Below, piece after piece: positions 1 through 64,000 of a stretch of DNA of 64,000 nt. The translations under genes were made by a program, and so were the position numbers. Location: the IMG/VR virus record IMGVR_UViG_3300032214_001563, positions 1 to 64,000 of that record; one strand, 5' to 3'. The first letter of the stretch is position 1, and each line of letters starts with the position of its first letter. The notes below the pieces were generated by a model. The model did not search any database and was not told where the DNA came from. It was given only the letters and a program-made list of their open reading frames with translations. Origin of the DNA: a virus.

Positions 1-2985
1 CAAAACATTTGGATTACCTGCTTCAACAAATCCTTCGGTAGGTAAAAGCTCTGATGCACTTCTTCCCAGGTAAAAATCTTCAATTTCACCTGCTGGATTT
101 GGTGTTGTAACCTCCAAGTAAGAGAATGTGGTTACCGGTCTGATTGAAGTTTTATCGTTTGTATCGGTAAAGTTTGTTATTAAATTCTTTGGCTCGTAAA
201 GTCTGTAGGTTCTGGTAGTGTTGAAAACTCTGTCCGCATCATTGGTAAACTGAAAATCATTCAAGTAGGTTGCGTTCCACAATTCATCGGTAAAAGGATA
301 AATGTCTGTAACCTGAGGTATGTTAGTGTTTGTTGTCTCCAATAGTTGTCTCAAATATTGAAGTTGCGGCAATGAGAAGTTCTGCGTTTGAACTGAAGTA
401 GACAATGAGTCCATGGACAGAATTGAAGAGCTGTTGGCAATTTCATCCCTCAAATATGGGGTAATGTAGTAATCTCTTACAAAGTTATTCCAATCTCTTC
501 CAGTTCCGTCATTAGATATTCCTTGAAGGAAAGTTATGTAATTATTTGCTGAAAATGGAAAATTCTTTAACTTAAGGATGAGATATGGTGCCGATACACC
601 CAAACTAGTCACAATGTTGTTTGACTCAACATTTGCAATTAACTCGGTAATCCCAGTTTCCAAGGGTGAGTTTACTGCTCTTGCAAAACCAGAATAACGT
701 GAGTATATCAAACTTCTCTCAAAGATTTCGTAAAAAAATCTCACCTCTTCTTTGTTCAAGTATGCAAAGTTCACGTAAGGGAATTCCAGAGCATTAATAT
801 TCAACACGGATGTTACCTGCCCTGAGTTTTCCTGTGGTGGTTGAACAACGGGTGGTTGGAACTTTTGTGCAACACCTTTCAGGTATTCCTCAACAAATTC
901 CACTTCTGGCCACTTATCATAGAGATACCCTTTTGTCAAGTTGACAATTGCTGGGTCACCAGGGTAAGCTAACTCATATCGGTTTTTACCTGGCGTGAAA
1001 TTGTTAGTCGTGCTTGTGGATTGGGTAATATTGTTTTCAACAAACACCTGTGGCCATGGATATACTGGTTGTTCTGAGTTTCTGGCAGCATCCGAAGCGT
1101 TAGCTGCGTATTGAACATTTTGTACGTTGTCTGAACTAGGAACCGTAGTAGAGTTGTTCAACACCGCATTTCGTCTTATAGGGTCTGTTCTTACATCCCA
1201 AGCTTTACTATGCACCTCATCAAGCAATCGACAAAAAGCTTCTGTAGAAGCAAATAACACTGCCATTACATTTCTCACCGTAGGCACAAATCCCAAACCA
1301 CTTGTTGAAGCAACCAAGTCAGCAAGCTTTACACTTATTTCTGTTTCAATCACAGAAACTTTTTTGTCCAAGTCAGCCTGCATGGTTCGGATTAAAGTAT
1401 CAAACCTTGCCGGACCTTCAAAAACAAAGAATGGTTTTTTTACTTCCTTCAACCCTTGAGGTGTCATTTCAACAGTTATGTTGAACTGCTGTTTTAAAAC
1501 TTGGTTAACAAAATCTGTTGTCTGACCTGAGGTTGGATTCAATATACCAAATTGTTGTCTTAATGTTGTTTGGAAGTCAACTTGGCTTGGGTCAAGGGTG
1601 GTGACAATCGAATTGATTGTTATTGAGTTGTCAATCTTAAGATTCTTTTCTCCCCTTACCTCGCCAAAGGTTCTGTTTTCATTAAGTCTAGTATTAAAGG
1701 AGGTAATATCCGCCCTTAACTCTGTAAGTGCTTGTTCTCTTTGTTGAGGGTCCAGTTCTGTTTTGAACGCAAAGACAATCCCCCCATCTTTCAAAATATA
1801 TGGATTTGGATTCACATATCTTATAAACCACGAGGTTTGTTGTCCTCTGATTTTATTATAGTAATCTGTAAGGTATTTCCCGTATGTTGTTGCATCTGTC
1901 AAAGGCTGCATGTCCGCTTTACCCTTGAAAGCATCAAGAATATCTTGCTCTAAGTGTTGTAGTTTGTAAGCCATTTCCGCAACGGTTAGTTCCGGAAAAT
2001 CCAAAGGGATTAATCCCTTTTGTTTGTATATGGCATACATCTCTTTGATTTTCTGATACCCTCTCTCTGAAACAGTTTCAATGCTAGTAGATGTGTTCGA
2101 AACCGTGGAGTCACCGATTAAATTTCCCTCCTGGAGAGTTTGATTTACAATGGTTGGGTCCTGAAGGGTTATTTCACTTCTTGAAATGTTAAAGGTCTTG
2201 CTATACATGTGAGGTGTAGCAATCAAGTGACCCAGGGATATTTCGTTTAAGATGTTGTACTTGTAGCCATAAAACTGACAAGTTACTTGGTAGTTACCAC
2301 TAAAGGTATTGAACCTTGCGCTGAATTTGTGAAGGTTAAGTTGGTATCTAATGGCTTGTCCGTACCATCCTTTGATGGTCAGGTAAAAGGGGGGATAAGG
2401 TAAATTAAAGAATGCGGCATATGGGGATTGGTCACCAGATTCAAACAAAGCTTTACCCTGCACATCTTCAAGTTCAATTGTAACCTCCGGAATAAAAGAC
2501 ATCGAAGTGTTAATATTGATACTTGTGATACCTAATAAACCAGGGTCGATTGTGCGGCCTCTATTGTCTGTTGACGTGAATTGCTTGTAGAATTTTGTTC
2601 CATCCTGATTATTACTCACAACAGATTCAAACCTCTGCAGTCTGGCTTTACCCTGGTTGGAGTTTAGACCCGTTAAATCATCATAATAACCAGTCCCTAG
2701 GAATTCATCATCATTGGGTCTCAAGAAGTTCAATGATGCAATAGAAATGGTTCTTAAACTATCTTGAGGACTACCTCCAATAGCCAATTTAGTTCTTGGT
2801 AAAACAGATGCTTCTAAGTTAGCATACATCACCAAGTTTTCGTGGTCAACTACTCTATCCTCAATTACCGCTTTTCCCCCAGGACCAATCCTTGTGGTTT
2901 TATTCGGGTCAACTAAAATAATGTTGTTGTAGTCAGCCTCAACATAAATGTTCCCCGAATTGTCTCCAAATACACTATCTGCCAT
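1..2985 (-). CDS. Large virion structural protein, partial (C-terminus beyond window)
   Basis: The frame is open from an ATG at 2985 to the left edge of the window (995 codons, no stop), so the C-terminus is missing. I do not recognise a named domain. The protein is rich in Asn, Thr, Gln and aromatic residues, has long beta-type stretches and no signal peptide or membrane segment, as is usual for baseplate or tail structural proteins. Its start overlaps the stop of the gp53-like gene by 11 bases, so the two are translationally linked. It belongs to the same minus-strand block as the large structural protein and the tape measure. A baseplate wedge or peripheral baseplate role is inferred from position only. 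Confidence 0.75.
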   Translation of the reverse strand, partial: MADSVFGDNSGNIYVEADYNNIILVDPNKTTRIGPGGKAVIEDRVVDHENLVMYANLEASVLPRTKLAIGGSPQDSLRTISIASLNFLRPNDDEFLGTGYYDDLTGLNSNQGKARLQRFESVVSNNQDGTKFYKQFTSTDNRGRTIDPGLLGITSININTSMSFIPEVTIELEDVQGKALFESGDQSPYAAFFNLPYPPFYLTIKGWYGQAIRYQLNLHKFSARFNTFSGNYQVTCQFYGYKYNILNEISLGHLIATPHMYSKTFNISRSEITLQDPTIVNQTLQEGNLIGDSTVSNTSTSIETVSERGYQKIKEMYAIYKQKGLIPLDFPELTVAEMAYKLQHLEQDILDAFKGKADMQPLTDATTYGKYLTDYYNKIRGQQTSWFIRYVNPNPYILKDGGIVFAFKTELDPQQREQALTELRADITSFNTRLNENRTFGEVRGEKNLKIDNSITINSIVTTLDPSQVDFQTTLRQQFGILNPTSGQTTDFVNQVLKQQFNITVEMTPQGLKEVKKPFFVFEGPARFDTLIRTMQADLDKKVSVIETEISVKLADLVASTSGLGFVPTVRNVMAVLFASTEAFCRLLDEVHSKAWDVRTDPIRRNAVLNNSTTVPSSDNVQNVQYAANASDAARNSEQPVYPWPQVFVENNITQSTSTTNNFTPGKNRYELAYPGDPAIVNLTKGYLYDKWPEVEFVEEYLKGVAQKFQPPVVQPPQENSGQVTSVLNINALEFPYVNFAYLNKEEVRFFYEIFERSLIYSRYSGFARAVNSPLETGITELIANVESNNIVTSLGVSAPYLILKLKNFPFSANNYITFLQGISNDGTGRDWNNFVRDYYITPYLRDEIANSSSILSMDSLSTSVQTQNFSLPQLQYLRQLLETTNTNIPQVTDIYPFTDELWNATYLNDFQFTNDADRVFNTTRTYRLYEPKNLITNFTDTNDKTSIRPVTTFSYLEVTTPNPAGEIEDFYLGRSASELLPTEGFVEAGNPNVL

Positions 2986-3298
2986 AATAATAGAAGTAGT
3001 TCTCTACCGCAAGTTTATAATCCTGTAATGAAGTTATCAAAGGATAGGGAATATTCAAGACCGCCCCGTCAAAGATATTATTTTCTAACCCACCAAATTG
3101 TGGATTTGCTTGAAGAATTAGCCATGAAAAAAATGGGGTTCCATAATATTCTTGTGAAACGGTGTCCAATCTACTTCTTCCAACTTTGTATACGAAAATA
3201 CGGTCGGATGGTTTTGCTGGCAACGGAACAAATGGGACAACACTTGATTGCCCATTGTTCTCAAAAGGTGTGTATCGGTTATAATAATTGAAAGCCAT
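2975..3298 (-). CDS. Baseplate wedge protein gp53-like (LysM-like)
   Basis: This 107-residue protein has a short N-terminal arm followed by a LysM-like unit at about residues 36-90. The pattern is a basic 'VYKVG' strand, 'YYGTPFFSWLILQANP' and then 'IFDGAVLNIPYP'. That pattern is typical of T4 gp53-type wedge proteins and of the small LysM tail proteins (P2 gpX type) that join wedges around the hub. I chose the ATG at 3298, one base after the stop of the upstream gene; a TTG 24 bases further upstream would run into that gene. It is shorter than T4 gp53 (about 196 residues), keeping mainly the LysM part. Function is inferred from fold pattern and baseplate neighbours. Confidence 0.7.
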   Translation of the reverse strand: MAFNYYNRYTPFENNGQSSVVPFVPLPAKPSDRIFVYKVGRSRLDTVSQEYYGTPFFSWLILQANPQFGGLENNIFDGAVLNIPYPLITSLQDYKLAVENYFYYYGR

Positions 3299-3299
3299 T

Positions 3300-6200
3300 T
3301 TATAAAAGTTGCGCTTTACCAATAATCACATCACCAAACCTAGTTGTCCAGGATTGAATATTGGAATCAATGTTATTTTTATTACCTAAGTTTTGAATCA
3401 GTTGAACTTGTTCGCTTGGTGGTTGTAATAGCGTTTCGTAGGTAAACACTCTTTCTTTGTTGAGGTTGACTTGCGTGAAGTTCAAAAAGTTTCTCAAAGC
3501 ATTCGATGAAAAATCTGTTAAGAACGCATTTGTTGCAGCATTCTCAGACAAGTATGCTGGTCTTGCAACTCCCTTCCAGTAATTGTCAAACGTTGCTTCT
3601 ACTTGCTGGAAAGTAACATTTCCCAATACCCCAGCATTATCTCTCAAGTTTCCAATTAATGCGTTTTTGAAAGTATTGTAATTGTTCTCGTCCAACACTT
3701 TTTGGGACAATATGAAGTATTGACGGCGATTTGAATCTGTATCCCAAAAAATATCCGTATTTTTAGTAAATGGAATGAAAACTTGGTTCTTAATGAAAGT
3801 TTCATCACCAGGACTTGACGATAAAAATCCAGTGTAAGCACTTCCACTTATATTTGCGGTGTATCCACTTTGAATAATAGAATCAAACGATGTAAGAGCT
3901 GATACAATAATGTTTATGTCCGCCTCCAATTCTTGTAAAGTATTTGAAACTCCAACTGAAGAAGCAGAAACCGCACTTGTACCTGAGATATTAATAACAA
4001 CAACATTACCATCAGTTCTTTGATATCCATCAGTTCCTAGATTGGTATCAGTATCATAATAAGGCAATACATTGGCTCTTGAGAGAGTTTGAATGTATGA
4101 AGTTTGTGCATCAGTGATATTCTGCAGGATGGTTGTTGCTCCGTTTTGGAACGTACCACGATAATCGGTGATATAATCTTTGTAGTTATTTTTGATTATT
4201 CGAATTGTCTTGTTTGAGAAGAACCCAACTTGTTGATTTAGATATGTAATGTAACCCTCTGTGTCGTTATTTATATCACTTATAAATGCTGAGAATACGT
4301 CATTCACGTTCTTTTCGAATGATGATGGCTTACCAAACAATGGAACATTATCGGTTCCGGAAACAAACATGTTACCTTGAGTATATCTGCGGTTGAATGA
4401 AAACTGTTGTCTTACCGCGTTGTTGTACTGGAGGTTTAGGTCTCTTATCTTGTTGTTGATAGTTGTGAAATAATTTTGGGTTTCACCAACAAGGGTGGTC
4501 ATAAAATCTTTGTATTGAATAGTACCAATATCTCCATTTGCTGTGCTTGTAGTTGTTAATACACGACCAATAAACTCCAAATTGTTTTTGGGTTGTGTAT
4601 TAGACGCTTGATTGATTGTTGGTGGTGGTGTCTTTAAGTTGAGTTGGTTTATAAACTCTTGGTCTATTACTTTGTAGCTATCATCCGTGGCATCTGCTCG
4701 GTCGTCGTAGATTTCTGTATTGGCATAGTAATTAAATGACAGGGCATTTTGAAGCTTGTCAACAGACTCTTTCAAACCTTGTCCCCCAACAAATTGGAAA
4801 GAAAGAGTTACGTTTGCAATCATCGGTTGAACTCCAATTCCCTCAGGATTCAAGTCCAAATCTTCATATGTAAGGTTCAAACTTTCCGGAATAATTTTAG
4901 AATGGAAAAAATCTCCAACTCTTAAAATCAAAACAGGAGGTGCACCAAATGAAGTATTAACGGCATTATTGTATTGTAAAGTTGTACCACCTTGGTTATC
5001 TACTTTTACTGTTGGTATAGTGTCTCCAGGACGCATACATTGCTGTAAGAATGTAAGTCTTGAGTTTAATCCTTCTGGTGTAATTGAATGGAAAGCCGGA
5101 TGAAAGAATTTTAATTTTTCTCTTAAGCTATCATACACCATTGGTGTATCTTGTTTGATTACCTCGAAATAATCACATTCAGATAACAAGCTACGTAGAA
5201 CTCTTTTAGTAATGTTGTCTCTAAACACCGTCTCCTCAACAACTTCCGTTACGGGCTGTTTTGGTCTTCTTTGTTCTATAATTTGTTCGTCAAAGAATGG
5301 AATTTCTTCTGGAACATCGACATCTGTGGGTGGTGGTGAAGCCACATAATTGATGGATTGTATCACTGTACGACGACAAGCCATTGCATTAACAGTATAA
5401 ACTTGAGCATCTCTTGACAAACTATCTTGTCCAGTACAAGTATAAGAACCAAAAGTTCTTCCGTTTAAACCTATCGGATTAACTTGTGCATTTTCACCCA
5501 AAGTGTTTCCAGTATTTAAACTCAATCTGCCCGTGCTGATGTAAGTGCTCAAATTACCAATAGAAGAAATATACTGCACAGCAGAGTTCATTCTTCTCTG
5601 TGATAACAAGAAGTTATAGTCTTGTGTTTGTGGATTCGATGCGCTACTTTGTAGTACCATACCACATGTTGCATTCACATCATTTGCCAAATCTTTATCC
5701 AGTTGGATAAGCATTTGCTCAATCGAACTTTTGTTACCCTCAACGACTTGAGTAAAAAATTCATTAACTTGAGTTTGTTCACCCAAAGCACTCGACTTTA
5801 CACTATAAAATTGTTTATTGGTTGAACTGGTATAAGTTTGATAATAAACTTCGTAATTTTGAACGGGAATACTTGGTTTTGGAATGTCGTTTTCAAAATA
5901 AAGTCCGTAGTTATTCAACGCAGCATAATCAAACCCTGATGATTGACGTTGTTGACTATTTGCCGGTTGATAACCATTTCCATCTGAACCACCAGCCGTT
6001 GTTCCAAATCCTCCACTTTGAACAGTTCTTACATAGTATTCAACATCTTCTCCAGGAACATTTTTGGTTTGAAGTCTTTGTTGGATTTCAAATATGTCGT
6101 TTGGATTGACCGTGTAGTATTTTCTGGCAAGTTCATACAAATCGTACTTTCTACATCCAGCAAAGAATGAATCCAATATTTGGTCCGCTCTTTGTCTGAT

Positions 6201-8348
6201 ATTTGTGTCGTTAAGAACTCTGTTTACCAACATGTTCAAAACAGAAGGGTGGTCTACAACAATTTTCCAGGTTAAAGTACCTGAACGTGAGCTGTTGGAA
6301 TATGTAAACACTGGCTCTGGTCTACCGATGAAATCGGTCTGTTTAAAACTAGCTCTGGTGCTTTCATTGAATGTCAAACCATAAGGGGGGAACCACATAA
6401 CTCTACCACCATTTGGACCTCTTTCACACACTGGTAAATCAGCAACGGTAAGTCCCGGTCTATTCGAAGTTCTCCATGCAAGGTTTTCAAGTGAGAACAT
6501 ATACTTCTTGGCATAACCATTTGGTCCTCCAATCAAGTTAGTTGAATCTTGACCACCTTCCCTTTTATTAGGTGCGATGTTAAGGTTATATGTTTTGTCA
6601 AAGATTGAATAAGAAAATCTTCTTCCTTCAGTTGTAATACCATCAGTTTTCTGAAGGTCGTTGTATTGAAGGTAAGGAGTATCTTTCTGGAATATTCTAC
6701 AATACTCAACACCAACCTCAGCACCAATAGCACCAATATAACGTTGAACTTTTGAACCTTTGGTTATTTCTTTGTATCCATCATTGAATACTTTTGACAC
6801 CTGGTCAATGGCATTTCCAACATGTTGGAGTCTTCTTCCTCCCCTTGGTTGAGAATCGATGATTCTCTGGGTGTCGTCCATGATTGAACCTTGTCTAAAC
6901 TCAAACTCTGTTGACTCCGTTGGCTGATATGCTGAAGGTCTGAAGTCTGGGTCTTCAGCTATTGCATCTCCACCTAATCCGACAAATTTACCAGCGTTTC
7001 TTTTGAATTTTGGAGATACCCAAGTAAAACCACCAACAATGTCACCACCACTACTATATGTTGGCCCATTAGCCCCAAGATTTAGAGCTTGACCCGGTCC
7101 TTCGTATAGTTGCGCTAGCTCTTGTGGTCCATAAACAGGTGCTTGGATTTCTCTACCGAATTGGTCCACTGGTACGTCACCAGAGGGTGAGAATACCTGA
7201 CTTGGTTCCGACTTGACACTTCCGATGTAATATTCACCATTGTTTGTATTTCTACCTTGAAGTGCCCCCGCAACTCTATCAAAGATTGGTCTGTCGTAAC
7301 CTGGTTTGTATAGGTTGTAATCAATATTCTTGAAAAGTTGGGACCTTTGTCCACCACCGGTGTTTTCAAGAAATAATATTGAACCCCTAAGATTTGACTG
7401 CGAATTTAATCTTGCAAAAAATCTTCCCAATCCAGCAGCAGCATTAGCTCCAAGGAACGCAGCCGCTAATTGTTGTCCTGTTGTGGGAATCCCGCTGTTA
7501 ATCTGCGGGTCAAAGTAATTTCCAGGAATAACCGAAAATGGTGCGTAAGAGCCAGAGATTCTATTCAATAACCCAGCAGCTGCTCCAATAATCGTTGACC
7601 CTTCTGTAATTGTCCAGTTAGGTTCTAAAAGGGGAACCCTACCATTTATAAATGCAAGTATGTCTTCCCCCCCATTTACATTCAAGAAGTTTGCTCTCCC
7701 GAGGGTGTTTCTTCTTATCTCCCTACCGATGTTGTACTCAACTTGTTTTCTTAAACTTGCGGCACTGAGTTTTGCAAGGAACGAATCACTAGATAGCAAC
7801 CCATTAGAACCTGTTGGGTCGTTGCTTAGCATTATGCCAATCAACGGATAAGATGAAGAGTTAAAATTTGGATATGGCTGTGCGTTTGAGCTTCTTCCGT
7901 TGTTCTGAGTTAGTATCTCCAAAGACCCAAAGAATTCAGCAGAGTCAGTTAACTGGTCTGTGCTTGCATAAGCATTAAGTGGTTTCCACGCTGGAGCTAC
8001 ACCAGGAAATCCTACTTGAGCAGCAGAGAAACCTTCATCAATAATATTTGCATCCTGAAAGCCATATTCACCCTCGTTGCTTCTAGTGTTGTTCAGAGCA
8101 CCAACATACGGAACTTGTTTGTAACCACCATCAGCACCATATTGGTTTAAGGGGTATAAAAGATTGGCAAGAACTGGAGTATCGATTAAGGTGTCATCAG
8201 TATCAACTGGAGACAAATCCCTTTGTATAGTTTCGTAGTTATAGGGGGGGTTGGGAAGTTTTGGTGATTTCTTGTAAGCCAGTAAGTTTCTTGCCACAAG
8301 TTTTTTTCTAAAAACTTCGGAGCTAGGAAAATCTAGTGGGCTTGCCAT
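3300..8348 (-). CDS. Giant baseplate/tail structural protein with OmpA-like domain (1682 aa)
   Basis: This is the largest protein in the window and is Asn/Gln/Tyr-rich with no signal peptide or membrane helix. Residues about 880-1003 look like an OmpA C-terminal (peptidoglycan-binding) domain: 'YNFLLSQRRMNSAVQYI' matches the N..LS..R...V..Y signature, followed by a G/R strand and a C-terminal 'CRRTVIQSINYV' strand. The flanks are unrecognised. It sits between the tape measure and gp53-like genes, as expected for a baseplate component. The ATG at 8348 follows a TATTTATA element by about 10 bases. An exact T4 equivalent cannot be named; it may combine roles of several wedge proteins. The structural role is well supported by context, and the OmpA call rests on motif reading. 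Confidence 0.75.
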   Translation of the reverse strand: MASPLDFPSSEVFRKKLVARNLLAYKKSPKLPNPPYNYETIQRDLSPVDTDDTLIDTPVLANLLYPLNQYGADGGYKQVPYVGALNNTRSNEGEYGFQDANIIDEGFSAAQVGFPGVAPAWKPLNAYASTDQLTDSAEFFGSLEILTQNNGRSSNAQPYPNFNSSSYPLIGIMLSNDPTGSNGLLSSDSFLAKLSAASLRKQVEYNIGREIRRNTLGRANFLNVNGGEDILAFINGRVPLLEPNWTITEGSTIIGAAAGLLNRISGSYAPFSVIPGNYFDPQINSGIPTTGQQLAAAFLGANAAAGLGRFFARLNSQSNLRGSILFLENTGGGQRSQLFKNIDYNLYKPGYDRPIFDRVAGALQGRNTNNGEYYIGSVKSEPSQVFSPSGDVPVDQFGREIQAPVYGPQELAQLYEGPGQALNLGANGPTYSSGGDIVGGFTWVSPKFKRNAGKFVGLGGDAIAEDPDFRPSAYQPTESTEFEFRQGSIMDDTQRIIDSQPRGGRRLQHVGNAIDQVSKVFNDGYKEITKGSKVQRYIGAIGAEVGVEYCRIFQKDTPYLQYNDLQKTDGITTEGRRFSYSIFDKTYNLNIAPNKREGGQDSTNLIGGPNGYAKKYMFSLENLAWRTSNRPGLTVADLPVCERGPNGGRVMWFPPYGLTFNESTRASFKQTDFIGRPEPVFTYSNSSRSGTLTWKIVVDHPSVLNMLVNRVLNDTNIRQRADQILDSFFAGCRKYDLYELARKYYTVNPNDIFEIQQRLQTKNVPGEDVEYYVRTVQSGGFGTTAGGSDGNGYQPANSQQRQSSGFDYAALNNYGLYFENDIPKPSIPVQNYEVYYQTYTSSTNKQFYSVKSSALGEQTQVNEFFTQVVEGNKSSIEQMLIQLDKDLANDVNATCGMVLQSSASNPQTQDYNFLLSQRRMNSAVQYISSIGNLSTYISTGRLSLNTGNTLGENAQVNPIGLNGRTFGSYTCTGQDSLSRDAQVYTVNAMACRRTVIQSINYVASPPPTDVDVPEEIPFFDEQIIEQRRPKQPVTEVVEETVFRDNITKRVLRSLLSECDYFEVIKQDTPMVYDSLREKLKFFHPAFHSITPEGLNSRLTFLQQCMRPGDTIPTVKVDNQGGTTLQYNNAVNTSFGAPPVLILRVGDFFHSKIIPESLNLTYEDLDLNPEGIGVQPMIANVTLSFQFVGGQGLKESVDKLQNALSFNYYANTEIYDDRADATDDSYKVIDQEFINQLNLKTPPPTINQASNTQPKNNLEFIGRVLTTTSTANGDIGTIQYKDFMTTLVGETQNYFTTINNKIRDLNLQYNNAVRQQFSFNRRYTQGNMFVSGTDNVPLFGKPSSFEKNVNDVFSAFISDINNDTEGYITYLNQQVGFFSNKTIRIIKNNYKDYITDYRGTFQNGATTILQNITDAQTSYIQTLSRANVLPYYDTDTNLGTDGYQRTDGNVVVINISGTSAVSASSVGVSNTLQELEADINIIVSALTSFDSIIQSGYTANISGSAYTGFLSSSPGDETFIKNQVFIPFTKNTDIFWDTDSNRRQYFILSQKVLDENNYNTFKNALIGNLRDNAGVLGNVTFQQVEATFDNYWKGVARPAYLSENAATNAFLTDFSSNALRNFLNFTQVNLNKERVFTYETLLQPPSEQVQLIQNLGNKNNIDSNIQSWTTRFGDVIIGKAQLL

Positions 8349-8357
8349 TTAATCTTT

Positions 8358-8370
8358 TATTTATAAATAG
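8358..8370 (-). promoter_or_regulatory. Late-promoter-like element TATTTATA
   Basis: On the minus strand this reads CTATTTATAAATA, ending 9 bases before the ATG of the 1682-residue structural protein. It contains both TATTTATA and TATAAATA because the core is nearly palindromic. It is one member of a recurrent set before late genes in this window. Confidence 0.45.
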
Positions 8371-8378
8371 GAGTTTGT

Positions 8379-10106
8379 TTATTTTTTCAACTCTCTTATA
8401 GCAGCATCGGTTCTTGCTTTAACTATCTGATATATGTTGTCCTTCACTTCTGGGTTGTTGAATATAGAGAATATTTGCTGGTCTGTTAGGTTATTTGGAG
8501 TATCTACTTTGATATTAATATCCCCCATTACTTCAACTTGACCGGTGACAGTTGCTTCGCCTGTTTGTCTTTGTTGTCTGGAGTAGGTTTCCCAGCTCTT
8601 GTATCTTTCATCTTGACCTTCTCCAATACCTACTTGACGAAATCTTTCTCTTCCAGCTTCCATATTTTGGAATGAACTCACAACATTTTGAAGTCTTGAG
8701 GCAACACCAAGTTCTACCGTACCCTCTTCAACGCTTCTTTTCAAAGCATCTTGAAGGTCCTCAATACTACCCTTTCCCTTAATTAAGTTTTCTGCGGCAC
8801 CTTTAAGCACATCACCAGTTTTTTCAAAAGCTTCTCTAAACTCCTTGGTGGTAGGAATAGCTTCTGGTCCATATGCTTCCGAAGCAAAGTTATCAAACCC
8901 TTCTCTGAGACTTTCTATTCCTCTTGTTAGACCGGTTTGACCAGCAATAGCATAACCCAATCGCAAAGGAAGTGCTGCAATGTCTCTTGCTATCAATTGG
9001 TCAGTGTCAAGCTGTGCTCGAGCAATTTCCTCCATAGTCTGAGGTCTCAGAGCCGCTTGTTGCTTGATTTGTTGAAATTGAGCATCAGTTAACTTATCAA
9101 GAGCTTGGGTTTGCATTTTACCTTGTTCATCTTGGAATTCAACAAAGAACCTGTTACCCTCACCCATTTTGGCCATGTTTGCCACCAACATCTTATCCTC
9201 TTCACTTCCTTGAACATCGAAAGATATTTGACTTAATCTTCTATCCAAATCTGCAGCTGCAAGTGCAGTCTTTGTCATGTTTTCATAACTCAATCCAGTT
9301 TGCTCCTGTAGTTCTTTCAGCAGACGAACTCCTCCCGGATTAATTCTGAAGTTTCCAGTCTTTTCGTCAAAGATTGTAAATTGCTTAGCCAACTCAATAA
9401 TTGAGTCCTGCAGACCCTCTGGGTCGTTGATTGACTTATCCATTAAAATAAATGGGTCAACTAAATCCCCAGAGGCAACACCTAGACGTTGAAATGCAGA
9501 TGCCATTTGGATTGCACCTTCTGGGTTCAAAACCTTATCAGCAAACTCAGCTGTCTGGGTCATGTCGAACCTTAACATTGAAGCTTGGGCTGCCATTTTA
9601 GAAAGTCCAAGAACCCCCCCTTCGAAGTTAAAACGGTTCATGTACTCCATACGGGAAGCTACATCACCCATTATAGTTCTGGCATTCAAACCAATAGATT
9701 GAATATAATCAACAGAATCCTCTGTTGCTTCGGCAATATTGGACATTTCAATACCAGCTATTGCAAAACTTTCCGTAATTTCACCGGCAGTTTTGCCCAA
9801 GTATTGAGCGGTAGCAAATATTTCGGTAAGTGTCTCCCTTGTTGCAACTACGTTTCTCCTGGAGGCTTCACCAATACCTGCGATAGTTGCACTAACGTCA
9901 GTTGCTTGCCCACCTAAACGTACAAAATCCGCTACGCTATCAGAAACAGCGGTAGAAAATTCTAAATACCTAGTTCGAGTTTCACCGAACGAACGGTTGA
10001 TATCACTGATACCATCTTGAATTCTGCCAATATTCCCAAGTAGGTCTGCAGACTCACCGATAAGTTTTTTGAACATTTCGGCACCGCCAATATTCTCTTC
10101 CGCCAT
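8379..10106 (-). CDS. Putative tail tape measure protein
   Basis: This 575-residue protein is predicted to be almost wholly alpha-helical, with Ala/Gln/Glu-rich heptad-like stretches (residues about 1-60, 80-130 and 330-480) and no enzyme motif. That is typical of tape measure proteins, which set tail length and sit inside the tube. The gene lies immediately after the gp26-like gene and its out-of-frame extension and before the baseplate genes, the usual tape-measure position behind the chaperone pair. T4 gp29 is 590 residues long, so the predicted tail length would be close to that of T4. No sequence similarity to gp29 can be claimed by eye. The ATG at 10106 is preceded by CTATTTATAT. Confidence 0.6.
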   Translation of the reverse strand: MAEENIGGAEMFKKLIGESADLLGNIGRIQDGISDINRSFGETRTRYLEFSTAVSDSVADFVRLGGQATDVSATIAGIGEASRRNVVATRETLTEIFATAQYLGKTAGEITESFAIAGIEMSNIAEATEDSVDYIQSIGLNARTIMGDVASRMEYMNRFNFEGGVLGLSKMAAQASMLRFDMTQTAEFADKVLNPEGAIQMASAFQRLGVASGDLVDPFILMDKSINDPEGLQDSIIELAKQFTIFDEKTGNFRINPGGVRLLKELQEQTGLSYENMTKTALAAADLDRRLSQISFDVQGSEEDKMLVANMAKMGEGNRFFVEFQDEQGKMQTQALDKLTDAQFQQIKQQAALRPQTMEEIARAQLDTDQLIARDIAALPLRLGYAIAGQTGLTRGIESLREGFDNFASEAYGPEAIPTTKEFREAFEKTGDVLKGAAENLIKGKGSIEDLQDALKRSVEEGTVELGVASRLQNVVSSFQNMEAGRERFRQVGIGEGQDERYKSWETYSRQQRQTGEATVTGQVEVMGDINIKVDTPNNLTDQQIFSIFNNPEVKDNIYQIVKARTDAAIRELKK

Positions 10107-10120
10107 CTATGGTACTTTCA

Positions 10121-10130
10121 ATATAAATAG
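10121..10130 (-). promoter_or_regulatory. Late-promoter-like element CTATTTATAT
   Basis: The minus strand reads CTATTTATAT, 14 bases before the ATG of the tape measure gene. The same TATTTAT core recurs before other structural genes on both strands. Confidence 0.45.
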
Positions 10131-10136
10131 AGTTTT

Positions 10137-10301
10137 TTAGTTTTTCTCATTCTCTCGAACCCACTTGTCCAACATATATTTTCGGACAAAGATTGGCATA
10201 CTCATAAAATCTGAATATGAAAGGTGGAAAAGTTTGGACAGATAGTAGAATTCATCTATCTGACCTTGTCGGTAATCAGAAGAAAGGACGAAAAAAGTCA
10301 A
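10137..10301 (-). CDS. Out-of-frame C-terminal extension of the gp26-like gene (candidate frameshift product)
   Basis: A frame shifted by +1 (equivalently -2) from the end of the gp26-like gene is open from 10316 to a TAA at 10137 and overlaps the last residues of that gene. It has no ATG before the internal 'FMSMP' region; the first plausible start is TTG at 10301. The encoded stretch (with 'FYYLSKLFHLSYSDFM', 'MPIFVRKYMLDKWVRE') looks like genuine protein. Its aromatic-basic composition is typical of the second half of tail assembly chaperones. The position between tube and tape measure fits the G/GT layout of lambda. It is probably made as a fusion by slippage at the T6 run at 10291-10296, adding 50 residues to the first 243. 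An independent TTG-initiated protein is the alternative. Confidence 0.55.
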   Translation of the reverse strand: MTFFVLSSDYRQGQIDEFYYLSKLFHLSYSDFMSMPIFVRKYMLDKWVRENEKN

Positions 10302-11019
10302 CCCCGAAGCCGATGTTCACAGACAGCTTTTCTCCTGACGGGGCAATAATAACCCGATTCATATCCAATCGAGGCTCGTTTTCATTCATGAATTTTTTTA
10401 TCTGTTTCGAATCGGCAAGTGGCATTGCTTCGATAAACTTGTGAATTTCACCTTTGTCAGTCAAACCATTAACAGAAACAATTTCTTTTTGCAATCTCCA
10501 TGTTCTCACAGGAGCAATTCTTCCTTGTGGATACGTTTCGGTCATGTTTGAAATTTCTGTTGTTTCTCCAAACGTAAGTGGTTTTAGTTTCACATTTGCT
10601 CCTGAGTTCTCCAAGTTGATACTAAAAGTTCCATCCGCATCCGGTTCGATACCTTTCTTTATGTTAAGCTCATCTAGACGCTCTGTTGCTGTGAATTTCT
10701 TTCCTGATTTGGGGTCAGTCAAATTTAGCTCAATTGTTGGTCCGAATGCTGTGTTTCTCAAGAAAACAAGAATAGCTTCAATATCCCCTTCGAGAAGTTC
10801 TTCTGGTTTAAGCCCTGGTTCGTAGATTTTCGCTCGGAGAAGATTCAAGGTCATGTCTTTACCACCAGCCATGAGAATATTTTCATCACTTGCTGTAAGG
10901 TATCCTACCTTAAGTGAATTCTTTTTATTCTTATAAAAAACTCCTTGAGAAGGGAGTGGGACAACATCGTGAGGCAGTGAAAACTGCTGTTGAGAATAAT
11001 TTAAAGTATCTTGGTCCAT
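10276..11019 (-). CDS. gp26-like baseplate hub / tail assembly chaperone protein
   Basis: This 247-residue protein matches the T4 gp26 family pattern: an N-terminal 'VPLPSQGVFY' motif (residues about 19-28), then 'TASDENILM', an 'EELLEGDIEAILVFLR' helix and an 'FG..IE..L' strand. In T4 gp26 is described as a hub subunit. Here the gene lies between the tube and tape measure, exactly where tail assembly chaperones sit in other phages, and its 3' end carries a T6 run with an overlapping open frame. The terminator after the tube gene sits just upstream of its ATG, so transcription must restart or read through. The hub-family call is good; the chaperone role is inference. Confidence 0.65.
   Translation of the reverse strand: MDQDTLNYSQQQFSLPHDVVPLPSQGVFYKNKKNSLKVGYLTASDENILMAGGKDMTLNLLRAKIYEPGLKPEELLEGDIEAILVFLRNTAFGPTIELNLTDPKSGKKFTATERLDELNIKKGIEPDADGTFSINLENSGANVKLKPLTFGETTEISNMTETYPQGRIAPVRTWRLQKEIVSVNGLTDKGEIHKFIEAMPLADSKQIKKFMNENEPRLDMNRVIIAPSGEKLSVNIGFGVDFFRPFF
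10291..10296 (-). promoter_or_regulatory. Candidate programmed frameshift site (T6 run)
   Basis: On the minus strand GAC TTT TTT CGT forms codons 241-244 of the gp26-like gene, four codons before its stop. A Phe-tRNA on the second TTT can slip +1 onto TTC, or -2 onto TTT, with full pairing. Either slip enters the 50-codon downstream frame that ends at 10137. A -1 slip instead meets TAG after eleven codons. Confidence 0.45.
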
Positions 11020-11020
11020 A

Positions 11021-11052
11021 ATAAAAAAACCGTAGAGTGCGGCTCTACGGTT
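11021..11052 (-). terminator. Rho-independent terminator after tail tube gene
   Basis: A perfect 10-bp inverted repeat (AACCGTAGAG at 11028-11037 and CTCTACGGTT at 11043-11052) with a 5-base loop is followed on the minus strand by a run of T. It lies 35 bases after the stop of the tube gene and just before the gp26-like start. It should end most tube transcripts, which fits the high copy number of tube protein. Confidence 0.85.
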
Positions 11053-11087
11053 AAATATACCAGATTAAAAAAGTAAATAAATAATTC

Positions 11088-11576
11088 TTAGTAAATCAAT
11101 ACACAACGGTCCATTCTCAATGTTGTTGAAATGGTTGCAAGACCATCTTGAGAATAGTTAAGAGTGTTGAAGTTAACGTCGGTTAGGAATGTTCCGTAAA
11201 GAATCCACTTTTCCACAACAACACCTGTTGGGTCAAGCATTTCCAAATCGATATCTTTTTTGTAACCAGCAGCGTATCCCATACGTCCAGTCACTGATTC
11301 AGCGTGAAGACGAACCCACTCCATCAAAGCTTGTGCTGCTGAAGGACCAATGGGGTCACGGAATGTTACTGGAATAGTCTGCCAGTTAAATCTACCCGCT
11401 ACGAACGTTGAAGTATTCAAAAACTGAATTTCAGTAGGGTTGATGGTAATGTGTGGTCTTGCAGTAGATTCTACAAACCATTCGTTAATACCTAAAGATG
11501 AAGGAAACCTTAGAATGAACCTGTTTTGTCTTTTTGGTTCATAAGGAATCGGCATTTTCATTAATAAATCCGCCAT
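11088..11576 (-). CDS. 19: Tail tube protein gp19-like
   Basis: At 162 residues it is the same size as T4 gp19 (163). It has the family layout: 'KRQNRFILRFPSSLG' near the N-terminus, a 'STARPHI' strand, 'WQTIPVTFRDPIGPSAAQAL' (residues about 66-85), and a C-terminal beta segment ending in 'STTLRMDRCVLIY'. It forms the hexameric rings of the inner tube through which DNA passes. A TATTTATA element lies about 35 bases upstream of the ATG at 11576 and a strong terminator follows the gene, so it appears to be its own transcription unit. It is one of the most secure calls in the window. Confidence 0.92.
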   Translation of the reverse strand: MADLLMKMPIPYEPKRQNRFILRFPSSLGINEWFVESTARPHITINPTEIQFLNTSTFVAGRFNWQTIPVTFRDPIGPSAAQALMEWVRLHAESVTGRMGYAAGYKKDIDLEMLDPTGVVVEKWILYGTFLTDVNFNTLNYSQDGLATISTTLRMDRCVLIY

Positions 11577-11610
11577 CGTGTTTTCTTATTTTTTACTTTT
11601 TATCGTTTAT

Positions 11611-11620
11611 TATAAATATA
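11611..11620 (-). promoter_or_regulatory. Late-promoter-like element TATATTTATA before tail tube gene
   Basis: The minus strand reads GGGTATATTTATAATAA, with the core ending about 34 bases before the tube ATG. The surrounding 160-base spacer (11577-11736) holds only AT-rich sequence and no gene that I can see. Confidence 0.45.
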
Positions 11621-11736
11621 CCCTTTGTGAAAAACTTTTTCTATTTACTTTTTCTGCTGGTCGGATAAAATTCACATATAAGTATTAAGTATTAGTTACT
11701 ATAGATTAGTTATTAGTTCTTAATTAATTCTTTTAG

Positions 11737-12561
11737 TTATTTCATTTCTTTCTTAATACCTCCTTTAGTAGAATATACATTAATAGGTTCTTTTATACTA
11801 TTAAAGTAATTCTGTATACTTAATACGTTTTTTTCATCATCATCAGAAAAACCAATAGTAGGTTTCTTTGGCAAAAATTTGTTGGCAACGTCTTTTTTAA
11901 GAAAAGCACTTTTTTGTAATACAACCGCCATTGCCTTAACGTATTTTACAAAATTTGCCATCGCTAATACTTTTGCTTCTTCAGGGTTTGCAGCTTCTTC
12001 TTCTACGCCAAAACTTACTGGATTGTATCTATTCATCTCGAGGTAAGACCAAATTAGGTCTTCATCATTCATATTTTCTTCACCGGTGAAATCTCGATAT
12101 TTTTTTAAGTTTTTGACCAGCTCTTTTTTTGAAATGCCACCAAAACCATTAGTGATATAATTGAAGATGGCTTGTTTAATAGTTTCCGGATTGTGCCCTC
12201 TTGCTGTGATAATAGCAAAAATAGACCCATTATTTACAGCTTCCTTAAAATCAGTCCAAGCAGGTCCTAGCTTAGCTTTCATTGCATCAACAAGAAAATC
12301 TCTATCCCCGTCTACACCAAAAAATCTAAACGGGTTGGTAGCGTAGTTAGATACTGTAACTCCGTTGTATTCAAAATTTTCTTTTCCGATTTTACTACGA
12401 TATGAAGCATAATCCTCGGTAGACATTGGAACTTCTTTTCCTTCGGAGTCCTGCAGGATAATTTTGGTCGGCATGTGCACCAAGTTGTCGTCCCAGTCAA
12501 AAGCGTAGTATTTGAGGTCAGGGGTGCCGGTTTTAAAAGACGACTTATGTTTTGTTTTCAT
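11737..12561 (-). CDS. HAD-like protein inserted between sheath and tube genes
   Basis: This 274-residue protein carries HAD motif I at residues 21-26 ('FDWDDN', giving the DxD nucleophile pair) and motif II 'FAIITARG' (Thr plus Arg) near residue 112. That suggests a metal-dependent phosphohydrolase or a polynucleotide-phosphatase-like enzyme. The middle and C-terminus (Lys-rich, ending 'TKGGIKKEMK') are unrecognised, and I see no clear motif IV. It lies between two strongly expressed tail genes, downstream of the sheath terminator, so it is probably expressed at a lower level from read-through or its own promoter. The substrate is unknown. The fold call is fair; any biological role would be a guess. 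Confidence 0.65.
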   Translation of the reverse strand: MKTKHKSSFKTGTPDLKYYAFDWDDNLVHMPTKIILQDSEGKEVPMSTEDYASYRSKIGKENFEYNGVTVSNYATNPFRFFGVDGDRDFLVDAMKAKLGPAWTDFKEAVNNGSIFAIITARGHNPETIKQAIFNYITNGFGGISKKELVKNLKKYRDFTGEENMNDEDLIWSYLEMNRYNPVSFGVEEEAANPEEAKVLAMANFVKYVKAMAVVLQKSAFLKKDVANKFLPKKPTIGFSDDDEKNVLSIQNYFNSIKEPINVYSTKGGIKKEMK

Positions 12562-12573
12562 TGTTGAAATGGC

Positions 12574-12606
12574 AAAAAAAGGGTGGGAAAGTTATTTTTC
12601 CCACCC
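12574..12606 (-). terminator. Rho-independent terminator after tail sheath gene
   Basis: The inverted repeat GGGTGGGAAA (12581-12590) and TTTCCCACCC (12597-12606) has a 6-base loop. On the minus strand it is followed by seven T (12574-12580). It begins 9 bases after the sheath stop codon. It overlaps the leader of the downstream HAD gene, so that gene depends on escape from termination or on another start. Confidence 0.87.
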
Positions 12607-12614
12607 CAAAGATA

Positions 12615-15600
12615 TTAAATATTTTCGAAAGATGCTCCAGTAGGAGTAATCAAGAATTCGATATCTATAAATTCAAGTGCCTTTGTTGGTTTCAGATAGA
12701 TTTTACCAGTCAAAGTATTTCTATCCAAGTCCTCAGGAGTCGAAGAAACGGTTACGCGGAAGTCGTACAAACCACGGTCTCTTCTGATTGAATCCAAGAT
12801 TGGGTTAACCGAATCCAAGAATTGCTGTCTTACGATTTCATCATTTTGTTCGAACAGAAGTCTTACAGCAACAGCAGAAATCAACTTTCTAGCCTGAAGC
12901 AACAATCTTCTTACGTTCAAACGATTTAACGCTGTGTCTCTAACTTGAAGAGTTTTGTTACCCCAAATTACAGTGCCCACGTCTGAGAAGGTAGCAATCG
13001 GGTTGATACGCCCTTGGTAAAGAGTATCTCTATCCTCTTGTGTTAGTTTTAATCTCGCTTTAACAGAATTAACAAGACCTCTTGTGTAACCCGCAGATGC
13101 GAACCATGGGAAAGAAATGTTGTCAGTCAACGCTAAATTTCTACAAACTTGACCAGTTGGCGGAATGTAGATTTGAGTATTATTGACGGTGTCTCTTTCA
13201 AGTATCCATGGGTAGTAAGTTGCCGTATACGATGAGTCAATTCCAGTTTGGTCTAGATTATCCACCGCAGCTTGAGGGTAAATAATTTCGTACTGAGAAG
13301 TACCATCAGGAGTATACATGTTGTAGTCAGGTGTAGTTACGATGTAGACCGCATCTGCTCTCTCATTCTCCACCATTCCGATTGCTAACTCACACAAGTT
13401 AGAGTTGTTTACATAGTCAATACCAGGGGTTGCAAACACGTTAATGTTTGTCGATTCTGGATTATTGAATGTCAATTGACCTAACAAGTATGCGTAATAG
13501 TCAGTGTTTGCGAAATCTTGAGTGTTATCACCAATGACAATTCTCTTAAAAGTACCATCACCAGATGCTGTTGGGTATCTTTGAGTTGGTGTAGAACCTT
13601 GCAAGTAACCAGAAGCACCTAAAGCAAATCTGTCTTGGTTAGTTCTAAACTCTCTGTAGATGTCCCATCCGTCGAAACCACCCTGGAATACACAGGTGAA
13701 TTTTCTAGAGTAAATAAAGTAGTAAGGACTTTCTTGCGAAGTAGGTTCAGAATCAAAACTTGCAACACCGCAATCAAATGCTGGAGTTCCACTAGTTACT
13801 TGTGAATTAGCAATAGTAACAACTGTTGCTCCAGAGTCCATGTGGAAACCTTTAGTTTGGTAGTTCCAAGGCTCTGAAGTTGTTGCCAAATCCCAACCAG
13901 TAACCGGATTCTTTTTCCCTTTGTATTGAAGTAAGTCAGTATCAATTCCAAATTGCGAAGAAATACCCAAGTAAGTTCTTCTTACAATGTCACCAGATGA
14001 AGTAACAATATTTGCACCACCAGCAGTAGTTCCAAAAGGTGGGTCATAAATTGTTTCACCAGGGAAGAAGTACTTGGTTTTGATAATAGGGAATGGAGAC
14101 GGGTTAGTTGCTGTCTCGTAAATTCTCTCTTCAAGACCATAGAATCCACATGGTAAAGCGTCAACAGGATATTCATCCGACATTTCCACCATTATGTATG
14201 CAGAATTTAAAGGATACTCCCCATCAACAGAGCCAATTTGCTTTCCAATAAAGCTGTTTTGGGATGGGTCCATTGTACAGTTAGTGTATTTTTCATAAAC
14301 AACTGGGTTAGCATCGGTATCGAAGAAATCACGAACCAATACATCAAATGTTCCATTGTTGAAAGAAATGTTTGCGATTGAAATCTTAACATCTGTGTTA
14401 GCAGAATTACCATCACTGATAGTCATAAATCTGAACAAGTTGTAAACTTTGTTACCACGAAGTTCAGATACAAAGTAAGGTGTTTTTGGTGTTTGGTACT
14501 GGTCAAGGAACCATGCAATAGAGGTGGTTGAAGCTTTATCACGAGCTTCAGGAAGTGCAATCAAATCGCACTTAACACCACGAATATATCCTTTGTTGTA
14601 ACCATAGTTCAACATACCCAAGTAAGATTCCTCAACGTAAATTGGAACTTCTTGTCTTGGTTTAGAGAAGTTAGCAATTCCAAGAACTTTTGTAATATAG
14701 TTTGCATTTGTTGAATCAAATGATGTATCAAAAGAGAAAGTATTACCTTCGTAGGTTACACCACTTAGCTGGAATGTTGCAAATGGGCTTTGTGAAATTC
14801 CAGAGTATGCTCCTGTACAAACCAAATCCAAATCAGTTAAACCAGTAACTTGATACTGAGGACCATGTAAATTAGAACTATAAACTGATATACCGCGTGA
14901 ACGAATTGTTGCGAGAATCAAATTATTCCATTCGGTATATGCAGTACCAGAGTATATGTAAGTTTCACCTGTAATTGTTCCAGAGAAAAATCCAGAAGCC
15001 CCCGTTACAAAGTTGGTTACATCATAATACCAAGAATATCCAGAGTAACTATTGTTGTTTGTAACGTCGAATGTTGCATAATACCAAGGGTCGTTTGTTC
15101 CAGAAGACAAATCAGCAGAATCAAGACTCAAATTATTGCAACCAAAAATGTTACCAAGATTGGAGAACTGAGCACTCAACGTTGTGTAATCTGAAGTTGG
15201 AATAGAACCGTAGACATTTGCTGTTGAAGCAGAAAGAGTGGTGTTACCTGAAATATCCAACATGAACCCGAATAAGTCTGCATTGTAAGTTGAGGTTGAA
15301 CCATCCGTCAATGTATATTGTGTTGACAATGAGTTTGAAACAAGCGCAGGTAAACCACTAGCAAAAGTAAGAGTTGTACCTGAGGTATATCCAGTAAAGT
15401 TAACTGTGAATGTGGTTCCAGCTGTGCCAGTGTCAATACCAACTGTGGTACCATTTACGTTAGCAATAGCCTGTAAACTCCAAGAAGGTCCTGCGTCGTA
15501 TCCTGATAAACCAAGGATACGAGTAACAAACAATTGATTTGATTGTTGCAAGTAGGCTTTGGCTATGTAAGCTGCTTCGTACTTTGGAATTTGTGTGTTT

Positions 15601-15821
15601 ATGAATTTTGTTGGTATAGTACCACCAAAGAAAGTTTGGAACTCATCAAAGTTAGTGATGAAGATAGGTTCGAAGGCAGGCCCCTTTTGAGTTTCACCCA
15701 CCAAACCCAAAGTAGTGACACCAACACTTTGAGCAACAAAAGATAAGTCAGTTTCTGATGTGTAAACCCCTGGGGACACAAAAACTTTTTGGTTTGCTTG
15801 AGATGTTAATTGAAAAAACAT
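12615..15821 (-). CDS. 18: Contractile tail sheath protein gp18-like (1068 aa)
   Basis: The N-terminus has the sheath signature 'SPGVYTSETDLSF' followed by 'GLVGETQKGPAFEPIFI' and 'EFQTFFGG'. The C-terminus has the conserved handshake region with 'RRDRGLYDFRV' and 'GKIYLKPTKALEFIDIEF'. These regions form the core that wraps the tube and contracts on injection. At 1068 residues it is much longer than T4 gp18 (659). The extra length is mainly a Ser/Thr/Gly/Tyr-rich beta region at about residues 120-480, probably surface domains on each subunit. The gene has its own upstream TATTTAT element and a strong terminator. The family call is secure; the role of the insertion is unknown. Confidence 0.93.
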   Translation of the reverse strand: MFFQLTSQANQKVFVSPGVYTSETDLSFVAQSVGVTTLGLVGETQKGPAFEPIFITNFDEFQTFFGGTIPTKFINTQIPKYEAAYIAKAYLQQSNQLFVTRILGLSGYDAGPSWSLQAIANVNGTTVGIDTGTAGTTFTVNFTGYTSGTTLTFASGLPALVSNSLSTQYTLTDGSTSTYNADLFGFMLDISGNTTLSASTANVYGSIPTSDYTTLSAQFSNLGNIFGCNNLSLDSADLSSGTNDPWYYATFDVTNNNSYSGYSWYYDVTNFVTGASGFFSGTITGETYIYSGTAYTEWNNLILATIRSRGISVYSSNLHGPQYQVTGLTDLDLVCTGAYSGISQSPFATFQLSGVTYEGNTFSFDTSFDSTNANYITKVLGIANFSKPRQEVPIYVEESYLGMLNYGYNKGYIRGVKCDLIALPEARDKASTTSIAWFLDQYQTPKTPYFVSELRGNKVYNLFRFMTISDGNSANTDVKISIANISFNNGTFDVLVRDFFDTDANPVVYEKYTNCTMDPSQNSFIGKQIGSVDGEYPLNSAYIMVEMSDEYPVDALPCGFYGLEERIYETATNPSPFPIIKTKYFFPGETIYDPPFGTTAGGANIVTSSGDIVRRTYLGISSQFGIDTDLLQYKGKKNPVTGWDLATTSEPWNYQTKGFHMDSGATVVTIANSQVTSGTPAFDCGVASFDSEPTSQESPYYFIYSRKFTCVFQGGFDGWDIYREFRTNQDRFALGASGYLQGSTPTQRYPTASGDGTFKRIVIGDNTQDFANTDYYAYLLGQLTFNNPESTNINVFATPGIDYVNNSNLCELAIGMVENERADAVYIVTTPDYNMYTPDGTSQYEIIYPQAAVDNLDQTGIDSSYTATYYPWILERDTVNNTQIYIPPTGQVCRNLALTDNISFPWFASAGYTRGLVNSVKARLKLTQEDRDTLYQGRINPIATFSDVGTVIWGNKTLQVRDTALNRLNVRRLLLQARKLISAVAVRLLFEQNDEIVRQQFLDSVNPILDSIRRDRGLYDFRVTVSSTPEDLDRNTLTGKIYLKPTKALEFIDIEFLITPTGASFENI

Positions 15822-15850
15822 TTTTTAATTTTTCTTATTCGGTTTTATTT

Positions 15851-15863
15851 TTATGATAAATAT
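15851..15863 (-). promoter_or_regulatory. Late-promoter-like element ATATTTATC before tail sheath gene
   Basis: The minus strand reads ATATTTATCATAA about 30 bases before the sheath ATG. The 122-base spacer 15822-15943 also holds the leader of the plus-strand small gene and nothing else that I can identify. Confidence 0.45.
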
Positions 15864-15943
15864 TTGATTTAAACACAAAAAACTTGACTTTTAAGTATGT
15901 ATTAGTAAGCAGTATGATTTTTTTCTGCCTTTTTTCTACCTTT

Positions 15944-16108
15944 ATGAAAACTAGCCCTAAGAAGATAAAGAACCTGAAAATATCTGAAACGACACACCAA
16001 GTGTTGAAAGAGTATTGTGATGAGAATGGTTTGAAAATTTACAAATACCTAGAAAAGTTGATTCTAGAGAATTGTAAAAAGAAAAAAGATATCTACGGAG
16101 AGAACTAA
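15944..16108 (+). CDS. Small ribbon-helix-helix-like protein (54 aa)
   Basis: The basic N-terminus 'KTSPKKIKNLKIS' forms a possible strand, followed by two helices ('TTHQVLKEYCDENGL' and 'YKYLEKLILENCKKKK'). This is the shape of a ribbon-helix-helix DNA-binding protein, in which a dimer inserts its strand into the major groove. I chose the ATG at 15944; an earlier in-frame start at 15884 would add a hydrophobic stretch unlike the rest. It is the only plus-strand gene inside the minus-strand tail block, and its 3' end overlaps the tail-terminator gene by 4 bases in convergent orientation. It may be a phage regulator. The fold is read by eye and is not certain. Confidence 0.5.
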   Translation: MKTSPKKIKNLKISETTHQVLKEYCDENGLKIYKYLEKLILENCKKKKDIYGEN

Positions 16109-17169
16109 ACAAGCTTAGCTTCAAACTCAATCAAAGCTTCCTGACCAGCAGTTTCTTTGGTGATTTCAACTCTTAATAAATCACCGGTGTTGAGTTGAAT
16201 AGTTTGAACATCTTGTCCGTAATAATCATCGTTAATGTAAACAAAATATTCGTCAACATTCGAACTTTTAATAAAACTCAAATTAATTCTGTAATCAACT
16301 TTATCATCTATAATTGAAGAGTTGTTTGCAGTATAAAATAAATTGTATTGAAATTCATCGGGATTAGCTGGAGTGATTTGCGCTCTTTTACCTTTTGGCA
16401 CTTGAGAATCAACCTCAAATAGTTGAACTACTCTTGAAATTGCAGGTTTTACCTCAAATTCTTCTTCGTCAATCAAGTAACCAAGCATGGTGAAATCATA
16501 ACTTTGGATATAGTAGTTTCTTTTGTCCACATCGATTACCGATTCATCCGAAACATTGTTCATTATAATTGGAACATACTGCCCCTTTATAAAAGTATAT
16601 GCTTGGCGGGATGAAAAAGTTTGCAACACATTTTTGTTAAATGTATTGAGTTCCCTCATTCTGTTACAAAGAATTTTTACGCTGTAGTTAATGTCCACAG
16701 GTACTGGTTGGGGAATTGTGTAAATGTCGTACCCTTTTTGGTTTCCGTTCCACGTTGGGACCTTAGCGTAATAAAATTGTTTTCTAACAGGAATAGTATA
16801 TTGAAGTGAGGGATTTGAACCATATTTAACTTCTGGCTGACGCACAACGGTTATAAAAGGAAGTTGCACGTTAAAGTCCTGGTCAACAAAGTTCCAAGTT
16901 TCAGTAAACTGGGACCACCTCTGATTTGTAATAATTTTATCAACAACACTAATATCTTTTCCGGAAACTGTCGTCTTAAGTGAGGTTTGAACAAAATCTA
17001 ACATACCACCATCCAAGTCAGCATGCAAAACACTCTGAGGTAGGTAGGTTCCGTCTTCGTTAATGAACTGAAGAAGTTGTTCTCTACGAGCTGAAAGAAT
17101 TTTAGGTGGAACCAAGTTGATATCTGGTTTCACCTGTTGCTTGAATATGGGGACTTTAGGTAGTGCCAT
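16105..17169 (-). CDS. Putative tail sheath stabiliser / tail terminator (gp15-like)
   Basis: This 354-residue protein has the 'ILCNRMRELNTFNKNVLQTF', 'SRQAYTFIKGQYVPIIM' and 'YYIQSYDFTMLGYLIDEEEF' series (residues about 190-265), which resembles gp15-type tail completion proteins that cap the tube and sheath. The C-terminal quarter is an extra beta-type domain. T4 gp15 is 272 residues, so this form is longer. It lies directly upstream of the sheath gene and overlaps the gp14-like gene by one base (TAATG), matching the 14-15-18 order of T4. I assign it from motif resemblance plus gene order; a different neck role remains possible. Confidence 0.55.
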   Translation of the reverse strand: MALPKVPIFKQQVKPDINLVPPKILSARREQLLQFINEDGTYLPQSVLHADLDGGMLDFVQTSLKTTVSGKDISVVDKIITNQRWSQFTETWNFVDQDFNVQLPFITVVRQPEVKYGSNPSLQYTIPVRKQFYYAKVPTWNGNQKGYDIYTIPQPVPVDINYSVKILCNRMRELNTFNKNVLQTFSSRQAYTFIKGQYVPIIMNNVSDESVIDVDKRNYYIQSYDFTMLGYLIDEEEFEVKPAISRVVQLFEVDSQVPKGKRAQITPANPDEFQYNLFYTANNSSIIDDKVDYRINLSFIKSSNVDEYFVYINDDYYGQDVQTIQLNTGDLLRVEITKETAGQEALIEFEAKLV

Positions 17170-17684
17170 TAGGTTCCAAAGAATTCATTTTGTGAGGTAG
17201 GAACGGCAATAACTGTTCGGTAGAACGGCTTGTATCCTCCATAAGTGTGTTTATTGTCCGAAACCACACGACCGTCGTCTGACACGGTGTAGTAACGAAC
17301 TTTGCTTTCAGACTCATAATATCCTATGTAATCACCATAAGCGATATCTACACCTAGTTCATCCAAGTAAGCTTGGTAAACTGAGAAACGCATGTTACCA
17401 GGTTCATTCTGTTCAATACGAGAGGTTCCAAGTTTTTGACCGGTAGGAGCAAGAATTTGAACATAACCCTTGATTTCAACAGGAGCCAAGAACTGAATAC
17501 CACCCTCGGGCGATTCTCCGTAGACATCATCAATACGGGTTTTATACCTATCAATTCGGTAAAGCACCACGGTGAAGTTCATATCACCCTCGAGCCATTC
17601 CTGACCCATGGAGATATCCAAAGAATAATCTTCCCCACCAAAGAACTTCCCTAATCTAGTAATTGGAACTAACTTCTCTGCCAT
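17169..17684 (-). CDS. Putative neck protein (gp14-like position)
   Basis: This 171-residue all-beta-type protein has no enzyme motif. It is coupled by a one-base overlap to the gp15-like gene and is first in the minus-strand late block, so by gene order it is the counterpart of T4 gp14 (256 residues), the second neck ring protein joining head and tail. 'DIAYGDYIGYYESESKVRYY' and the C-terminal 'YRTVIAVPTSQNEFFG' resemble neck proteins of marine T4-like phages, but I cannot confirm the identity by eye. A TATTTATC element lies 13 bases before its ATG. Confidence 0.45.
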   Translation of the reverse strand: MAEKLVPITRLGKFFGGEDYSLDISMGQEWLEGDMNFTVVLYRIDRYKTRIDDVYGESPEGGIQFLAPVEIKGYVQILAPTGQKLGTSRIEQNEPGNMRFSVYQAYLDELGVDIAYGDYIGYYESESKVRYYTVSDDGRVVSDNKHTYGGYKPFYRTVIAVPTSQNEFFGT

Positions 17685-17694
17685 AACACTTATA

Positions 17695-17725
17695 TTGATA
17701 AATACCTGCTGTATTGATATATTTG
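17695..17725 (+). promoter_or_regulatory. Bacteroidetes-type promoter for the SET-helicase operon
   Basis: TTG at 17695-17697, a 20-base spacer and TATATTTG at 17718-17725 match the Bacteroidetes primary sigma consensus (TTG, 19-21 bases, TAnnTTTG) exactly. The SET ATG follows 8 bases after the -7 box, giving a very short leader. This suggests host-sigma, hence early, expression of the plus-strand operon and points to a Bacteroidota host. Confidence 0.5.
17697..17706 (-). promoter_or_regulatory. Late-promoter-like element GGTATTTATC before neck gene
   Basis: The minus strand reads GGTATTTATC, 12 bases before the ATG at 17684. The same decamer precedes the 1201-residue fibre gene. It overlaps the opposite-strand Bacteroidetes-type promoter, so early and late divergent transcription would compete here. 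Confidence 0.5.
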
Positions 17726-17733
17726 AATAAAGT

Positions 17734-18120
17734 ATGTTTGATAAAAACCCACTTAATGTTTTTGTGCAACCCAGTCCCGTCCATGGGCTTGGTGTTTTTG
17801 CGGCTAAAGACTTCTCAAGTGGGGAAATTATTGAAAAGTGTCCCCTCTTAAAACTGGACGTTCACGAAAAAAGCCCTTTACTCGTTGATTACCGTTTTTG
17901 GTGGGAAGTAGATGGAAAAAGAATGTTTTATGTTTTAGCACTCGGATACGGGTCTTTGTATAACCATTCCAACCAACCCATGGCATATTTTATTAACAAT
18001 CACAAAGATTTCACAATTGATTTTATTGCCACAAGGGAAATTAAAAAGGGTGAAGAAATTCTTATTGATTACGGTGGGGAAGAATATTGGAGCTCCAGAC
18101 AATATGTGAATATAAAATGA
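17734..18120 (+). CDS. SET-domain protein (putative protein lysine methyltransferase)
   Basis: This 128-residue protein is a nearly minimal SET domain. It shows 'VHGLGVFAAKDFSSGEIIE' at residues about 16-34 (SET-N, S-adenosylmethionine loop), 'LGYGSLYNHSNQP' at about 70-82 (the conserved N-H-S pseudoknot strand) and 'IKKGEEILIDYGGEEYW' at about 101-117 (the pseudoknot with the catalytic-type Tyr of DYG). SET enzymes methylate lysines of proteins using S-adenosylmethionine. It overlaps the helicase gene by ATGA, so the two are translationally coupled. Possible targets are host nucleoid or ribosomal proteins, or the helicase itself; nothing in the sequence decides between them. The domain call is strong. 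Confidence 0.85.
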   Translation: MFDKNPLNVFVQPSPVHGLGVFAAKDFSSGEIIEKCPLLKLDVHEKSPLLVDYRFWWEVDGKRMFYVLALGYGSLYNHSNQPMAYFINNHKDFTIDFIATREIKKGEEILIDYGGEEYWSSRQYVNIK

Positions 18121-19877
18121 TGAGTCCTGAATTACCCATAGAATCAAAAGCATTGGCGGTCCTGGAAAATTATCAGGGAGCCAACAACTATATTCTTGGA
18201 TTGCTGCGTAAGTTTCAGAAAAATCAAAAGTTTTTTCCAACACGAAGTCAAGCTGAATACATTTTAACAAATAAGGACAGGGTTCCCATGGTTGCAAAAA
18301 AATGGGTGGTATTAGACACTTACTTTGCAAACAAAATCGCAGATGAAAGATTGCTTATCAACATCCCGGAAAAAATGTGGATTGAAAAACTTCTGGCGGA
18401 AAAAGACAAAGCATATCATGTCTGGGGAAAATTCTTTGAAAATGATGAACTTACTGATATGTGGGTTCCAAAAGCAGCAATCATTAAAGATAACAAGATA
18501 GAAATTGCCGAGGTAGATTATTCCAAATATTCTCATCGCCCCCCCCTTGAACATCAGAAAATTGCAATCGAGGAGTTGTTGAAAAACAAAAAGTATATCT
18601 TAGCCGATGATATGGGATTGGGCAAAACCACTTCAACAATCATTGCATCTTTAGAAACTGGGGCAAAAAAGATTTTGATTATTTGCCCAGCGACCCTGAA
18701 GATTAACTGGCAAAGGGAATACCAACTCTACAGCGATAAGACCAGTTATGTTTGTGAGGGAAAAAATTATTCCGAAGATGCGGAGATTGTGATTATGAAC
18801 TACGACATAATCAAAAATTTCCATGATGCCAAGGACCGAGCGAATTCTGTTATGCTCAAATCCAAGTTTGATTTGGTAATAATTGATGAGGCTCACTATG
18901 TTCAGAATGTTCAAGCACAAAGAACAAAGTTAATCAATGACTTGGTGAGAGATATTGATAGATTGTGGTTGCTCACGGGTACTCCTATGACATCAAGACC
19001 TATTAATTACTTCAACCTTTTGTCGTTGGTGGATTCACCCGTGGCAAAAAATTGGATGGCTTATGTTATTCGCTATTGTGCGGGTTATCAGTTTAGAGTG
19101 GGTCCAAGAAAAGTTTGGAATGTCACCGGAGCATCAAACCTGGAAGAGCTACGTGATAGAACTGGAGCTACGGTCTTAAGACGCTTGAAGGAAGATGTTC
19201 TTGATTTGCCAGATAAAATTATCACTCCCGTTTATCTTCGCCTGCGCTCGAAGAACTATGAGGAACTCATGGGTGAATATTACAATTGGTATGAGAAAAA
19301 CCCCGAGGAAAGTAAAAACCTTTCAATCCAGTTCACCAAGCTAACGCAAGTGAGACAACTCATCGCTGATGAAAAAACCCAGCACACCATCGAACTTGCT
19401 GAAAACATTATCGAGCAAGGGAAGAAAGTTATTATTTTCTGCAACTTCACCCATTCTTTGGAGACCATCTACAATCACTTTGGTAAAGCTGCGGTAAGGC
19501 TAGATGGTTCGATGAGCAAGACCAGTCGTCAAGATTCTGTTGATAGATTTCAAACTGATGATAAGGTACAGGTTTTTGTTGGAAATATAAAAGCTGCTGG
19601 TGTTGGTATCACTCTAACAGCAGCAGAGGCTGTCATCATGAATGACCTTTCATTTCTACCCTCAGACCACAGCCAGTCTGAAGACCGAGCCTACCGATAC
19701 GGACAAAAAAACAACGTGCTTGTCTATTACCCCATCTTTGAAAACACCATAGAAGGAATTATCTACGACATACTCAATAATAAAAAGCGCATTATAGCCA
19801 CCGTTATGGGGGATGACACCCCAGATGAAACAAATATTGTAGAAGAAATCTTAAACAGTATAAATCGGAAAAGATAA
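18117..19877 (+). CDS. SNF2-family DNA helicase/translocase
   Basis: The start at 18117 (ATGATGAGT) overlaps the SET stop by ATGA and is preferred to an upstream in-frame ATG inside the SET gene. The 586-residue protein has 'DDMGLGKTT' (Walker A, motif I), 'LVIIDEAHYVQN' (DEAH box, motif II), 'WLLTGTPM' (motif III), 'VIIFCNFT' (IV) and 'AAGVGITLTAAEAVI' with 'SEDRAYRYGQ' (V and VI). The last is the Q..DR..R.GQ form of SNF2 proteins rather than of T4 UvsW. It probably remodels forks or recombination intermediates during phage replication. An N-terminal region of about 130 residues precedes the motor and is unrecognised. Confidence 0.87.
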   Translation: MMSPELPIESKALAVLENYQGANNYILGLLRKFQKNQKFFPTRSQAEYILTNKDRVPMVAKKWVVLDTYFANKIADERLLINIPEKMWIEKLLAEKDKAYHVWGKFFENDELTDMWVPKAAIIKDNKIEIAEVDYSKYSHRPPLEHQKIAIEELLKNKKYILADDMGLGKTTSTIIASLETGAKKILIICPATLKINWQREYQLYSDKTSYVCEGKNYSEDAEIVIMNYDIIKNFHDAKDRANSVMLKSKFDLVIIDEAHYVQNVQAQRTKLINDLVRDIDRLWLLTGTPMTSRPINYFNLLSLVDSPVAKNWMAYVIRYCAGYQFRVGPRKVWNVTGASNLEELRDRTGATVLRRLKEDVLDLPDKIITPVYLRLRSKNYEELMGEYYNWYEKNPEESKNLSIQFTKLTQVRQLIADEKTQHTIELAENIIEQGKKVIIFCNFTHSLETIYNHFGKAAVRLDGSMSKTSRQDSVDRFQTDDKVQVFVGNIKAAGVGITLTAAEAVIMNDLSFLPSDHSQSEDRAYRYGQKNNVLVYYPIFENTIEGIIYDILNNKKRIIATVMGDDTPDETNIVEEILNSINRKR

Positions 19878-19891
19878 TCGGTCGGTTTCTA

Positions 19892-19901
19892 TTATTTATA
19901 G
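19892..19901 (+). promoter_or_regulatory. Late-promoter-like element TTATTTATAG before SOD fusion gene
   Basis: TATTTATAG ends 15 bases before the ATG at 19917, within a 39-base intergenic space after the helicase gene. It suggests late expression of the superoxide dismutase fusion together with structural genes. Confidence 0.45.
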
Positions 19902-19916
19902 AAAAACATAAAGACC

Positions 19917-21443
19917 ATGGAACATATACAAGAACAAGTCAATAACATAGAAAAGCAAATCATCCACGAACAAAAAAAAGACCAAGTAAGGGAACTCCTC
20001 CAAGAAGGAAAAAAAATAGGAATAGAAAAACTCCCTTATAGTTATTCAGCCGTAAAGAGATTCATAGACTCAGAAACTATGAATGTTCACTACAACAAAC
20101 ACTACAAAGGTTATGTGGATAAGCTCAATGGACTCCTCCAAAAAAGAAAAGGAGACCATGACTTGGAAAAAATAGTTAAAAACATTTCTCGGTACCCCAA
20201 AGGTATCAGAGACAACGCAGGGGGTGCATTCAACCACGCTCTTTTCTGGAACATGCTTTCTCCACAACCACAAAGAGTTGGCAGACCACTTCTTGCTCAA
20301 ATAAAAAAAGATTTTGGAACCTACGAGAAATTCAAAAAAACTTTTGAAGATGTAGCTAAACAAAGGTTTGGCTCTGGTTGGGTATGGCTCGTCCTAACTA
20401 ACAAAGGGACATTGAAAATTATGTCAACTCCCAACCAAGACAATCCTCTTATGAACATCATCGAAGGGGGGGGTTACCCACTTCTTGGACTCGACCTTTG
20501 GGAACATGCCTACTACTTGAAGTACAAAAACAAAAGAGACGAGTACATCAAAAACTTCTGGACCGTTGTAAACTGGGAGTTTGTTGACAAAATGTATCAG
20601 ATGAAAACTGAAACAAAATTGCTCGAGTCAAAGCAAATGGCTACCTTGTTAAAGGAAACCACCGCTGAAAACTGCAGTAGAAGTGATGTAGAGTTTTTCA
20701 GAAATCTTTTCAACGTGAACGTACCAGCAAGAAACATTTACAAAAACACAATCAACGATGTGTTAAAAAAAGTTTTTCCCGACAAGTATCACGACAAAAA
20801 AGAAAATGGAGAAATCCCCGGAATTTACTACTTGGAAAAACCAGGCAGAAGTGTAATCAACTTTTTAAATACCAACTATTCAGCACTTTGTTTGATGATG
20901 CGTGATGTAAACCAACGACTTGAGAGGGTTGAGGGACAAGAACCAATTAACTTTCAAGACAAAGCACCAGCGGACCAAATTAAGGAAATGAAAAGATTTG
21001 CTAACTGGATTGAAAAATTTGGCAAACAAATTTTTGACACTAATGGCACTACCTTCCAGATGTTAATAAAAATATTAACTGAAAAAGATAGAGTTGGTTC
21101 GAGACGTGAAAAATCAGCAATCAAAACTTTGCAGGAAAGTTTGCCTGATTTGAAAATTATTGGAACCTCTGGAAACGGAAAAAGTATTGATGCGGAAAAG
21201 AAAGTTGACGCACATATTGTAATCGAAGGAAAAAAGAAAACAGCTCAAATCAAAGGGTTCTCGGACATTTTGGAACAAAACGGAAAACTTGTTGTCACCA
21301 AAACCGGTGAGGTAGCAAAATATAATGTTGACCTTATGGTATTTGTTAAGGGAAACAAAGTCGCGGTATTTGAGAACAACGGAGAAATACTAATGGGTAA
21401 TTATGTTTTTGACAAAAAACATTTACTATACGATTTAAGATAA
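19917..21443 (+). CDS. Mn-type superoxide dismutase fused to a nuclease-like C-terminal domain
   Basis: After a 36-residue charged helix, residues 37-227 form a complete Fe/Mn superoxide dismutase. The metal ligands are His58, His107 ('NHALFWN'), Asp193 and His197 ('LDLWEHAYY'), with the substrate-gate region 'HYNKHYKGYV'. Gly103 and the 'NQDNPLM' Gln174 give the manganese-type pattern. Residues 228-508 are a separate region. Its end ('RREKSAIKTLQ', 'DAHIVIEGKKKTAQIKGF', 'YNVDLMVFV') has the D...Q-I-K spacing seen in PD-(D/E)XK-like folds. No signal peptide is present. A TATTTATAG element precedes the gene and the gp13-like neck gene follows, so it may be virion-associated. The SOD call is secure; the nuclease-like call is tentative. 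Confidence 0.85.
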   Translation: MEHIQEQVNNIEKQIIHEQKKDQVRELLQEGKKIGIEKLPYSYSAVKRFIDSETMNVHYNKHYKGYVDKLNGLLQKRKGDHDLEKIVKNISRYPKGIRDNAGGAFNHALFWNMLSPQPQRVGRPLLAQIKKDFGTYEKFKKTFEDVAKQRFGSGWVWLVLTNKGTLKIMSTPNQDNPLMNIIEGGGYPLLGLDLWEHAYYLKYKNKRDEYIKNFWTVVNWEFVDKMYQMKTETKLLESKQMATLLKETTAENCSRSDVEFFRNLFNVNVPARNIYKNTINDVLKKVFPDKYHDKKENGEIPGIYYLEKPGRSVINFLNTNYSALCLMMRDVNQRLERVEGQEPINFQDKAPADQIKEMKRFANWIEKFGKQIFDTNGTTFQMLIKILTEKDRVGSRREKSAIKTLQESLPDLKIIGTSGNGKSIDAEKKVDAHIVIEGKKKTAQIKGFSDILEQNGKLVVTKTGEVAKYNVDLMVFVKGNKVAVFENNGEILMGNYVFDKKHLLYDLR

Positions 21444-21447
21444 GTGA

Positions 21448-21457
21448 GGTATTTATT
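21448..21457 (+). promoter_or_regulatory. Late-promoter-like element GGTATTTATT before gp13-like gene
   Basis: GGTATTTATT overlaps the SOD stop region and ends 3 bases before the ATG at 21461. The identical decamer sits 3 bases before the ATG at 60076. Spacing this short would give a near-leaderless mRNA if it is a promoter. Confidence 0.4.
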
Positions 21458-21460
21458 GGT

Positions 21461-22579
21461 ATGGCAGTTTTACCAGAACCAGAAAGAAGTAGGATTTATA
21501 CCAGACTTCGTCACCAATTAGGTGCCCCACTTAGAGCTGTAGAATTAGAGGACGAGATGCTCGATTCCTTAATGGAATTGTCTATTCAAGATTATGAACA
21601 ATACACTTTAGATTGGCTTATTGAATCCAACTGGGTCAACTTGGTTAACCTGAATATGAAGGAAAAATCTGTTGCAAGAGCGTTAGTAACTAGAACCTTT
21701 AATTTGGAAGACCAGTTCACTTATGCATATTCAAAAATTGTGGGGTTGCAAACAAGTGGTCCTTATGTTTTGAAAAAAGATTATTTTATCTTGAGTGCCG
21801 ATACACAATCTTATGAAATCCCGGCAGGTCGTGAAGTAAACGAACTACTATGGTTTTCGAATCAACCGTTCCAAAACCTAGCTCTGTGGGGGACTACTGA
21901 CTATGGTTTTGGTGGTTTAGGTCTTGGTGCAAACCAAGCTGGTTATGCACAAATAGGTACTGCTGGTGGTTACTTTATGATGAGCGGATTCGATTATTTA
22001 ATCCGTGCACAAGAAGCAAACATCCTGAACAGAATATTAGGGGGTGCCTTAACTTATAAAATTACCGGTCTTCCAGACGGAAAAAGGTTAATCACTTTGT
22101 ACAACGCACCTGGTTCGAACTTCTCATTTAGTAACTATTCTCAATATACTGGTAAAGCTGTATGGTATTGGTACTATGAGACCGATGGTGATAGTAGAGC
22201 ACAATGTCTAAAAGACAATCCTGATATTATTAAATTACCCTCCGATGTTCCAATTGAAGAATTGAGTTGGGAAGATTTAAACACTCCTGCCCAACAATGG
22301 GTAAGAAAGTGGTTTACAGCTTATGCTAAAGAAACATTAGCAAGAGTAAGGGGTAAGTTCTCAGGTAATTTGAAAACTCCGGATTCTGAACTTCAGATGG
22401 ATTATCAATCATTAGCCACAGAATCAAAAGACGAAAAAACTAAACTAGAAGAGGAACTCAAACTTCGATTAGAAAGACTTCGTCCAGAAAAACAAATGGA
22501 AAAAGAAGCTTTAATTGCTGAAAACTTGAACAAGCAAATGAAGTTTAGAGCGATGCCCAGACAAATTTATGTGATATAA
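21461..22579 (+). CDS. 13: Neck protein gp13-like
   Basis: This 372-residue protein ends like T4-type gp13 neck proteins: 'LSWEDLNTPAQQWVRKWFTA' then 'AKETLARVRGKFSGNLKTP' at residues about 267-307, followed by a Lys/Glu-rich C-terminal helix that ends 'KFRAMPRQIYVI'. The N-terminal 'RSRIYTRLRHQLGAP' and 'LELSIQDYEQYTLDWLI'-type helices also fit. gp13 forms the ring closing the portal after DNA packaging, to which the tail then docks. It is longer than T4 gp13 (309) because of a Gly-rich middle (about residues 145-175). Its separation from the gp14- and gp15-like genes, and its opposite orientation, differ from T4. Confidence 0.65.
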   Translation: MAVLPEPERSRIYTRLRHQLGAPLRAVELEDEMLDSLMELSIQDYEQYTLDWLIESNWVNLVNLNMKEKSVARALVTRTFNLEDQFTYAYSKIVGLQTSGPYVLKKDYFILSADTQSYEIPAGREVNELLWFSNQPFQNLALWGTTDYGFGGLGLGANQAGYAQIGTAGGYFMMSGFDYLIRAQEANILNRILGGALTYKITGLPDGKRLITLYNAPGSNFSFSNYSQYTGKAVWYWYYETDGDSRAQCLKDNPDIIKLPSDVPIEELSWEDLNTPAQQWVRKWFTAYAKETLARVRGKFSGNLKTPDSELQMDYQSLATESKDEKTKLEEELKLRLERLRPEKQMEKEALIAENLNKQMKFRAMPRQIYVI

Positions 22580-22580
22580 T

Positions 22581-22916
22581 ATGGCTGTTATTAAAAACAT
22601 ACCATCACAGAGACTTATTAATGGAAAAGTAATCAACACATCAGAAGTATCTGTTGTATCTGAACCTTTTTACGAAACTCACGGAGAAGCTTGTATAGTA
22701 ATAAGAGGGGTACAGCAAGCCAAAATAAGGTTGGATAGTATCTCTACCGACCATACGGTAATCAAAGCCATGACCAAAGTCCTTATCATTCCTGACATCG
22801 GAAAAATTGATGAGGAATATGATGAAATTTTAATCGACAAGGGAGCTTGCGTAGAATTTAGATTCTGCGCAGGTGTTTGGTATATTATATCCTCTGACGG
22901 ACTTAAGATGTCTTAA
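22581..22916 (+). CDS. Small protein of unknown function, likely virion-associated
   Basis: This 111-residue protein is predicted to be all beta, with a small Cys-containing core ('CIVIRGVQQAKIRLD', 'CVEFRFCAGVWYIISS') and no known motif. It starts two bases after the gp13-like stop, so it is probably co-transcribed with that gene and could be a head-tail or decoration protein. Its 3' end overlaps the convergent HsdS-like gene by 14 bases. I do not recognise the family. Confidence 0.55.
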   Translation: MAVIKNIPSQRLINGKVINTSEVSVVSEPFYETHGEACIVIRGVQQAKIRLDSISTDHTVIKAMTKVLIIPDIGKIDEEYDEILIDKGACVEFRFCAGVWYIISSDGLKMS

Positions 22917-23190
22917 GAGGGATATTCTTTAAATCTTTTACACTTATCGTCTTAACTCCCGTGGTTCCTTGAGCTAACTCTACGAAAACTCCTTGGTTAG
23001 CTAAGAATTCAAAAACGTAAAAAAGATAATCTGGGATTACCAAATCAGGACGAGTGACAGACACTCCAATATGTTCTGGAGAGTATTCACGGGTTGGACG
23101 ACCCACCTGTTTTTCGCTGCCACGACGAACAATCCAAAAATCAGCACCTGGGTTATCTACCGACAGGTTAACTATGTGTTTCAGTTTCAT
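22903..23190 (-). CDS. Type I restriction specificity (HsdS)-like half-domain protein
   Basis: This is a 95-residue protein if started at the ATG at 23190; an upstream alternative at 23232 would run deeper into the polymerase gene. Its second half ('VIPDYLFYVFEF', 'ELAQGTTGVKTISVKDLKNI') reads like the C-terminal part of one HsdS target recognition domain: a P-x-Y-L helix, a G-T-T-G turn and then I-x-x-K-D-L before the conserved helix. Normal HsdS proteins hold two such domains in about 400 residues, so this is less than half of one. It overlaps the end of the DNA polymerase gene by 23 bases and shares its strand. It could bind DNA at a site, or interfere with host type I enzymes; both are inference. 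Confidence 0.6.
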   Translation of the reverse strand: MKLKHIVNLSVDNPGADFWIVRRGSEKQVGRPTREYSPEHIGVSVTRPDLVIPDYLFYVFEFLANQGVFVELAQGTTGVKTISVKDLKNIPLKTS

Positions 23191-25969
23191 AGCTGTAAAT
23201 ATACTGCTCCCAACCTTCTTCCGCCAAATCATAGATATAATTTTCTGAAAGACCTCGTTTTCCCCAATATTTCACCTCGCCATCAGAGAGTGACATTACC
23301 TCCTCCAACTCATCCTGGTCTCCAGTACCCATTGGATAACCATTAATCATTTCACATTGAGCGGCAGTAAAAATACCCATTTCTTCGGGGTTATTTACAA
23401 TTAACCCATTTCTAATGTCATCTTTGAAACAAACCAGCAATGGTTCAATGCGTTTGTTAAAAGTCGCCATTGCTCTTGCTACATTATAATCACCAGTCAG
23501 GTCAGGATTATTCTCCAACTCATCGTTATCGAGAATATAACAGTTGAGTTTAATGTAAGATGCGATGTCTTGTAAAACTTCTCCAGTCTTTTCAAAATGT
23601 TTTTTCTTCTGAAGTTCAGAATACTTCTTAGCAGGAACTTTTTGGACATCACCATGTGAGGCTTTTTCTCCGTTATTAACATAAAGAATAACGTCTCCCA
23701 AGTTCACATTCATCTTGTGTTCAATTGCTAGTTCCATGTGAGCTTGACGTGACATCAGGGAGCCCGCTTTTGTGGTCTGTGTGCAACGAACTTTGTAGTC
23801 CTCAATAGTCTGCTTGATTTTAGCTTTTTGTGCAATCTGAGCCAAAGGAATTTGTTGGTTGTAAATCTTTTCAATGTACTCATAGTAGTAATCAACAAAT
23901 TCTTTACCCTTACCTTCCAAAAGCATCTTAATACCCTTGTCCAAGAACTTCTCAATATATCCTGGTAGTTTTTTGGATTTAATGGAGTTACCTGTGAGTT
24001 TAATCTTTCCCTTGTAATCCATAACCGCATAGTTCTTACGAGCAAGGTTGATACATGATGGCCATACACCATCGGTGTCAAGAGCCATTTCCCCCCTCAT
24101 AAAGATGTCATTATATTCGGCAACGTCTGCTTCAGCACCCTCATATACCTTACCGGCCTTTACTTTCCAGTTGAGTCCACGACCTACATACTTTCTATCT
24201 TTTGCTCCCTCGGGCAGAGAAAAGTTCACACCATCGGTGTCCATAACCAAAGGTGTATAACCTCGTGACATAAAGAACTTAATCATTTGACGAAGGTATT
24301 GTCTACCGGTACAGGTGATTTGTTCACCCATATACATGTCACCCCATGGAAATACCTGAGGAGCTGACAAAGCACCAAACATGGAGTTGATAAAGATTTT
24401 AATGGGAAGCTGCTTGTTACCATACGATTCACTTTTTTTCCGGTCGATTTCATAGTATTCTTCAGCAAGTTGCTTGTACTTAATACGAGCATCACGGAAA
24501 TACTTTAGCATTCCTTTCATCGCACCAGTAACATCACAAGCAGGGAACACGTCGTGTACAAGCTGAATGGAAGGATACAGAGAAGAGAAGTCAAGTTTGA
24601 GAACATCCTTGGAATACCCAACCTTTAATAGACGAGAAAGACCACCCACAAAATCTGTTTTACCTTGCCTAGCAGGTACAGCCAAATTGTTTTTGTAACT
24701 CCAAGCCAACATAAGCATTTTCCACAGAGTAGCTGTTCCCATTGTTGAGACCCGCTCATAAGTTGTTGGAATCATAGTAGCTAGAAGAAAAGATGCTTGG
24801 TTGAACTCCTTATCAACCTTTAAAGTTTCCTCCAAGTCATCCTGAAGATAACGCTCTACAATATCAGCACCAGTGGTGAGGAGGTATGTATCTGGAAATT
24901 TGACATCTAAATCAACAAAGTCCCCCTTCTTTCGGTATTCACCATTTTTAAGGTTCAACCAATATTCTTGGTTGTCGGTATACATTTTACCGATGTTCTC
25001 GTGTCCAATATAAACTCGGTCCGGTTCCTTGGCATTGATGTATTCAGAAATGTATTTCAGACCCGCTGACTTGATGGATGAGTTAATAGCTTGAGCTCTA
25101 CGAACAGCATGGATAATATCAATGTTGTTGTAACCCCAAATGGAAGTCTGCATATATTTCTCCACCTCATTGGCGAGTTTAAGCATATTCTCCTTTTGTG
25201 TTACAGAATGCTTGGGGTGAAGAGATTTAATAATCTTCTTGATATCCATACCCAATAACCTAGTACGCTCAAACAACCAATACCAGTCAAAGTTTGCTGA
25301 GTTGTAACCCCCAATGATACTAGGTTTAAGCTCGTTGATAATGTCGAAAAACTCCCTAATACCCTTGGCTTCATCTTCCTCATTGATACATTCGATAATC
25401 TTATTGTATCCTTTGTTGGTTCTAATACCAATCATAAAGATGCGACCATCCTTAGGCTCAAGTGAGGTAGTCTCCAAGTCAAAAACCAATCGGGTTACAT
25501 CATCATAATCTTCAAACCCTTTGAATAAGCGTTTTTCCTTTGAGATAAAGTATTGCTCGACGGGGGGGAGAATGAGAATCTTCTCTTTAAACTTCTCGCT
25601 CCAGGGGTCAGCACCGCCTTCTCTGAAGAATTGAATTAAACTTCTATAACCCTTCAAGGATTTTACCATAAAGGTCAAACCCTTCTCCATTCGAGGGTCT
25701 CCATGAGTGTCTAGCTTAGTGATAACAATTCCATGCTTGGTCATTGCCTCTTTCTGCAGACCCTTGGAGTTTTGGTAAAAACCCATGTTGTGCAAATCGC
25801 CAACCCAACAAAAGGGTATAAAAGTGTCTTTGCGTATTTCTTTGCCTTTACCGGGAATTTCTTTGATTTTGTAAATTGAATCTGACGCATAATCAAACTC
25901 ACACGCTACAATAAACTCCTCAGGGTCATTACCCTCAAGGAATGATTTGATGATTTCTGAATCAATCAT
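23168..25969 (-). CDS. 43: Family B DNA polymerase gp43-like
   Basis: This 933-residue replicative polymerase has a proofreading exonuclease. ExoI 'LVFDLETTSL' is near residue 160, ExoII 'YNSANFDWYWLFE' near 220 and ExoIII 'YLQDDLEETLKV' near 375. Polymerase motif A is 'LDFSSLYPSI' near 460, motif B 'KIFINSMFGALSAP' near 525 and motif C 'VMDTDGVNF' near 575. The catalytic Asp residues are present. It is close in size to T4 gp43 (898). The ATG at 25969 lies about 70 bases downstream of an ATATTTATAA element. It is unusual that the gene sits inside a late-type block between an HsdS-like gene and a baseplate-type gene rather than in a replication cluster. Confidence 0.95.
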   Translation of the reverse strand: MIDSEIIKSFLEGNDPEEFIVACEFDYASDSIYKIKEIPGKGKEIRKDTFIPFCWVGDLHNMGFYQNSKGLQKEAMTKHGIVITKLDTHGDPRMEKGLTFMVKSLKGYRSLIQFFREGGADPWSEKFKEKILILPPVEQYFISKEKRLFKGFEDYDDVTRLVFDLETTSLEPKDGRIFMIGIRTNKGYNKIIECINEEDEAKGIREFFDIINELKPSIIGGYNSANFDWYWLFERTRLLGMDIKKIIKSLHPKHSVTQKENMLKLANEVEKYMQTSIWGYNNIDIIHAVRRAQAINSSIKSAGLKYISEYINAKEPDRVYIGHENIGKMYTDNQEYWLNLKNGEYRKKGDFVDLDVKFPDTYLLTTGADIVERYLQDDLEETLKVDKEFNQASFLLATMIPTTYERVSTMGTATLWKMLMLAWSYKNNLAVPARQGKTDFVGGLSRLLKVGYSKDVLKLDFSSLYPSIQLVHDVFPACDVTGAMKGMLKYFRDARIKYKQLAEEYYEIDRKKSESYGNKQLPIKIFINSMFGALSAPQVFPWGDMYMGEQITCTGRQYLRQMIKFFMSRGYTPLVMDTDGVNFSLPEGAKDRKYVGRGLNWKVKAGKVYEGAEADVAEYNDIFMRGEMALDTDGVWPSCINLARKNYAVMDYKGKIKLTGNSIKSKKLPGYIEKFLDKGIKMLLEGKGKEFVDYYYEYIEKIYNQQIPLAQIAQKAKIKQTIEDYKVRCTQTTKAGSLMSRQAHMELAIEHKMNVNLGDVILYVNNGEKASHGDVQKVPAKKYSELQKKKHFEKTGEVLQDIASYIKLNCYILDNDELENNPDLTGDYNVARAMATFNKRIEPLLVCFKDDIRNGLIVNNPEEMGIFTAAQCEMINGYPMGTGDQDELEEVMSLSDGEVKYWGKRGLSENYIYDLAEEGWEQYIYSYETETHS

Positions 25970-26037
25970 TTTATAAAAGTTTTACCGAGTGACACATTAT
26001 CTTTCACCAACAGGTGAAGTTTGTCTTGCTCATTCTC

Positions 26038-26047
26038 TTATAAATAT
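26038..26047 (-). promoter_or_regulatory. Late-promoter-like element ATATTTATAA upstream of DNA polymerase
   Basis: The minus strand reads ATATTTATAA about 70 bases before the polymerase ATG, in the 102-base gap 25970-26071. The longer distance makes this weaker than the other sites. I see no gene in this gap. Confidence 0.3.
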
Positions 26048-26071
26048 AGATGACCGAAATCAATCAGTCAA

Positions 26072-26470
26072 TTAGCAACAAGCTTGTTCTGAAATAAAGC
26101 TATCTTCGATATTGATGTAAAGTTCCTCTCTGATAGGAACAATAAGACTACCTTGTTGAGTACCCAAAAGACCACTGTTCTTAATTAGGAACTGTCCCTG
26201 GTATCTTCCTGGTGTGTCTGTTTGTCTAGATGTGAACTGATAATAAATGTAATACTCAACCGGAGCTCCAGGTTCGTTTTGAATTAAACTTACTATAGAA
26301 CATGGCGCACCTACAATCTTGGGAATTCCCGTCTGAACATTTACCATAGAAAAATAAATTGTTGAGAGTTCCAAAAACTCCATGGTATCACCATAACTAC
26401 TGCGTCCATCCTGAACGACTTGCATTTTTAAAACAGGCAGCGTAGCATTTTTGCGAATAAAGAATTCCAT
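26072..26470 (-). CDS. Small baseplate/fibre-type structural protein
   Basis: This 132-residue beta-rich protein has the pattern 'IYFSMVNVQTG', 'YYIYYQFTSRQTDTPGRYQG' and 'LIVPIREELYINIEDSF'. It resembles the N-terminal attachment domain of phage baseplate upper or fibre proteins (BppU-N type), which describe strain-like strands and a D-T-x-x-G-x-Y turn. It ends in a Cys pair. A TATTTATC element lies 5 bases before its ATG, supporting late expression. It follows the glycosyltransferase genes on the same strand, so it may attach or accompany the fibres encoded further upstream. Family assignment is tentative. Confidence 0.5.
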   Translation of the reverse strand: MEFFIRKNATLPVLKMQVVQDGRSSYGDTMEFLELSTIYFSMVNVQTGIPKIVGAPCSIVSLIQNEPGAPVEYYIYYQFTSRQTDTPGRYQGQFLIKNSGLLGTQQGSLIVPIREELYINIEDSFISEQACC

Positions 26471-26475
26471 ACAAA

Positions 26476-26485
26476 GATAAATACT
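26476..26485 (-). promoter_or_regulatory. Late-promoter-like element AGTATTTATC
   Basis: The minus strand reads AGTATTTATC, 5 bases before the ATG of the small structural gene at 26470. It lies in the 18-base gap after the glycosyltransferase gene, so the structural gene can be driven separately from the glycan block. Confidence 0.45.
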
Positions 26486-26488
26486 TTG

Positions 26489-28159
26489 TTAGGACTCTTT
26501 TCTTAATTTACCATCGTAGAATTCAAACCTGTCGTGTTCAGTGGGGGTTGCAAACAACAAAGCGGGCTTAATATTTTCTTTTTTAGTTTCTTGGTAGATA
26601 TGGCTCATCCAGGTTTGTTCAAATGGTCTATCCCACTTTGTAGTCAAAAACATTTTTTCATTACCGTATTTGGTAACCACCTGAGGCCAGTTACAATAAT
26701 AAACTTCGCCAATACCATAAGCCAAGTTTTTGTAAGAACGAACTTCATCAAATTTTGTTCTTGGAGCATTGGGGTCTAACCCTTGAACTGGCAAGGTAGA
26801 CTTCTCGGGCCAATATTCCTCTCTAACACTTTGAGGTACATTATACCAAGACCATTGAGTTCCATTGTCACCATAGAATTCGGTAAAATTGAGTTTCAAG
26901 AAATCCAAAGAATCCTTTTTAGCTATTTGAATTGACTTATTATACAAGTCAGGAATGTGTCTCACAAAACCATTTTTACAAACAGTGTCAACACCGTTGT
27001 AGAAAAACATATCATCTTCAAAAAACCAATAGAAATCAAAATTATTTTCTTTTGCATGCTCAGCAATCCATTGTCTTCCACCGCAAATACCAAGATTGTC
27101 TTTTTTGATGTGTTCGAAATTGAACTCCTCACATAAATTTTGATATGCTTCAGTCGTTGTCAAATCCGATGAGTTGTCTAATAAAAACTTTTTGGGCTTA
27201 TCAATAAAGTTTTTATCATAAATGGTCATTGATTTGATAAGGGTTTCAAATTGATTTGGACTGTTGAAGGTAATAACATAAAGAGCAGTATTTTCAGTGT
27301 TCAAATCTGAATAAGCAATTTTGCCCTGAGTATTTTTCACTTTGTGTGTGTTGTTTTTTAAATCTTCACAAAATTTACCTATCAGACCGTTTCCTTCAAT
27401 TTCATAGTAGTCAAACAAATCTGGATGTCGATAAAGTAGGATACTAAATAATGACTCCTCAGTTCCCATGTAACCATCCGATAGAGTTTGGTTCATCACG
27501 TTGTAATAAAGACCGTTAACGTCGTTAATAACATCTTTTGAACCACCAAAAATACCACCTCGACAAACAAGCTTTACATTTTTACTTGCGTAATTGTTAA
27601 TCTTAGGATATGAAAATCCATGAATTTCTCTTTCAGCAGCGTAAGGGAATGCTATGAAACCAAACTTGTTAAATAATTTGTCAAACTTTAAATGAATTTT
27701 ATCGTGGGTAAAATATCCGGGGTGAACGGTATTCGTAATCCCAGCATCAATCCAAAACATATGACTTGAATCAAAAGAATCAAAAATCCTCGCATCATTT
27801 AGCAAAAACATTTTCGACATAACAAGTGGATTATACATATCCAATTTTGCTTGCGTAGATTCTGGCAACCAACCTGATTGATTATACCACTCAGGATTGG
27901 TTCTTATATTTTGAATTTTGGTGTAAAAATCATTTTTAAACCATTCTTGACCCCTCGTAATAAATTGAGTGTTGCTTTTATCTCTTCTTTCCCAGACGAA
28001 AGGTTCAAGTTCTGCCTCACCAAAAATTATTAAGTTAGCATCAATTTGTAAAAGCTGTTCAAACTTGTCCAAATAATGTTGAAAAGAACGTGACCAACCC
28101 TCTTGAAGTTCATCACGTTTGATATTCCATAAACCAGTAACGAAAGTAACTTTATTCAT
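26489..28159 (-). CDS. Two-domain glycosyltransferase (HtrL/YibB domain plus GT-A domain)
   Basis: Residues about 1-270 match the HtrL/YibB family: 'TFVTGLWNIKRDEL' at the start, 'MYNPLVMSKMFLLNDA' and 'MFWIDAGITNTVHPGYF', the last holding the W-I-D-A-G metal site. Residues about 280-556 form a second GT-A-like unit with 'LYVITFNSPNQFETLIKSM' and 'YWFFEDDMFF', whose E-D-D is a candidate metal-binding DxD variant. The protein should be cytoplasmic, since no membrane segment is seen. It is last in a run of five glycosyltransferase genes and overlaps its upstream neighbour by 8 bases. Two catalytic units in one chain suggest it adds two successive sugars. Donor and acceptor are unknown. Confidence 0.75.
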   Translation of the reverse strand: MNKVTFVTGLWNIKRDELQEGWSRSFQHYLDKFEQLLQIDANLIIFGEAELEPFVWERRDKSNTQFITRGQEWFKNDFYTKIQNIRTNPEWYNQSGWLPESTQAKLDMYNPLVMSKMFLLNDARIFDSFDSSHMFWIDAGITNTVHPGYFTHDKIHLKFDKLFNKFGFIAFPYAAEREIHGFSYPKINNYASKNVKLVCRGGIFGGSKDVINDVNGLYYNVMNQTLSDGYMGTEESLFSILLYRHPDLFDYYEIEGNGLIGKFCEDLKNNTHKVKNTQGKIAYSDLNTENTALYVITFNSPNQFETLIKSMTIYDKNFIDKPKKFLLDNSSDLTTTEAYQNLCEEFNFEHIKKDNLGICGGRQWIAEHAKENNFDFYWFFEDDMFFYNGVDTVCKNGFVRHIPDLYNKSIQIAKKDSLDFLKLNFTEFYGDNGTQWSWYNVPQSVREEYWPEKSTLPVQGLDPNAPRTKFDEVRSYKNLAYGIGEVYYCNWPQVVTKYGNEKMFLTTKWDRPFEQTWMSHIYQETKKENIKPALLFATPTEHDRFEFYDGKLRKES

Positions 28160-29033
28160 AAATTCTATTAAACTCTTCTAAAATTCTATAAAAACTTTTT
28201 TTATCTTGATAGTATGATATATCCAAATCACGGGGACCAGAATCAGGACACCACCAAATATCAAATTCTTTAACTGTAAATAACTCATGATGGTTAACTC
28301 TCATCATGGACATAATACCTTCTTCGTGTGGTAAATGTTTATCTTCTGCAACTATTTTTGTCATGTAATCTTCGAAAATATTTACCATTTCATCCCATTT
28401 CGAGACATGACCACCGAATAAACCACCAATAACGTGCAAACTTGCATCGTAATTTTTATACCACTTCCGGTCAACAGTTCCCGACCAATAGTACTTGAAA
28501 TTTTCCTTAGCTAATATCAAAAACTTATTGTCTGTGTCATTTATCAAATTCTGTAAAAAGTTATTATTAAACAAGGTAGACTCATAGTATCTTCGTTCAG
28601 GGTGTGTACCATTAAGATATTTGTTTGGAATCAACCCTGTATGAGATAAACCAGCATCAATCCAAAAATAATAATCATAGCTTTTATTTTCATTCCACCA
28701 CCAATGAAACTTTGAATATTGAATCTCAATACATCTATCGCTTCTTTTTGTGACTTCAACATCTTTATATTGGTTTATCAAATTTTGATATTTGGTTTGA
28801 TAAATGTCATAAACTCTAAGTTCCAGTTTTTCAGGGGATACTTGGTGATTAACATAAAAGAATTCTTTTAAAGATTCTATTTCTCTATCTGAAGTGTAAC
28901 ATAAAAAATCCGCATCACTCATTTTTAGAAGAGAAAGCAAGCTCCATCTGTAGTGACCGTTTCTTCCAGGTCTTCCACCCAAATCACTCCCAAACAAATC
29001 GCTGTAGATACATGTAATAAATTTAATTGACAT
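28152..29033 (-). CDS. HtrL/YibB-family putative glycosyltransferase
   Basis: This 293-residue protein has the family layout: an 'FITCIYSDLFGSDLGGR' start, 'RCIEIQYSKFHWWW' (acceptor or nucleotide region) and 'YYFWIDAGLSHTG' near residue 120 with the W-I-D-A-G signature. The end is marked by 'VIGGLFGGHVSKWDEMV' and 'EEGIMSMM'. HtrL/YibB proteins are found in lipopolysaccharide and capsule gene clusters and are taken to be GT-A enzymes. It overlaps both neighbours by about 10 bases. It is paralogous to the N-terminal half of the next gene (26489-28159), so local duplication is likely. Confidence 0.72.
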   Translation of the reverse strand: MSIKFITCIYSDLFGSDLGGRPGRNGHYRWSLLSLLKMSDADFLCYTSDREIESLKEFFYVNHQVSPEKLELRVYDIYQTKYQNLINQYKDVEVTKRSDRCIEIQYSKFHWWWNENKSYDYYFWIDAGLSHTGLIPNKYLNGTHPERRYYESTLFNNNFLQNLINDTDNKFLILAKENFKYYWSGTVDRKWYKNYDASLHVIGGLFGGHVSKWDEMVNIFEDYMTKIVAEDKHLPHEEGIMSMMRVNHHELFTVKEFDIWWCPDSGPRDLDISYYQDKKSFYRILEEFNRIYE

Positions 29034-29766
29034 CGATAGTTTCTTTTATACTTTGTTCTCTTTTTTGTTTATTTAACCCTGCGTTACAAAATTCTCCAGG
29101 TATTTTTACTGGACTGAATAAGTTCCAATTATAGGTCTGCAAATAAAAATTATTGTAATTACCTTGCGAAATATCGGACCAATCTTCACCTTGAGTACAA
29201 ACTGGGACAATCGGACAATAACTTTGAAATTTCTGAACAATAAACTGAAAAGTAAAATCGTCTAAGGCATAAAAATAATTACCATTTTGAAATCTTGTTT
29301 CACCTATATTGAACATTTCATCATAAATTGATTCATCATAAATAATCATGTTAGCAGCATAAATATCGCGATGATTCGGGTCACGTTTTTCTGGTAGATT
29401 TGTCATATCTAAGAGCAAATTGTGTTCTCTAGAACGTTCAATGTGACGATTTAGAGTCGGTGATAGATTTAGAATAGCATACTCTAAATCATTTATTTCG
29501 GAATCTAGTTTATTAATAAAATCATGAGCATAAGGCATAATTTCACAATCATCCTCCATAATCATTACTTTTTTATAGCCACGTTCTTTCGCTATTTTTA
29601 TTATAGATAGTTGTGAGTCGGTAATACCGATATACGAGTTTGTATCAACAGCTTCAAAAACTTCGTAATCCCATCCGAGATACTCCATTTGTTTTTTGAA
29701 TCGTTCTAATCTATCTGGTCGTCTTTTTAAATTTACGACAAATTTTGGTATTTCACTTAGTTTCAT
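29023..29766 (-). CDS. GT25-family glycosyltransferase
   Basis: 'KFVVNLKRRPDRLERFKKQ' at residues 8-26 is the GT25 N-terminal signature (N-L-x-R-R-x-D-R), and 'YKKVMIMEDDCEIMPYA' near residue 70 carries the E-D-D metal site. GT25 enzymes add galactose or similar sugars to lipopolysaccharide core in bacteria and to hydroxylysine of collagen in animals. I chose the ATG at 29766, which leaves 7 bases after the previous stop; an earlier start at 29793 overlaps that gene. It forms a pair with the GT25-like gene just upstream. The acceptor here is unknown. Confidence 0.8.
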   Translation of the reverse strand: MKLSEIPKFVVNLKRRPDRLERFKKQMEYLGWDYEVFEAVDTNSYIGITDSQLSIIKIAKERGYKKVMIMEDDCEIMPYAHDFINKLDSEINDLEYAILNLSPTLNRHIERSREHNLLLDMTNLPEKRDPNHRDIYAANMIIYDESIYDEMFNIGETRFQNGNYFYALDDFTFQFIVQKFQSYCPIVPVCTQGEDWSDISQGNYNNFYLQTYNWNLFSPVKIPGEFCNAGLNKQKREQSIKETIDVN

Positions 29767-29773
29767 ATTTTTT

Positions 29774-30502
29774 TCATTCTGGCATGTTAGCAAGGTTACG
29801 AGCTTGATTCATGTTTGAGTAGTTCGTAAGTCTATTAAGTATATTTGAAAAGGAAGGTCTTTGATTAAACAATATTGGTGAATGAAAATAAATTTTCAAA
29901 TCATGATTTTTAATTTCCTGAACTCCTTTTGTTCTGTTATCCATCAACCAGTGGTCTTTTACTGCTAATACACTAAAATAACTATCAAGTTGTTCTCCGT
30001 ATACAACTAATTCTTTATCCAGATAATTGAAGTTTTCAACAACAAATTTTGCAAACTTCAATGACGTAATATAACAAGTTGCTTGTACAAACTTATTTGG
30101 TTTGATAAGATTTTCACTAACGTATGTTGCGGGCTCCAGTAAACAAGCACCCAAAAAAAGAGCATCAAAATCGGTATCGTACAATTTTCCAATCATTTCA
30201 TCTGTTAATGGACGATTAGATTTATCACATACGTCAAGATAAAAATCATCTTCGAAAACAATCATTTTTTCCCAGCCATTGTCAACCTGTTTTTGTAATA
30301 CTTCCATATGACTATGGGTACAACCTCTAATGACCCAACCCTGGTCGCTATCTTCAGTAATTTTTATGGCGTTAAATCGTTCAACCCCTTGGATATTATT
30401 TTTATCAAATTCCGAAAGGGACTCTTGTAATCTGTCAGTTCTTTCCTCCAGATTAATCAAGAAGCCCCTATCGGCAATTTTAATATTATTCCAAGTAACC
30501 AT
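29774..30502 (-). CDS. GT25-like glycosyltransferase
   Basis: This 242-residue protein begins with 'RGFLINLEERTDRLQES', followed by 'RGCTHSHMEVLQ' (C-x-x-S-H, a GT25 hallmark near residue 60) and 'MIVFEDDFYLDV' near residue 80, the metal-binding E-D-D. The C-terminal half has 'CYITSLKFAKFVVENF' and 'YGEQLDSYFSVLA', fitting the family. Its start overlaps the stop of the GT60-like gene by one base, so translation is coupled. It is a diverged relative of the next gene downstream. Confidence 0.75.
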   Translation of the reverse strand: MVTWNNIKIADRGFLINLEERTDRLQESLSEFDKNNIQGVERFNAIKITEDSDQGWVIRGCTHSHMEVLQKQVDNGWEKMIVFEDDFYLDVCDKSNRPLTDEMIGKLYDTDFDALFLGACLLEPATYVSENLIKPNKFVQATCYITSLKFAKFVVENFNYLDKELVVYGEQLDSYFSVLAVKDHWLMDNRTKGVQEIKNHDLKIYFHSPILFNQRPSFSNILNRLTNYSNMNQARNLANMPE

Positions 30503-31749
30503 TACAAGTTTCCTGTCAATCGGTCACACCAACCTTTAGATTCTGAGTGAGGCCAAACGACCCAGTAAGTGGGTTTTTGAGTTGTTTGAAACTCTCTCCA
30601 TATTTTACAATACTTGTCTGGGTCATTCATCATCCGAGAAATCTCAGCTTTGTCAGCATCTTTTCTATACAAAGTAGAATCGTCCGAACCATGGAAAGCG
30701 ACAACCCAAAAGTCGTAGTCTTTTTCTGGAACACTTGCGTAGCCCACATCGATACAATGTTTGAATACTTGGGCAAAATCTTTTTTCCAGTCCTCTTCAG
30801 TTTCGTAATTGTATGGGTTTGGCGGATAGTTTTTATCCAAAGTGTATTGTTGCACTGCTCTATTTTCGAAAAGCAACCCAGCATATTTTTCATAGTCTCG
30901 CAAGGTTCTCTCAGTTCCGAAACCAAAAGGACCATCGTGACCTTCTTGAGTTTCACCATCCATACCAAACAATTTTCTGTTTGTTAGGTGGGATTTGTTG
31001 TTTTTATCAACCCACTGCTTGTCGTCGTCCCATTGTTTTGTTCTGCCTTTACGAGTGTATTCATGCCAAATAAGAACTTTATGTGGGTGAAACAAATCAT
31101 AACCCCAAGTATAAGCTCTAGCAGCAATCGAAATTTCTTCACCATGGAAGTAATATTCAGGGTTGTGTTGAACTTCAGTGGAGAATTCACCTACCGTAAA
31201 TGCATAGTGAGCTGAGTAGAATCTAGCAGGAATAGGTTCCTTCAAATCCTTCCAACCCGGAATTGTCTCAGGCAAGAAGAACACAGCACCTTCGGGAATA
31301 AATCTATCAAAAACCATTCGCCACGGTTCTTGAACTCGTCCTGCTGGGTCGTTATCTGGGTCAAAAGATGAAACATAACCAGTTAATAAAGGCTTCTTAT
31401 AACCTTTTTTCTGTAGCTGCTTAACCATTTTAATCATCTCATCATCCCAGTTAGGGGCAAATCTCATGTGAGAGTCAATTTGCATCGTATACTCCTCGTT
31501 CTCGTAGAGTTGTTGAGTTAAGTTTCGAGCCCAACAAACTCCTTTGGAATCTTCGTAAGGGATGTTTAAGATTCTAAATCTCTTGTCCTTCTCAAACTCA
31601 GTAAGTTCATCAAACTTATCCTCAGGGTGAAATTGACGAGCAATACCAAAGCGTAAATTTTTGGGACGCTTGGCATTCGCAATCATGTCCTTCAAAGTGT
31701 GAATTAATTGCGGGTCTCGATAGGATGCAATCTGAATAAATATTTTCAT
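30502..31749 (-). CDS. GT60-like (GlcNAc-transferase family) glycosyltransferase
   Basis: This 415-residue protein has 'KIFIQIASYRDPQLIHTL' at the N-terminus and 'GVCWARNLTQQLYENEEYTM' followed by 'QIDSHMRFAPNWD' at residues about 72-105. These are the signature of the GlcNAc-transferase family (CAZy GT60), where D-x-H replaces D-x-D. 'YYFHGEEISIAARAYTWGYD' near 220 is the acceptor/base region. Characterised eukaryotic members transfer alpha-GlcNAc to hydroxyproline of Skp1 or to Thr of mucin-type proteins. The gene is first after the Thr/Pro-rich fibre genes on the same strand, separated by a terminator. I infer it could start O-glycans on those fibres. ATG at 31749 is chosen over TTG at 31752. 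Confidence 0.82.
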   Translation of the reverse strand: MKIFIQIASYRDPQLIHTLKDMIANAKRPKNLRFGIARQFHPEDKFDELTEFEKDKRFRILNIPYEDSKGVCWARNLTQQLYENEEYTMQIDSHMRFAPNWDDEMIKMVKQLQKKGYKKPLLTGYVSSFDPDNDPAGRVQEPWRMVFDRFIPEGAVFFLPETIPGWKDLKEPIPARFYSAHYAFTVGEFSTEVQHNPEYYFHGEEISIAARAYTWGYDLFHPHKVLIWHEYTRKGRTKQWDDDKQWVDKNNKSHLTNRKLFGMDGETQEGHDGPFGFGTERTLRDYEKYAGLLFENRAVQQYTLDKNYPPNPYNYETEEDWKKDFAQVFKHCIDVGYASVPEKDYDFWVVAFHGSDDSTLYRKDADKAEISRMMNDPDKYCKIWREFQTTQKPTYWVVWPHSESKGWCDRLTGNL

Positions 31750-31810
31750 CAAATAATAATTTTAAACTAAAAATAAACACAACGAAGATAAACTGAATAA
31801 TCCCCTGAAA

Positions 31811-31839
31811 CAAAAAAAAACCTCACAAAGTGGTTTTTT
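31811..31839 (-). terminator. Terminator between fibre genes and glycosyltransferase block
   Basis: AAAAAACC (31815-31822) pairs with GGTTTTTT (31832-31839) around a 9-base loop. On the minus strand the stem is followed by more T, and on the plus strand by a shorter T run, so it may work both ways. It lies about 55 bases after the stop of the 188-residue fibre-type gene. The rest of 31750-31894 is AT-rich with no gene that I can see. Confidence 0.6.
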
Positions 31840-31894
31840 AGTTAAAGGTATAATCGTTGGTTGGGAAACTAAATTTTATATTGTTGACTGATTA

Positions 31895-32461
31895 TCAACA
31901 AGTTCCTGTGTTAATAATTAGAGTTCCACTAATTTGTATAATTTTAACCCCATCAGAAATTGTGAAGTTTGCACCCACTGGTGGTATTGTAAATTCTCGG
32001 TTACCATATACATGGTCTCCAACCGTTAATTGATTGAATGGCTTTGCGGAATATACGGTAATATTCGAAGGAAATCCACCAAATTGATTGATAGTTTGAC
32101 AAACATCCTGGTAATATCCACCAGTTCTTAAATTTTGCACATAATAAGGTGATGGTGTATTTGACGGAGTTGTTGTGTGAGTGGGGGTGGGTGTCTGTGT
32201 TGTTGGTGTTGAGGTTAAGCTCACCGTGGGGGTAATTGTTGGTGTAATACTTGGTGTTGGTGTTGAGGAGGGGCAAAGCCCTATATCAACAATATCCAAA
32301 GGGGCGCCATATGGCTCCACGGTTATTGATTCCGCGCAAATGTTTTCAGAAAATAAAGGAGTAATTTTGGTTATGTTTACACCACCAGTACAACCTGTCC
32401 ATTTGTAATAACCATCTTGGATTGGGTTGAAATTTGTTACTCTGTAGTATAAACAAGACAT
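31895..32461 (-). CDS. Fibre-type protein with Thr/Pro-rich mucin-like linker (188 aa)
   Basis: It has three parts: an N-terminal Cys- and Tyr-containing segment (residues 1-82), a Thr/Pro/Ser linker (about 83-127) built of TPT-type units, and a C-terminal beta domain (about 128-188) that ends in 'IINTGTC'. The linker has the same composition as that of the 1201-residue fibre, 1.2 kb upstream. Such linkers are extended and are natural O-glycosylation targets. It is last in the three-gene fibre set, before the terminator and the GT60-like gene. It may be a tail-fibre tip or an accessory adhesin; no named family was recognised. Confidence 0.65.
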   Translation of the reverse strand: MSCLYYRVTNFNPIQDGYYKWTGCTGGVNITKITPLFSENICAESITVEPYGAPLDIVDIGLCPSSTPTPSITPTITPTVSLTSTPTTQTPTPTHTTTPSNTPSPYYVQNLRTGGYYQDVCQTINQFGGFPSNITVYSAKPFNQLTVGDHVYGNREFTIPPVGANFTISDGVKIIQISGTLIINTGTC

Positions 32462-32479
32462 GGGTTTTTGGTCAAAAGA

Positions 32480-33121
32480 TTAAAATATCTTGTTCAAAAC
32501 AAATAAATCAGCATAAAGCTCATTATCGGGGTCGGTTGCACTGAATTGAACCGTTACACTCAAGGTGTTTGTAATTGTAGTATCAAAAGTTGTATTATTT
32601 AAATTGACAAAAGCCTCACCGAAGTAGGTGTTATTTGATGTTTTGACAATTTGGAAGTTACCGTGTGTTGAAATTGATGCAACACCAGCACCCCCTATTG
32701 CTCTTATCGTAAAATAAGCGTTGAAAAACCAATTATCATTGTCAGCTGATGGTGCAAAAGCAGCACTTTCAGCTAACGTTACACCTCCACTTTTTAAACG
32801 AATTGTTATCAAATCATTTGTTGTTGAGGCCATTCCTCCCATAACAAGTTGAAAACTATCGCCAACGGAAAAACCATTTGCGGGTACAGATAGTGTTCCA
32901 ACACCAGTGCCTACGATAGATGTTTCTGTTGTTGCCGTTGCTATTGTGCTTGTTCCAGTCAAGGAATATAGACCGTAAACAACCGGATAAGGGTTTAAAC
33001 CTGAACTAGTGACTTTATATGTTGTACCATCCTGAGCAACAGCAAATTCTCCTGTTGGGATAAGTCTTCCAGCACTTGAAGTCGAGATGTCTGGTAATTG
33101 GGATATGGGTAAATTTGGCAT
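32480..33121 (-). CDS. Fibre/tail-type structural protein (213 aa)
   Basis: The N-terminal 'NLPISQLPDISTSSAG' with 'GEFAVAQDGTTYKV' is a common attachment motif of phage tail-fibre and neck-appendage proteins. The rest is a Ser/Thr/Gly/Ala-rich beta domain with aromatic strand positions, possibly jelly-roll. It sits between the two Thr/Pro-linker proteins and is probably part of the same fibre or a decoration on it. A TATTTATA element lies 7 bases upstream of its ATG. The specific function is not determined. Confidence 0.65.
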   Translation of the reverse strand: MPNLPISQLPDISTSSAGRLIPTGEFAVAQDGTTYKVTSSGLNPYPVVYGLYSLTGTSTIATATTETSIVGTGVGTLSVPANGFSVGDSFQLVMGGMASTTNDLITIRLKSGGVTLAESAAFAPSADNDNWFFNAYFTIRAIGGAGVASISTHGNFQIVKTSNNTYFGEAFVNLNNTTFDTTITNTLSVTVQFSATDPDNELYADLFVLNKIF

Positions 33122-33128
33122 TTTATTT

Positions 33129-33136
33129 TATAAATA
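33129..33136 (-). promoter_or_regulatory. Late-promoter-like element TATTTATA
   Basis: The minus strand reads AATATTTATAAAATAAA before the ATG at 33121, in the 15-base gap after the 1201-residue fibre gene. It is one of the recurrent TATTTAT sites. Confidence 0.4.
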
Positions 33137-36100
33137 TTAGAGTCCGTATTTGGATTTATCGGCATTGAAGTTTTGTAGAACTTGTAATGAGGTTAATGAT
33201 GAGTTATACATTCTTATTATTCCAACAGTTCCTTTAAATGGAACTTGCAAAGCCCCTGTACCTTGAGCGACTCTACCCGCAATACCAACAGGGCTTGTAT
33301 TACTTACTTGCCCCACACCAACTAAACTAGTAGTTCCGCCAGATACACCATTTCTATAAACAGTAAGAGTCCCACCAACGAAATCAAATACCGCAACTAG
33401 TTGTCTCCAAGTATTTACAGGAAATCCTGTTACACTAACCTGAGGGAAGTTAGTTCCGTCAAAAGCAGCAACTAACATACTACTTGTTCCTTCATTAAAT
33501 CTAATAGTATATGGGTACCTTGATTCGTTATTCAAATTCCATTTTTCCAACAATTCCGCCTCACCTGAGTTTGGTTGACCATTTGAAGGATTGAACCATA
33601 TTTCGACAGTATATTGTTGAGTGTTTGTGAAATTTGTCACACCATTCACACTTGGTATTCTACCATAAGAAGTACTACCGTTGAACGTAAATCCGCTAAG
33701 TACGTTATATGTGGGAGTTCCGGAGAGTGTTGCATCAGTTGACCCTATCGAAGAATCCCAAACATTTCCTGAGCCAATATAAGTTTCAGGAGAAACGTAG
33801 AATTGTAAATTATTTGTAACAATTGAAGGTGTTGTAGATGGTGTTGGGGTTATTGTATTTGTTGGGGTTAATGTGGGAGTTTGAGTATTAGTTACACTTG
33901 GAGTTGGTGTTGCAGTATTTGTAGGGGTTGGAGTAGGTGTTACTGATGAGCCTTCAATTACCATTACGATTGAACTTGAACTTGCACCTGAACCCCACGC
34001 CCATGTGTATGTTCCAGGTGTAAGTCCCATACTCGCAATTGTTGCTCCCGCATAGGTTGCAGTTCCACTAATAATTGTATTTGATGTATATCCTGAAGGG
34101 ACAATTACAACACGATTAGTCACACCTCCAACAGTTATACCAAATGTTGAACCTAAAGATGTTGGGGTTGGGACAACAAGGTTGTTTCCAAAAGTGGTTG
34201 AGTAACCCGTTAACGATGCTCCTCCATATCGCTGACATGGCGTGGTTGGACCGACAGCCCAAATACCAGCAAGTGCAGAAAATGCTGACCCATTATTTCC
34301 ACCACTAACTAAAGATAATGCCGCTAAATTGAAACTACCTGAACCACTCCATACAACATCAGGACCTACTTGGGAAACTGTTACATTAAAAACACCAAAA
34401 CCTCCCGAGGTTGATGAGGGAGTCGGAGTGTTGGTTGGTGTTTGAGTGTTAGTTTGCGTTGGTGTGTTTGTAGGCGTTTCGGTCGGAGTTTCAGTGACAG
34501 TTGCTGTTGGTGTTGGTGTTGAAGTTTCTGAAGCGGTATTTGTTGGAGTTTGTGTTGGGGTTTCTGTGTTTGTTGGTGTTGGAGTTTCTGTCGGAGTTTC
34601 CGATGGAGTATTTGTTGGCGTTTCTGATGGAGTATTAGTCGGAGTCTCTGTAGGTGTTGGAGTTTGAGTGTCTGAAGGAGTATTGGTGGGTGTTTGCGTA
34701 GGAGTTTCTGTGGGAGTTTCTGTTGGAGTTTGAGTAGGTGTTTCTGAAGGTGTATTAGTTGGAGTTGTCGTAGGCGTATTAGTTGGTGTTGCCGTAGATG
34801 TTTCAGTTGGAGTTGGGGTTTGAGTTTCTGATGGTGTGTTTGTTGGGGTGACCGTAGGCGATGGAGTTGGTGGAATAATTACAAAACAATCAGGACAATC
34901 AGGGTCCAACAAAGAATACTTGTTCTTTAATAATCTAAAGTTGTGTTTTACCTCTGAAGCATCTAGTGGTTCCACATACATTCTAAAAGCACTGATTTCC
35001 CCAATGAAACTCCCACCAAAAATTTCTTCCAGATAAATGTTGGTTGTAAGACCTGAATAAATTGTATTATCCAAATCTTCAGTTGTTAAACATTCGGGGT
35101 CTTGTTGGTAAGTAATTCCGGAGAGTTCTGCAGGACATGTCCCAGAGAATGTTAAGTTGTCTTTCAAACCTTGTGTGCCCCCTCCAACAGAAATGTTAAA
35201 CGGAACTCCAACTTGTTTTTCTTTATAAGTGTTAAGGGGTCTTGGAATGATTTCTTCAAAGTCCTCACATACCATTAACAATCTACCATTAACAAAAATT
35301 TTCAACGTACCACGTCTGAATTCTTTTTGTTCTAACCACAAATCGGTTATTTGTACTTGTGTGGTTTTTGCTGGTGTATATCCAGAATACCCTTCCTCGT
35401 GTGTTATTGGTGGCATTACCAAACTTATGCTATTATTAGCCGAAGTTGCGGTAAAAACCTGCTGTTCTACTTGACCTAAACCTCCAAGGAAATCTAGGTC
35501 CTTACAATCAAAGAATTCTGCTCGTTCAAAGACAGCATCAATTTGAACCCAGTGTTCTAAATCGATATATTGGGTGTATTGACAATCATCAAAAATACCT
35601 TTTGTAGAGCACCATTCAACTGTGGTAACCCCAGTTACATAACTTGTCCCCGTTAAGCAAGTACCCGATGGAACACAACTTCCAGTGATAAGATACTCCT
35701 TAACACAAACTCTTGGATTACCAGTATCACCACTGAATCTAATTGACATTGCGTTTGAAACTCCGTCATATAACGGGTCCAATTCTTTTACAGATGCTTC
35801 TGTGGAACAACTACAAGGACAACCACAAGTACAATTTGATGATGTCACACCCGATGGTTGGTATACAGGAATACAATCAGCCCCAGTTCCCCCCGTTATA
35901 GAACATCCACAAGTGTGCATACAGGTAAGTCCTGATGTTACTCGCGTGTAACCGGTGTCAGAAGATGGACTACCATCAGCGTAGTGATAAAATTTGTTTT
36001 CGGCTCTGGACCCCATAAAAAAGAAAGTCCCTTTGTTTTCTGGATATCTAGCATTAAGACCTACGTTTGTATCTCCGGTAAATTGATATTTGAGCATCAA

Positions 36101-36742
36101 TTCTACAGACCAACCTTGACTTACCCTGGTGGGGAAAACCTCATAATCGTAGCCCTGCAACTTATAGAAACCTTGGAAAAATCCACCATTAAGTTTTGCG
36201 ACAGTCCCAATATCACCACCAGCATCAACATAAGATAAATTGTATGCGTACGAATTATCATTCCATAGTCTATTTGCAGGGGTTGTGTTTCCTGAAATAG
36301 GATGCATTTTGAATCTCCTATCGTAGATGTATCTGTTGAATGTCTCGGCTGTAGTGGTATACAAACCAGTGAAAGCTGTCATGGTAATGCCAGACATTTC
36401 TTTTGTTAAACCATTATCAATTCCCGTTAAACCAACATCACAGATTTCAGTTGTCTTAGGACAAAAGTTTGGGTCAATATTGGTTGGATTATAGTAATTC
36501 TCTGATACTATGGTGTCATATCTGAAATCGTTAATCAGCGGAGAAATTGTGGTTCCAGTTGAATTAAAATCAAACTTGAACGGCATTCTGTTACCATCAT
36601 CTTCAGCAATCAATAATGGAGAAAAAATAACCTCTTGGTTAAAATCCCGTGCGTCATTAGCCAAACAAAAATCCAGAATTTCGTTGACGGGTTTTAAACC
36701 AATTTTCCTATAATTGTATTGATTGATATTTTGGTATGCCAT
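33137..36742 (-). CDS. Large fibre protein with mucin-like Thr/Pro linkers and LamG-type lectin domain (1201 aa)
   Basis: Residues about 1-620 form a structural head with a LamG-like fold pattern and a Cys-rich insertion near 275-320 ('[12 protein letters not shown]'). Residues about 622-776 are a long mucin-like linker of near-repeats ([11 protein letters not shown] type). A beta domain follows (about 777-930), then a second Thr/Pro linker (about 932-972). A C-terminal concanavalin A/LamG-type domain (about 975-1201) has '[12 protein letters not shown]' and '[21 protein letters not shown]'. LamG domains bind glycans, so this is a good receptor-binding fibre candidate. GGTATTTATC lies 8 bases before the ATG. 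It is first in the fibre set, upstream of the glycosyltransferase block on the same strand. Confidence 0.8.
33827..33945 (-). repeat. Second Thr/Pro-rich coding repeat tract
   Basis: About 40 codons of TPT-type units link the central beta domain to the C-terminal LamG-type domain of the large fibre. The composition matches the longer upstream tract, suggesting a shared origin. Confidence 0.7.
34414..34875 (-). repeat. Long Thr/Pro-rich mucin-like coding repeat
   Basis: About 154 codons consist almost only of Thr, Pro, Ser, Glu, Asn and Gln, in degenerate TPTxTPS/TPTNTP units with periods of 3, 4 and 8 codons. DNA copies are similar but not identical, with wobble changes, so it is not an assembly artefact of perfect repeats. 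Repeat number could vary between relatives and so change fibre reach. Confidence 0.9.
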
Positions 36743-36750
36743 AAACTAAT

Positions 36751-36760
36751 GATAAATACC
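36751..36760 (-). promoter_or_regulatory. Late-promoter-like element GGTATTTATC before large fibre gene
   Basis: The minus strand reads GGTATTTATC, 8 bases before the fibre ATG at 36742. It is half of a divergent pair with the plus-strand site at 36771-36780, and its decamer is identical to the one before the neck gene at 17684. Confidence 0.5.
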
Positions 36761-36770
36761 TTTCTTTTGA

Positions 36771-36780
36771 GTATTTATAG
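36771..36780 (+). promoter_or_regulatory. Late-promoter-like element GTATTTATAG
   Basis: GTATTTATAG lies 10 bases before the ATG at 36791. The two outward-facing copies of the motif in the 48-base divergent gap 36743-36790 strongly suggest that the motif is directional and tied to gene starts. Confidence 0.5.
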
Positions 36781-36790
36781 TAAAAAAACT

Positions 36791-37591
36791 ATGCTGAAAT
36801 TAAACGAGGAATATTTCGGTTCTAATTATTACTTCCTTCTTAGAGAAAAAAAGGATGGAGGTCACCTATGGTTTTCCGTTGCTAATACCATTACAGAGGC
36901 AAGAAAGTATGATGAATATGTAAAAGTGCCTAAGGACAAACTTGAAATTCTTAAAAATTACCTCGAAAAAATTGTCAAAAGCAAAAAGAAAAAAACCACC
37001 AAAGAACTCGGTGGTGAAATCGAAGAACTAGTAAATTCTGATGGAACATTATCAAACTCAAATGTACCCATCCTTGACCCTGCCGTGACTCCTCGTAAGA
37101 CCATGGACCAAACAGTTCAAGCAACAAGACAACCAGGAAACTACTTGGCTTGGAGCTACAGGGGAGGTAGAACTTATCATTCGGAAAGTGAAGTCAGGGA
37201 AGAAGATATGTCCTCAGCTTTTGGGTATGAAGAAACAAAAGATATGACCCCTGAAGAAACTATCAAAACATTGGAGGACATGGGTGTGGACAATCCAGTT
37301 GAAAGAGCTATAGAATTTGGTAAAGACCCAAAAATTTCTCAAGAGAAAAAGAAAAAGGGAAGCGACATGAAAATTCGTTTGCAAGAAAAAGAAAATTTGA
37401 GAAAGATTCAAAAGGAACAAATGGCAAAAATTATCGAGGATATTCTTGTAAATAAAAAAAATAAGAAAGACTTTGTTAATAAAAGCAAAAAAAAAGAAGT
37501 ATTAACTAAAGGGGATATCATTGATTTGATTAAAAAAAATGGTGACCATTTAAATAATGGAAAAGTAATTAATTCATCCAGTGAACAGTAA
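36791..37591 (+). CDS. Lys/Glu-rich protein of unknown function (266 aa)
   Basis: I place the start at the ATG at 36791, just after a GTATTTATAG element; an earlier in-frame start at 36719 would overlap the divergent fibre gene. The protein begins 'MLKLNEEYFGSNYYFLLREK' and later becomes very rich in Lys and Glu with helical segments (about residues 170-266). It has no membrane segment or known motif. The charged helical make-up and position before small head-type genes would fit an internal head or scaffold-like protein, but this is only context. Its 3' end overlaps the next gene by 11 bases. Confidence 0.55.
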   Translation: MLKLNEEYFGSNYYFLLREKKDGGHLWFSVANTITEARKYDEYVKVPKDKLEILKNYLEKIVKSKKKKTTKELGGEIEELVNSDGTLSNSNVPILDPAVTPRKTMDQTVQATRQPGNYLAWSYRGGRTYHSESEVREEDMSSAFGYEETKDMTPEETIKTLEDMGVDNPVERAIEFGKDPKISQEKKKKGSDMKIRLQEKENLRKIQKEQMAKIIEDILVNKKNKKDFVNKSKKKEVLTKGDIIDLIKKNGDHLNNGKVINSSSEQ

Positions 37592-38069
37592 GCTATATGA
37601 TACTACAATCGGTGAGGTGTTAATTCCAAAAGAAATTAAACAACACCTTATCAATTCTTTTGCCCAAGCGCAAGGTGCTAACCAAAACACCGAGGGTTTT
37701 AGAAGGAACCAAGAAATGCAGTCCCAAGAAAAAATTACCTATAAGCAACTTAAAAGAATCAAAAACTTTTTTGATAATTTCAAAGGGAAACCAACAGAAC
37801 TTCCTTTTATATTGAATGGTGGCGTTCTTATGAGAAACTGGGTTCACAATACCTTAACTAACATGAGGAATAACACTCAAGTTAATCAACAAGACACAAA
37901 ACCAGAAGACCCCACAGTCAAGTCAAACGACTTGAAAACAAATGTAAAAAATTTAGCCAGACCTTCCCAAGAACACAAAAGAACCTCTCAAAGACACGCA
38001 ACAGCAACATACGAGCAAACAGTCGTTGAGAGTTTAAGAAGGATAAACGAACTAATATCAAAAATTTAA
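37581..38069 (+). CDS. Protein of unknown function (162 aa)
   Basis: It uses GTG at 37581, overlapping the previous gene's end; there is no closer ATG before the conserved-looking 'TIGEVLIPKEIKQHLINSF'. The middle is helical and basic ('YKQLKRIKNFFDNFKGKP', 'LRRWVH'-like spacing), and the C-terminus ends in a helix with 'VVESLRRINELISK'. No domain is recognised. It belongs to a run of five small co-directional genes (36791-39341), probably virion or assembly proteins. Confidence 0.5.
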   Translation: MNSKLYDTTIGEVLIPKEIKQHLINSFAQAQGANQNTEGFRRNQEMQSQEKITYKQLKRIKNFFDNFKGKPTELPFILNGGVLMRNWVHNTLTNMRNNTQVNQQDTKPEDPTVKSNDLKTNVKNLARPSQEHKRTSQRHATATYEQTVVESLRRINELISKI

Positions 38070-38070
38070 A

Positions 38071-38376
38071 ATGGCAAACAATCCAAAAGTTTACGAACCT
38101 TTAGATTTGGCTCAAAGTGAGCAAAACAATCTAACCGCAATAGCCGACGTTGAAAGAAAGAAATTAATTACACGAAATGACTTCCAACAAGGTGCTGATG
38201 AATATGGCGTGACGAATCCTCAAGCATTGGCAGATGGGGATGATATGGGTAGAGGTACTGGGGTTTATCTTGACGTTTACAACGACACCGCTGGTACTAA
38301 TTTGGATATCGCAGAAAGAAAGGATGATATCAAAATTAACAAATACAATAGATTTAAAACTTATCCCAACTTCTAA
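38071..38376 (+). CDS. Small protein of unknown function (101 aa)
   Basis: This hydrophilic 101-residue protein has no Cys, no membrane helix and no motif known to me. 'GMADEYGVTNPQALADGDD'-type acidic and Gly-rich stretches are present near the centre. It starts one base after the previous stop and its stop overlaps the next ATG (TAATG), so it is clearly part of the small-gene operon. Function unknown. Confidence 0.5.
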   Translation: MANNPKVYEPLDLAQSEQNNLTAIADVERKKLITRNDFQQGADEYGVTNPQALADGDDMGRGTGVYLDVYNDTAGTNLDIAERKDDIKINKYNRFKTYPNF

Positions 38377-38756
38377 TGAAACTGACTTCCGTCTTCAAAT
38401 CTTTAATTCTTGAAATCGCTTCTGTTGATTCGGTTCGCAAGTCTATTGAAGATAAACAAGAAATTATCATGTATTATGATGGTGATGAACCCGGAGGTAA
38501 GGGTCTCAGGTTAATTGAACCTGTTGCATTAGGAAGAAGTAAAAAGGGAAATTTGGTCGTACGTGCCTGGGACTCCGAAGGTGCATCACACCGAGGTTAT
38601 TTAGGCACCAGACCTATGCCAGGATGGAGATTATTCAAACTAGACAAAATTGTGTCTTATAAGCCATCAGGAAAAAACTTTGACACACCGAGACCAAATT
38701 TTAATCCAAATGGTGACAAAGACATGACAAGCATTATTATTATAGCAAAATTCTAG
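38376..38756 (+). CDS. WYL-like domain protein (126 aa)
   Basis: Residues about 22-95 have the SH3-like beta pattern of WYL domains: 'IIMYYDGDEPGGKGLRLIEP', 'GNLVVRAWDSEG' and 'WRLFKLDKIVSY'. The R-L-I-E-P strand and F-K-L-D-K-I end are the most telling parts. WYL domains bind nucleic acid or ligands in regulators, but short single-domain versions also occur beside phage structural genes with unknown roles. No DNA-binding helix precedes it here. Co-transcription with its neighbours is clear from the TAATG overlap with the gene before. Confidence 0.5.
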   Translation: MKLTSVFKSLILEIASVDSVRKSIEDKQEIIMYYDGDEPGGKGLRLIEPVALGRSKKGNLVVRAWDSEGASHRGYLGTRPMPGWRLFKLDKIVSYKPSGKNFDTPRPNFNPNGDKDMTSIIIIAKF

Positions 38757-38759
38757 AAT

Positions 38760-39341
38760 ATGGACTTAGAAAAAATTATGAAATCAAGAGCCATCATGGA
38801 CAGAGTAAGCCAAATGGACGGTGGTGAAAAACCTAAATCTAAAATGGCTCCTGTAATGGAAAACTTTGATGCACCAAGTGTAAAGTATAACATTCCACAA
38901 GAAATGTTGGCAGAAGCGCCGCGTTCACCACAAATGCAACAAATGGCAGTTCCTACAAGTCCATTTTTGAACAAGCCATTCCCAGTAGCATCATCAGATG
39001 CTATTAAAAATTCAAAATTGCCTGATGCAATTAAAAAACTGATGATGGAACACCCTATTGAACAACCAACTTCAATGGGTGGTTCAGTAACTCTTTCTGA
39101 CGATTTGGTAGAAAGAGCATCAAGATTAATGGGTCAAAACAAAAAACAAGTTGTAGAACAAGCAGTTCCGCAATACAACTCAGATAATTTGAGAGATATT
39201 TTAAAAGAAGTTGTTCGTGAAGTTCTTACTGAAAATGGTTTGATTATGGAAAATGCTGAAAAATCAAACGAAAGCTTTAAGTTCCAAGTCGGAAAGCATT
39301 TATTTGAGGGGAAACTTACGAAGGTCAAAAAGATGCCGTAG
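38760..39341 (+). CDS. Protein of unknown function (193 aa), possibly head-related
   Basis: A Met/Pro/Gln-rich N-terminal half (low complexity, 'MAPVMENFDAPSV', 'PQMQQMAVPTSPF') precedes a helix ('LRDILKEVVREVLTENGL') and a short basic beta end ('FKFQVGKHLFEGKLTKVKKM'). Similar C-terminal beta pieces close small structural proteins in T4-like phages, but I cannot name it. It is last of the five small genes; a 54-base gap with an imperfect hairpin separates it from the glycan cassette. Confidence 0.5.
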   Translation: MDLEKIMKSRAIMDRVSQMDGGEKPKSKMAPVMENFDAPSVKYNIPQEMLAEAPRSPQMQQMAVPTSPFLNKPFPVASSDAIKNSKLPDAIKKLMMEHPIEQPTSMGGSVTLSDDLVERASRLMGQNKKQVVEQAVPQYNSDNLRDILKEVVREVLTENGLIMENAEKSNESFKFQVGKHLFEGKLTKVKKMP

Positions 39342-39395
39342 CACTTTTCATTTGCTTGTTAAGTTCTTATATTTTATAGAACAAAAAAAAGGCAA

Positions 39396-40610
39396 ATGTC
39401 AAAAATTAACGTACTTGTAGTCCCATCAGATAGATTTGGTGTTGGGAAATTCCGTTCTATTGAACCTCACATATTTTTACAAAACAAATTTCCAGAAGAT
39501 TTTCATGTTGAAATCGATTTGAATCCTCCAATGGATGATTTGAATTTCTATAAACAATTCCAAATTGTTGTTTACCACCGAAGTATAACTAATGATTTTG
39601 ATAAGTCATACGAATTAGTGGAGAAGTTAAAAGCTGAAGGTATAGTAACTATTTGTGACATGGATGATTATTGGAATCCAACCAAAGACCACCCAATTCA
39701 CGATATTATTATGTTTAATAAAATTAATGAAAAAATCGTTAATAGCATTAAACAATCTGACTATGTCACAACCACAACACCCCTTTTTGCGGATGAAATA
39801 AGAAAATACAACAAGAATGTTTTTGTATTACCTAATGCTATCAATCCTGACGAACCACAGTTCAAAGAACCCACACCCCCATCAGAGAAACTTCGTATTG
39901 GTTGGCTTGGTGGTTCGTCCCACTTAGCGGATTTGCAGCTTTTAGATAATTCTTTTGCAAAACTGAGTACAAACCATAAAGATTTACAATTTGTGGTGTG
40001 TGGGTTTGATACAAGAGGTACAATTACGGAAATCAACGGACAAACCGGTGAACACAAAAAAAGACCTATTAAACCTGAAGAAACTGTTTGGGCAAGGTAC
40101 GAAGAAATTTTTACACAAAATTATAAGTATGTAAGTCCGGAGTACGAAAAAGTTCTAAAAAAATACGCTCAGGAAGAATACCCTGACTTTATGAATGAGT
40201 CCTACCGAAGAGTTTGGACGCTACCTGTTACATCATACGCTAGGAATTACGCAAAATTTGATGTATCTTTGGCACCAATTAAGAACCACATGTTCAACAA
40301 GATGAAATCACAACTGAAAGTAATTGAGGCAGGCTTTTATAAAAAAGCATTGATTGCTAGCGATTTAGGGCCTTACACAATTGATTTGAAACATTGCTTA
40401 AAAAATGGTGAGTATACTGATGGTAACGCTCTTTTAGTTCAGGAATCTCGAAACCATGGTGATTGGGCAAAATACATTCTCAAATTATTAAAGAACCCAA
40501 ATCTTGTAACAGACATGGGTGAAAGGCTTTATGAGACTGTTAGTAAAAAGTATGATTTGAACATTGTAACTGTTGACCGTGCTGAGTTCTACAAAAGTTT
40601 AATTAAATAA
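39396..40610 (+). CDS. GT4-type glycosyltransferase (GT-B fold)
   Basis: This 404-residue protein opens the plus-strand glycan cassette. The N-terminal half has 'GVGKFRSIEPHIFLQ' and 'TICDMDDYWNPT', and the C-terminal half has 'LRIGWLGGSSHLADLQLL' and 'MKSQLKVIEAGFYKKALIAS', the E-x-G-x-x-x-x-x-x-I segment that binds the nucleotide-sugar diphosphate in GT1/GT4 enzymes. The end 'VTDMGERLYETVSKKYD' is the usual C-terminal helix. No membrane region is seen, so it should be cytoplasmic. Donor and acceptor unknown. Confidence 0.78.
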   Translation: MSKINVLVVPSDRFGVGKFRSIEPHIFLQNKFPEDFHVEIDLNPPMDDLNFYKQFQIVVYHRSITNDFDKSYELVEKLKAEGIVTICDMDDYWNPTKDHPIHDIIMFNKINEKIVNSIKQSDYVTTTTPLFADEIRKYNKNVFVLPNAINPDEPQFKEPTPPSEKLRIGWLGGSSHLADLQLLDNSFAKLSTNHKDLQFVVCGFDTRGTITEINGQTGEHKKRPIKPEETVWARYEEIFTQNYKYVSPEYEKVLKKYAQEEYPDFMNESYRRVWTLPVTSYARNYAKFDVSLAPIKNHMFNKMKSQLKVIEAGFYKKALIASDLGPYTIDLKHCLKNGEYTDGNALLVQESRNHGDWAKYILKLLKNPNLVTDMGERLYETVSKKYDLNIVTVDRAEFYKSLIK

Positions 40611-40620
40611 CCCAAATAAA

Positions 40621-41331
40621 ATGATTACAGTACCAACTCAAAAAATCTTGTTTCTTGACATAGAAACTGTAGGTCTTGAAAAGAACTATGATGATTTGGT
40701 TAAAAACCATCCTAGAATTGCTGACCAGTTTGACAAATATTTTGATTGGTTTTTGAAACGTTTTCCTGAAGATAAGGAAATTACTGAAGACCAGAAGAAC
40801 ATTGTTTTTGCAACTCGGGCAGCTTTGGTTCCTGAGTTTGCAAAAATTGTGTGCGTCAGTGTTGCATTCGTCACAGAAAATGGACAAATCAAACGTCAAA
40901 CATTTGCCGATGATGATGAACATAAACTTCTTCGTGAAGTACAAGTTCTATTGGATAGAACAGGTAAGTTAGACTTTTGGTTGTGTGGTCACAACTTGAA
41001 GAATTTTGATATCCCTATGATGGCAAAACGTATGCTAATTCAAAGTATTTTACCACCTTCAATTCTTCCTGCGTTCAACACAAAGCCATGGGAGATTAGA
41101 GCAATCGATACTAAAGAAGTATGGCAGTTCGGAGCTTACACTGCAATAGGCTCACTTGACTTATTGTGTGCCTCAATGGATGTCCCATCACCAAAAGAGG
41201 GTGAAGTTGTAGGTTCAAAAGTTCACGACGCATATTGGAATAAAGGCATGCTCAAAGAAATTGCAGAATATTGTGAACGAGATGTACAGGTCTTAGTGGA
41301 TGTGATACTAAAATTAAAATCTTTGAAATAA
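40621..41331 (+). CDS. DnaQ-like 3'-5' exonuclease
   Basis: 'KILFLDIETVG' at residues 8-18 is ExoI (D-x-E), 'CGHNLKNFDIPMMAKRM' near 122-138 is ExoII (N-x-x-x-F-D), and 'EIAEYCERDVQVLVDV' near 212-227 is ExoIII (Y-x-x-x-D). All catalytic acids are present. It belongs to the PolB-like exonuclease-only group (DNA_pol_B_exo2 type), separate from the proofreading domain of the phage polymerase. It would remove 3' ends in repair, recombination or turnover of host DNA. Its stop overlaps the dUTPase ATG (TAATG), so the two form a nucleotide-metabolism pair embedded in the glycan cassette. Confidence 0.82.
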   Translation: MITVPTQKILFLDIETVGLEKNYDDLVKNHPRIADQFDKYFDWFLKRFPEDKEITEDQKNIVFATRAALVPEFAKIVCVSVAFVTENGQIKRQTFADDDEHKLLREVQVLLDRTGKLDFWLCGHNLKNFDIPMMAKRMLIQSILPPSILPAFNTKPWEIRAIDTKEVWQFGAYTAIGSLDLLCASMDVPSPKEGEVVGSKVHDAYWNKGMLKEIAEYCERDVQVLVDVILKLKSLK

Positions 41332-41942
41332 TGGCAGAATTTGAAAACGATGATTTGCTTGACGCGGAACTACATAAACTTCTTCAACAAATCGAAAATC
41401 TAACTTTTGACCCAGATGGTTTGACTGAAAATGATTTAGAAACGGAAGAAATGGATAAAGAGTTATCTGAACTCGACAACTTTATGAATCAGGAATTAAT
41501 CAAAGTTGAAGTGTCATATAAAAAGTTACATCCGGATGCTGTGATACCTCAGTACGCTTATGGATTAGATTCTGGATTCGATTTGTTTTCAGTCGAGGAA
41601 ATTGGCTTACTGCCTTTCGAACGTAAGTTGATTCCTACTGGCCTGTCTTTTGATATTCCAGATGGTTGTGAAATACAAGTTAGGACTAAGAGTGGATTAG
41701 CTATAAACCAAGGTCTTATGGTACTAAATAGCCCTGGAACAGTTGACAAGGGTTATACCGGAGAAATTAAAGTAATTTTAATGAATGTGAATAACTTTGC
41801 TGTTACGGTCCAAAAAGGGCAAAAGGTCGGTCAAGCAGTTCTGTGTCCAGTATTCAACGGCAACAAAGTAAAATTTGCTGAAAAGAGTGAATTAGGTTCT
41901 TCAGACCGTGGAAATAAAGGGTTTGGTTCAACAGGTATTTGA
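41331..41942 (+). CDS. dut: dUTPase with acidic N-terminal extension
   Basis: The trimeric dUTPase motifs are all present in order: I 'AYGLDSGFDLF' (about 76-86), II 'VRTKSGLAI' (about 118-126), III 'NSPGTVDKGYTGEIKV' (about 133-148), IV 'GQKVGQAVLCPV' and V 'RGNKGFGSTG', the last closing over the active site. It hydrolyses dUTP to dUMP, protecting phage DNA from uracil. Residues 1-55 are an unusual acidic helical extension ('DDLLDAELHKLL', 'LETEEMDKELSELD') not found in typical 150-residue enzymes. It could mediate partner binding or regulation. Confidence 0.9.
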   Translation: MAEFENDDLLDAELHKLLQQIENLTFDPDGLTENDLETEEMDKELSELDNFMNQELIKVEVSYKKLHPDAVIPQYAYGLDSGFDLFSVEEIGLLPFERKLIPTGLSFDIPDGCEIQVRTKSGLAINQGLMVLNSPGTVDKGYTGEIKVILMNVNNFAVTVQKGQKVGQAVLCPVFNGNKVKFAEKSELGSSDRGNKGFGSTGI

Positions 41943-41943
41943 T

Positions 41944-42333
41944 ATGAGTAAAAATGTAAGTCCAGTATTGCCAGATGGGACAAAAAATTATTTGATTGAT
42001 ATTGATGGTACTATAACAGATGATGTTCCAAACGAAGAACCGGAAAGAATGAAAACTTGCCTACCTTTTGAAGGTTCAGTTGAAATTATTAATACATGGT
42101 TCGAAGAAGGGCACATTATTACTTTCTTTACTTCCCGAACTGAAGAACATCGTGATATTACTGAAACTTGGTTCAGAACTCATGGTTTTAAATACCACAA
42201 TTTATTGATGAATAAACCACGTGGTGGAAACTACCATTGGATAGACAATCATATCGTGAGAGCCACACGTTACAACGGGAAGTGGTCACCAATGATAAAA
42301 AAAATAACTACAATTGAAGTATTTGAAGAATGA
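41944..42333 (+). CDS. Small HAD-family phosphatase
   Basis: This 129-residue protein starts at the ATG at 41944, directly after the dUTPase stop. Motif I is 'YLIDIDGTITDD' (residues about 15-26) and motif II 'ITFFTSRTEEHRDITETWF' (about 64-82). A late 'WIDNH' could supply the metal acid. Similar short HAD enzymes appear in capsule clusters and in phages, acting on sugar phosphates or nucleic acid ends. A sugar-phosphate role is attractive because a split HldE lies in the same cassette, which needs a bisphosphatase step, but nothing in the sequence proves it. It overlaps the following glycosyltransferase gene by 4 bases. Confidence 0.65.
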   Translation: MSKNVSPVLPDGTKNYLIDIDGTITDDVPNEEPERMKTCLPFEGSVEIINTWFEEGHIITFFTSRTEEHRDITETWFRTHGFKYHNLLMNKPRGGNYHWIDNHIVRATRYNGKWSPMIKKITTIEVFEE

Positions 42334-43964
42334 TAACAATAGCTTTTTCAACAAAATCAGACAAACCAGAACTTATTGAACACTTTAAAAAATCCTCAGG
42401 ATATGAAAAAGGTGTTAGAGTAATTCAAAAAATAAACAACGGAGAAAAATCTCTTTCTCAGGTTTACAATGAAATTCTGAATGAAACTCCCGATGACATC
42501 GTAATTTTTACGCATGATGATATCTATTTTGACACCTCAGCTTGGTATTCGAAAATTGTAAGAAATTTTGAAAAATATAACTATGGTATCATTGGATTAG
42601 CAGGAACACCCAGTCTCCCTTCATCTGGAATGTGGTGGGAAGACCGTAGAAAAATGTGTGGTATTGTAAATCATGAAAATCAAGGAAAAAAATGGGAATC
42701 AAAGTATTCACCCAGTTTCGGGAACGAACTCAGAGAAGTTTGTTTGGTCGATGGTGTTTTTATTGCGGTGCACAAACAACGAATTAAAAAAAACTTTGTC
42801 GAGGATTTTCAAGGGTTTCACTTTTATGATATCCCTTTCTGTGTCGAAAACTACCTGCAAGGTGTTAAAATAGGTGTTTGTACAAACATAAGAATAACCC
42901 ATAAATCAATTGGGCAAACAAATCAACAATGGGAAGATAATAGAATCCTGTTTACTCAAAAGTATGCTGAGCATCTGCCAATTAAAGTACCGTTTGACCC
43001 AGAAAAAAAACTAAAAGTTTTAATTTCATCCATGTTTTTTCGGACTTTTACTGGTTCAGAGGTTTACGTCTACGAACTCGCTAAGTCTCTGCAAAAGCAG
43101 AATTGTGAAGTAACCGTGCTGTCACAAATAGGTGGACCATTAACGGATTTAGCAAGAAAAAATGGAATTAAATGTTATTCTTTTGAGGAGTCTCCTGGAT
43201 TCAAAATGGGTGATGGAAAATGGTTGATAATGACTCCGGAAGGCAAACCACAACCCTCAAATCCAAATACTCTATACAAAACTGCTGAAGTAGATTTTGA
43301 CATCATTCATATCCAACATAAACCAGTTGCGGAACGAATGATAAATCTTTACCCAGACATTGAAAAAATCGCAACAATTCACTCAGAAGTTATTGAACTA
43401 GAAGACCCTATCATTCACAATTCTATTAAACATTACATAGCGATTAGACCCGAAATTAAAGACCATATTGTTAATAACTTTGGTATTCCACAAGAAAAAG
43501 TTTCATTAATTTATAATCCAGTAGATAAAGAAAAGTTTCCAACCCTAAAAGAAAAAAGTGATGGTTACATTTTGTTTGTTGGAACAGTAGATTACCTAAG
43601 GCAATTAGCGATTAAAGATGCTGCAGAATATGCAATTTCTTTAGGTAAAGAACTGTGGTTAGTTGGTGAAGATAAATCAATTTATCTTAAAAGTTATCTT
43701 GAAAACTCAAATATAAAACACTTCCCACCCACATGGAATCTTAAACCTTTTATCGAAGGTGCTTATGAAACTGCAGGAATCCAATTAGGTCGAACAACTA
43801 TTGAAAGTTGGATGAGCGGAAAAAATAGTTGGATTTATAAAGTTAATCAAGATGGTGATATTCTCTCCAAAGAAAAAACTTCACCACCAGATGACATAGA
43901 AAAATTCTATTCCGAAAATGTTGCAAAACAAATTAAAGAAGAATATCTAAAAATTTTATCATGA
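42330..43964 (+). CDS. Bifunctional glycosyltransferase (GT2-like plus GT4-like)
   Basis: Residues about 1-225 form a GT-A unit: 'SLSQVYNEILNETPDDIVIF' then 'THDDIYFDTSAWYSKIV' with H-D-D as the metal site, and 'GVFIAVHKQRIKKNF'. Residues about 228-544 form a GT-B unit: 'LKVLISSMFFRTFTGSEVYVYEL' (within the acceptor domain), 'IHIQHKPVAERMINLYPDIE', then 'DGYILFVGTVDYLRQLAIKD' and 'GRTTIESWMSGK' in the donor domain. It may therefore add two sugars in sequence. It overlaps both neighbours by 4 bases (ATGA). The order of fusions resembles processive glycan-building enzymes in O-antigen clusters. Confidence 0.75.
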   Translation: MITIAFSTKSDKPELIEHFKKSSGYEKGVRVIQKINNGEKSLSQVYNEILNETPDDIVIFTHDDIYFDTSAWYSKIVRNFEKYNYGIIGLAGTPSLPSSGMWWEDRRKMCGIVNHENQGKKWESKYSPSFGNELREVCLVDGVFIAVHKQRIKKNFVEDFQGFHFYDIPFCVENYLQGVKIGVCTNIRITHKSIGQTNQQWEDNRILFTQKYAEHLPIKVPFDPEKKLKVLISSMFFRTFTGSEVYVYELAKSLQKQNCEVTVLSQIGGPLTDLARKNGIKCYSFEESPGFKMGDGKWLIMTPEGKPQPSNPNTLYKTAEVDFDIIHIQHKPVAERMINLYPDIEKIATIHSEVIELEDPIIHNSIKHYIAIRPEIKDHIVNNFGIPQEKVSLIYNPVDKEKFPTLKEKSDGYILFVGTVDYLRQLAIKDAAEYAISLGKELWLVGEDKSIYLKSYLENSNIKHFPPTWNLKPFIEGAYETAGIQLGRTTIESWMSGKNSWIYKVNQDGDILSKEKTSPPDDIEKFYSENVAKQIKEEYLKILS

Positions 43965-44686
43965 TAAAAGTTGTCAGTTGTTTTTGGAATGCTGAAAAAT
44001 ACATAAGTAAATGTATTGAATCTTTGTTAATGCAAAGATTGAACAATTTTGAAGTGTATTTGATTGATGATTTATCGGCAGACAATTCTGTTAATAAAAT
44101 AAAAAAATTAGTTGGTGATGACCCCCGTTTTATTTTGATTCAAAATAAGGAGAAAAAATTCAAACTCAGAAATCTTGATGAACTAATTAGAACATTTGAC
44201 GATGAAGACGTTGTAATTGAGTTAGATGGTGATGATTGGCTTTATCTACCAACTGTTTTGTCTGAAATAGAAAAAGTGTATCGGGACCCATCTGTATGGA
44301 TTACAAATGGGTCATTCATGTACTCAAATGGTTCAAAAGGATTTTCGGCAAAATGTAATCCTAAGACAATAAGACGAGATGCTTTTCGATTTTCACACTT
44401 GAGAACTTGGAAAGCATTTCTTTGGAAAAACATACCCGTTGAAAATTTTAAAGAAATTAACGGTGATTATTTTAAATCTGGTGCTGATGTTGCATATACC
44501 TTTCCTCTTTTAGAATTGGCAGGCGAAGAAAACTACAAATTTTTGCCAAACATACTATATGTTTATAATGCGGACTCTCCTTACAATGACCACAAAGATG
44601 GAAGTGCCTGTGGAGGTTTATCCGAACAAATAAGAGTTGCTAATATAATAAGAAATAAAACCCCCCTTTTAAAACTCATAAGATAA
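43961..44686 (+). CDS. GT2-family glycosyltransferase
   Basis: The N-terminal 'KVVSCFWNAEKYISKCIESL' and 'FEVYLIDDLSADNSV' are the classic GT2 opening, and 'DVVIELDGDDWLY' near residue 88 holds the D-x-D-D metal site. 'SGADVAYTFPLLELAGEENY' near 170 is the acceptor-side segment. It is 241 residues long and lacks a membrane anchor. It shares single-base or ATGA overlaps with both neighbours, as do most genes in this operon. Sugar specificity cannot be read. Confidence 0.8.
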   Translation: MIKVVSCFWNAEKYISKCIESLLMQRLNNFEVYLIDDLSADNSVNKIKKLVGDDPRFILIQNKEKKFKLRNLDELIRTFDDEDVVIELDGDDWLYLPTVLSEIEKVYRDPSVWITNGSFMYSNGSKGFSAKCNPKTIRRDAFRFSHLRTWKAFLWKNIPVENFKEINGDYFKSGADVAYTFPLLELAGEENYKFLPNILYVYNADSPYNDHKDGSACGGLSEQIRVANIIRNKTPLLKLIR

Positions 44687-45501
44687 TGTCAGAAGTAATA
44701 TCAACAGCTTTCCTAATGGGCGGATTAGGAAACCAGATGTTCCAGGCCGCACATGCACTTGCACAGGGTAAAAAAAATAATTTCCCGGTTAGGTTCAAAT
44801 GTGAATCATGGACCCCTATGCAGGGTAGGCAAACTCCAGTTTATAAAGATAATATTTTTAGAAACTTGGATTTTAATTGGATAGACATTCCTTTGAACCG
44901 TATTGTTGAAGGTCCATGGGAATACTCGGAAATAGTTCCAGATTGGACTAAACCAACTGAGTTTTATGGTTACTTTCAAAGTAGTCGTAATTTTTTGGGT
45001 TATGACAATTATATCCGTGAAATTTTTTCACCAAGTGAAGATTTTATCAAGGAAATTTATGAAAAATATCCACAACTCAATCAGGACAACACATTGTCTA
45101 TACACATAAGATTGGGAGATTACACACAAAATCCTCATATTCATCCGTCTATTTCAGTAGAATATATCAATAGAGCACTCAATGAGATTGGTGAATATTC
45201 ACATGTCTTTATTTTTAGTGAAGATAAGCAGTGGATTAGTGATAACATTTCTCTGGTAAATTCGACTGTTGTCAATGAGGAAGATTGGAAAGAAATGTGG
45301 ATGATTTCTTTGTGTAAAAATAATATCAATTCAAACTCAACTTTTTCATGGTGGGGTTCTTTTTTGAATACAAATCCACATAAAAAGGTAATAGCACCTT
45401 CTATGTGGTTTGGTCCAAGTGGCCCACAAAACTATAAAGACATCTATGAGTCATATTGGACAGTACTAGATGTTGTTTATGATAATGGACTTTTAAAATA
45501 A
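44686..45501 (+). CDS. GT11-family (alpha-1,2-fucosyltransferase-like) glycosyltransferase
   Basis: It has 'GGLGNQMFQAAHALA' at residues 12-26 (GT11 N-terminal motif), 'LSIHIRLGDYTQNP' near 138-151 with the H-x-R-x-G-D-Y signature that binds the GDP-sugar, and 'NSNSTFSWWGSFLN' near 207-220. The family transfers fucose alpha-1,2 to galactose using GDP-fucose. With a GDP-mannose 3,5-epimerase in the same operon, GDP-L-galactose is an alternative donor, since it has the fucose configuration with an added hydroxyl. Length (271) is normal. The family call is strong; the donor is inferred. Confidence 0.87.
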   Translation: MSEVISTAFLMGGLGNQMFQAAHALAQGKKNNFPVRFKCESWTPMQGRQTPVYKDNIFRNLDFNWIDIPLNRIVEGPWEYSEIVPDWTKPTEFYGYFQSSRNFLGYDNYIREIFSPSEDFIKEIYEKYPQLNQDNTLSIHIRLGDYTQNPHIHPSISVEYINRALNEIGEYSHVFIFSEDKQWISDNISLVNSTVVNEEDWKEMWMISLCKNNINSNSTFSWWGSFLNTNPHKKVIAPSMWFGPSGPQNYKDIYESYWTVLDVVYDNGLLK

Positions 45502-45508
45502 AAAAATT

Positions 45509-46318
45509 ATGGTAAAAATTAATATGCTTTCTAGGAACTTTGCACACGACAAAGGTTCCACTGCTAATAAACCACCAGTACATATTGAGTGGGCTTTCAA
45601 TTCACATGACAATCCAATCTCTGTTTACCTTGACAATGATTTACACAAGGGTATTCAAGAAAAAGATAATGGACGACTTAAGTTTCTTTGGCTTATCGAA
45701 TCTATGAAATTTGATGGTGGGGCAACTAGTACGATTTTGAGTAATCCAGAACCTGTAATAGAAACCTATGAACAAATTTGGACACATAACCAAGAATTAC
45801 TAGCATTACATCCAAAATTCAAATGGGCTCCAGCATACGGTAGTTATATTACAGATTTCGGCATTCATCCTAAATCTAAATTAGTTTCTATGATTGTTTC
45901 AGATAAGAGATGGACAAAACAACATGAAATTCGTCATGACTTTTCAAGAGTCAATGCAGACAAAATGGATGTTTTTGGTAGAGGAACTAAAGAGATTGTA
46001 AAAAAAGAAGAAGGTCTAAAAGATTATATGTTTTCGTTTGCTGCAGAAAACGACACATATGACACCTATTTTACTGAAAAAATATTAGATTGTTTCGCAA
46101 CAGGAACAATTCCTATTTACATGGGAACACCAAAAATTGTTGAGTATTTCAACCCTGATGGTATTATGTTCTTCGATGGTACGTTTGACTTTAGTGTTTT
46201 AACGCCTGACCTTTATCACTCAAAAATGGACGCAATCAAGGACAACTTTGAACGAGTTCAAAAATATAGTATTTTGGACGACTGGTTGTTCGAAAATTAC
46301 TTAGTTCATTATGTCTAA
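45509..46318 (+). CDS. GT10-family (alpha-1,3/4-fucosyltransferase-like) glycosyltransferase
   Basis: The donor-domain motif at residues about 171-215 is clear: 'YMFSFAAENDTYDTYFTEKI' then 'ATGTIPIYMGTPKIVEYFNP'. This is the F-x-x-E-N-x-x-x-x-x-Y-x-T-E-K signature of GT10, with a Tyr-Phe variation. GT10 enzymes transfer fucose from GDP-fucose to GlcNAc or glucose. The N-terminal acceptor half is diverged, and no membrane anchor exists, unlike eukaryotic members. Placed beside the GT11 gene, it indicates a doubly fucosylated (or L-galactosylated) glycan. Confidence 0.83.
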   Translation: MVKINMLSRNFAHDKGSTANKPPVHIEWAFNSHDNPISVYLDNDLHKGIQEKDNGRLKFLWLIESMKFDGGATSTILSNPEPVIETYEQIWTHNQELLALHPKFKWAPAYGSYITDFGIHPKSKLVSMIVSDKRWTKQHEIRHDFSRVNADKMDVFGRGTKEIVKKEEGLKDYMFSFAAENDTYDTYFTEKILDCFATGTIPIYMGTPKIVEYFNPDGIMFFDGTFDFSVLTPDLYHSKMDAIKDNFERVQKYSILDDWLFENYLVHYV

Positions 46319-47021
46319 AGTGTGTGTTATAAATCAACCTGCTGGGTTAGGAGATATCTTTTTTTTACAGAAATTTGTTGACAAAAAAATATCAGAGGGT
46401 TTTGAGGTTATATTCCCCACCATAAGCTCTTTGATTTATGTTAGAGATTACATAAGAAAAGATGGTTTAACCTTTTATGCTCAAAATGAAGATTTCCCCC
46501 ACAAGGGGATATTAGGAAGCCAAGAAATTATCAAAAATGAAAGTCTAGAATATTATCCGTTTCATGTTGCAGACCGTCATGTTCCGGGTTCTTGTATGGA
46601 AGCAAAATATAGTTTTGTTGGAGAAGATTTTGTCGGTTGGCAAGACCACTTTAATTGGATAAGAAACAAAGAAAAAGAAAATAATCTTTTTTATAATATT
46701 TTAGGTTTAAAAGATGACGATGAATATTCTCTGGTATCAAATGTTTGGGGTACTCCACCTACAAACAATTACCGAGATGTACCTACAAGCGGAAAATATA
46801 AAGTAGTTCACATCCAAATGTTGGATGGGTATAATCCGTTTGATTGGTCGAAAGTAATTGAAAATGCAAAAGAAATATCAATAGTGGATACATCTTTTAA
46901 TTATTTAATTGAAAAACTTAATACGAAAGCTGAAAGGCTTTATTTAACTTCAAGGTTTACTCCCCCCAATTTTTCTCATATTATTAACCTATTCAAGACA
47001 AACTGGATATATCAAAATTAA
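46311..47021 (+). CDS. Putative GT-B-type glycosyltransferase (heptosyltransferase-like start)
   Basis: The N-terminus 'CVINQPAGLGDIFFLQKFVD' resembles the G-L-G-D loop of ADP-heptose transferases (GT9) and related GT-B enzymes. The remainder (236 residues in total, against about 330-350 in GT9) is short, and I cannot find the second-domain S-x-D-T/G-x-x-H motif beyond 'ISIVDTSFNYLIEKL' near 195, where the S-x-V-D-T-S pattern is close. It may be a truncated or compact heptosyltransferase-like enzyme. The split HldE genes of this operon could supply its donor. Tentative. Confidence 0.55.
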   Translation: MSKVCVINQPAGLGDIFFLQKFVDKKISEGFEVIFPTISSLIYVRDYIRKDGLTFYAQNEDFPHKGILGSQEIIKNESLEYYPFHVADRHVPGSCMEAKYSFVGEDFVGWQDHFNWIRNKEKENNLFYNILGLKDDDEYSLVSNVWGTPPTNNYRDVPTSGKYKVVHIQMLDGYNPFDWSKVIENAKEISIVDTSFNYLIEKLNTKAERLYLTSRFTPPNFSHIINLFKTNWIYQN

Positions 47022-47022
47022 A

Positions 47023-48006
47023 ATGAAAAAGAAATTTCTAATCACAGGAATCACAGGTTTTGCCGGACCAAACTTAGCAAAACTTTTATTGAAAGAAGGA
47101 CATGAAGTACATGGAGTTATTAGATGTCCTAACGGAAGACAGACAGATTTATTAGACATCCTCACAATTGATGAACTAAATTCTATCACTTTCCATAATC
47201 TCGACTTGAGACTTTATCATAGTGTACAGAAGTTATTTTCTACACAAAAGTTTGATGGTGTATTTCACCTTGCGGCACAATCACATCCGCCAACCAGTTT
47301 TTCTGACCCAATTTTGACGTTTGAAGAAAATGTTACTGCAAGTATGAATATCATCACTTGCTTGGATAATACAGACACTAAATTAATGTTCTGCTCAACA
47401 TCAGAGGTTTATGGCGATACCTGTAAAGACCGAGGTATTCTAAGCACAACCGACCCTTTGACACCACACAATCCATATGCAGCTTCTAAAGCAGCCATTG
47501 ACTTGTATTTGCAAGAGCGTTTTAAAAATGGATTTATCAAAGGATTTATCACACGAGCATTCTCACACACAGGACCCCGTCGTGGTTTCAACTTCTCCAT
47601 TTCATCTGATGCATACCAGATTGCACAAATGGTTCTTGGTAAACAGGAAAAAGTATTGAGAATTGGTAATCTTAACACTGAGAGAGTCGTCATTGACGTA
47701 AGAGATTGTGTTAATGCGTACTACCTTCTTATGATGACTGAAGAATCAAATGGTAAAGTATTCAATGTTTGTGGAACTGAAAAACACAAAATGCAATACT
47801 TTACAGATAAATTGATTGAAGCATCGGGTATTCCTTATGATGAAATCGAACAACGCATCGATGATAAGTTGTACCGACCAATCGATATTCAGGTACAAAT
47901 TGGAGACTCAACAGAACTCAAAGAAATTACAGGTTGGGAGCCAACCTACACGATTGAGGAAACTATGAGAGACCTTCTAAACTACTGGATAAATAAATTG
48001 AAATAA
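47023..48006 (+). CDS. GDP-mannose 4,6-dehydratase-type SDR enzyme
   Basis: This extended short-chain dehydrogenase has 'ITGITGFAGPNLAKLLL' (residues 7-23, NAD(P) G-x-x-G-x-x-G), 'GVFHLAAQSHPP' (about 78-89), the catalytic 'STSEVYG' Ser/Glu and 'NPYAASKAAIDLY' (Y-x-x-x-K, about 150-162). 'SHTGPRRGFNFSISSDAYQI' near 180-200 is the GMD/RMD-type substrate loop. The likely reaction is GDP-mannose to GDP-4-keto-6-deoxymannose, the first step to GDP-fucose or GDP-rhamnose; a 4-reductase (RMD) role is possible. No separate GDP-fucose synthase is visible in the window. It lies just after the GT10 and GT11 genes. Confidence 0.8.
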   Translation: MKKKFLITGITGFAGPNLAKLLLKEGHEVHGVIRCPNGRQTDLLDILTIDELNSITFHNLDLRLYHSVQKLFSTQKFDGVFHLAAQSHPPTSFSDPILTFEENVTASMNIITCLDNTDTKLMFCSTSEVYGDTCKDRGILSTTDPLTPHNPYAASKAAIDLYLQERFKNGFIKGFITRAFSHTGPRRGFNFSISSDAYQIAQMVLGKQEKVLRIGNLNTERVVIDVRDCVNAYYLLMMTEESNGKVFNVCGTEKHKMQYFTDKLIEASGIPYDEIEQRIDDKLYRPIDIQVQIGDSTELKEITGWEPTYTIEETMRDLLNYWINKLK

Positions 48007-48584
48007 TGGGAGCTTTACATCATCACAATATTGGCGATTACATTGCAAAATACAATCTAAAACATTATGTTGAAACAGGAACAGGTATGGGTGAATGTTT
48101 GCAACATGCCTTATCTTTTGAATTTGAAACTCTCTCTTCGATTGAGATTTATCCCAAAGTATATGAGTCTGTAAAAGAAAAATTTACTCAAACAAAAGCA
48201 AAAGTTTTTTTGGGCAACTCTTACGAAGTTTTACCCGAGATTCTTAATGAAATCGAGGAACCTGTTTTATTTTTTCTTGATGCTCATTTTCCTGGTGCTG
48301 ATTTTCATTACGAAACATACACTAGCACTTCAGACTATGACACAAGACTTCCTCTAGAAAGAGAGATAAAAACAATCAATAATAGTCGGGATATTTCAAA
48401 AGATGTTTTTATTATTGACGATTTGAGAGTTTATGAAGACAACAATTTCAGCGATGGTAATTGGCCATTAAGGGCACAAGCCGGAGGAAACGGAATTGAT
48501 TTCGTACATGAAATTTTTGATGGTTCCCACAATATTGAAAAAGACTTGCGTCATCAAGGTTTTTTAATTATTACCCCAAAATGA
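48006..48584 (+). CDS. SAM-dependent methyltransferase-like protein
   Basis: This 192-residue protein is of class I Rossmann type: 'HYVETGTGMGECLQHAL' (motif I, residues about 20-36), 'FETLSSIEIYPKVYESV' (motif II acidic Glu, about 40-56), 'AKVFLGNSYEVLPEIL' and 'PVLFFLDAHFPGADF' (motif IV-like D-A-H). The pattern is that of glycan-associated methyltransferases that cap O-antigens or modify sugars. It overlaps both neighbours by 1-4 bases. The target is not visible. Confidence 0.68.
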   Translation: MGALHHHNIGDYIAKYNLKHYVETGTGMGECLQHALSFEFETLSSIEIYPKVYESVKEKFTQTKAKVFLGNSYEVLPEILNEIEEPVLFFLDAHFPGADFHYETYTSTSDYDTRLPLEREIKTINNSRDISKDVFIIDDLRVYEDNNFSDGNWPLRAQAGGNGIDFVHEIFDGSHNIEKDLRHQGFLIITPK

Positions 48585-49378
48585 TTCATTTAGTAACAAA
48601 TTATCAATCTAATTATCAAGAAGACCCTGTAAGATTTTTAAACTTTGATGAGTACGGCGAAAACACAAAAGATTGTTTAATCTTTGTAGGGGCACATCCT
48701 CATGATTCAATTTTTGAAAGTTCCTCTTTACCCAAATATTTTTTTTCAACTGAAGAACAAACTTGGGATTTGGACACGACAGACAAGTACATAAATTATG
48801 TTGAAAAAATATTTACAATTTGCGACCCAAAGGTAACAAACAGAGTTAAAAGAGAGTTTTCATTTTTTCCAACAAACAAGAATCTATTACCACTTTCTTT
48901 TGATAAAGAGTATGATGTTATTTATACTGGTTACGCAAATGCTCCTCATGTTGACGAACTTTTAAACGTAATAAAAAATTACAAGTATGCGTACGTATCA
49001 TTCAGTAATACTAATCCTTTAGTGACGCATTTTCATGTCGATTACAAAACAAAGTTCGATTTGATTAGTAAAAGCAAAATTACCGTTGTTCACAATTTGA
49101 CAGCTAGTTATACTCCACAACTGAAAAGTAGACCTTTTGAGGCTGCTTTCGGAAAATCTTTAATATTGTGCAAAAGAGATGATTGGAACTTTTTATCAAC
49201 ATGGTTTGATGAAGGTACAGAATTTTTGTATTACAACAACGCACAGGAATTACAAGAAATAATTAACGATGTGCTTTCAAATTATGAAAAATACATACCA
49301 ATAATTGAAAATTCGTATCGTAAAGCCATGGATAACTACACCACCGAGGCATTTGTAAAAAAACATTTTGGTTTATGA
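48581..49378 (+). CDS. CgeB-like GT-B glycosyltransferase
   Basis: The C-terminal half has 'TPQLKSRPFEAAFGKSLIL' (residues about 180-198) followed by 'FDEGTEFLYYNNAQELQEII' and 'SYRKAMDNYTTEAFVKKHF'. This is the standard donor-site end of CgeB/spore-maturation-type glycosyltransferases (the R-x-F-E-x-x-x-x-G motif and the late E-L helix). The N-terminal half ('CLIFVGAHPHDSIFE') is diverged. It is shorter (265) than typical members (about 350). It has no signal peptide or membrane segment. Confidence 0.68.
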   Translation: MIHLVTNYQSNYQEDPVRFLNFDEYGENTKDCLIFVGAHPHDSIFESSSLPKYFFSTEEQTWDLDTTDKYINYVEKIFTICDPKVTNRVKREFSFFPTNKNLLPLSFDKEYDVIYTGYANAPHVDELLNVIKNYKYAYVSFSNTNPLVTHFHVDYKTKFDLISKSKITVVHNLTASYTPQLKSRPFEAAFGKSLILCKRDDWNFLSTWFDEGTEFLYYNNAQELQEIINDVLSNYEKYIPIIENSYRKAMDNYTTEAFVKKHFGL

Positions 49379-50025
49379 AAAAATATTCTTTTAAAGAAGA
49401 AAATCAATCACCTTGGATAACGGAAATATACAATCAATATCTAGATTATAGGTTAACAGGGTTGATTGTTGAAATAGGCGTTGGTCACACTTTAAAAAAT
49501 GTGGATGACATTATTCCCGAAGATAATGAAAATTATAAAAGGTGTGGAAGTAATTCTGCTGATTTGATAGATTTAGGCTGGAACGCAATTTTTATCGAAC
49601 CAGTAAAAGAATATTGTGATGAAGTTAAAATTTCTCATAAAAACAATTTAGACAAAATAAAAATTGTAAATTTAGCGGCCTCCGACATAAATGAAGAATT
49701 ATATTTGTCGATGGGAGATATTGTATCACACAAACAAACAACATCAAAAAAATACACTTGGATAGGTCGTAAAATATATTCAAAAAAAACATCAGAAATT
49801 CTATCAGAGCATGATTGCCCTAAAGAAATAGATATTATGTCCATTGATGTTGAGGGCTTTGAGGCAAAAGTTTTACAAGGACTAAACTTTAATATACACA
49901 CACCCAAAATATTAATCGTAGAAACTAACATCATCAATTCAAGTGAAATAGAAAAACTTTTACCATCAACATATAAGAAAATAAAAGAAGATTCTTTAAA
50001 TACTGTTTGGGTTAATAATGCATAG
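49375..50025 (+). CDS. FkbM-family methyltransferase
   Basis: 'GLIVEIGVGHTLKNVDDII' (SAM-binding strand, residues about 29-47), 'GWNAIFIEPVKEYCDEVKI' (about 70-88), 'KIVNLAASDINEELYLS' and especially 'IDIMSIDVEGFEAKVLQGLN' (about 154-173) are the FkbM signature. These enzymes O-methylate sugars in glycans and antibiotics. It is 216 residues and cytoplasmic. It overlaps the cupin gene by 8 bases. In this cassette it probably caps or decorates one glycan residue. Confidence 0.82.
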   Translation: MKKYSFKEENQSPWITEIYNQYLDYRLTGLIVEIGVGHTLKNVDDIIPEDNENYKRCGSNSADLIDLGWNAIFIEPVKEYCDEVKISHKNNLDKIKIVNLAASDINEELYLSMGDIVSHKQTTSKKYTWIGRKIYSKKTSEILSEHDCPKEIDIMSIDVEGFEAKVLQGLNFNIHTPKILIVETNIINSSEIEKLLPSTYKKIKEDSLNTVWVNNA

Positions 50026-50416
50026 TATGGAAAAACCGATGATAATTAATACTCATGAGTGTCCGGAATGTAAAATTCCAAAAGGTTGGGGACATGAAGT
50101 CATTTTTGAAAACAATGAGCTTTATTGTGGAAAATTGTTAGTGTTTAATAAAGGGTGTTCATTTTCTATGCACTATCACATGATTAAAGACGAAACATGG
50201 TATGTTCAAGAAGGAGAGTTTATCTACAAATGGATAGACACTGAAACTTCAGAAATAGTACAAGAGGTTTTAACTCCTGGAGACAGTGTAAGACAAAGAC
50301 CTGGTCAACCACATCAACTCGAGGCATTAACTGATGGAGTTATCTATGAAGTTTCAACACAACATTTCGATTCAGACTCCTATAGAGTTTGGAAAGGAAA
50401 ATGTCAGAACCTGTAA
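50018..50416 (+). CDS. Cupin protein, phosphomannose isomerase-type
   Basis: The '[20 protein letters not shown]' opening and '[23 protein letters not shown]' centre (residues about 47-69) hold the H-x-H...E metal site of the type II mannose-6-phosphate isomerase / GDP-mannose pyrophosphorylase C-terminal cupin. '[18 protein letters not shown]' carries the second His. It may interconvert mannose- and fructose-6-phosphate or epimerise or isomerise a related sugar, feeding GDP-mannose. It is 132 residues, a single domain. Starts at 50018 and 50027 are both possible; the former overlaps the FkbM gene. Confidence 0.75.
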
Positions 50417-50805
50417 AAGTTTGGGTAAATGGCACGTTTGATGTACTTCACCGTGGTCATCTAGAACTATTCGAATTTGCTTCAAAGTTAGGGAAACTCC
50501 GAGTAGGAATTGATAGTGATGAACGAGTAAAGAAACTCAAAGGCGAAACGCGTCCCATAAATTCGTTTTTTGATAGAAAATATTTTTTAGAATCTTTAAG
50601 TTTTATAGATAGTGTTGTTGAGTTTAACACGGACGAAGAGTTAATCCAACATATTGAAAATTGGGAACCAAAATATTTTGTAATAGGTACTGATTACTAC
50701 GGAAAAAATATTATAGGAAGAGATAAAGCGCAAAACATGGTATATTTTGAAAAAATTTCAGGATATTCAACCACAAACATTATTCAAAAATGTACAAAAT
50801 ATTAG
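50401..50805 (+). CDS. hldE-C: HldE C-terminal-type nucleotidyltransferase (heptose-1-phosphate adenylyltransferase-like)
   Basis: It has '[20 protein letters not shown]' (residues about 7-26, the G-T-F-D-x-x-H-x-G-H nucleotidyltransferase motif), '[18 protein letters not shown]' (about 42-59) and the HldE-specific end '[11 protein letters not shown]' (G-x-S-T-T-N-I-I). In E. coli this is the second half of bifunctional HldE and makes ADP-heptose from heptose-1-phosphate. Here it is a stand-alone 134-residue protein starting at the ATG at 50401, with the kinase half encoded just after it and overlapping by 16 bases. Order is reversed relative to the fused enzyme. A related cytidylyltransferase activity cannot be excluded. 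Confidence 0.82.
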
Positions 50806-51539
50806 TGATTGGTGAAAGTTGCCTGGACATTTTTACCTACGGGGATGTTGAAAGACTTTCCCCTGAAGCTCCGGTACCAGTTTTCAAACCTAAAGAGGAC
50901 GTAACAAATCAAGGTATGGCTGGGAACGTAGTCAAGAATCTTGAAAAAATATCCCCAGAATCTTCTGTGATGTTTTTAACCCAAAAAGAAAAAATTACAA
51001 AACAAAGAATGGTGGATAAGAAAACTAATCACATGTTGATTAGAATTGATACGGGGGAAAATTATAAAGTATCACAGCTAGTTTTGAACCCACAAGTCAA
51101 AACGTTAATACCAGATTTTGATGTTGTTATTGTAAGTGATTATAACAAAGGGTTTATAACTGAAGAAACTTTTATTGATATTGGTAAAAAATCCAAACTT
51201 ATGTTTGTTGACACGAAAAGAATTTTGACTCAAAAAATCATAGATGTTTGTGACTTTATTAAATTGAATCAACAAGAGTACATAAACAACAAAAAAATTG
51301 TAGACGAAAATCTTGAAAAGTTTGTTATCACCTTAGGGTCAGAAGGTGCACAATATCTTCAAACTAAATACCCCTCCCCTAAACCTCAGGAAACAATTGA
51401 TGTCAGTGGCGCGGGTGATACGTTTATAGCGTCTTTAACAATCAAATATTTAGAAACAAAAAAAATTACAGAAGCAATAGATTTTGCTAATAAAATGTCT
51501 TCTTTAGTAGTCTCAAAAAGAGGCGTAGTAACTCCATAA
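50790..51539 (+). CDS. hldE-N: HldE N-terminal-type sugar kinase (PfkB family), compact form
   Basis: It has '[15 protein letters not shown]' (residues about 22-36), '[10 protein letters not shown]' (substrate loop), '[11 protein letters not shown]' (S-D-Y-x-K-G), 'KLNQQEY' and '[13 protein letters not shown]' (about 201-213, the PfkB catalytic D-x-x-G-A-G-D). These match the HldE kinase half, which phosphorylates heptose-7-phosphate at C1. It is about 70 residues shorter than the E. coli domain (about 318), mainly between the sugar loop and the S-D-Y segment, yet keeps all catalytic motifs, so it is probably active. It pairs with the nucleotidyltransferase gene upstream. Confidence 0.8.
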
Positions 51540-51542
51540 AAA

Positions 51543-52481
51543 ATGAAAAAATTTATAGTAACAACAACAATTAATTATCCAACGGAAGCCACAATAAAAT
51601 TCTGTGAAATCTCAGAAAAAAAAGGTTTTACATTTGTAATTGTCGGTGACACAAAAACACCTCATGATGAGTACAAAAATTTAGAAATAAAATACCAAAA
51701 TGTAATTTATTTGTCTCCAGACCAACAAGAAATTCTTTATCCAGAGTTGTCAGAGATTATAGGGTGGCGAACAATTCAACGTCGTAACGTTGGCTTTGTA
51801 TATGCTTATCGGAAAGGTGCTGACATAGTTGCTACTGTTGATGATGATAATATTCCATATGATACCTGGGGTGATAATATTATGGTTGGAAAAGAAATGA
51901 TTGTAGATTTATATGAGAACATTTCATGTCCATACTTTGATGCTATATCCACAACAGAACATAAAGACTTGTGGCACCGTGGATTTCCTATCGAGTACTT
52001 ACAGGTTAAAAATAATATTGAGTATAAAGGTCAAACAAGAATTACTCCATTGGTGCAAGCAGAATTTTGGGACGGTGACCCAGATATTGACGCAATTTGC
52101 AGATTGAGTAAAAAACCTATTGTTAAGTTTAATAAATTTGAGCCTTTTACAACAAATCAATTAACACCATTCAATTCCCAAAATACTTTTCTTCACAGAA
52201 GTGTTTTGAAAAATTACTCTGTTTTTCCATTTACAGGCAGAATGGATGACATCTGGGGTGCTTATGTCATGCAACATCACCACCCTAATTCTGTTGTGTT
52301 TACTCAAGCTTCCGTCTACCAAGCGAGAAACCCGCAAGACCTTGTAAAAAATCTAGAGAATGAAGTTATTGGTTATAGAAACACATTAAAACTTCTAGAA
52401 GATTTACCAAATTATAAGAATATACTTCCAGAACAAAGTGTAGTATATTTTGAAATATACCAAAAATATTTTGACAAATGA
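51543..52481 (+). CDS. STELLO-like glycosyltransferase
   Basis: It has 'FVIVGDTKTPHDEYKN' (residues about 30-45), 'VIYLSPDQQEILYPEL', 'RRNVGFVYAYRKGADIVATV' and 'DDDNIPYDTW' (about 101-110, D-D-D-N metal site). The order V-G-D-x-K-T-P, Y-L-S-x-x-x-Q, R-x-N-x-G-x-x-x-A, D-D-D-N is that of the STELLO family, known from plant Golgi proteins and from bacterial glycan clusters. 'RMDDIWGAYVMQH' near 240 is a probable acceptor or base segment. It has no membrane anchor here, unlike plant members. Sugar specificity unknown. Confidence 0.65.
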   Translation: MKKFIVTTTINYPTEATIKFCEISEKKGFTFVIVGDTKTPHDEYKNLEIKYQNVIYLSPDQQEILYPELSEIIGWRTIQRRNVGFVYAYRKGADIVATVDDDNIPYDTWGDNIMVGKEMIVDLYENISCPYFDAISTTEHKDLWHRGFPIEYLQVKNNIEYKGQTRITPLVQAEFWDGDPDIDAICRLSKKPIVKFNKFEPFTTNQLTPFNSQNTFLHRSVLKNYSVFPFTGRMDDIWGAYVMQHHHPNSVVFTQASVYQARNPQDLVKNLENEVIGYRNTLKLLEDLPNYKNILPEQSVVYFEIYQKYFDK

Positions 52482-53605
52482 AAAAAGTAGTTGTTTTAGG
52501 TGGTGGTGGTTTTATTGGTGGTCACCTCGCACAAAGATTAAAAAATGAAGGTCACTGGGTTCGAGTTTGTGATATCAAAAGACACGAATATTGGAACCAT
52601 GACGATATCTGCCATGAATTTATCGTGGGGGATTTACGAAACCCGGAGGTTGTTTCTTTAGTAATCGATGACACAATTGATGAAGTATATCAACTTGCTG
52701 CTGATATGGGTGGTGCTGGTTATATCTTTACCGGTGACAACGATGCTAATGTAATGCATAATTCAGCTTTGATTAATTTAAATGTTGTTCACGAATGTGC
52801 TAAGAAAAAAGTTGGTAAAGTATTTTACTCTTCTTCTGCTTGCATGTATCCAGAACACAATCAACTTGACCCAAATAATCCAAACTGTGAAGAATCTTCT
52901 GCTTACCCTGCAAATCCTGACTCAGAATACGGATGGGAAAAACTTTTTTCAGAAAGATTGTTTTTGGCCTTCAATAGAAACTATGGATTGAACGTTAGAG
53001 TTGCACGTTTCCACAATATTTTTGGACCGATGGGTACTTGGGTTGGTGGAAAAGAAAAAGCTCCAGCAGCAATGTGTAGAAAAGCAGCTGAAATTGACGA
53101 CATGGCTAAAACACCCGGAGTAGAAAGACAAATACCTGAAATTGAAGTTTGGGGTGATGGTCAACAAACTCGTTCATTCTTGTATGTGGATGAATGTGTT
53201 GAAGCTGTTTTAAGACTCATGGAGTCTGATTTTGTTGGGCCTGTTAATATTGGTTCAGAAGAAATGGTTACCATCAATGAACTTGCTCAAATGGCAATCG
53301 ATATTTCCAAAAAAGAAATTAAAATCAAAAACTTAGGAGGACAGGATTTCCTCGATAAGTATGGGTTCAATTGCCCTGTTGGAGTTCGTGGTAGAAACTC
53401 TGACAACAAACTCTATAAGGAAAAGGTAAACTGGGAAGTTTCTCAACCTCTCCGTGTTGGTATGGAAAAAACTTACGCTTGGATTTCTGAGCAAGTTGAA
53501 AAGAAAAAATCAGAGATGGTTTACATATATGAAAGTCCAGATGGTGGTAAAACCGTTTACCGCAGAGAGTTTGGGAAACCCCACTCAGAAAGGGAACAAG
53601 TGTGA
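52478..53605 (+). CDS. GDP-mannose 3,5-epimerase homolog
   Basis: It resembles plant GDP-mannose 3',5'-epimerase over most of its length: 'VLGGGGFIGGHLAQRL' (NAD site, residues 5-20), 'QLAADMGGAGYI', 'YSSSACMYPEHNQLDPN', 'EYGWEKLFSERL' (Y-x-x-x-K), 'RFHNIFGPMGTWVGGKEKAP' (about 179-198), 'WGDGQQTRSFLYVDECVEAV' and 'VGVRGRNSDN' (substrate-binding R-G-R-N-S-D-N). The enzyme turns GDP-D-mannose into GDP-L-galactose (and some L-gulose). Residues about 349-375 are an extra tail ('YESPDGGKTVYRREFGKP') not expected from plant enzymes. It is a confident and unusual call for a phage. Confidence 0.88.
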   Translation: MKKVVVLGGGGFIGGHLAQRLKNEGHWVRVCDIKRHEYWNHDDICHEFIVGDLRNPEVVSLVIDDTIDEVYQLAADMGGAGYIFTGDNDANVMHNSALINLNVVHECAKKKVGKVFYSSSACMYPEHNQLDPNNPNCEESSAYPANPDSEYGWEKLFSERLFLAFNRNYGLNVRVARFHNIFGPMGTWVGGKEKAPAAMCRKAAEIDDMAKTPGVERQIPEIEVWGDGQQTRSFLYVDECVEAVLRLMESDFVGPVNIGSEEMVTINELAQMAIDISKKEIKIKNLGGQDFLDKYGFNCPVGVRGRNSDNKLYKEKVNWEVSQPLRVGMEKTYAWISEQVEKKKSEMVYIYESPDGGKTVYRREFGKPHSEREQV

Positions 53606-54042
53606 TAAAACACTATATTTCACACCGAGGTAATGTAGACGGTAGAATACCTAATTCAGAAAATTCTCCCGAATATATTTCTCTTGCCTTGAGTAAAGGT
53701 TACGAGGTAGAAATTGATGTATGGTTCGTTGATGGCTCATTTTATCTGGGTCACGACGAACCGTATTATTTAATAGAGGAATCCTTTCTTGAAAATCCTA
53801 AACTTTGGTGCCACGCAAAAAATGAAGAAGCTTTTTTCAGGATGTTACAAAATCAAAACATACATAGCTTTTGGCATCAAGATGATGATTACACTCTAAC
53901 CTCAAAAGGCATACCCTGGGTATATCCGGGCAAAAAGATTTTCGAAAACTCCATTTGGGTTTTACCTGAAAAGACCACATACAAATACATCAAACTTAAT
54001 TGTCTTGGTATTTGCTCCGATAACATTTCTCTGTACAAATGA
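53602..54042 (+). CDS. Glycerophosphodiester phosphodiesterase-like protein
   Basis: It has 'HYISHRGNVDGRIPNSENSP' (H-R-G and E-N, residues about 4-23), 'YEVEIDVWFVDGSFYLGHDE' (E-x-D-x-x-x-x-D-G, and H-D-E, about 34-53) and 'LWCHAKNEEAFFRML' (the H-x-K segment). These are the catalytic elements of the GDPD / PI-PLC-like TIM barrel. At 146 residues it lacks about 100 residues of a full barrel, so it is either a compact family of its own or a truncated enzyme. A GTG start (GTGA overlap with the epimerase gene) is used. Substrate may be a phosphodiester in the glycan or lipid. Confidence 0.62.
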   Translation: MIKHYISHRGNVDGRIPNSENSPEYISLALSKGYEVEIDVWFVDGSFYLGHDEPYYLIEESFLENPKLWCHAKNEEAFFRMLQNQNIHSFWHQDDDYTLTSKGIPWVYPGKKIFENSIWVLPEKTTYKYIKLNCLGICSDNISLYK

Positions 54043-55403
54043 TAAAACTTATTATTTTTGATTTAGACGGGGTTTTGATTGAAGCAAAACATCTGCACTA
54101 TGAAGCACTGAATGATGCTTTAAATCTTCATGCAAAGGAGTGTGTGATTTCTTGGAATGAGCACCTTTCGAAGTATGATGGTCTTAAGACAAAACAAAAA
54201 CTTGACATGCTGACCAAAGAAAAGGGGTTAGATACAAATCTCCATAATTTGGTTTGGGAGGAAAAGCAAAGAATTACAAACGAAAAATTAAAAAGTATTA
54301 CCCCCAATTCTAACTTGTCCCAACTTTTGAAAAAACTATCTGAAGATGGTTTTAAAATTGCTTGCTGCAGTAATTCAATAAGAAAGACAGTATTGACGGT
54401 TCTATCGAAGTTAGACATCATTGAATATTTTGACCAAATACTATCAAATGAAGATGTCAAGAATAGCAAACCACATCCGGAAATTTACTGGAAGGTCATC
54501 TCTGAAATGGGAGTAATCGCTGACGAGACATTAATTGTTGAAGATTCACCATATGGGCTTTTAGCAGCAGCCAGAACACACGCTCCAATCTTAAGAGTAA
54601 AATCACCACAAGATGTTACTATTGCAAACATTTATTCTAAACTAAAAGAATTAAACTCTAATTTCAAAATGAAAAAACCAAAATGGAATGATGAAAATTT
54701 GAATGTATTAATCCCAATGGCTGGAGCTGGCTCAAGGTTTGAAAAAGCTGGTTATACATTCCCCAAACCTTTGATTGATGTTGAAGGAGACCCAATGATT
54801 AAAGTGGTTACTGAAAACCTTAACATCAAAGCAAACTACATATTCATCGTTCAGAAATCCCACAGAGAAAAATATAACTTGGACACTTTGCTGAATTTGG
54901 TATCCCCAAATTGTAAAATTGTTGAAGTTGATGGTTTGACTGAAGGTGCTGCTTGCACAACTCTCTTAGCAAAAGATTTTATTGACAACGACAACCCCCT
55001 TGTTATGGCAAACTCAGACCAATTTATAGAGTGGGACTCGAATGAATTTATGTACAAGATGTCAGAAACTAATTGCGATGGGGGTATTGTCACTTTCAAG
55101 TCCACACACCCCAAGTGGTCTTTTGCTAAAGTGAACGAGAACGGACTGGTAACAGAGGTTGCAGAAAAGAATCCTATTTCGGACATTGCAACAGTGGGGG
55201 TTTACTACTGGAAAAAAGGTTCTGATTATGTGAAGTACGCAGAGCAAATGATTGAAAAAGAAATTAAGGTTAATAATGAATTTTATGTCTGTCCGGTCTT
55301 CAATGAAGCTATCAATGATGATAAGGAAATCCGAACTTTTGAAATTCAAAAAATGTGGGGTTTAGGAACACCTGAGGATTTGACGAATTATTTACGGAGA
55401 TAA
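54039..55403 (+). CDS. Fused HAD phosphatase and sugar-phosphate nucleotidyltransferase
   Basis: Residues about 1-215 form a beta-phosphoglucomutase-type HAD: 'LIIFDLDGVLIEAKHLHYEA', 'ACCSNSIRKTVLTVL', 'KPHPEIYWKVI' and 'TLIVEDSPYGLLAA' (motifs I-IV). Residues about 225-454 form a nucleotidyltransferase: 'VLIPMAGAGSRFEKAGYTFP' (G-x-G-x-R, then K-P), 'PLVMANSDQFIEWD' and 'VGVYYWKKG'. The pair could move a phosphate and then activate the sugar with an NTP, making an unusual nucleotide sugar or polyol. An internal ATG at 54669 precedes the second domain, so a separate product is also possible. It overlaps the phosphodiesterase gene by 4 bases. Confidence 0.82.
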   Translation: MIKLIIFDLDGVLIEAKHLHYEALNDALNLHAKECVISWNEHLSKYDGLKTKQKLDMLTKEKGLDTNLHNLVWEEKQRITNEKLKSITPNSNLSQLLKKLSEDGFKIACCSNSIRKTVLTVLSKLDIIEYFDQILSNEDVKNSKPHPEIYWKVISEMGVIADETLIVEDSPYGLLAAARTHAPILRVKSPQDVTIANIYSKLKELNSNFKMKKPKWNDENLNVLIPMAGAGSRFEKAGYTFPKPLIDVEGDPMIKVVTENLNIKANYIFIVQKSHREKYNLDTLLNLVSPNCKIVEVDGLTEGAACTTLLAKDFIDNDNPLVMANSDQFIEWDSNEFMYKMSETNCDGGIVTFKSTHPKWSFAKVNENGLVTEVAEKNPISDIATVGVYYWKKGSDYVKYAEQMIEKEIKVNNEFYVCPVFNEAINDDKEIRTFEIQKMWGLGTPEDLTNYLRR

Positions 55404-55450
55404 ATGTTTTTTTTCTTTGAAAAAGAACTATTTTGAAGAAAAACCCATAT

Positions 55451-55837
55451 ATGATATCAATTCCTGTTAGTGTTGGTGAACTTTTAGATAAATTATCAAT
55501 ATTACATATTAAACAAAATAATATTAAAGCTTCTGAAAAACTAGAAAAAGTTAGAGTAGAATATTCTTTGCTTTATAATATCTCTCAAGCTTATCTAGAT
55601 GATAAAGATTTTTTCAATTTATACGACGACTTGATTACTACAAACTCAAAGTTGTGGGAAATTGAGGATAGAATCAGAGTTTTGGAAAAAGACAAATTGT
55701 TTAATGAAGATTTTATAGAATTAGCCAGAGCTGTTTATTATACAAATGATGAACGATTTGAAATTAAAAATAAAATTAACCTTCTAGCTAATTCAGAAAT
55801 ACAAGAGCAAAAAAGTTACGAGGATTATAAAAACTAA
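55451..55837 (+). CDS. DUF6165-family protein
   Basis: This 129-residue protein has the family pattern 'ISIPVSVGELLDKLSILHIK' at the start, 'NSKLWEIEDRIRVLEKD' and 'FIELARAVYYTNDERFEIKN', ending 'IQEQKSYEDYKN'. It is predicted to be all-helical. DUF6165 proteins are common in lipopolysaccharide and glycan gene clusters, but I know of no demonstrated role. I use the ATG at 55451; a TTG at 55433 would add six residues. A 47-base gap separates it from the nucleotidyltransferase gene. Confidence 0.68.
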   Translation: MISIPVSVGELLDKLSILHIKQNNIKASEKLEKVRVEYSLLYNISQAYLDDKDFFNLYDDLITTNSKLWEIEDRIRVLEKDKLFNEDFIELARAVYYTNDERFEIKNKINLLANSEIQEQKSYEDYKN

Positions 55838-55838
55838 T

Positions 55839-56564
55839 ATGAGAAAAAAACCATCACCGACACCATCATACATGGTACAGGAAACACCCCGAACTAAAAA
55901 AGAAATTATTCAGGGGATTTTGAAGAAAAAAACTAAAGAAAAGTTTTTATCTGAAAGTCAAAGAGAGTACTATGAAAAACTTCATGAAGCTCAAATTACT
56001 ATATGTTCAGGACCGGCTGGTGTCGGCAAAAGCTACATTGCAATGAAGGCAGCAATTGATTTGTTGGTTGACCCCTCAACCCCATATGAAAAAATCATTA
56101 TTGTAAGACCGGCAGTTGAAGCTGAAGAAAAGCTTGGGTCACTTCCAGGTAATGTTGAAGAAAAATTGGACCCGTATATCTTTCCGACTTATTATCTTTT
56201 GAATAAGATAATTGGAAAAGACGCTAGAGAAAAACTTAAGGAAATGGAAGTTATCGAAGTTTTTGCACTGGCATATATGCGAGGTATGAACATTGACAAT
56301 TCAATTTTGGTCTTTGAAGAGGCTCAAAACTCAACCCCGAATCAAATGAAACTTCTTTTGACAAGAATTGGATTTAATTCCAAGTTTTTTATCTCCGGGG
56401 ACCTTGAGCAAACTGATAGATACAAAGATAAAACACAGTCAGGTCTTTACGATGCTATCAAAAGATTTCAAAACGTGAAACAAATTTTGTGTCATGAGTT
56501 TTCACAAAAAGATGTTGTTCGCAACCCGTTGATTACTAAAATTCTAGAAAAATACGAAGAATGA
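55839..56564 (+). CDS. phoH: PhoH-like ATPase
   Basis: 'ITICSGPAGVGKSYIAMKAA' (residues about 52-71) is Walker A, 'NIDNSILVFEEAQNSTPNQM' (about 149-168) is Walker B with the E-E-A-Q-N PhoH form, and 'KFFISGDLEQTDRY' (about 179-192) is the third motif with S-G-D. The N-terminal helix 'FLSESQREYYEKL' is typical. PhoH proteins are RNA-directed ATPases and are common in T4-like and marine phages. The protein is 241 residues, normal for phage forms. It begins one base after the DUF6165 stop and overlaps the next gene by ATGA. Confidence 0.93.
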   Translation: MRKKPSPTPSYMVQETPRTKKEIIQGILKKKTKEKFLSESQREYYEKLHEAQITICSGPAGVGKSYIAMKAAIDLLVDPSTPYEKIIIVRPAVEAEEKLGSLPGNVEEKLDPYIFPTYYLLNKIIGKDAREKLKEMEVIEVFALAYMRGMNIDNSILVFEEAQNSTPNQMKLLLTRIGFNSKFFISGDLEQTDRYKDKTQSGLYDAIKRFQNVKQILCHEFSQKDVVRNPLITKILEKYEE

Positions 56565-57160
56565 AAATTGCAATAGAGATAAATGGGGTATTAAGAGACA
56601 CAACCAAAAAAATTGAGCAGGTCTATGAGAAGTTTTATATTGAAAATATTCTCAATGAAAAGCGAGAATTTGAATACAAAAAAATCTCAGATATAACTTC
56701 TCTAAAAATTCAAAACCACCTTAAGTTTCAAGATGACGATGAATTATACGATTTTCTTTATACCGAACACTGTATGGAAATTTTCGGACATGCTCCATCA
56801 ACAGAATACAATAGTTTTATAGACTTAAATGAATTCTATGTTGACCACCGAGATAATCATGATATAATATTGATTTCAGATGAAATCGGTCGGTCCAAAC
56901 CTGCAACGTTATTTTTCCTTTCCAAGTTTGGTTGTCAAATAGAAAAAATTATTTTTTACAATCAAATTACTTTAAATTCTGTTTGGAATGAAATAGACCT
57001 TTTACTTACTGCTAATCCTGATTTATTATTGAATCATCCAAATGGTAAAAAAATTATAAAGTATAATACAAACTATAATACGGAAATTACAAATATACCA
57101 AATATTAATACACTAAAAGACCTCAAAAACTTTATTACTGATGATAACAATCTGGGATGA
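56561..57160 (+). CDS. HAD-like protein with a degenerate active site
   Basis: The N-terminal 'KIAIEINGVLRDTTKKIE' sits where HAD motif I (D-x-D-G-x-x-x-D/N) should be but reads E-I-N-G, so the nucleophile Asp is replaced. 'HDIILISDEIGRSKPATLFF' (residues about 102-121) is in the place of motif II with Ser. 'IDLLLTANPDLLLN' may be a motif IV relic. It is probably a non-catalytic binding or structural relative of 5'-nucleotidase-like proteins found in T4-like phages. Coupled by ATGA to phoH and overlapping the next gene by 20 bases. Confidence 0.6.
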   Translation: MKIAIEINGVLRDTTKKIEQVYEKFYIENILNEKREFEYKKISDITSLKIQNHLKFQDDDELYDFLYTEHCMEIFGHAPSTEYNSFIDLNEFYVDHRDNHDIILISDEIGRSKPATLFFLSKFGCQIEKIIFYNQITLNSVWNEIDLLLTANPDLLLNHPNGKKIIKYNTNYNTEITNIPNINTLKDLKNFITDDNNLG

Positions 57161-57419
57161 AAATTACTATATTGACTTGGATAGAATCGAAGAATTTATC
57201 GATTTGACCAACGTCATTAATGAAGAACTTAGTGGTAACACGAGTGAACACAAAATTAATGTGGTAAAATATGAAATGGTAAAAATGATGCTCGAAGTAA
57301 TCATGAGTGAACATTCTGAATCAGATGAAAAACTGGGTATACAAAGGGCTGACCTATCAGTTCCGTTCAGATTAGCTTTCAACTCTTTATTAAATAAAAA
57401 AATTATAACAAGTTATTAA
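57141..57419 (+). CDS. Small protein of unknown function (92 aa)
   Basis: This acidic, helical 92-residue protein starts 'MITIWDENYYIDLDRIEEFI' and overlaps the HAD-like gene by 20 bases in another frame. The next gene begins one base after its stop. Such short acidic proteins of T4-like phages often encode regulatory or inhibitor functions, but no motif supports a particular one. Function unknown. Confidence 0.5.
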   Translation: MITIWDENYYIDLDRIEEFIDLTNVINEELSGNTSEHKINVVKYEMVKMMLEVIMSEHSESDEKLGIQRADLSVPFRLAFNSLLNKKIITSY

Positions 57420-57420
57420 C

Positions 57421-58473
57421 ATGGAACAAACACAAATTGAAAAGGTAAAACTTTCTATTCAAAACCTTTGGGACAGAAAGTCCAAGGTTTATTTTTTTGT
57501 GCACGACACAAAAGGAAATGCTAAAGCGTCAATCAAGTATATCTATGACTTGGCTCTTGCACTCAAAAATAAAGGCTTCAATGCAATTATTCTTCACGAA
57601 AAACCAGATTACACCGGTGTAGCATCGTGGTTGGGTGATTCATACATGAATGAAATCCCACACCAAGCTATTGAAGGTCAAAACCTTGAAATCGCACCAG
57701 AAGATTTTTTGGTGGTTCCAGAAATTTTTGGTTTTATGATGGACCAGGTAAAGAATCTCCCCTGTGGGAAGATTGTTTTGACCCAATCATATGCTTATAT
57801 GTTGGAAACACTTCAACCTGGTCAGACTTGGAATCAGTTTGGTTTTTTGAAAACAATCACAACTTCTGAAGTTCAAAAGAATCAAATTGCTAAAGTAATG
57901 CGTGGTCAGAGTTTTGACATTCTAGAACCCGCGTTATCTGAAGCATTTGTAAAACGTGAGTTGCCAGCAATGCCAATAATTGGTGTGCACACCAGAGAAC
58001 AATCCGATACTATCAATTTGATTAAAACCTTCTATCTGAGATTCCCTCAGTACCGTTGGTTTACTTTTAGGGATTTGAGAGGTTTGTCACAAGAAGAATT
58101 CGCAAACGCAATTTCTGAGTGTTTTGTATCAGTTTGGATGGATAGAGAAAGTGCCTATGGAACATTCCCACTAGAATCTATGAAAGTTGGTGTTCCTGTC
58201 ATTGGTACAACTCCCAATCTGGTTCCAGAGTGGATGAATGAAACCAATGGAATCTGGATTAAAGACGAACTTTTAATTCCAGACATTATTGCTGACTGGA
58301 CACAGAACTGGCTTGAGGATAATATTTCACCCGAAATTTACGCAAGCATGGAAGAAACAATTAGTAAATTACCAACAAAAGAAGATTTCGACAATAAAGC
58401 CGTTGAATTGTTTTCACAATATCTTGATTTGAGAGCAACCGCAATGGAAGAACAAATTTCAAAACTAGCTTAA
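57421..58473 (+). CDS. GT4-like glycosyltransferase (GT-B fold)
   Basis: This 350-residue protein has N-terminal 'YFFVHDTKGNAKASIKYIYD' (acceptor domain) and a donor domain with 'PIIGVHTREQSDTINLIKTF', 'FVSVWMDRESAYGTFPLESM' and 'VGVPVIGTTPNLVPEWM' (residues about 237-275, the E-x-x-x-x-G-x-P-V-I region). These fit the GT1/GT4 donor site, where the Glu contacts the nucleotide sugar. It pairs with the GT2-like gene directly after it (2-base gap). No membrane anchor. Confidence 0.75.
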   Translation: MEQTQIEKVKLSIQNLWDRKSKVYFFVHDTKGNAKASIKYIYDLALALKNKGFNAIILHEKPDYTGVASWLGDSYMNEIPHQAIEGQNLEIAPEDFLVVPEIFGFMMDQVKNLPCGKIVLTQSYAYMLETLQPGQTWNQFGFLKTITTSEVQKNQIAKVMRGQSFDILEPALSEAFVKRELPAMPIIGVHTREQSDTINLIKTFYLRFPQYRWFTFRDLRGLSQEEFANAISECFVSVWMDRESAYGTFPLESMKVGVPVIGTTPNLVPEWMNETNGIWIKDELLIPDIIADWTQNWLEDNISPEIYASMEETISKLPTKEDFDNKAVELFSQYLDLRATAMEEQISKLA

Positions 58474-58475
58474 CC

Positions 58476-59282
58476 ATGGAAAATATTTTAGATATAACAA
58501 TAATCCTACCCATTAAATCTGCAGTGGCAAGGGATTTTGAAGATTATTTTGATAAAGCGGTCACCTCAGTCAAAAATCAAAAAGTTAAAGTTAAGGAACT
58601 TTTGATTGTTACTACACCTGAAGAAAAACTAAATGCTCATGTTGACTCATACGACTTTGGTGATTTGAATTACAGAAAAATTGTATTCGAAAAAGAACCA
58701 TCATTTGCCGCTCAAATTAATTTTGGAGTAGAAAATACAACATCAAAGTGGGTATCCTTCCTTGAATTTGATGATGAATATGCAAACATTTGGTTTGATA
58801 ATGTACAAAAATACATGGGATATTACCCTATGGTTCAAGCATTCTTACCTGTTGTAGTTGACACTGATGAAAAGGGTGCTTTCGCCGGTTTCACAAACGA
58901 GGCTGTATTTGCAGCAAACTTTGCGCAAGAAGTTGGATACCTTACAAATGATATTCTACAAGATTACCAAAACTTCCAAACCTCAGGTATGGTTATTCGT
59001 AAAGATGTGATTGAAGATTTTGGCGGATTCAAAGCATCAATGAAACTCACTTTTGTTTATGAATTCCTTTTGCGTCTGACTTACAATTCAACGTCAATTA
59101 TGTCAATCCCTAAGCTTGGTTATAAGCACACCAACATGCGTGAAGGTTCTATTTTCTGGAATTACAAATTTGGTGGAGACAAAATGCTTGATGAGGAAGT
59201 TAAGTTTTGGGTACAAACTGCGAAAAAAGAATATTTCTTCAAAGATGATAGAACCATAAAATATCAATTACAAAATGATTAA
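58476..59282 (+). CDS. GT2-like glycosyltransferase
   Basis: 'DITIILPIKSAVARDFEDYF' opens the Rossmann-like fold, 'SKWVSFLEFDDEYANIWFDN' (residues about 86-105) provides the E-F-D-D metal site, and 'TSGMVIRKDVIEDFGGFKAS' (about 170-189) is the usual G-G-F acceptor segment of GT2 enzymes. It is 268 residues and soluble. Its stop overlaps the start of the sigma-factor gene by one base, so the sigma gene is read from the same transcript as the glycan genes. Confidence 0.77.
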   Translation: MENILDITIILPIKSAVARDFEDYFDKAVTSVKNQKVKVKELLIVTTPEEKLNAHVDSYDFGDLNYRKIVFEKEPSFAAQINFGVENTTSKWVSFLEFDDEYANIWFDNVQKYMGYYPMVQAFLPVVVDTDEKGAFAGFTNEAVFAANFAQEVGYLTNDILQDYQNFQTSGMVIRKDVIEDFGGFKASMKLTFVYEFLLRLTYNSTSIMSIPKLGYKHTNMREGSIFWNYKFGGDKMLDEEVKFWVQTAKKEYFFKDDRTIKYQLQND

Positions 59283-60028
59283 TGTTAGAAACATTAACGG
59301 CAATTACCGAGGATGTTTCATCAAAAAAAAGAGGTCGTAAAGCTACTACCACAAATTATTTTGATGTTCGCGAAGAGGATGCTGTAAGAGCATTCCTCAT
59401 CGCGGAAACATACGAGGAAAAAAATAAAATCTATAACGAGTTTTTGCGTGCACCTTTGGATAAAATGATTTCATCAATTATCCGAAGGTACAAGCTTTAT
59501 CGTAAAGATATGGATTTTAGGGAAATACATGTTGATACACATTCATTTTTGATGACTAAGGTTGATAAATTCAAACCAGCCAAGAATAAAAAGGCGTATT
59601 CATATTTTGGTACAATATGTAAAAACTATCTAATGGGTCAAATTATCAAAGACCAAAAAGATATGAATAGAAAGGTTTCGTATGAAGATATTTCACTTTC
59701 TTTAGAACAAAGACCAGATATGATTTATACTATTGACCCCGACATATTGGATATGGAAGTGGTAATTAAAAAGTATTTGGAAGAGCTTAAAGAGTTTGTA
59801 AATAACGAATCTCTTTCAGAAAATGAAACGAAACTTGGTCTTGCCTTAGTAGACTTGTTTGAAAATTATGAAACAATCTTTAGCGGTGCTGATAATAATA
59901 AGTTCAATAAAAATATTATTTTATTGTCTCTTAGAGAGATGACAAACCTTTCAACAAAAGAAATAAGGAATTCAATGAAAAAATTCAAAAAATTATATTC
60001 TATCGTCCAATTGAAGATGAAATATTAA
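59282..60028 (+). CDS. 55: Late sigma factor gp55-like
   Basis: This 248-residue protein has 'IYNEFLRAPLDKMISSIIRR' (residues about 44-63) then 'YKLYRKDMDFREIHVDTHSF' and 'KNKKAYSYFGTICKNYLMGQ' (about 100-119), a region-2-like sigma segment. This matches the T4 gp55 family, which directs host RNA polymerase to late promoters. It lacks region 4, as gp55 does. It is longer than T4 gp55 (185) with a helical C-terminal extension. It is a plausible reader of the TATTTAT elements scattered before late genes in this window. The late-sigma call rests on motif resemblance. Confidence 0.68.
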   Translation: MLETLTAITEDVSSKKRGRKATTTNYFDVREEDAVRAFLIAETYEEKNKIYNEFLRAPLDKMISSIIRRYKLYRKDMDFREIHVDTHSFLMTKVDKFKPAKNKKAYSYFGTICKNYLMGQIIKDQKDMNRKVSYEDISLSLEQRPDMIYTIDPDILDMEVVIKKYLEELKEFVNNESLSENETKLGLALVDLFENYETIFSGADNNKFNKNIILLSLREMTNLSTKEIRNSMKKFKKLYSIVQLKMKY

Positions 60029-60062
60029 CTTTTTTTGTTTTTTTACTGATATTACAAATATA

Positions 60063-60072
60063 GGTATTTATT
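60063..60072 (+). promoter_or_regulatory. Late-promoter-like element GGTATTTATT
   Basis: GGTATTTATT lies 3 bases before the ATG at 60076, in the 47-base gap after the gp55-like gene. It starts the right-hand structural block and is identical to the site before the gp13-like gene. Confidence 0.45.
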
Positions 60073-60075
60073 AAT

Positions 60076-60441
60076 ATGCCACGTCCACAAAAAAAAGAAA
60101 TCAATTTCAGTAAGGAATCAATTTTATCATTGATGCAAGAAATCTACAATGAACTTGTGGAGCAACGAAGTACAGCTCTAAGAATTCAAAATAAAATGAT
60201 TTCAATGATGAAAGAAGCCGATGACATGAAAGACATCGGTCCGGTGCTAGAAAAACAACAAAAAATCATTAATGATTGTGTTGAAAAAAAATTGAGTTTA
60301 TCAAGATTACAAAGTTCTATTTGGGAAAAAACTTCCAATAGTCAAGAAAACTTTACTCTCTCTGACATGGATGAGGACTTGATGGAAAAACTATTTGAAA
60401 AAGATTCTGAAATTGAGGACAATTCTAAGTACAGAATGTAA
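60076..60441 (+). CDS. Small helical structural or assembly protein (121 aa)
   Basis: Predicted helical throughout, with a likely coiled coil at residues about 15-75 ('ILSLMQEIYNELVEQRSTAL', 'VLEKQQKIINDCVEKKLSLS') and an acidic C-terminus. No family is recognised. The GGTATTTATT element before it and its position ahead of the 717-residue structural gene and the gp5-like hub suggest a late assembly role such as a chaperone. Start ATG at 60076. Confidence 0.55.
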   Translation: MPRPQKKEINFSKESILSLMQEIYNELVEQRSTALRIQNKMISMMKEADDMKDIGPVLEKQQKIINDCVEKKLSLSRLQSSIWEKTSNSQENFTLSDMDEDLMEKLFEKDSEIEDNSKYRM

Positions 60442-60446
60442 GTCCT

Positions 60447-62600
60447 ATGCCAATATTCAGTAATCAATCTTTAGACATCGCAGGAGGTTACGAAGCAATT
60501 TCGAATAGAATTTCTGCGCTTCAGGCTTATAATGAGTCAAGACAACTAACTCAGGATAGTGATAGACAACGAGGCGATAGTCTTGCTCAATCACTACAAG
60601 CATTAGCCGGGCAAAAGTCTTCTGTTGAAGCAAATCAAAGTAGAGATAAAAGAAACCAACCAACAAGTTTTGATAAGTTGGTTACTCTTATTAACCAAAC
60701 TAATTTAGGGACTGGATATACCAACACAAATCAATTGATTAGAAAAAATCTTTTGGAGCTTGTGTTCAAAATGAAAGGTGAAATTAGTAAAATAATCCAG
60801 GAAGAGATGTTCCGTACATTAAATTGTGCTCAGGAACAAACATATAAAGGGTATTCACCAACTCAATTTCAAAACCTTCAATCCTTATCTCTACTACCTC
60901 AGCAGGAAGGAATATATGTTCCAGTTGCAAGTGTAGATTTCAATAATTCACTCAAAATAAATCCTCAAACAGGAATCGGTAGATTATACTATGAAACTAC
61001 TGGTATAACAAGTCTGGCCACTTACAAAAACTACGCTGGCACTTCAGGTTTCCCAATGAACTATGAGTTAAACCAACGTATTCAAAATCCAGGGGACACA
61101 TTCAGAGACGAATATTCTGTGTATTATAATGGAAGGAGTCGTCAACAAATTTTTGATATTGAATATACTACACTAAATGGTGTAGGTGCAACAGGAGACT
61201 TTTTCCGAGTTTTCCTAATAGATAGAGAAGGTTCTCCCGCAACAACTAATCCAGCTCAAGCAACACTTCAATTTTCAGCAAATACAATAGTTACAGCAAT
61301 TGGTGATTATGTTCAATCTATTGATTTGTTCAGTGCCAAAACTTTTCTAGCAAGTTTACTTAACATAACAACAGGTCTAGTGGCAGGAGGTTTATCAATT
61401 CAACAATTAGAAAACCAGAATAAATTTGTTACAATTTTATTCCGAATTATGGGTATTTGTGAACCAGGTTCATCCGAGATAGATGTATCTGGGGTGGCCA
61501 AGGTTTCTGAGTTGGACAATTTGGATGACGAGTTTTTCACATTCAGCGAAATCGAATTAAATGATATTAACCAAGCCTCTAATAATCAAAAAAGAGGTAT
61601 TGTACAGTACATTGATTGTGATAATGTTGATTTACCGGTGAACAACCAAATTCTTTTACAAGAACTTGATACTTTATCCAACACCATCGATTCTCTTCCA
61701 ATTGAAGACCAAGTAGCAGAAATTGAAAGGATTTTGGATAATATACCCCAAACTTGGTCGCAGGAAGGTTTTGGAGGAATCAACTTTGATTGGGAAAATC
61801 CTTTCAATCGAGATTTAATAAAAAAAATTCCTGCAGCTCTTTTTTATTCAATTCTCACACCCAAAACTCTACTTCCAATGTTTGTTTTTATTGAATATCA
61901 AAGAGAACAAATTGTGGGTTTTGCAAACAATTTAATTGTATCTGGGAATACAATTATTGCTTCAGCAAACACGCTAATCAACTCTGCAAATACTTTAAAT
62001 GCATTAGCTAGTACGCTGGTTACTGACGGAGTGGATTTTGCCAAAAAGTTCAGAAAGTTTGTTACTAGAGTAATTGGTAGAATAATGAATAGATTTCTTG
62101 AATTACTTTTTAATATGCTGAAAAAAAATCTATTGAGATTGCTTCGAGAAATTTTGAGAGATATTGCCAGAACTAGTAAAAGTGCTAAGCTCAAAGCCAT
62201 CAACGCTTTGTTAAATTACGCTGAGCCACTTATCCAAGGGTTTTTGAATTATCGAGAATGTAAAAGTTTAATTAAACAGATTCAAAGAATTCTGGAATTA
62301 ATTAGAGGAGAACCAAGAACTCCGCCATCGCCCCTATCTGCAGCGTTAATTGTGTTGTCAGATTTTTTACCTGGAATCAGTCCAGAAAGAGGTGTGCTCA
62401 ATACCATTGAGTATATGCAGGCTTATGGATTAAAAACAGGAGCTCTACCAGATGGTAGTCCTAACAGGATGGTTGCATTTACAACAGCTATGCAGAAAGG
62501 TGGTTATGATGAATTCATTACAAACGGTAAGGTAGAAGGTACGGCATTCATCCCACCAGTAACTGGAGGGTTAGTAAAAGTATGGGCAAAAGCAAAATAG
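60447..62600 (+). CDS. Baseplate-region structural protein (717 aa)
   Basis: The N-terminal half is Gln/Asn/Thr-rich and beta-type; residues about 480-620 are strongly helical with repetitive 'NTLINSANTLNALASTLV' and basic amphipathic runs ('RFLELLFNMLKKNLLRLLRE'). The helical part could be a coiled coil or a membrane-active segment. It lacks a signal peptide. The position directly before a gp5-like hub gene suggests a hub or tail-tip protein. I do not recognise the family. Start ATG at 60447, 5 bases after the preceding stop. Confidence 0.65.
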   Translation: MPIFSNQSLDIAGGYEAISNRISALQAYNESRQLTQDSDRQRGDSLAQSLQALAGQKSSVEANQSRDKRNQPTSFDKLVTLINQTNLGTGYTNTNQLIRKNLLELVFKMKGEISKIIQEEMFRTLNCAQEQTYKGYSPTQFQNLQSLSLLPQQEGIYVPVASVDFNNSLKINPQTGIGRLYYETTGITSLATYKNYAGTSGFPMNYELNQRIQNPGDTFRDEYSVYYNGRSRQQIFDIEYTTLNGVGATGDFFRVFLIDREGSPATTNPAQATLQFSANTIVTAIGDYVQSIDLFSAKTFLASLLNITTGLVAGGLSIQQLENQNKFVTILFRIMGICEPGSSEIDVSGVAKVSELDNLDDEFFTFSEIELNDINQASNNQKRGIVQYIDCDNVDLPVNNQILLQELDTLSNTIDSLPIEDQVAEIERILDNIPQTWSQEGFGGINFDWENPFNRDLIKKIPAALFYSILTPKTLLPMFVFIEYQREQIVGFANNLIVSGNTIIASANTLINSANTLNALASTLVTDGVDFAKKFRKFVTRVIGRIMNRFLELLFNMLKKNLLRLLREILRDIARTSKSAKLKAINALLNYAEPLIQGFLNYRECKSLIKQIQRILELIRGEPRTPPSPLSAALIVLSDFLPGISPERGVLNTIEYMQAYGLKTGALPDGSPNRMVAFTTAMQKGGYDEFITNGKVEGTAFIPPVTGGLVKVWAKAK

Positions 62601-62601
62601 T

Positions 62602-62811
62602 ATGACACAGGAAGAATTCAAAGTTTTTATAGAGGTAGCCAAAGACGCTAAAAATGTACCCAATCAAAGATTGGAACAAGTCATGGACCAACTTGCAGAT
62701 GAGTTTGAGACTACCAAACAAAACATTTTAGGTTTGAGTGTTTATCTCGATAAAGTAGAAGAATTGTACAATTCAATTTTGAAGGAATATCAAAACAGAA
62801 ATGGAAGGTAG
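62602..62811 (+). CDS. Small helical protein of unknown function (69 aa)
   Basis: This 69-residue, fully helical, acidic protein has a heptad pattern ('LDKVEELYNSILKEYQN'). It lies one base after the 717-residue gene and overlaps the gp5-like start by 11 bases. It may be a chaperone or a small baseplate component that must be made in step with its neighbours. No family recognised. Confidence 0.55.
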   Translation: MTQEEFKVFIEVAKDAKNVPNQRLEQVMDQLADEFETTKQNILGLSVYLDKVEELYNSILKEYQNRNGR

Positions 62812-64000
62812 AATTTGGTTTTATGGTGTGGTAGTTGACAACCAAGACCCTCTCAATCTTGGAAGGGTTAGGGTACAGGTACTCACTGATGACGTAGCAG
62901 CAATCAAGAAAAGTTACGATGGGTTTGGTCCAAAAAACTATTGGACAGAAAAAGACCCATTTGTTTTTAATTCATTACTTCCACTGTATGTTTGGTCGGT
63001 TCCTAAGGTCGATGAATTAGTGCAGGTTTATTACCATGAACCCAACACCACACAATTCCTTAACCAATACTACATTCAGGGACCATTCAATAGAATTCAA
63101 AACATTGTTCAGGAAAACTATAATGAGTCTCAAAAGTTCACTGACATTTCTGGTGTTCAAATCATTGGTGCGCAAAACCTCAGAAACCCAGATGGTACAT
63201 ACAAAAACCCAGACCCCGATGGTGTTTTCCCAGACCCAGGCGACGTTGCCCTTTTGGGTAGAGGTAGTACCGATATTGTATTGAAAGAAGATACCACGCT
63301 TATTCGTGCTGGAAAATACAATGGTGAATTAATTTCCAATAGAGACCCAATCGGCAATAAAAACCGAGCGTTCATTCAGCTAAGTAAGTTTCAAACAAAA
63401 ACCTCTATTGGTGGAACAATTAAGCAAGCCGATTTAAAAGTACAAAATCTGCAGGTCAATTACCTCGTAGAATATGAAATAAGCAATCCTGAAAACACAT
63501 TTGATTTATTTAACGGGAGTGTAAGATTATACAAATTACTTCCCAATGCCTTGACCACTTCTCAGAATCTAAAAGTTGACTCAAACGTTGAGCAATATAA
63601 GTTTATTCGTGCTTCACAGACATTTTCTATGTTAAATTTACAAGATGCAATTGCTTACATCAATAACTTTATTCAAGCGTGTAACTCAGAGCTTAAAACA
63701 AAAACTGGTACAGTCCTCTTTAGTGCATTTGATGAAAGGTTTCCAATCTTTTTTAGACCTTCCAATAATTCATACCAGTTGATGCAGACAACCCCAGTCA
63801 ACCAAGTGCGGCAAACACTCACTACGGTTTTCACAAAGGTTAAACTTAATCCTAACGATAAAATTGGGGGCTATGGATTGATATACCAAAAAGACAGAGT
63901 TGGTGACCCAATAAAAATAACCCCAAAGAGTTTTAGGAAAATTGAAACTAATGCGTTACCTGAAACCTATGGTGCATTTGGTGCACAACATGTTTATTTA
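62801..64000 (+). CDS. 5: gp5-like baseplate hub/spike protein, partial
   Basis: The ATG at 62801 opens 400 codons to the right edge without a stop. Residues about 1-75 are the gp5-type OB-fold domain: 'FYGVVVDNQDPLNLGRVRVQ' at residues 6-25 (the V-x-D-N-x-D-P-x-x-x-G-R-V-x-V motif of spike proteins), and 'WSVPKVDELVQVYYHEP' near 64-80. In T4 this domain seats the spike in the gp27 hub. In T4 a lysozyme domain follows; here residues 80-400 show beta-rich sequence with no lysozyme catalytic motif visible so far. The rest, including any beta-helix, lies outside the window. Confidence 0.78.
   Translation, partial: MEGRIWFYGVVVDNQDPLNLGRVRVQVLTDDVAAIKKSYDGFGPKNYWTEKDPFVFNSLLPLYVWSVPKVDELVQVYYHEPNTTQFLNQYYIQGPFNRIQNIVQENYNESQKFTDISGVQIIGAQNLRNPDGTYKNPDPDGVFPDPGDVALLGRGSTDIVLKEDTTLIRAGKYNGELISNRDPIGNKNRAFIQLSKFQTKTSIGGTIKQADLKVQNLQVNYLVEYEISNPENTFDLFNGSVRLYKLLPNALTTSQNLKVDSNVEQYKFIRASQTFSMLNLQDAIAYINNFIQACNSELKTKTGTVLFSAFDERFPIFFRPSNNSYQLMQTTPVNQVRQTLTTVFTKVKLNPNDKIGGYGLIYQKDRVGDPIKITPKSFRKIETNALPETYGAFGAQHVYL

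What the first reader, a model, noticed from the sequence alone, without database searches (positions are those of the whole stretch)
10137..11019. Candidate +1/-2 programmed frameshift joining the gp26-like protein to a 50-residue extension
The gp26-like gene ends four codons after GAC TTT TTT CGT. The +1 frame continues for 50 codons of protein-like sequence with no ATG at its head, directly before the tape measure. This is the lambda G/GT and Mu-type layout. It would recast T4-like gp26 proteins as tail assembly chaperones. A fused product would be 293 residues.
Basis: partly seen in the sequence, partly recalled or inferred. Interest (0 to 1): 0.72.

Follow-up and report, generated by a model that had tools for sequence, protein, structure and literature searches.

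The report
+1 frameshifted phage tail assembly chaperone
This virus of bacteria appears to make two versions of its tail-building helper protein from one gene, by having a few ribosomes slip one base forward near the end; phage T4 uses two separate genes for the same pair, and the slip site is conserved in hundreds of related phage sequences.

Summary
The gp26-like gene (247 codons, 11019..10276) ends TTT TTT CGT CCT TTC TTC TGA. The +1 frame stays open for 50 more codons and stops 30 nt before a tape-measure gene; the fused product is 293 aa. All 62 close relatives that contain the junction (54-100% identity) keep TTTTTTCG. The extension evolves as protein in the +1 frame (pN/pS 0.34, the same as the gene). 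Synonymous change collapses at the site (p=5e-5). No start codon for the extension is conserved. In wider relatives, 180 of 184 intact junctions have the same +1 layout at UUU_UGG, CUU_UGG or UUU_CGN, matching known +1-prone sites. The -2 route and transcript slippage are disfavoured. Six complete +1 genomes each carry one gp26/51-family gene; three Straboviridae, T4 included, carry two (short gp26, long gp51). Through cyanophage intermediates (75/75 in the -1 frame) the extension is homologous to the C-terminal tail of gp51. This is therefore a gpG/gpGT-type tail assembly chaperone pair made by +1 frameshifting. That T4 gp26/gp51 are such chaperones is already published (2022), so the new part is the +1 version, its site and its breadth. 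No protein-level proof yet.

The parts
10276..11019 (-). Short form: gp26-like / PF12322 protein, 247 aa, the TAC-N (gpG-like) product made by normal termination
   Evidence: PF12322 33.9 bits, above the cutoff of 24.5; phrog_150 baseplate hub E=9e-11; AF2 pLDDT 85, Foldseek match to SP-15 hub subunit E=1e-16
10302..10305 (-). GGGG, SD-like stretch 5 nt upstream of the T run; the GGG codon is fixed in 18 of 18 representatives. Stimulator role inferred only
   Evidence: Gly is GGT or GGA elsewhere in the gene (48 GGG of 300, 18 of them at this site); this stretch lies outside the dual-coding overlap
10290..10296 (-). Shift site TTT TTT C (UUU_CGU): tRNA-Phe slips +1 from UUU to UUC before the infrequent CGU codon
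   Evidence: Fixed in 62/62 loci; wider family UUU_UGG / CUU_UGG; UUU_Y is +1-prone in bacteria (PMC5009743)
10276..10289 (-). Overlap read in both frames after the shift (CGN CCT TTC TTC TGA / GNC CTT TCT TCT GAN)
   Evidence: Synonymous conservation here is the highest in the gene; +1 peptide L(S/T)(S/P)(D/E)Y is kept in distant phages whose 0-frame tails differ
10137..10289 (-). +1-frame extension (T-like, TAC-C domain), 50 codons plus TAA; predicted compact three-helix domain
   Evidence: pN/pS 0.336; homologous to +1 extensions of distant phages E=2.5e-9; AF2 pLDDT 89; linked to the gp51 C-terminus through cyanophage extensions
10137..11019 (-). Long form: 293-aa fusion, the TAC-NC (gpGT-like / gp51-like) product of +1 frameshifting
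   Evidence: conserved layout
8379..10106 (-). Tape measure protein, 575 aa, starts 30 nt after the extension stop
   Evidence: hhalign against the tape-measure family of Flavobacterium phage immuto E=1e-14, 98%
11088..11576 (-). Tail tube protein, upstream neighbour
   Evidence: phrog_4542 tail tube E=5e-25
12615..15821 (-). Tail sheath protein, context
   Evidence: tblastn to annotated tail sheaths

Best explanation
The gene is the single tail assembly chaperone gene of a T4-related contractile-tailed phage. Most ribosomes stop at TGA and make a 247-aa short form (gp26-like, equivalent to lambda gpG). A minority slip +1 at UUU_CGU, where tRNA-Phe moves from UUU to UUC while an infrequent Arg codon waits in the A site, and make a 293-aa long form (gp51-like, equivalent to gpGT) with a 50-aa three-helix C-terminal domain. 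By analogy with lambda, the common N-terminal part coats the tape measure encoded next door and the rare C-terminal domain recruits tail-tube subunits; both leave the finished tail. T4 and other Straboviridae encode the same two forms as two paralogous genes, 26 and 51. Supported by sequence comparison: both frames are under protein-level selection, the site is conserved, no start is conserved, and the gene is single-copy in complete relatives. Inferred: the shift in vivo, its efficiency, the exact slip codon, the GGGG stimulator, and the chaperone role.
For: TTTTTTCG plus the open +1 frame in 62/62 relatives. +1-frame purifying selection and synonymous-site collapse at the junction. Five of 32 unique family sequences have a +1-frame TAG 2 nt before the T run, so the frame can only be entered within about 20 nt. 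180 of 184 intact wider-family junctions share the +1 layout, with 124 unique sites dominated by TTT TTT TGG CCT (80), TTT CTT TGG CCT (23) and TTC TTT TGG CCT (8). Two relatives whose second domain has its own ATG (L248, L254) have lost the slippery run. Complete +1 genomes (immuto, Mel-JY01, RM378, SP-15, GXN1, LR756508) have one phrog_150-family gene; T4, Aes508 and EC-F2 have two. The extension is linked to the gp51 C-terminus: window extension to distant +1 extensions E=2.5e-9, those to cyanophage extensions E=4e-6, and these to gp51 E=2.4e-10, with gp26 control 0.62. Known chemistry: UUU_Ynn in bacteria, RF2 CUU_U, influenza UCC_UUU_CGU (PMC5009743). The downstream gene is a tape measure.
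Against: No peptide, ribosome-profiling or reporter data. No conserved 3' RNA structure (mean z about -1, differing folds). TTT TTT CGG also occurs mid-gene in another window ORF (42330..43964), so the motif alone cannot set the efficiency. The direct match of the window extension to the T4 gp51 tail is weak (hhalign 3.5%, p=0.012); homology rests on intermediates. Foldseek hits of the 52-aa extension are not significant (E>0.6), and no PDB structure matches the N-terminal part. The host is unknown, so its tRNA pool is unknown. G000 is a 70-kb fragment, so a second copy elsewhere in this particular phage cannot be excluded.
Confidence: 0.88

Rival explanations
1. The extension is a separate small protein translated from its own start (TTG at 10301-10299 here), by coupled initiation at the end of the gp26-like gene.
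For: Public annotations of related phages call pieces of it separate hypothetical ORFs (immuto26A_233, SP15_046, WWT39326), and a cyanophage record calls it gp51. A few relatives (L073, L248, L254) really do have an ATG just after the stop. About half of the close relatives have a chance ATG 20 nt upstream.
Against: The TTG is absent in many relatives; in L012, L014, L046, L048 and L063 a TAG lies 2 nt before the T run and no ATG/GTG/TTG occurs for at least 55 nt. The upstream ATG is confined to some subgroups. Codons FFVLSS upstream of any possible start in those sequences are under +1-frame constraint.
Confidence: 0.04
2. Frameshift of -2 at the T run, giving a product one Phe longer.
For: A P-site tRNA-Phe could re-pair at -2 within T6; -2 shifts are reported for Mu-type phages (own knowledge).
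Against: In relatives with the same layout the site is TTC TTT or TTT CTT (33 of 124 unique junctions), where a -2 slip has no good pairing but +1 (TTT to TTT, CTT to TTT) does.
Confidence: 0.03
3. RNA polymerase slippage on the T run makes a mixed mRNA pool, some read into the extension.
For: Homopolymeric runs can slip during transcription.
Against: The run is only six T, and relatives with the same layout have no run longer than 3-4 T (TTTCTTTGG, TTCTTTTGG).
Confidence: 0.02
4. Ordinary gene end followed by non-functional or decayed sequence; the open frame is chance or a sequencing error split one gene.
For: A single 54-codon open stretch is not rare in AT-rich DNA.
Against: Same junction in 62 contigs at 54-100% identity; both the 0-frame stop and the +1 frame are conserved; pN/pS 0.34.
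Confidence: 0.01

Closest known systems
T4 gp26 / gp51 (PF12322, phrog_150; tail assembly chaperones, Vladimirov et al. 2022)
   Same: Same protein family; short form without and long form with a roughly 45-50 aa C-terminal domain; near the tape measure
   Different: T4 uses two paralogous genes and no frameshift; here one gene and a +1 shift
Lambda gpG / gpGT and the dsDNA-phage G-T frameshift family (Xu et al. 2004)
   Same: Layout: short ORF, overlapping extension without its own start, then the tape measure; short and long forms from one gene
   Different: Lambda shifts -1; no sequence relation to lambda G/T was seen or specifically tested; ratio not measured here
Cyanophage gp26 + 'gp51' (e.g. 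S-RIM50)
   Same: Same family; single copy; extension overlapping the 3' end at a TTTTTTC; extensions homologous (E=4e-6)
   Different: The extension is in the -1 frame at U_UUU_UUC, 75/75 loci in the -1 frame
Influenza A PA-X and bacterial RF2 (prfB) +1 sites
   Same: UUU_CGU in PA-X is the same slip codon plus Arg codon; CUU_U in RF2 equals the immuto-type variant; RF2 also has an upstream SD-like G run (own knowledge)
   Different: Unrelated proteins; no stop codon in the A site here; the G run is spaced further from the slip codon than in RF2
Archaeal myovirus HSTV-2 tail chaperone
   Same: Tail assembly chaperone described as very likely using +1 frameshifting (PMC5009743)
   Different: Archaeal virus; relation to PF12322 not tested

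Membership tests
T4 gp26/gp51 family (PF12322 / phrog_150) | Profile match above curated cutoff | tested here: met
   PF12322 33.9 bits against 24.5; phrog_150 E=9e-11; fold match to T4-like hub assembly proteins
T4 gp26/gp51 family (PF12322 / phrog_150) | Long form carries the gp51-type C-terminal domain | tested here: met
   Through profile intermediates E=2.5e-9, 4e-6, 2.4e-10; the direct comparison alone is inconclusive (p=0.002-0.012)
T4 gp26/gp51 family (PF12322 / phrog_150) | Two separate paralogous genes, as in Straboviridae | tested here: not met
   One copy in G000 (fragment) and in six complete +1 relatives; two in T4, Aes508, EC-F2
G/GT tail assembly chaperones | Two overlapping ORFs directly upstream of the tape measure, second without conserved start | tested here: met
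G/GT tail assembly chaperones | Conserved slippery site in the overlap | tested here: met
   TTTTTTCG 62/62; wider family UUU_UGG etc.
G/GT tail assembly chaperones | Both forms made, at a fixed ratio | not testable with these tools
   Needs reporter or mass spectrometry
G/GT tail assembly chaperones | Binds tape measure and tube protein; absent from the virion | not testable with these tools
   Inferred by analogy
+1 programmed frameshift of UUU_Y type | P-site codon can re-pair in the +1 frame | tested here: met
   UUU to UUC here; UUU to UUU or CUU to UUU in relatives; CTA variants (4 of 124) are exceptions
+1 programmed frameshift of UUU_Y type | Slow or rare 0-frame A-site codon | tested here: inconclusive
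   CGN always used at the site although AGA dominates (291 of 500 Arg codons in the window ORFs counted); CGC 0.8 and CGT 6.9 per 1000; host tRNA unknown
+1 programmed frameshift of UUU_Y type | Stimulatory SD-like element or 3' structure | tested here: inconclusive
   GGGG fixed in the window family but GGGG in only 33 of 119 wider junctions; no conserved 3' structure

The most novel reading that the evidence does not exclude
A +1 programmed frameshift at UUU_Y / CUU_U is the standard way a very large group of T4-related phages makes the gp26/gp51 chaperone pair. At the same two-codon position, different lineages have switched between +1 slipping, -1 slipping (cyanophages, probably XacN1), separate initiation and gene duplication (T4), making this a natural evolutionary series of interchangeable ways to set one protein ratio.
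Probability: 0.6. Interest if true: 0.72.

Novelty: new variant of a known kind. Interest (0 to 1): 0.6.

Why it matters
It closes the apparent T4 exception to the G/GT rule from the other side: the family T4 belongs to does use frameshifting widely, and T4 uses a duplicated gene in its place. It also offers hundreds of natural, conserved +1 shift sites in phages of bacteria, where few +1 sites beyond RF2 are known, including one with the same UUU_CGU as influenza PA-X. And it shows that public genomes mis-annotate the chaperone C-terminal domain as a small hypothetical protein.

Tried and rejected
Pfam and PHROG scans of the extension gave only weak hits (tail assembly chaperone phrog_32580 E=0.023, hub assembly catalyst phrog_634 E=0.051). 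PDB sequence and fold searches found nothing. Conserved 3' RNA structure was looked for and not found. A -2 shift, transcript slippage, independent start and chance were considered and rejected (see rivals). Vladimirov et al. 2022 is not held, so how far it already reports frameshifting in other T4-like phages could not be read; one citing paper (PMC12846349) says it reports poly-T -1 signals.

Full report
OBSERVATION. All genes concerned lie on the minus strand. The gp26-like ORF runs 11019..10276 (247 aa) and ends GGG GTT GAC TTT TTT CGT CCT TTC TTC TGA. The +1 frame, TTT TTC GTC CTT TCT TCT GAT TAC ..., stays open to 10137. The 575-aa ORF that starts 30 nt later matches the annotated tape measures of Flavobacterium phage immuto and relatives (hhalign E=1e-14).

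IDENTITY. The 247-aa protein belongs to PF12322 (T4_baseplate, above the curated cutoff) and phrog_150. Its model (pLDDT 85) matches SP-15 and T4-like hub assembly proteins in the viral fold library. T4 gp26 and T4 gp51 are both members of that family, and gp51 is the longer: gp26 and the window product both end near profile position 235, while gp51 runs to 281.

CONSERVATION IN THE FAMILY. Sixty-two loci at 54-100% identity contain the junction. All have TTTTTTCG followed within 18 nt by the 0-frame stop, and all have the +1 frame open for 50-57 codons. Among 18 representatives below 95% identity the extension has pN/pS 0.336 in the +1 frame, equal to the gene (0.344), against 0.85 and 1.29 with about four stops in the other frames. 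The last eight informative codons are the most synonymously conserved of the gene (0.82 against a mean of 0.52, p=5e-5). GGG, TTT, TTT, CCT and TTC are fixed, and Arg is always CGN although AGA is the usual Arg codon.

NO INDEPENDENT START. Over 32 unique family sequences no ATG, GTG or TTG is conserved in the +1 frame ahead of the extension. In five sequences a TAG sits 2 nt before the T run and no usual start codon follows for at least 55 nt. In those the frame can only be entered inside TTTTTTCGNCCTTTCTTC. Because the +1 peptide (V/A/G)L(S/T)(S/P)(D/E)Y is shared with distant phages whose 0-frame tails are different (PFF, PTE, PK, PDAGV), the shift most likely happens before CCT, that is on the Phe codons.

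WIDER FAMILY. Of 189 loci, 5 are truncated before the junction. Of the remaining 184, 180 have the +1 layout, counting three that the automatic rule mis-scored (L197, L226, L234) and three cut by the contig end (L137, L173, L256). The exceptions are L073, L248 and L254, where the second domain has its own ATG (in L248 and L254 the slippery run is degraded), and L072 (XacN1), whose extension is in the -1 frame after seven T. Unique sites: TTT TTT TGG CCT 80, TTT CTT TGG CCT 23, TTC TTT TGG CCT 8, others 13. These all fit +1 re-pairing of the second codon, apart from four CTA variants. TTC TTT and TTT CTT do not fit -2, and the lack of a T run in them argues against transcript slippage. The +1 extensions of the two families are homologous (hhalign E=2.5e-9).

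COPY NUMBER AND THE LINK TO gp51. Complete genomes with the +1 layout hold one phrog_150-family gene (immuto, Mel-JY01, RM378, SP-15, GXN1, LR756508; SP-15 has one further match of E=0.03 to a 92-aa frame, taken as chance); T4, Aes508 and EC-F2 hold two. The window's own record is a 70-kb fragment with one copy. The direct profile match of the window extension to the gp51 C-terminus is weak but in register (p=0.012; gp26 control 0.17). Cyanophages supply the bridge: S-RIM50 has one gp26 and a following ORF annotated gp51, and in 75/75 relatives the extension is in the -1 frame, at T TTT TTC in every junction printed. Those extensions match gp51's C-terminus (E=2.4e-10) and the +1 extensions (E=4e-6), with the gp26 control at 0.62. 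The extension therefore corresponds to the gp51 tail, the short form to gp26, and T4 encodes separately what this phage appears to make by slipping.

MECHANISM. Atkins et al. 2016 (PMC5009743; [quoted passage not shown] The window site UUU_CGU fits this class. CGU is infrequent (6.9 per 1000 against AGA 21.9; CGC, used in some relatives, 0.8). GGGG upstream is SD-like and fixed in the window family but present in only 33 of 119 wider junctions, so its role is uncertain; no conserved 3' structure was found. The extension is predicted as a compact three-helix domain (pLDDT 89). Its fold hits include annotated tail assembly chaperones, but none is significant. The chaperone role itself is inferred from family, layout and lambda.

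WHAT IS KNOWN. T4 gp26 and gp51 are called hub assembly chaperones in PMC3004832. Vladimirov et al. 2022 identified the tail assembly chaperones of T4-like phages; according to PMC10885494, some T4-like phages carry a short gene plus a longer fused gene instead of frameshifting. PMC12846349 credits the same paper with poly-T -1 signals in T4-like phages, which would fit the cyanophage -1 sites seen here. I could not read that paper. I therefore file this as a new variant of a known kind: the +1 mode, its site and its breadth.

Noticed in passing
L269-L348 (relatives of cyanophage S-RIM50 gp26, L268:1765-2475): In 75 of 75 loci the gp51-like extension lies in the -1 frame, with T TTT TTC before the stop in every printed junction, a probable classical -1 site at the same position as the +1 site here.
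   Followed up: yes
L072 (Xanthomonas phage XacN1) 4700-4998: gp26-like gene with the extension in the -1 frame after seven T, suggesting -1 frameshifting in this jumbo phage; only one family gene in 385 kb.
   Followed up: partly
L073, L248, L254: Relatives in which the second domain has its own ATG just after the gp26-like stop; in L248 and L254 the slippery run is degraded, a natural control for the shift site.
   Followed up: partly
L075 3848-3958, L077 3812-3931, L071 4740-4976: Public records annotate fragments of the extension as separate hypothetical proteins (immuto26A_233, SP15_046, WWT39326).
   Followed up: no
window 42330-43964 (+), codons 236-238: Another in-frame TTT TTT CGG mid-gene; a possible background slip site, useful as an internal comparison.
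   Followed up: no
window 3300-8348 (-): 1682-aa protein directly downstream of the tape measure; function not examined.
   Followed up: no
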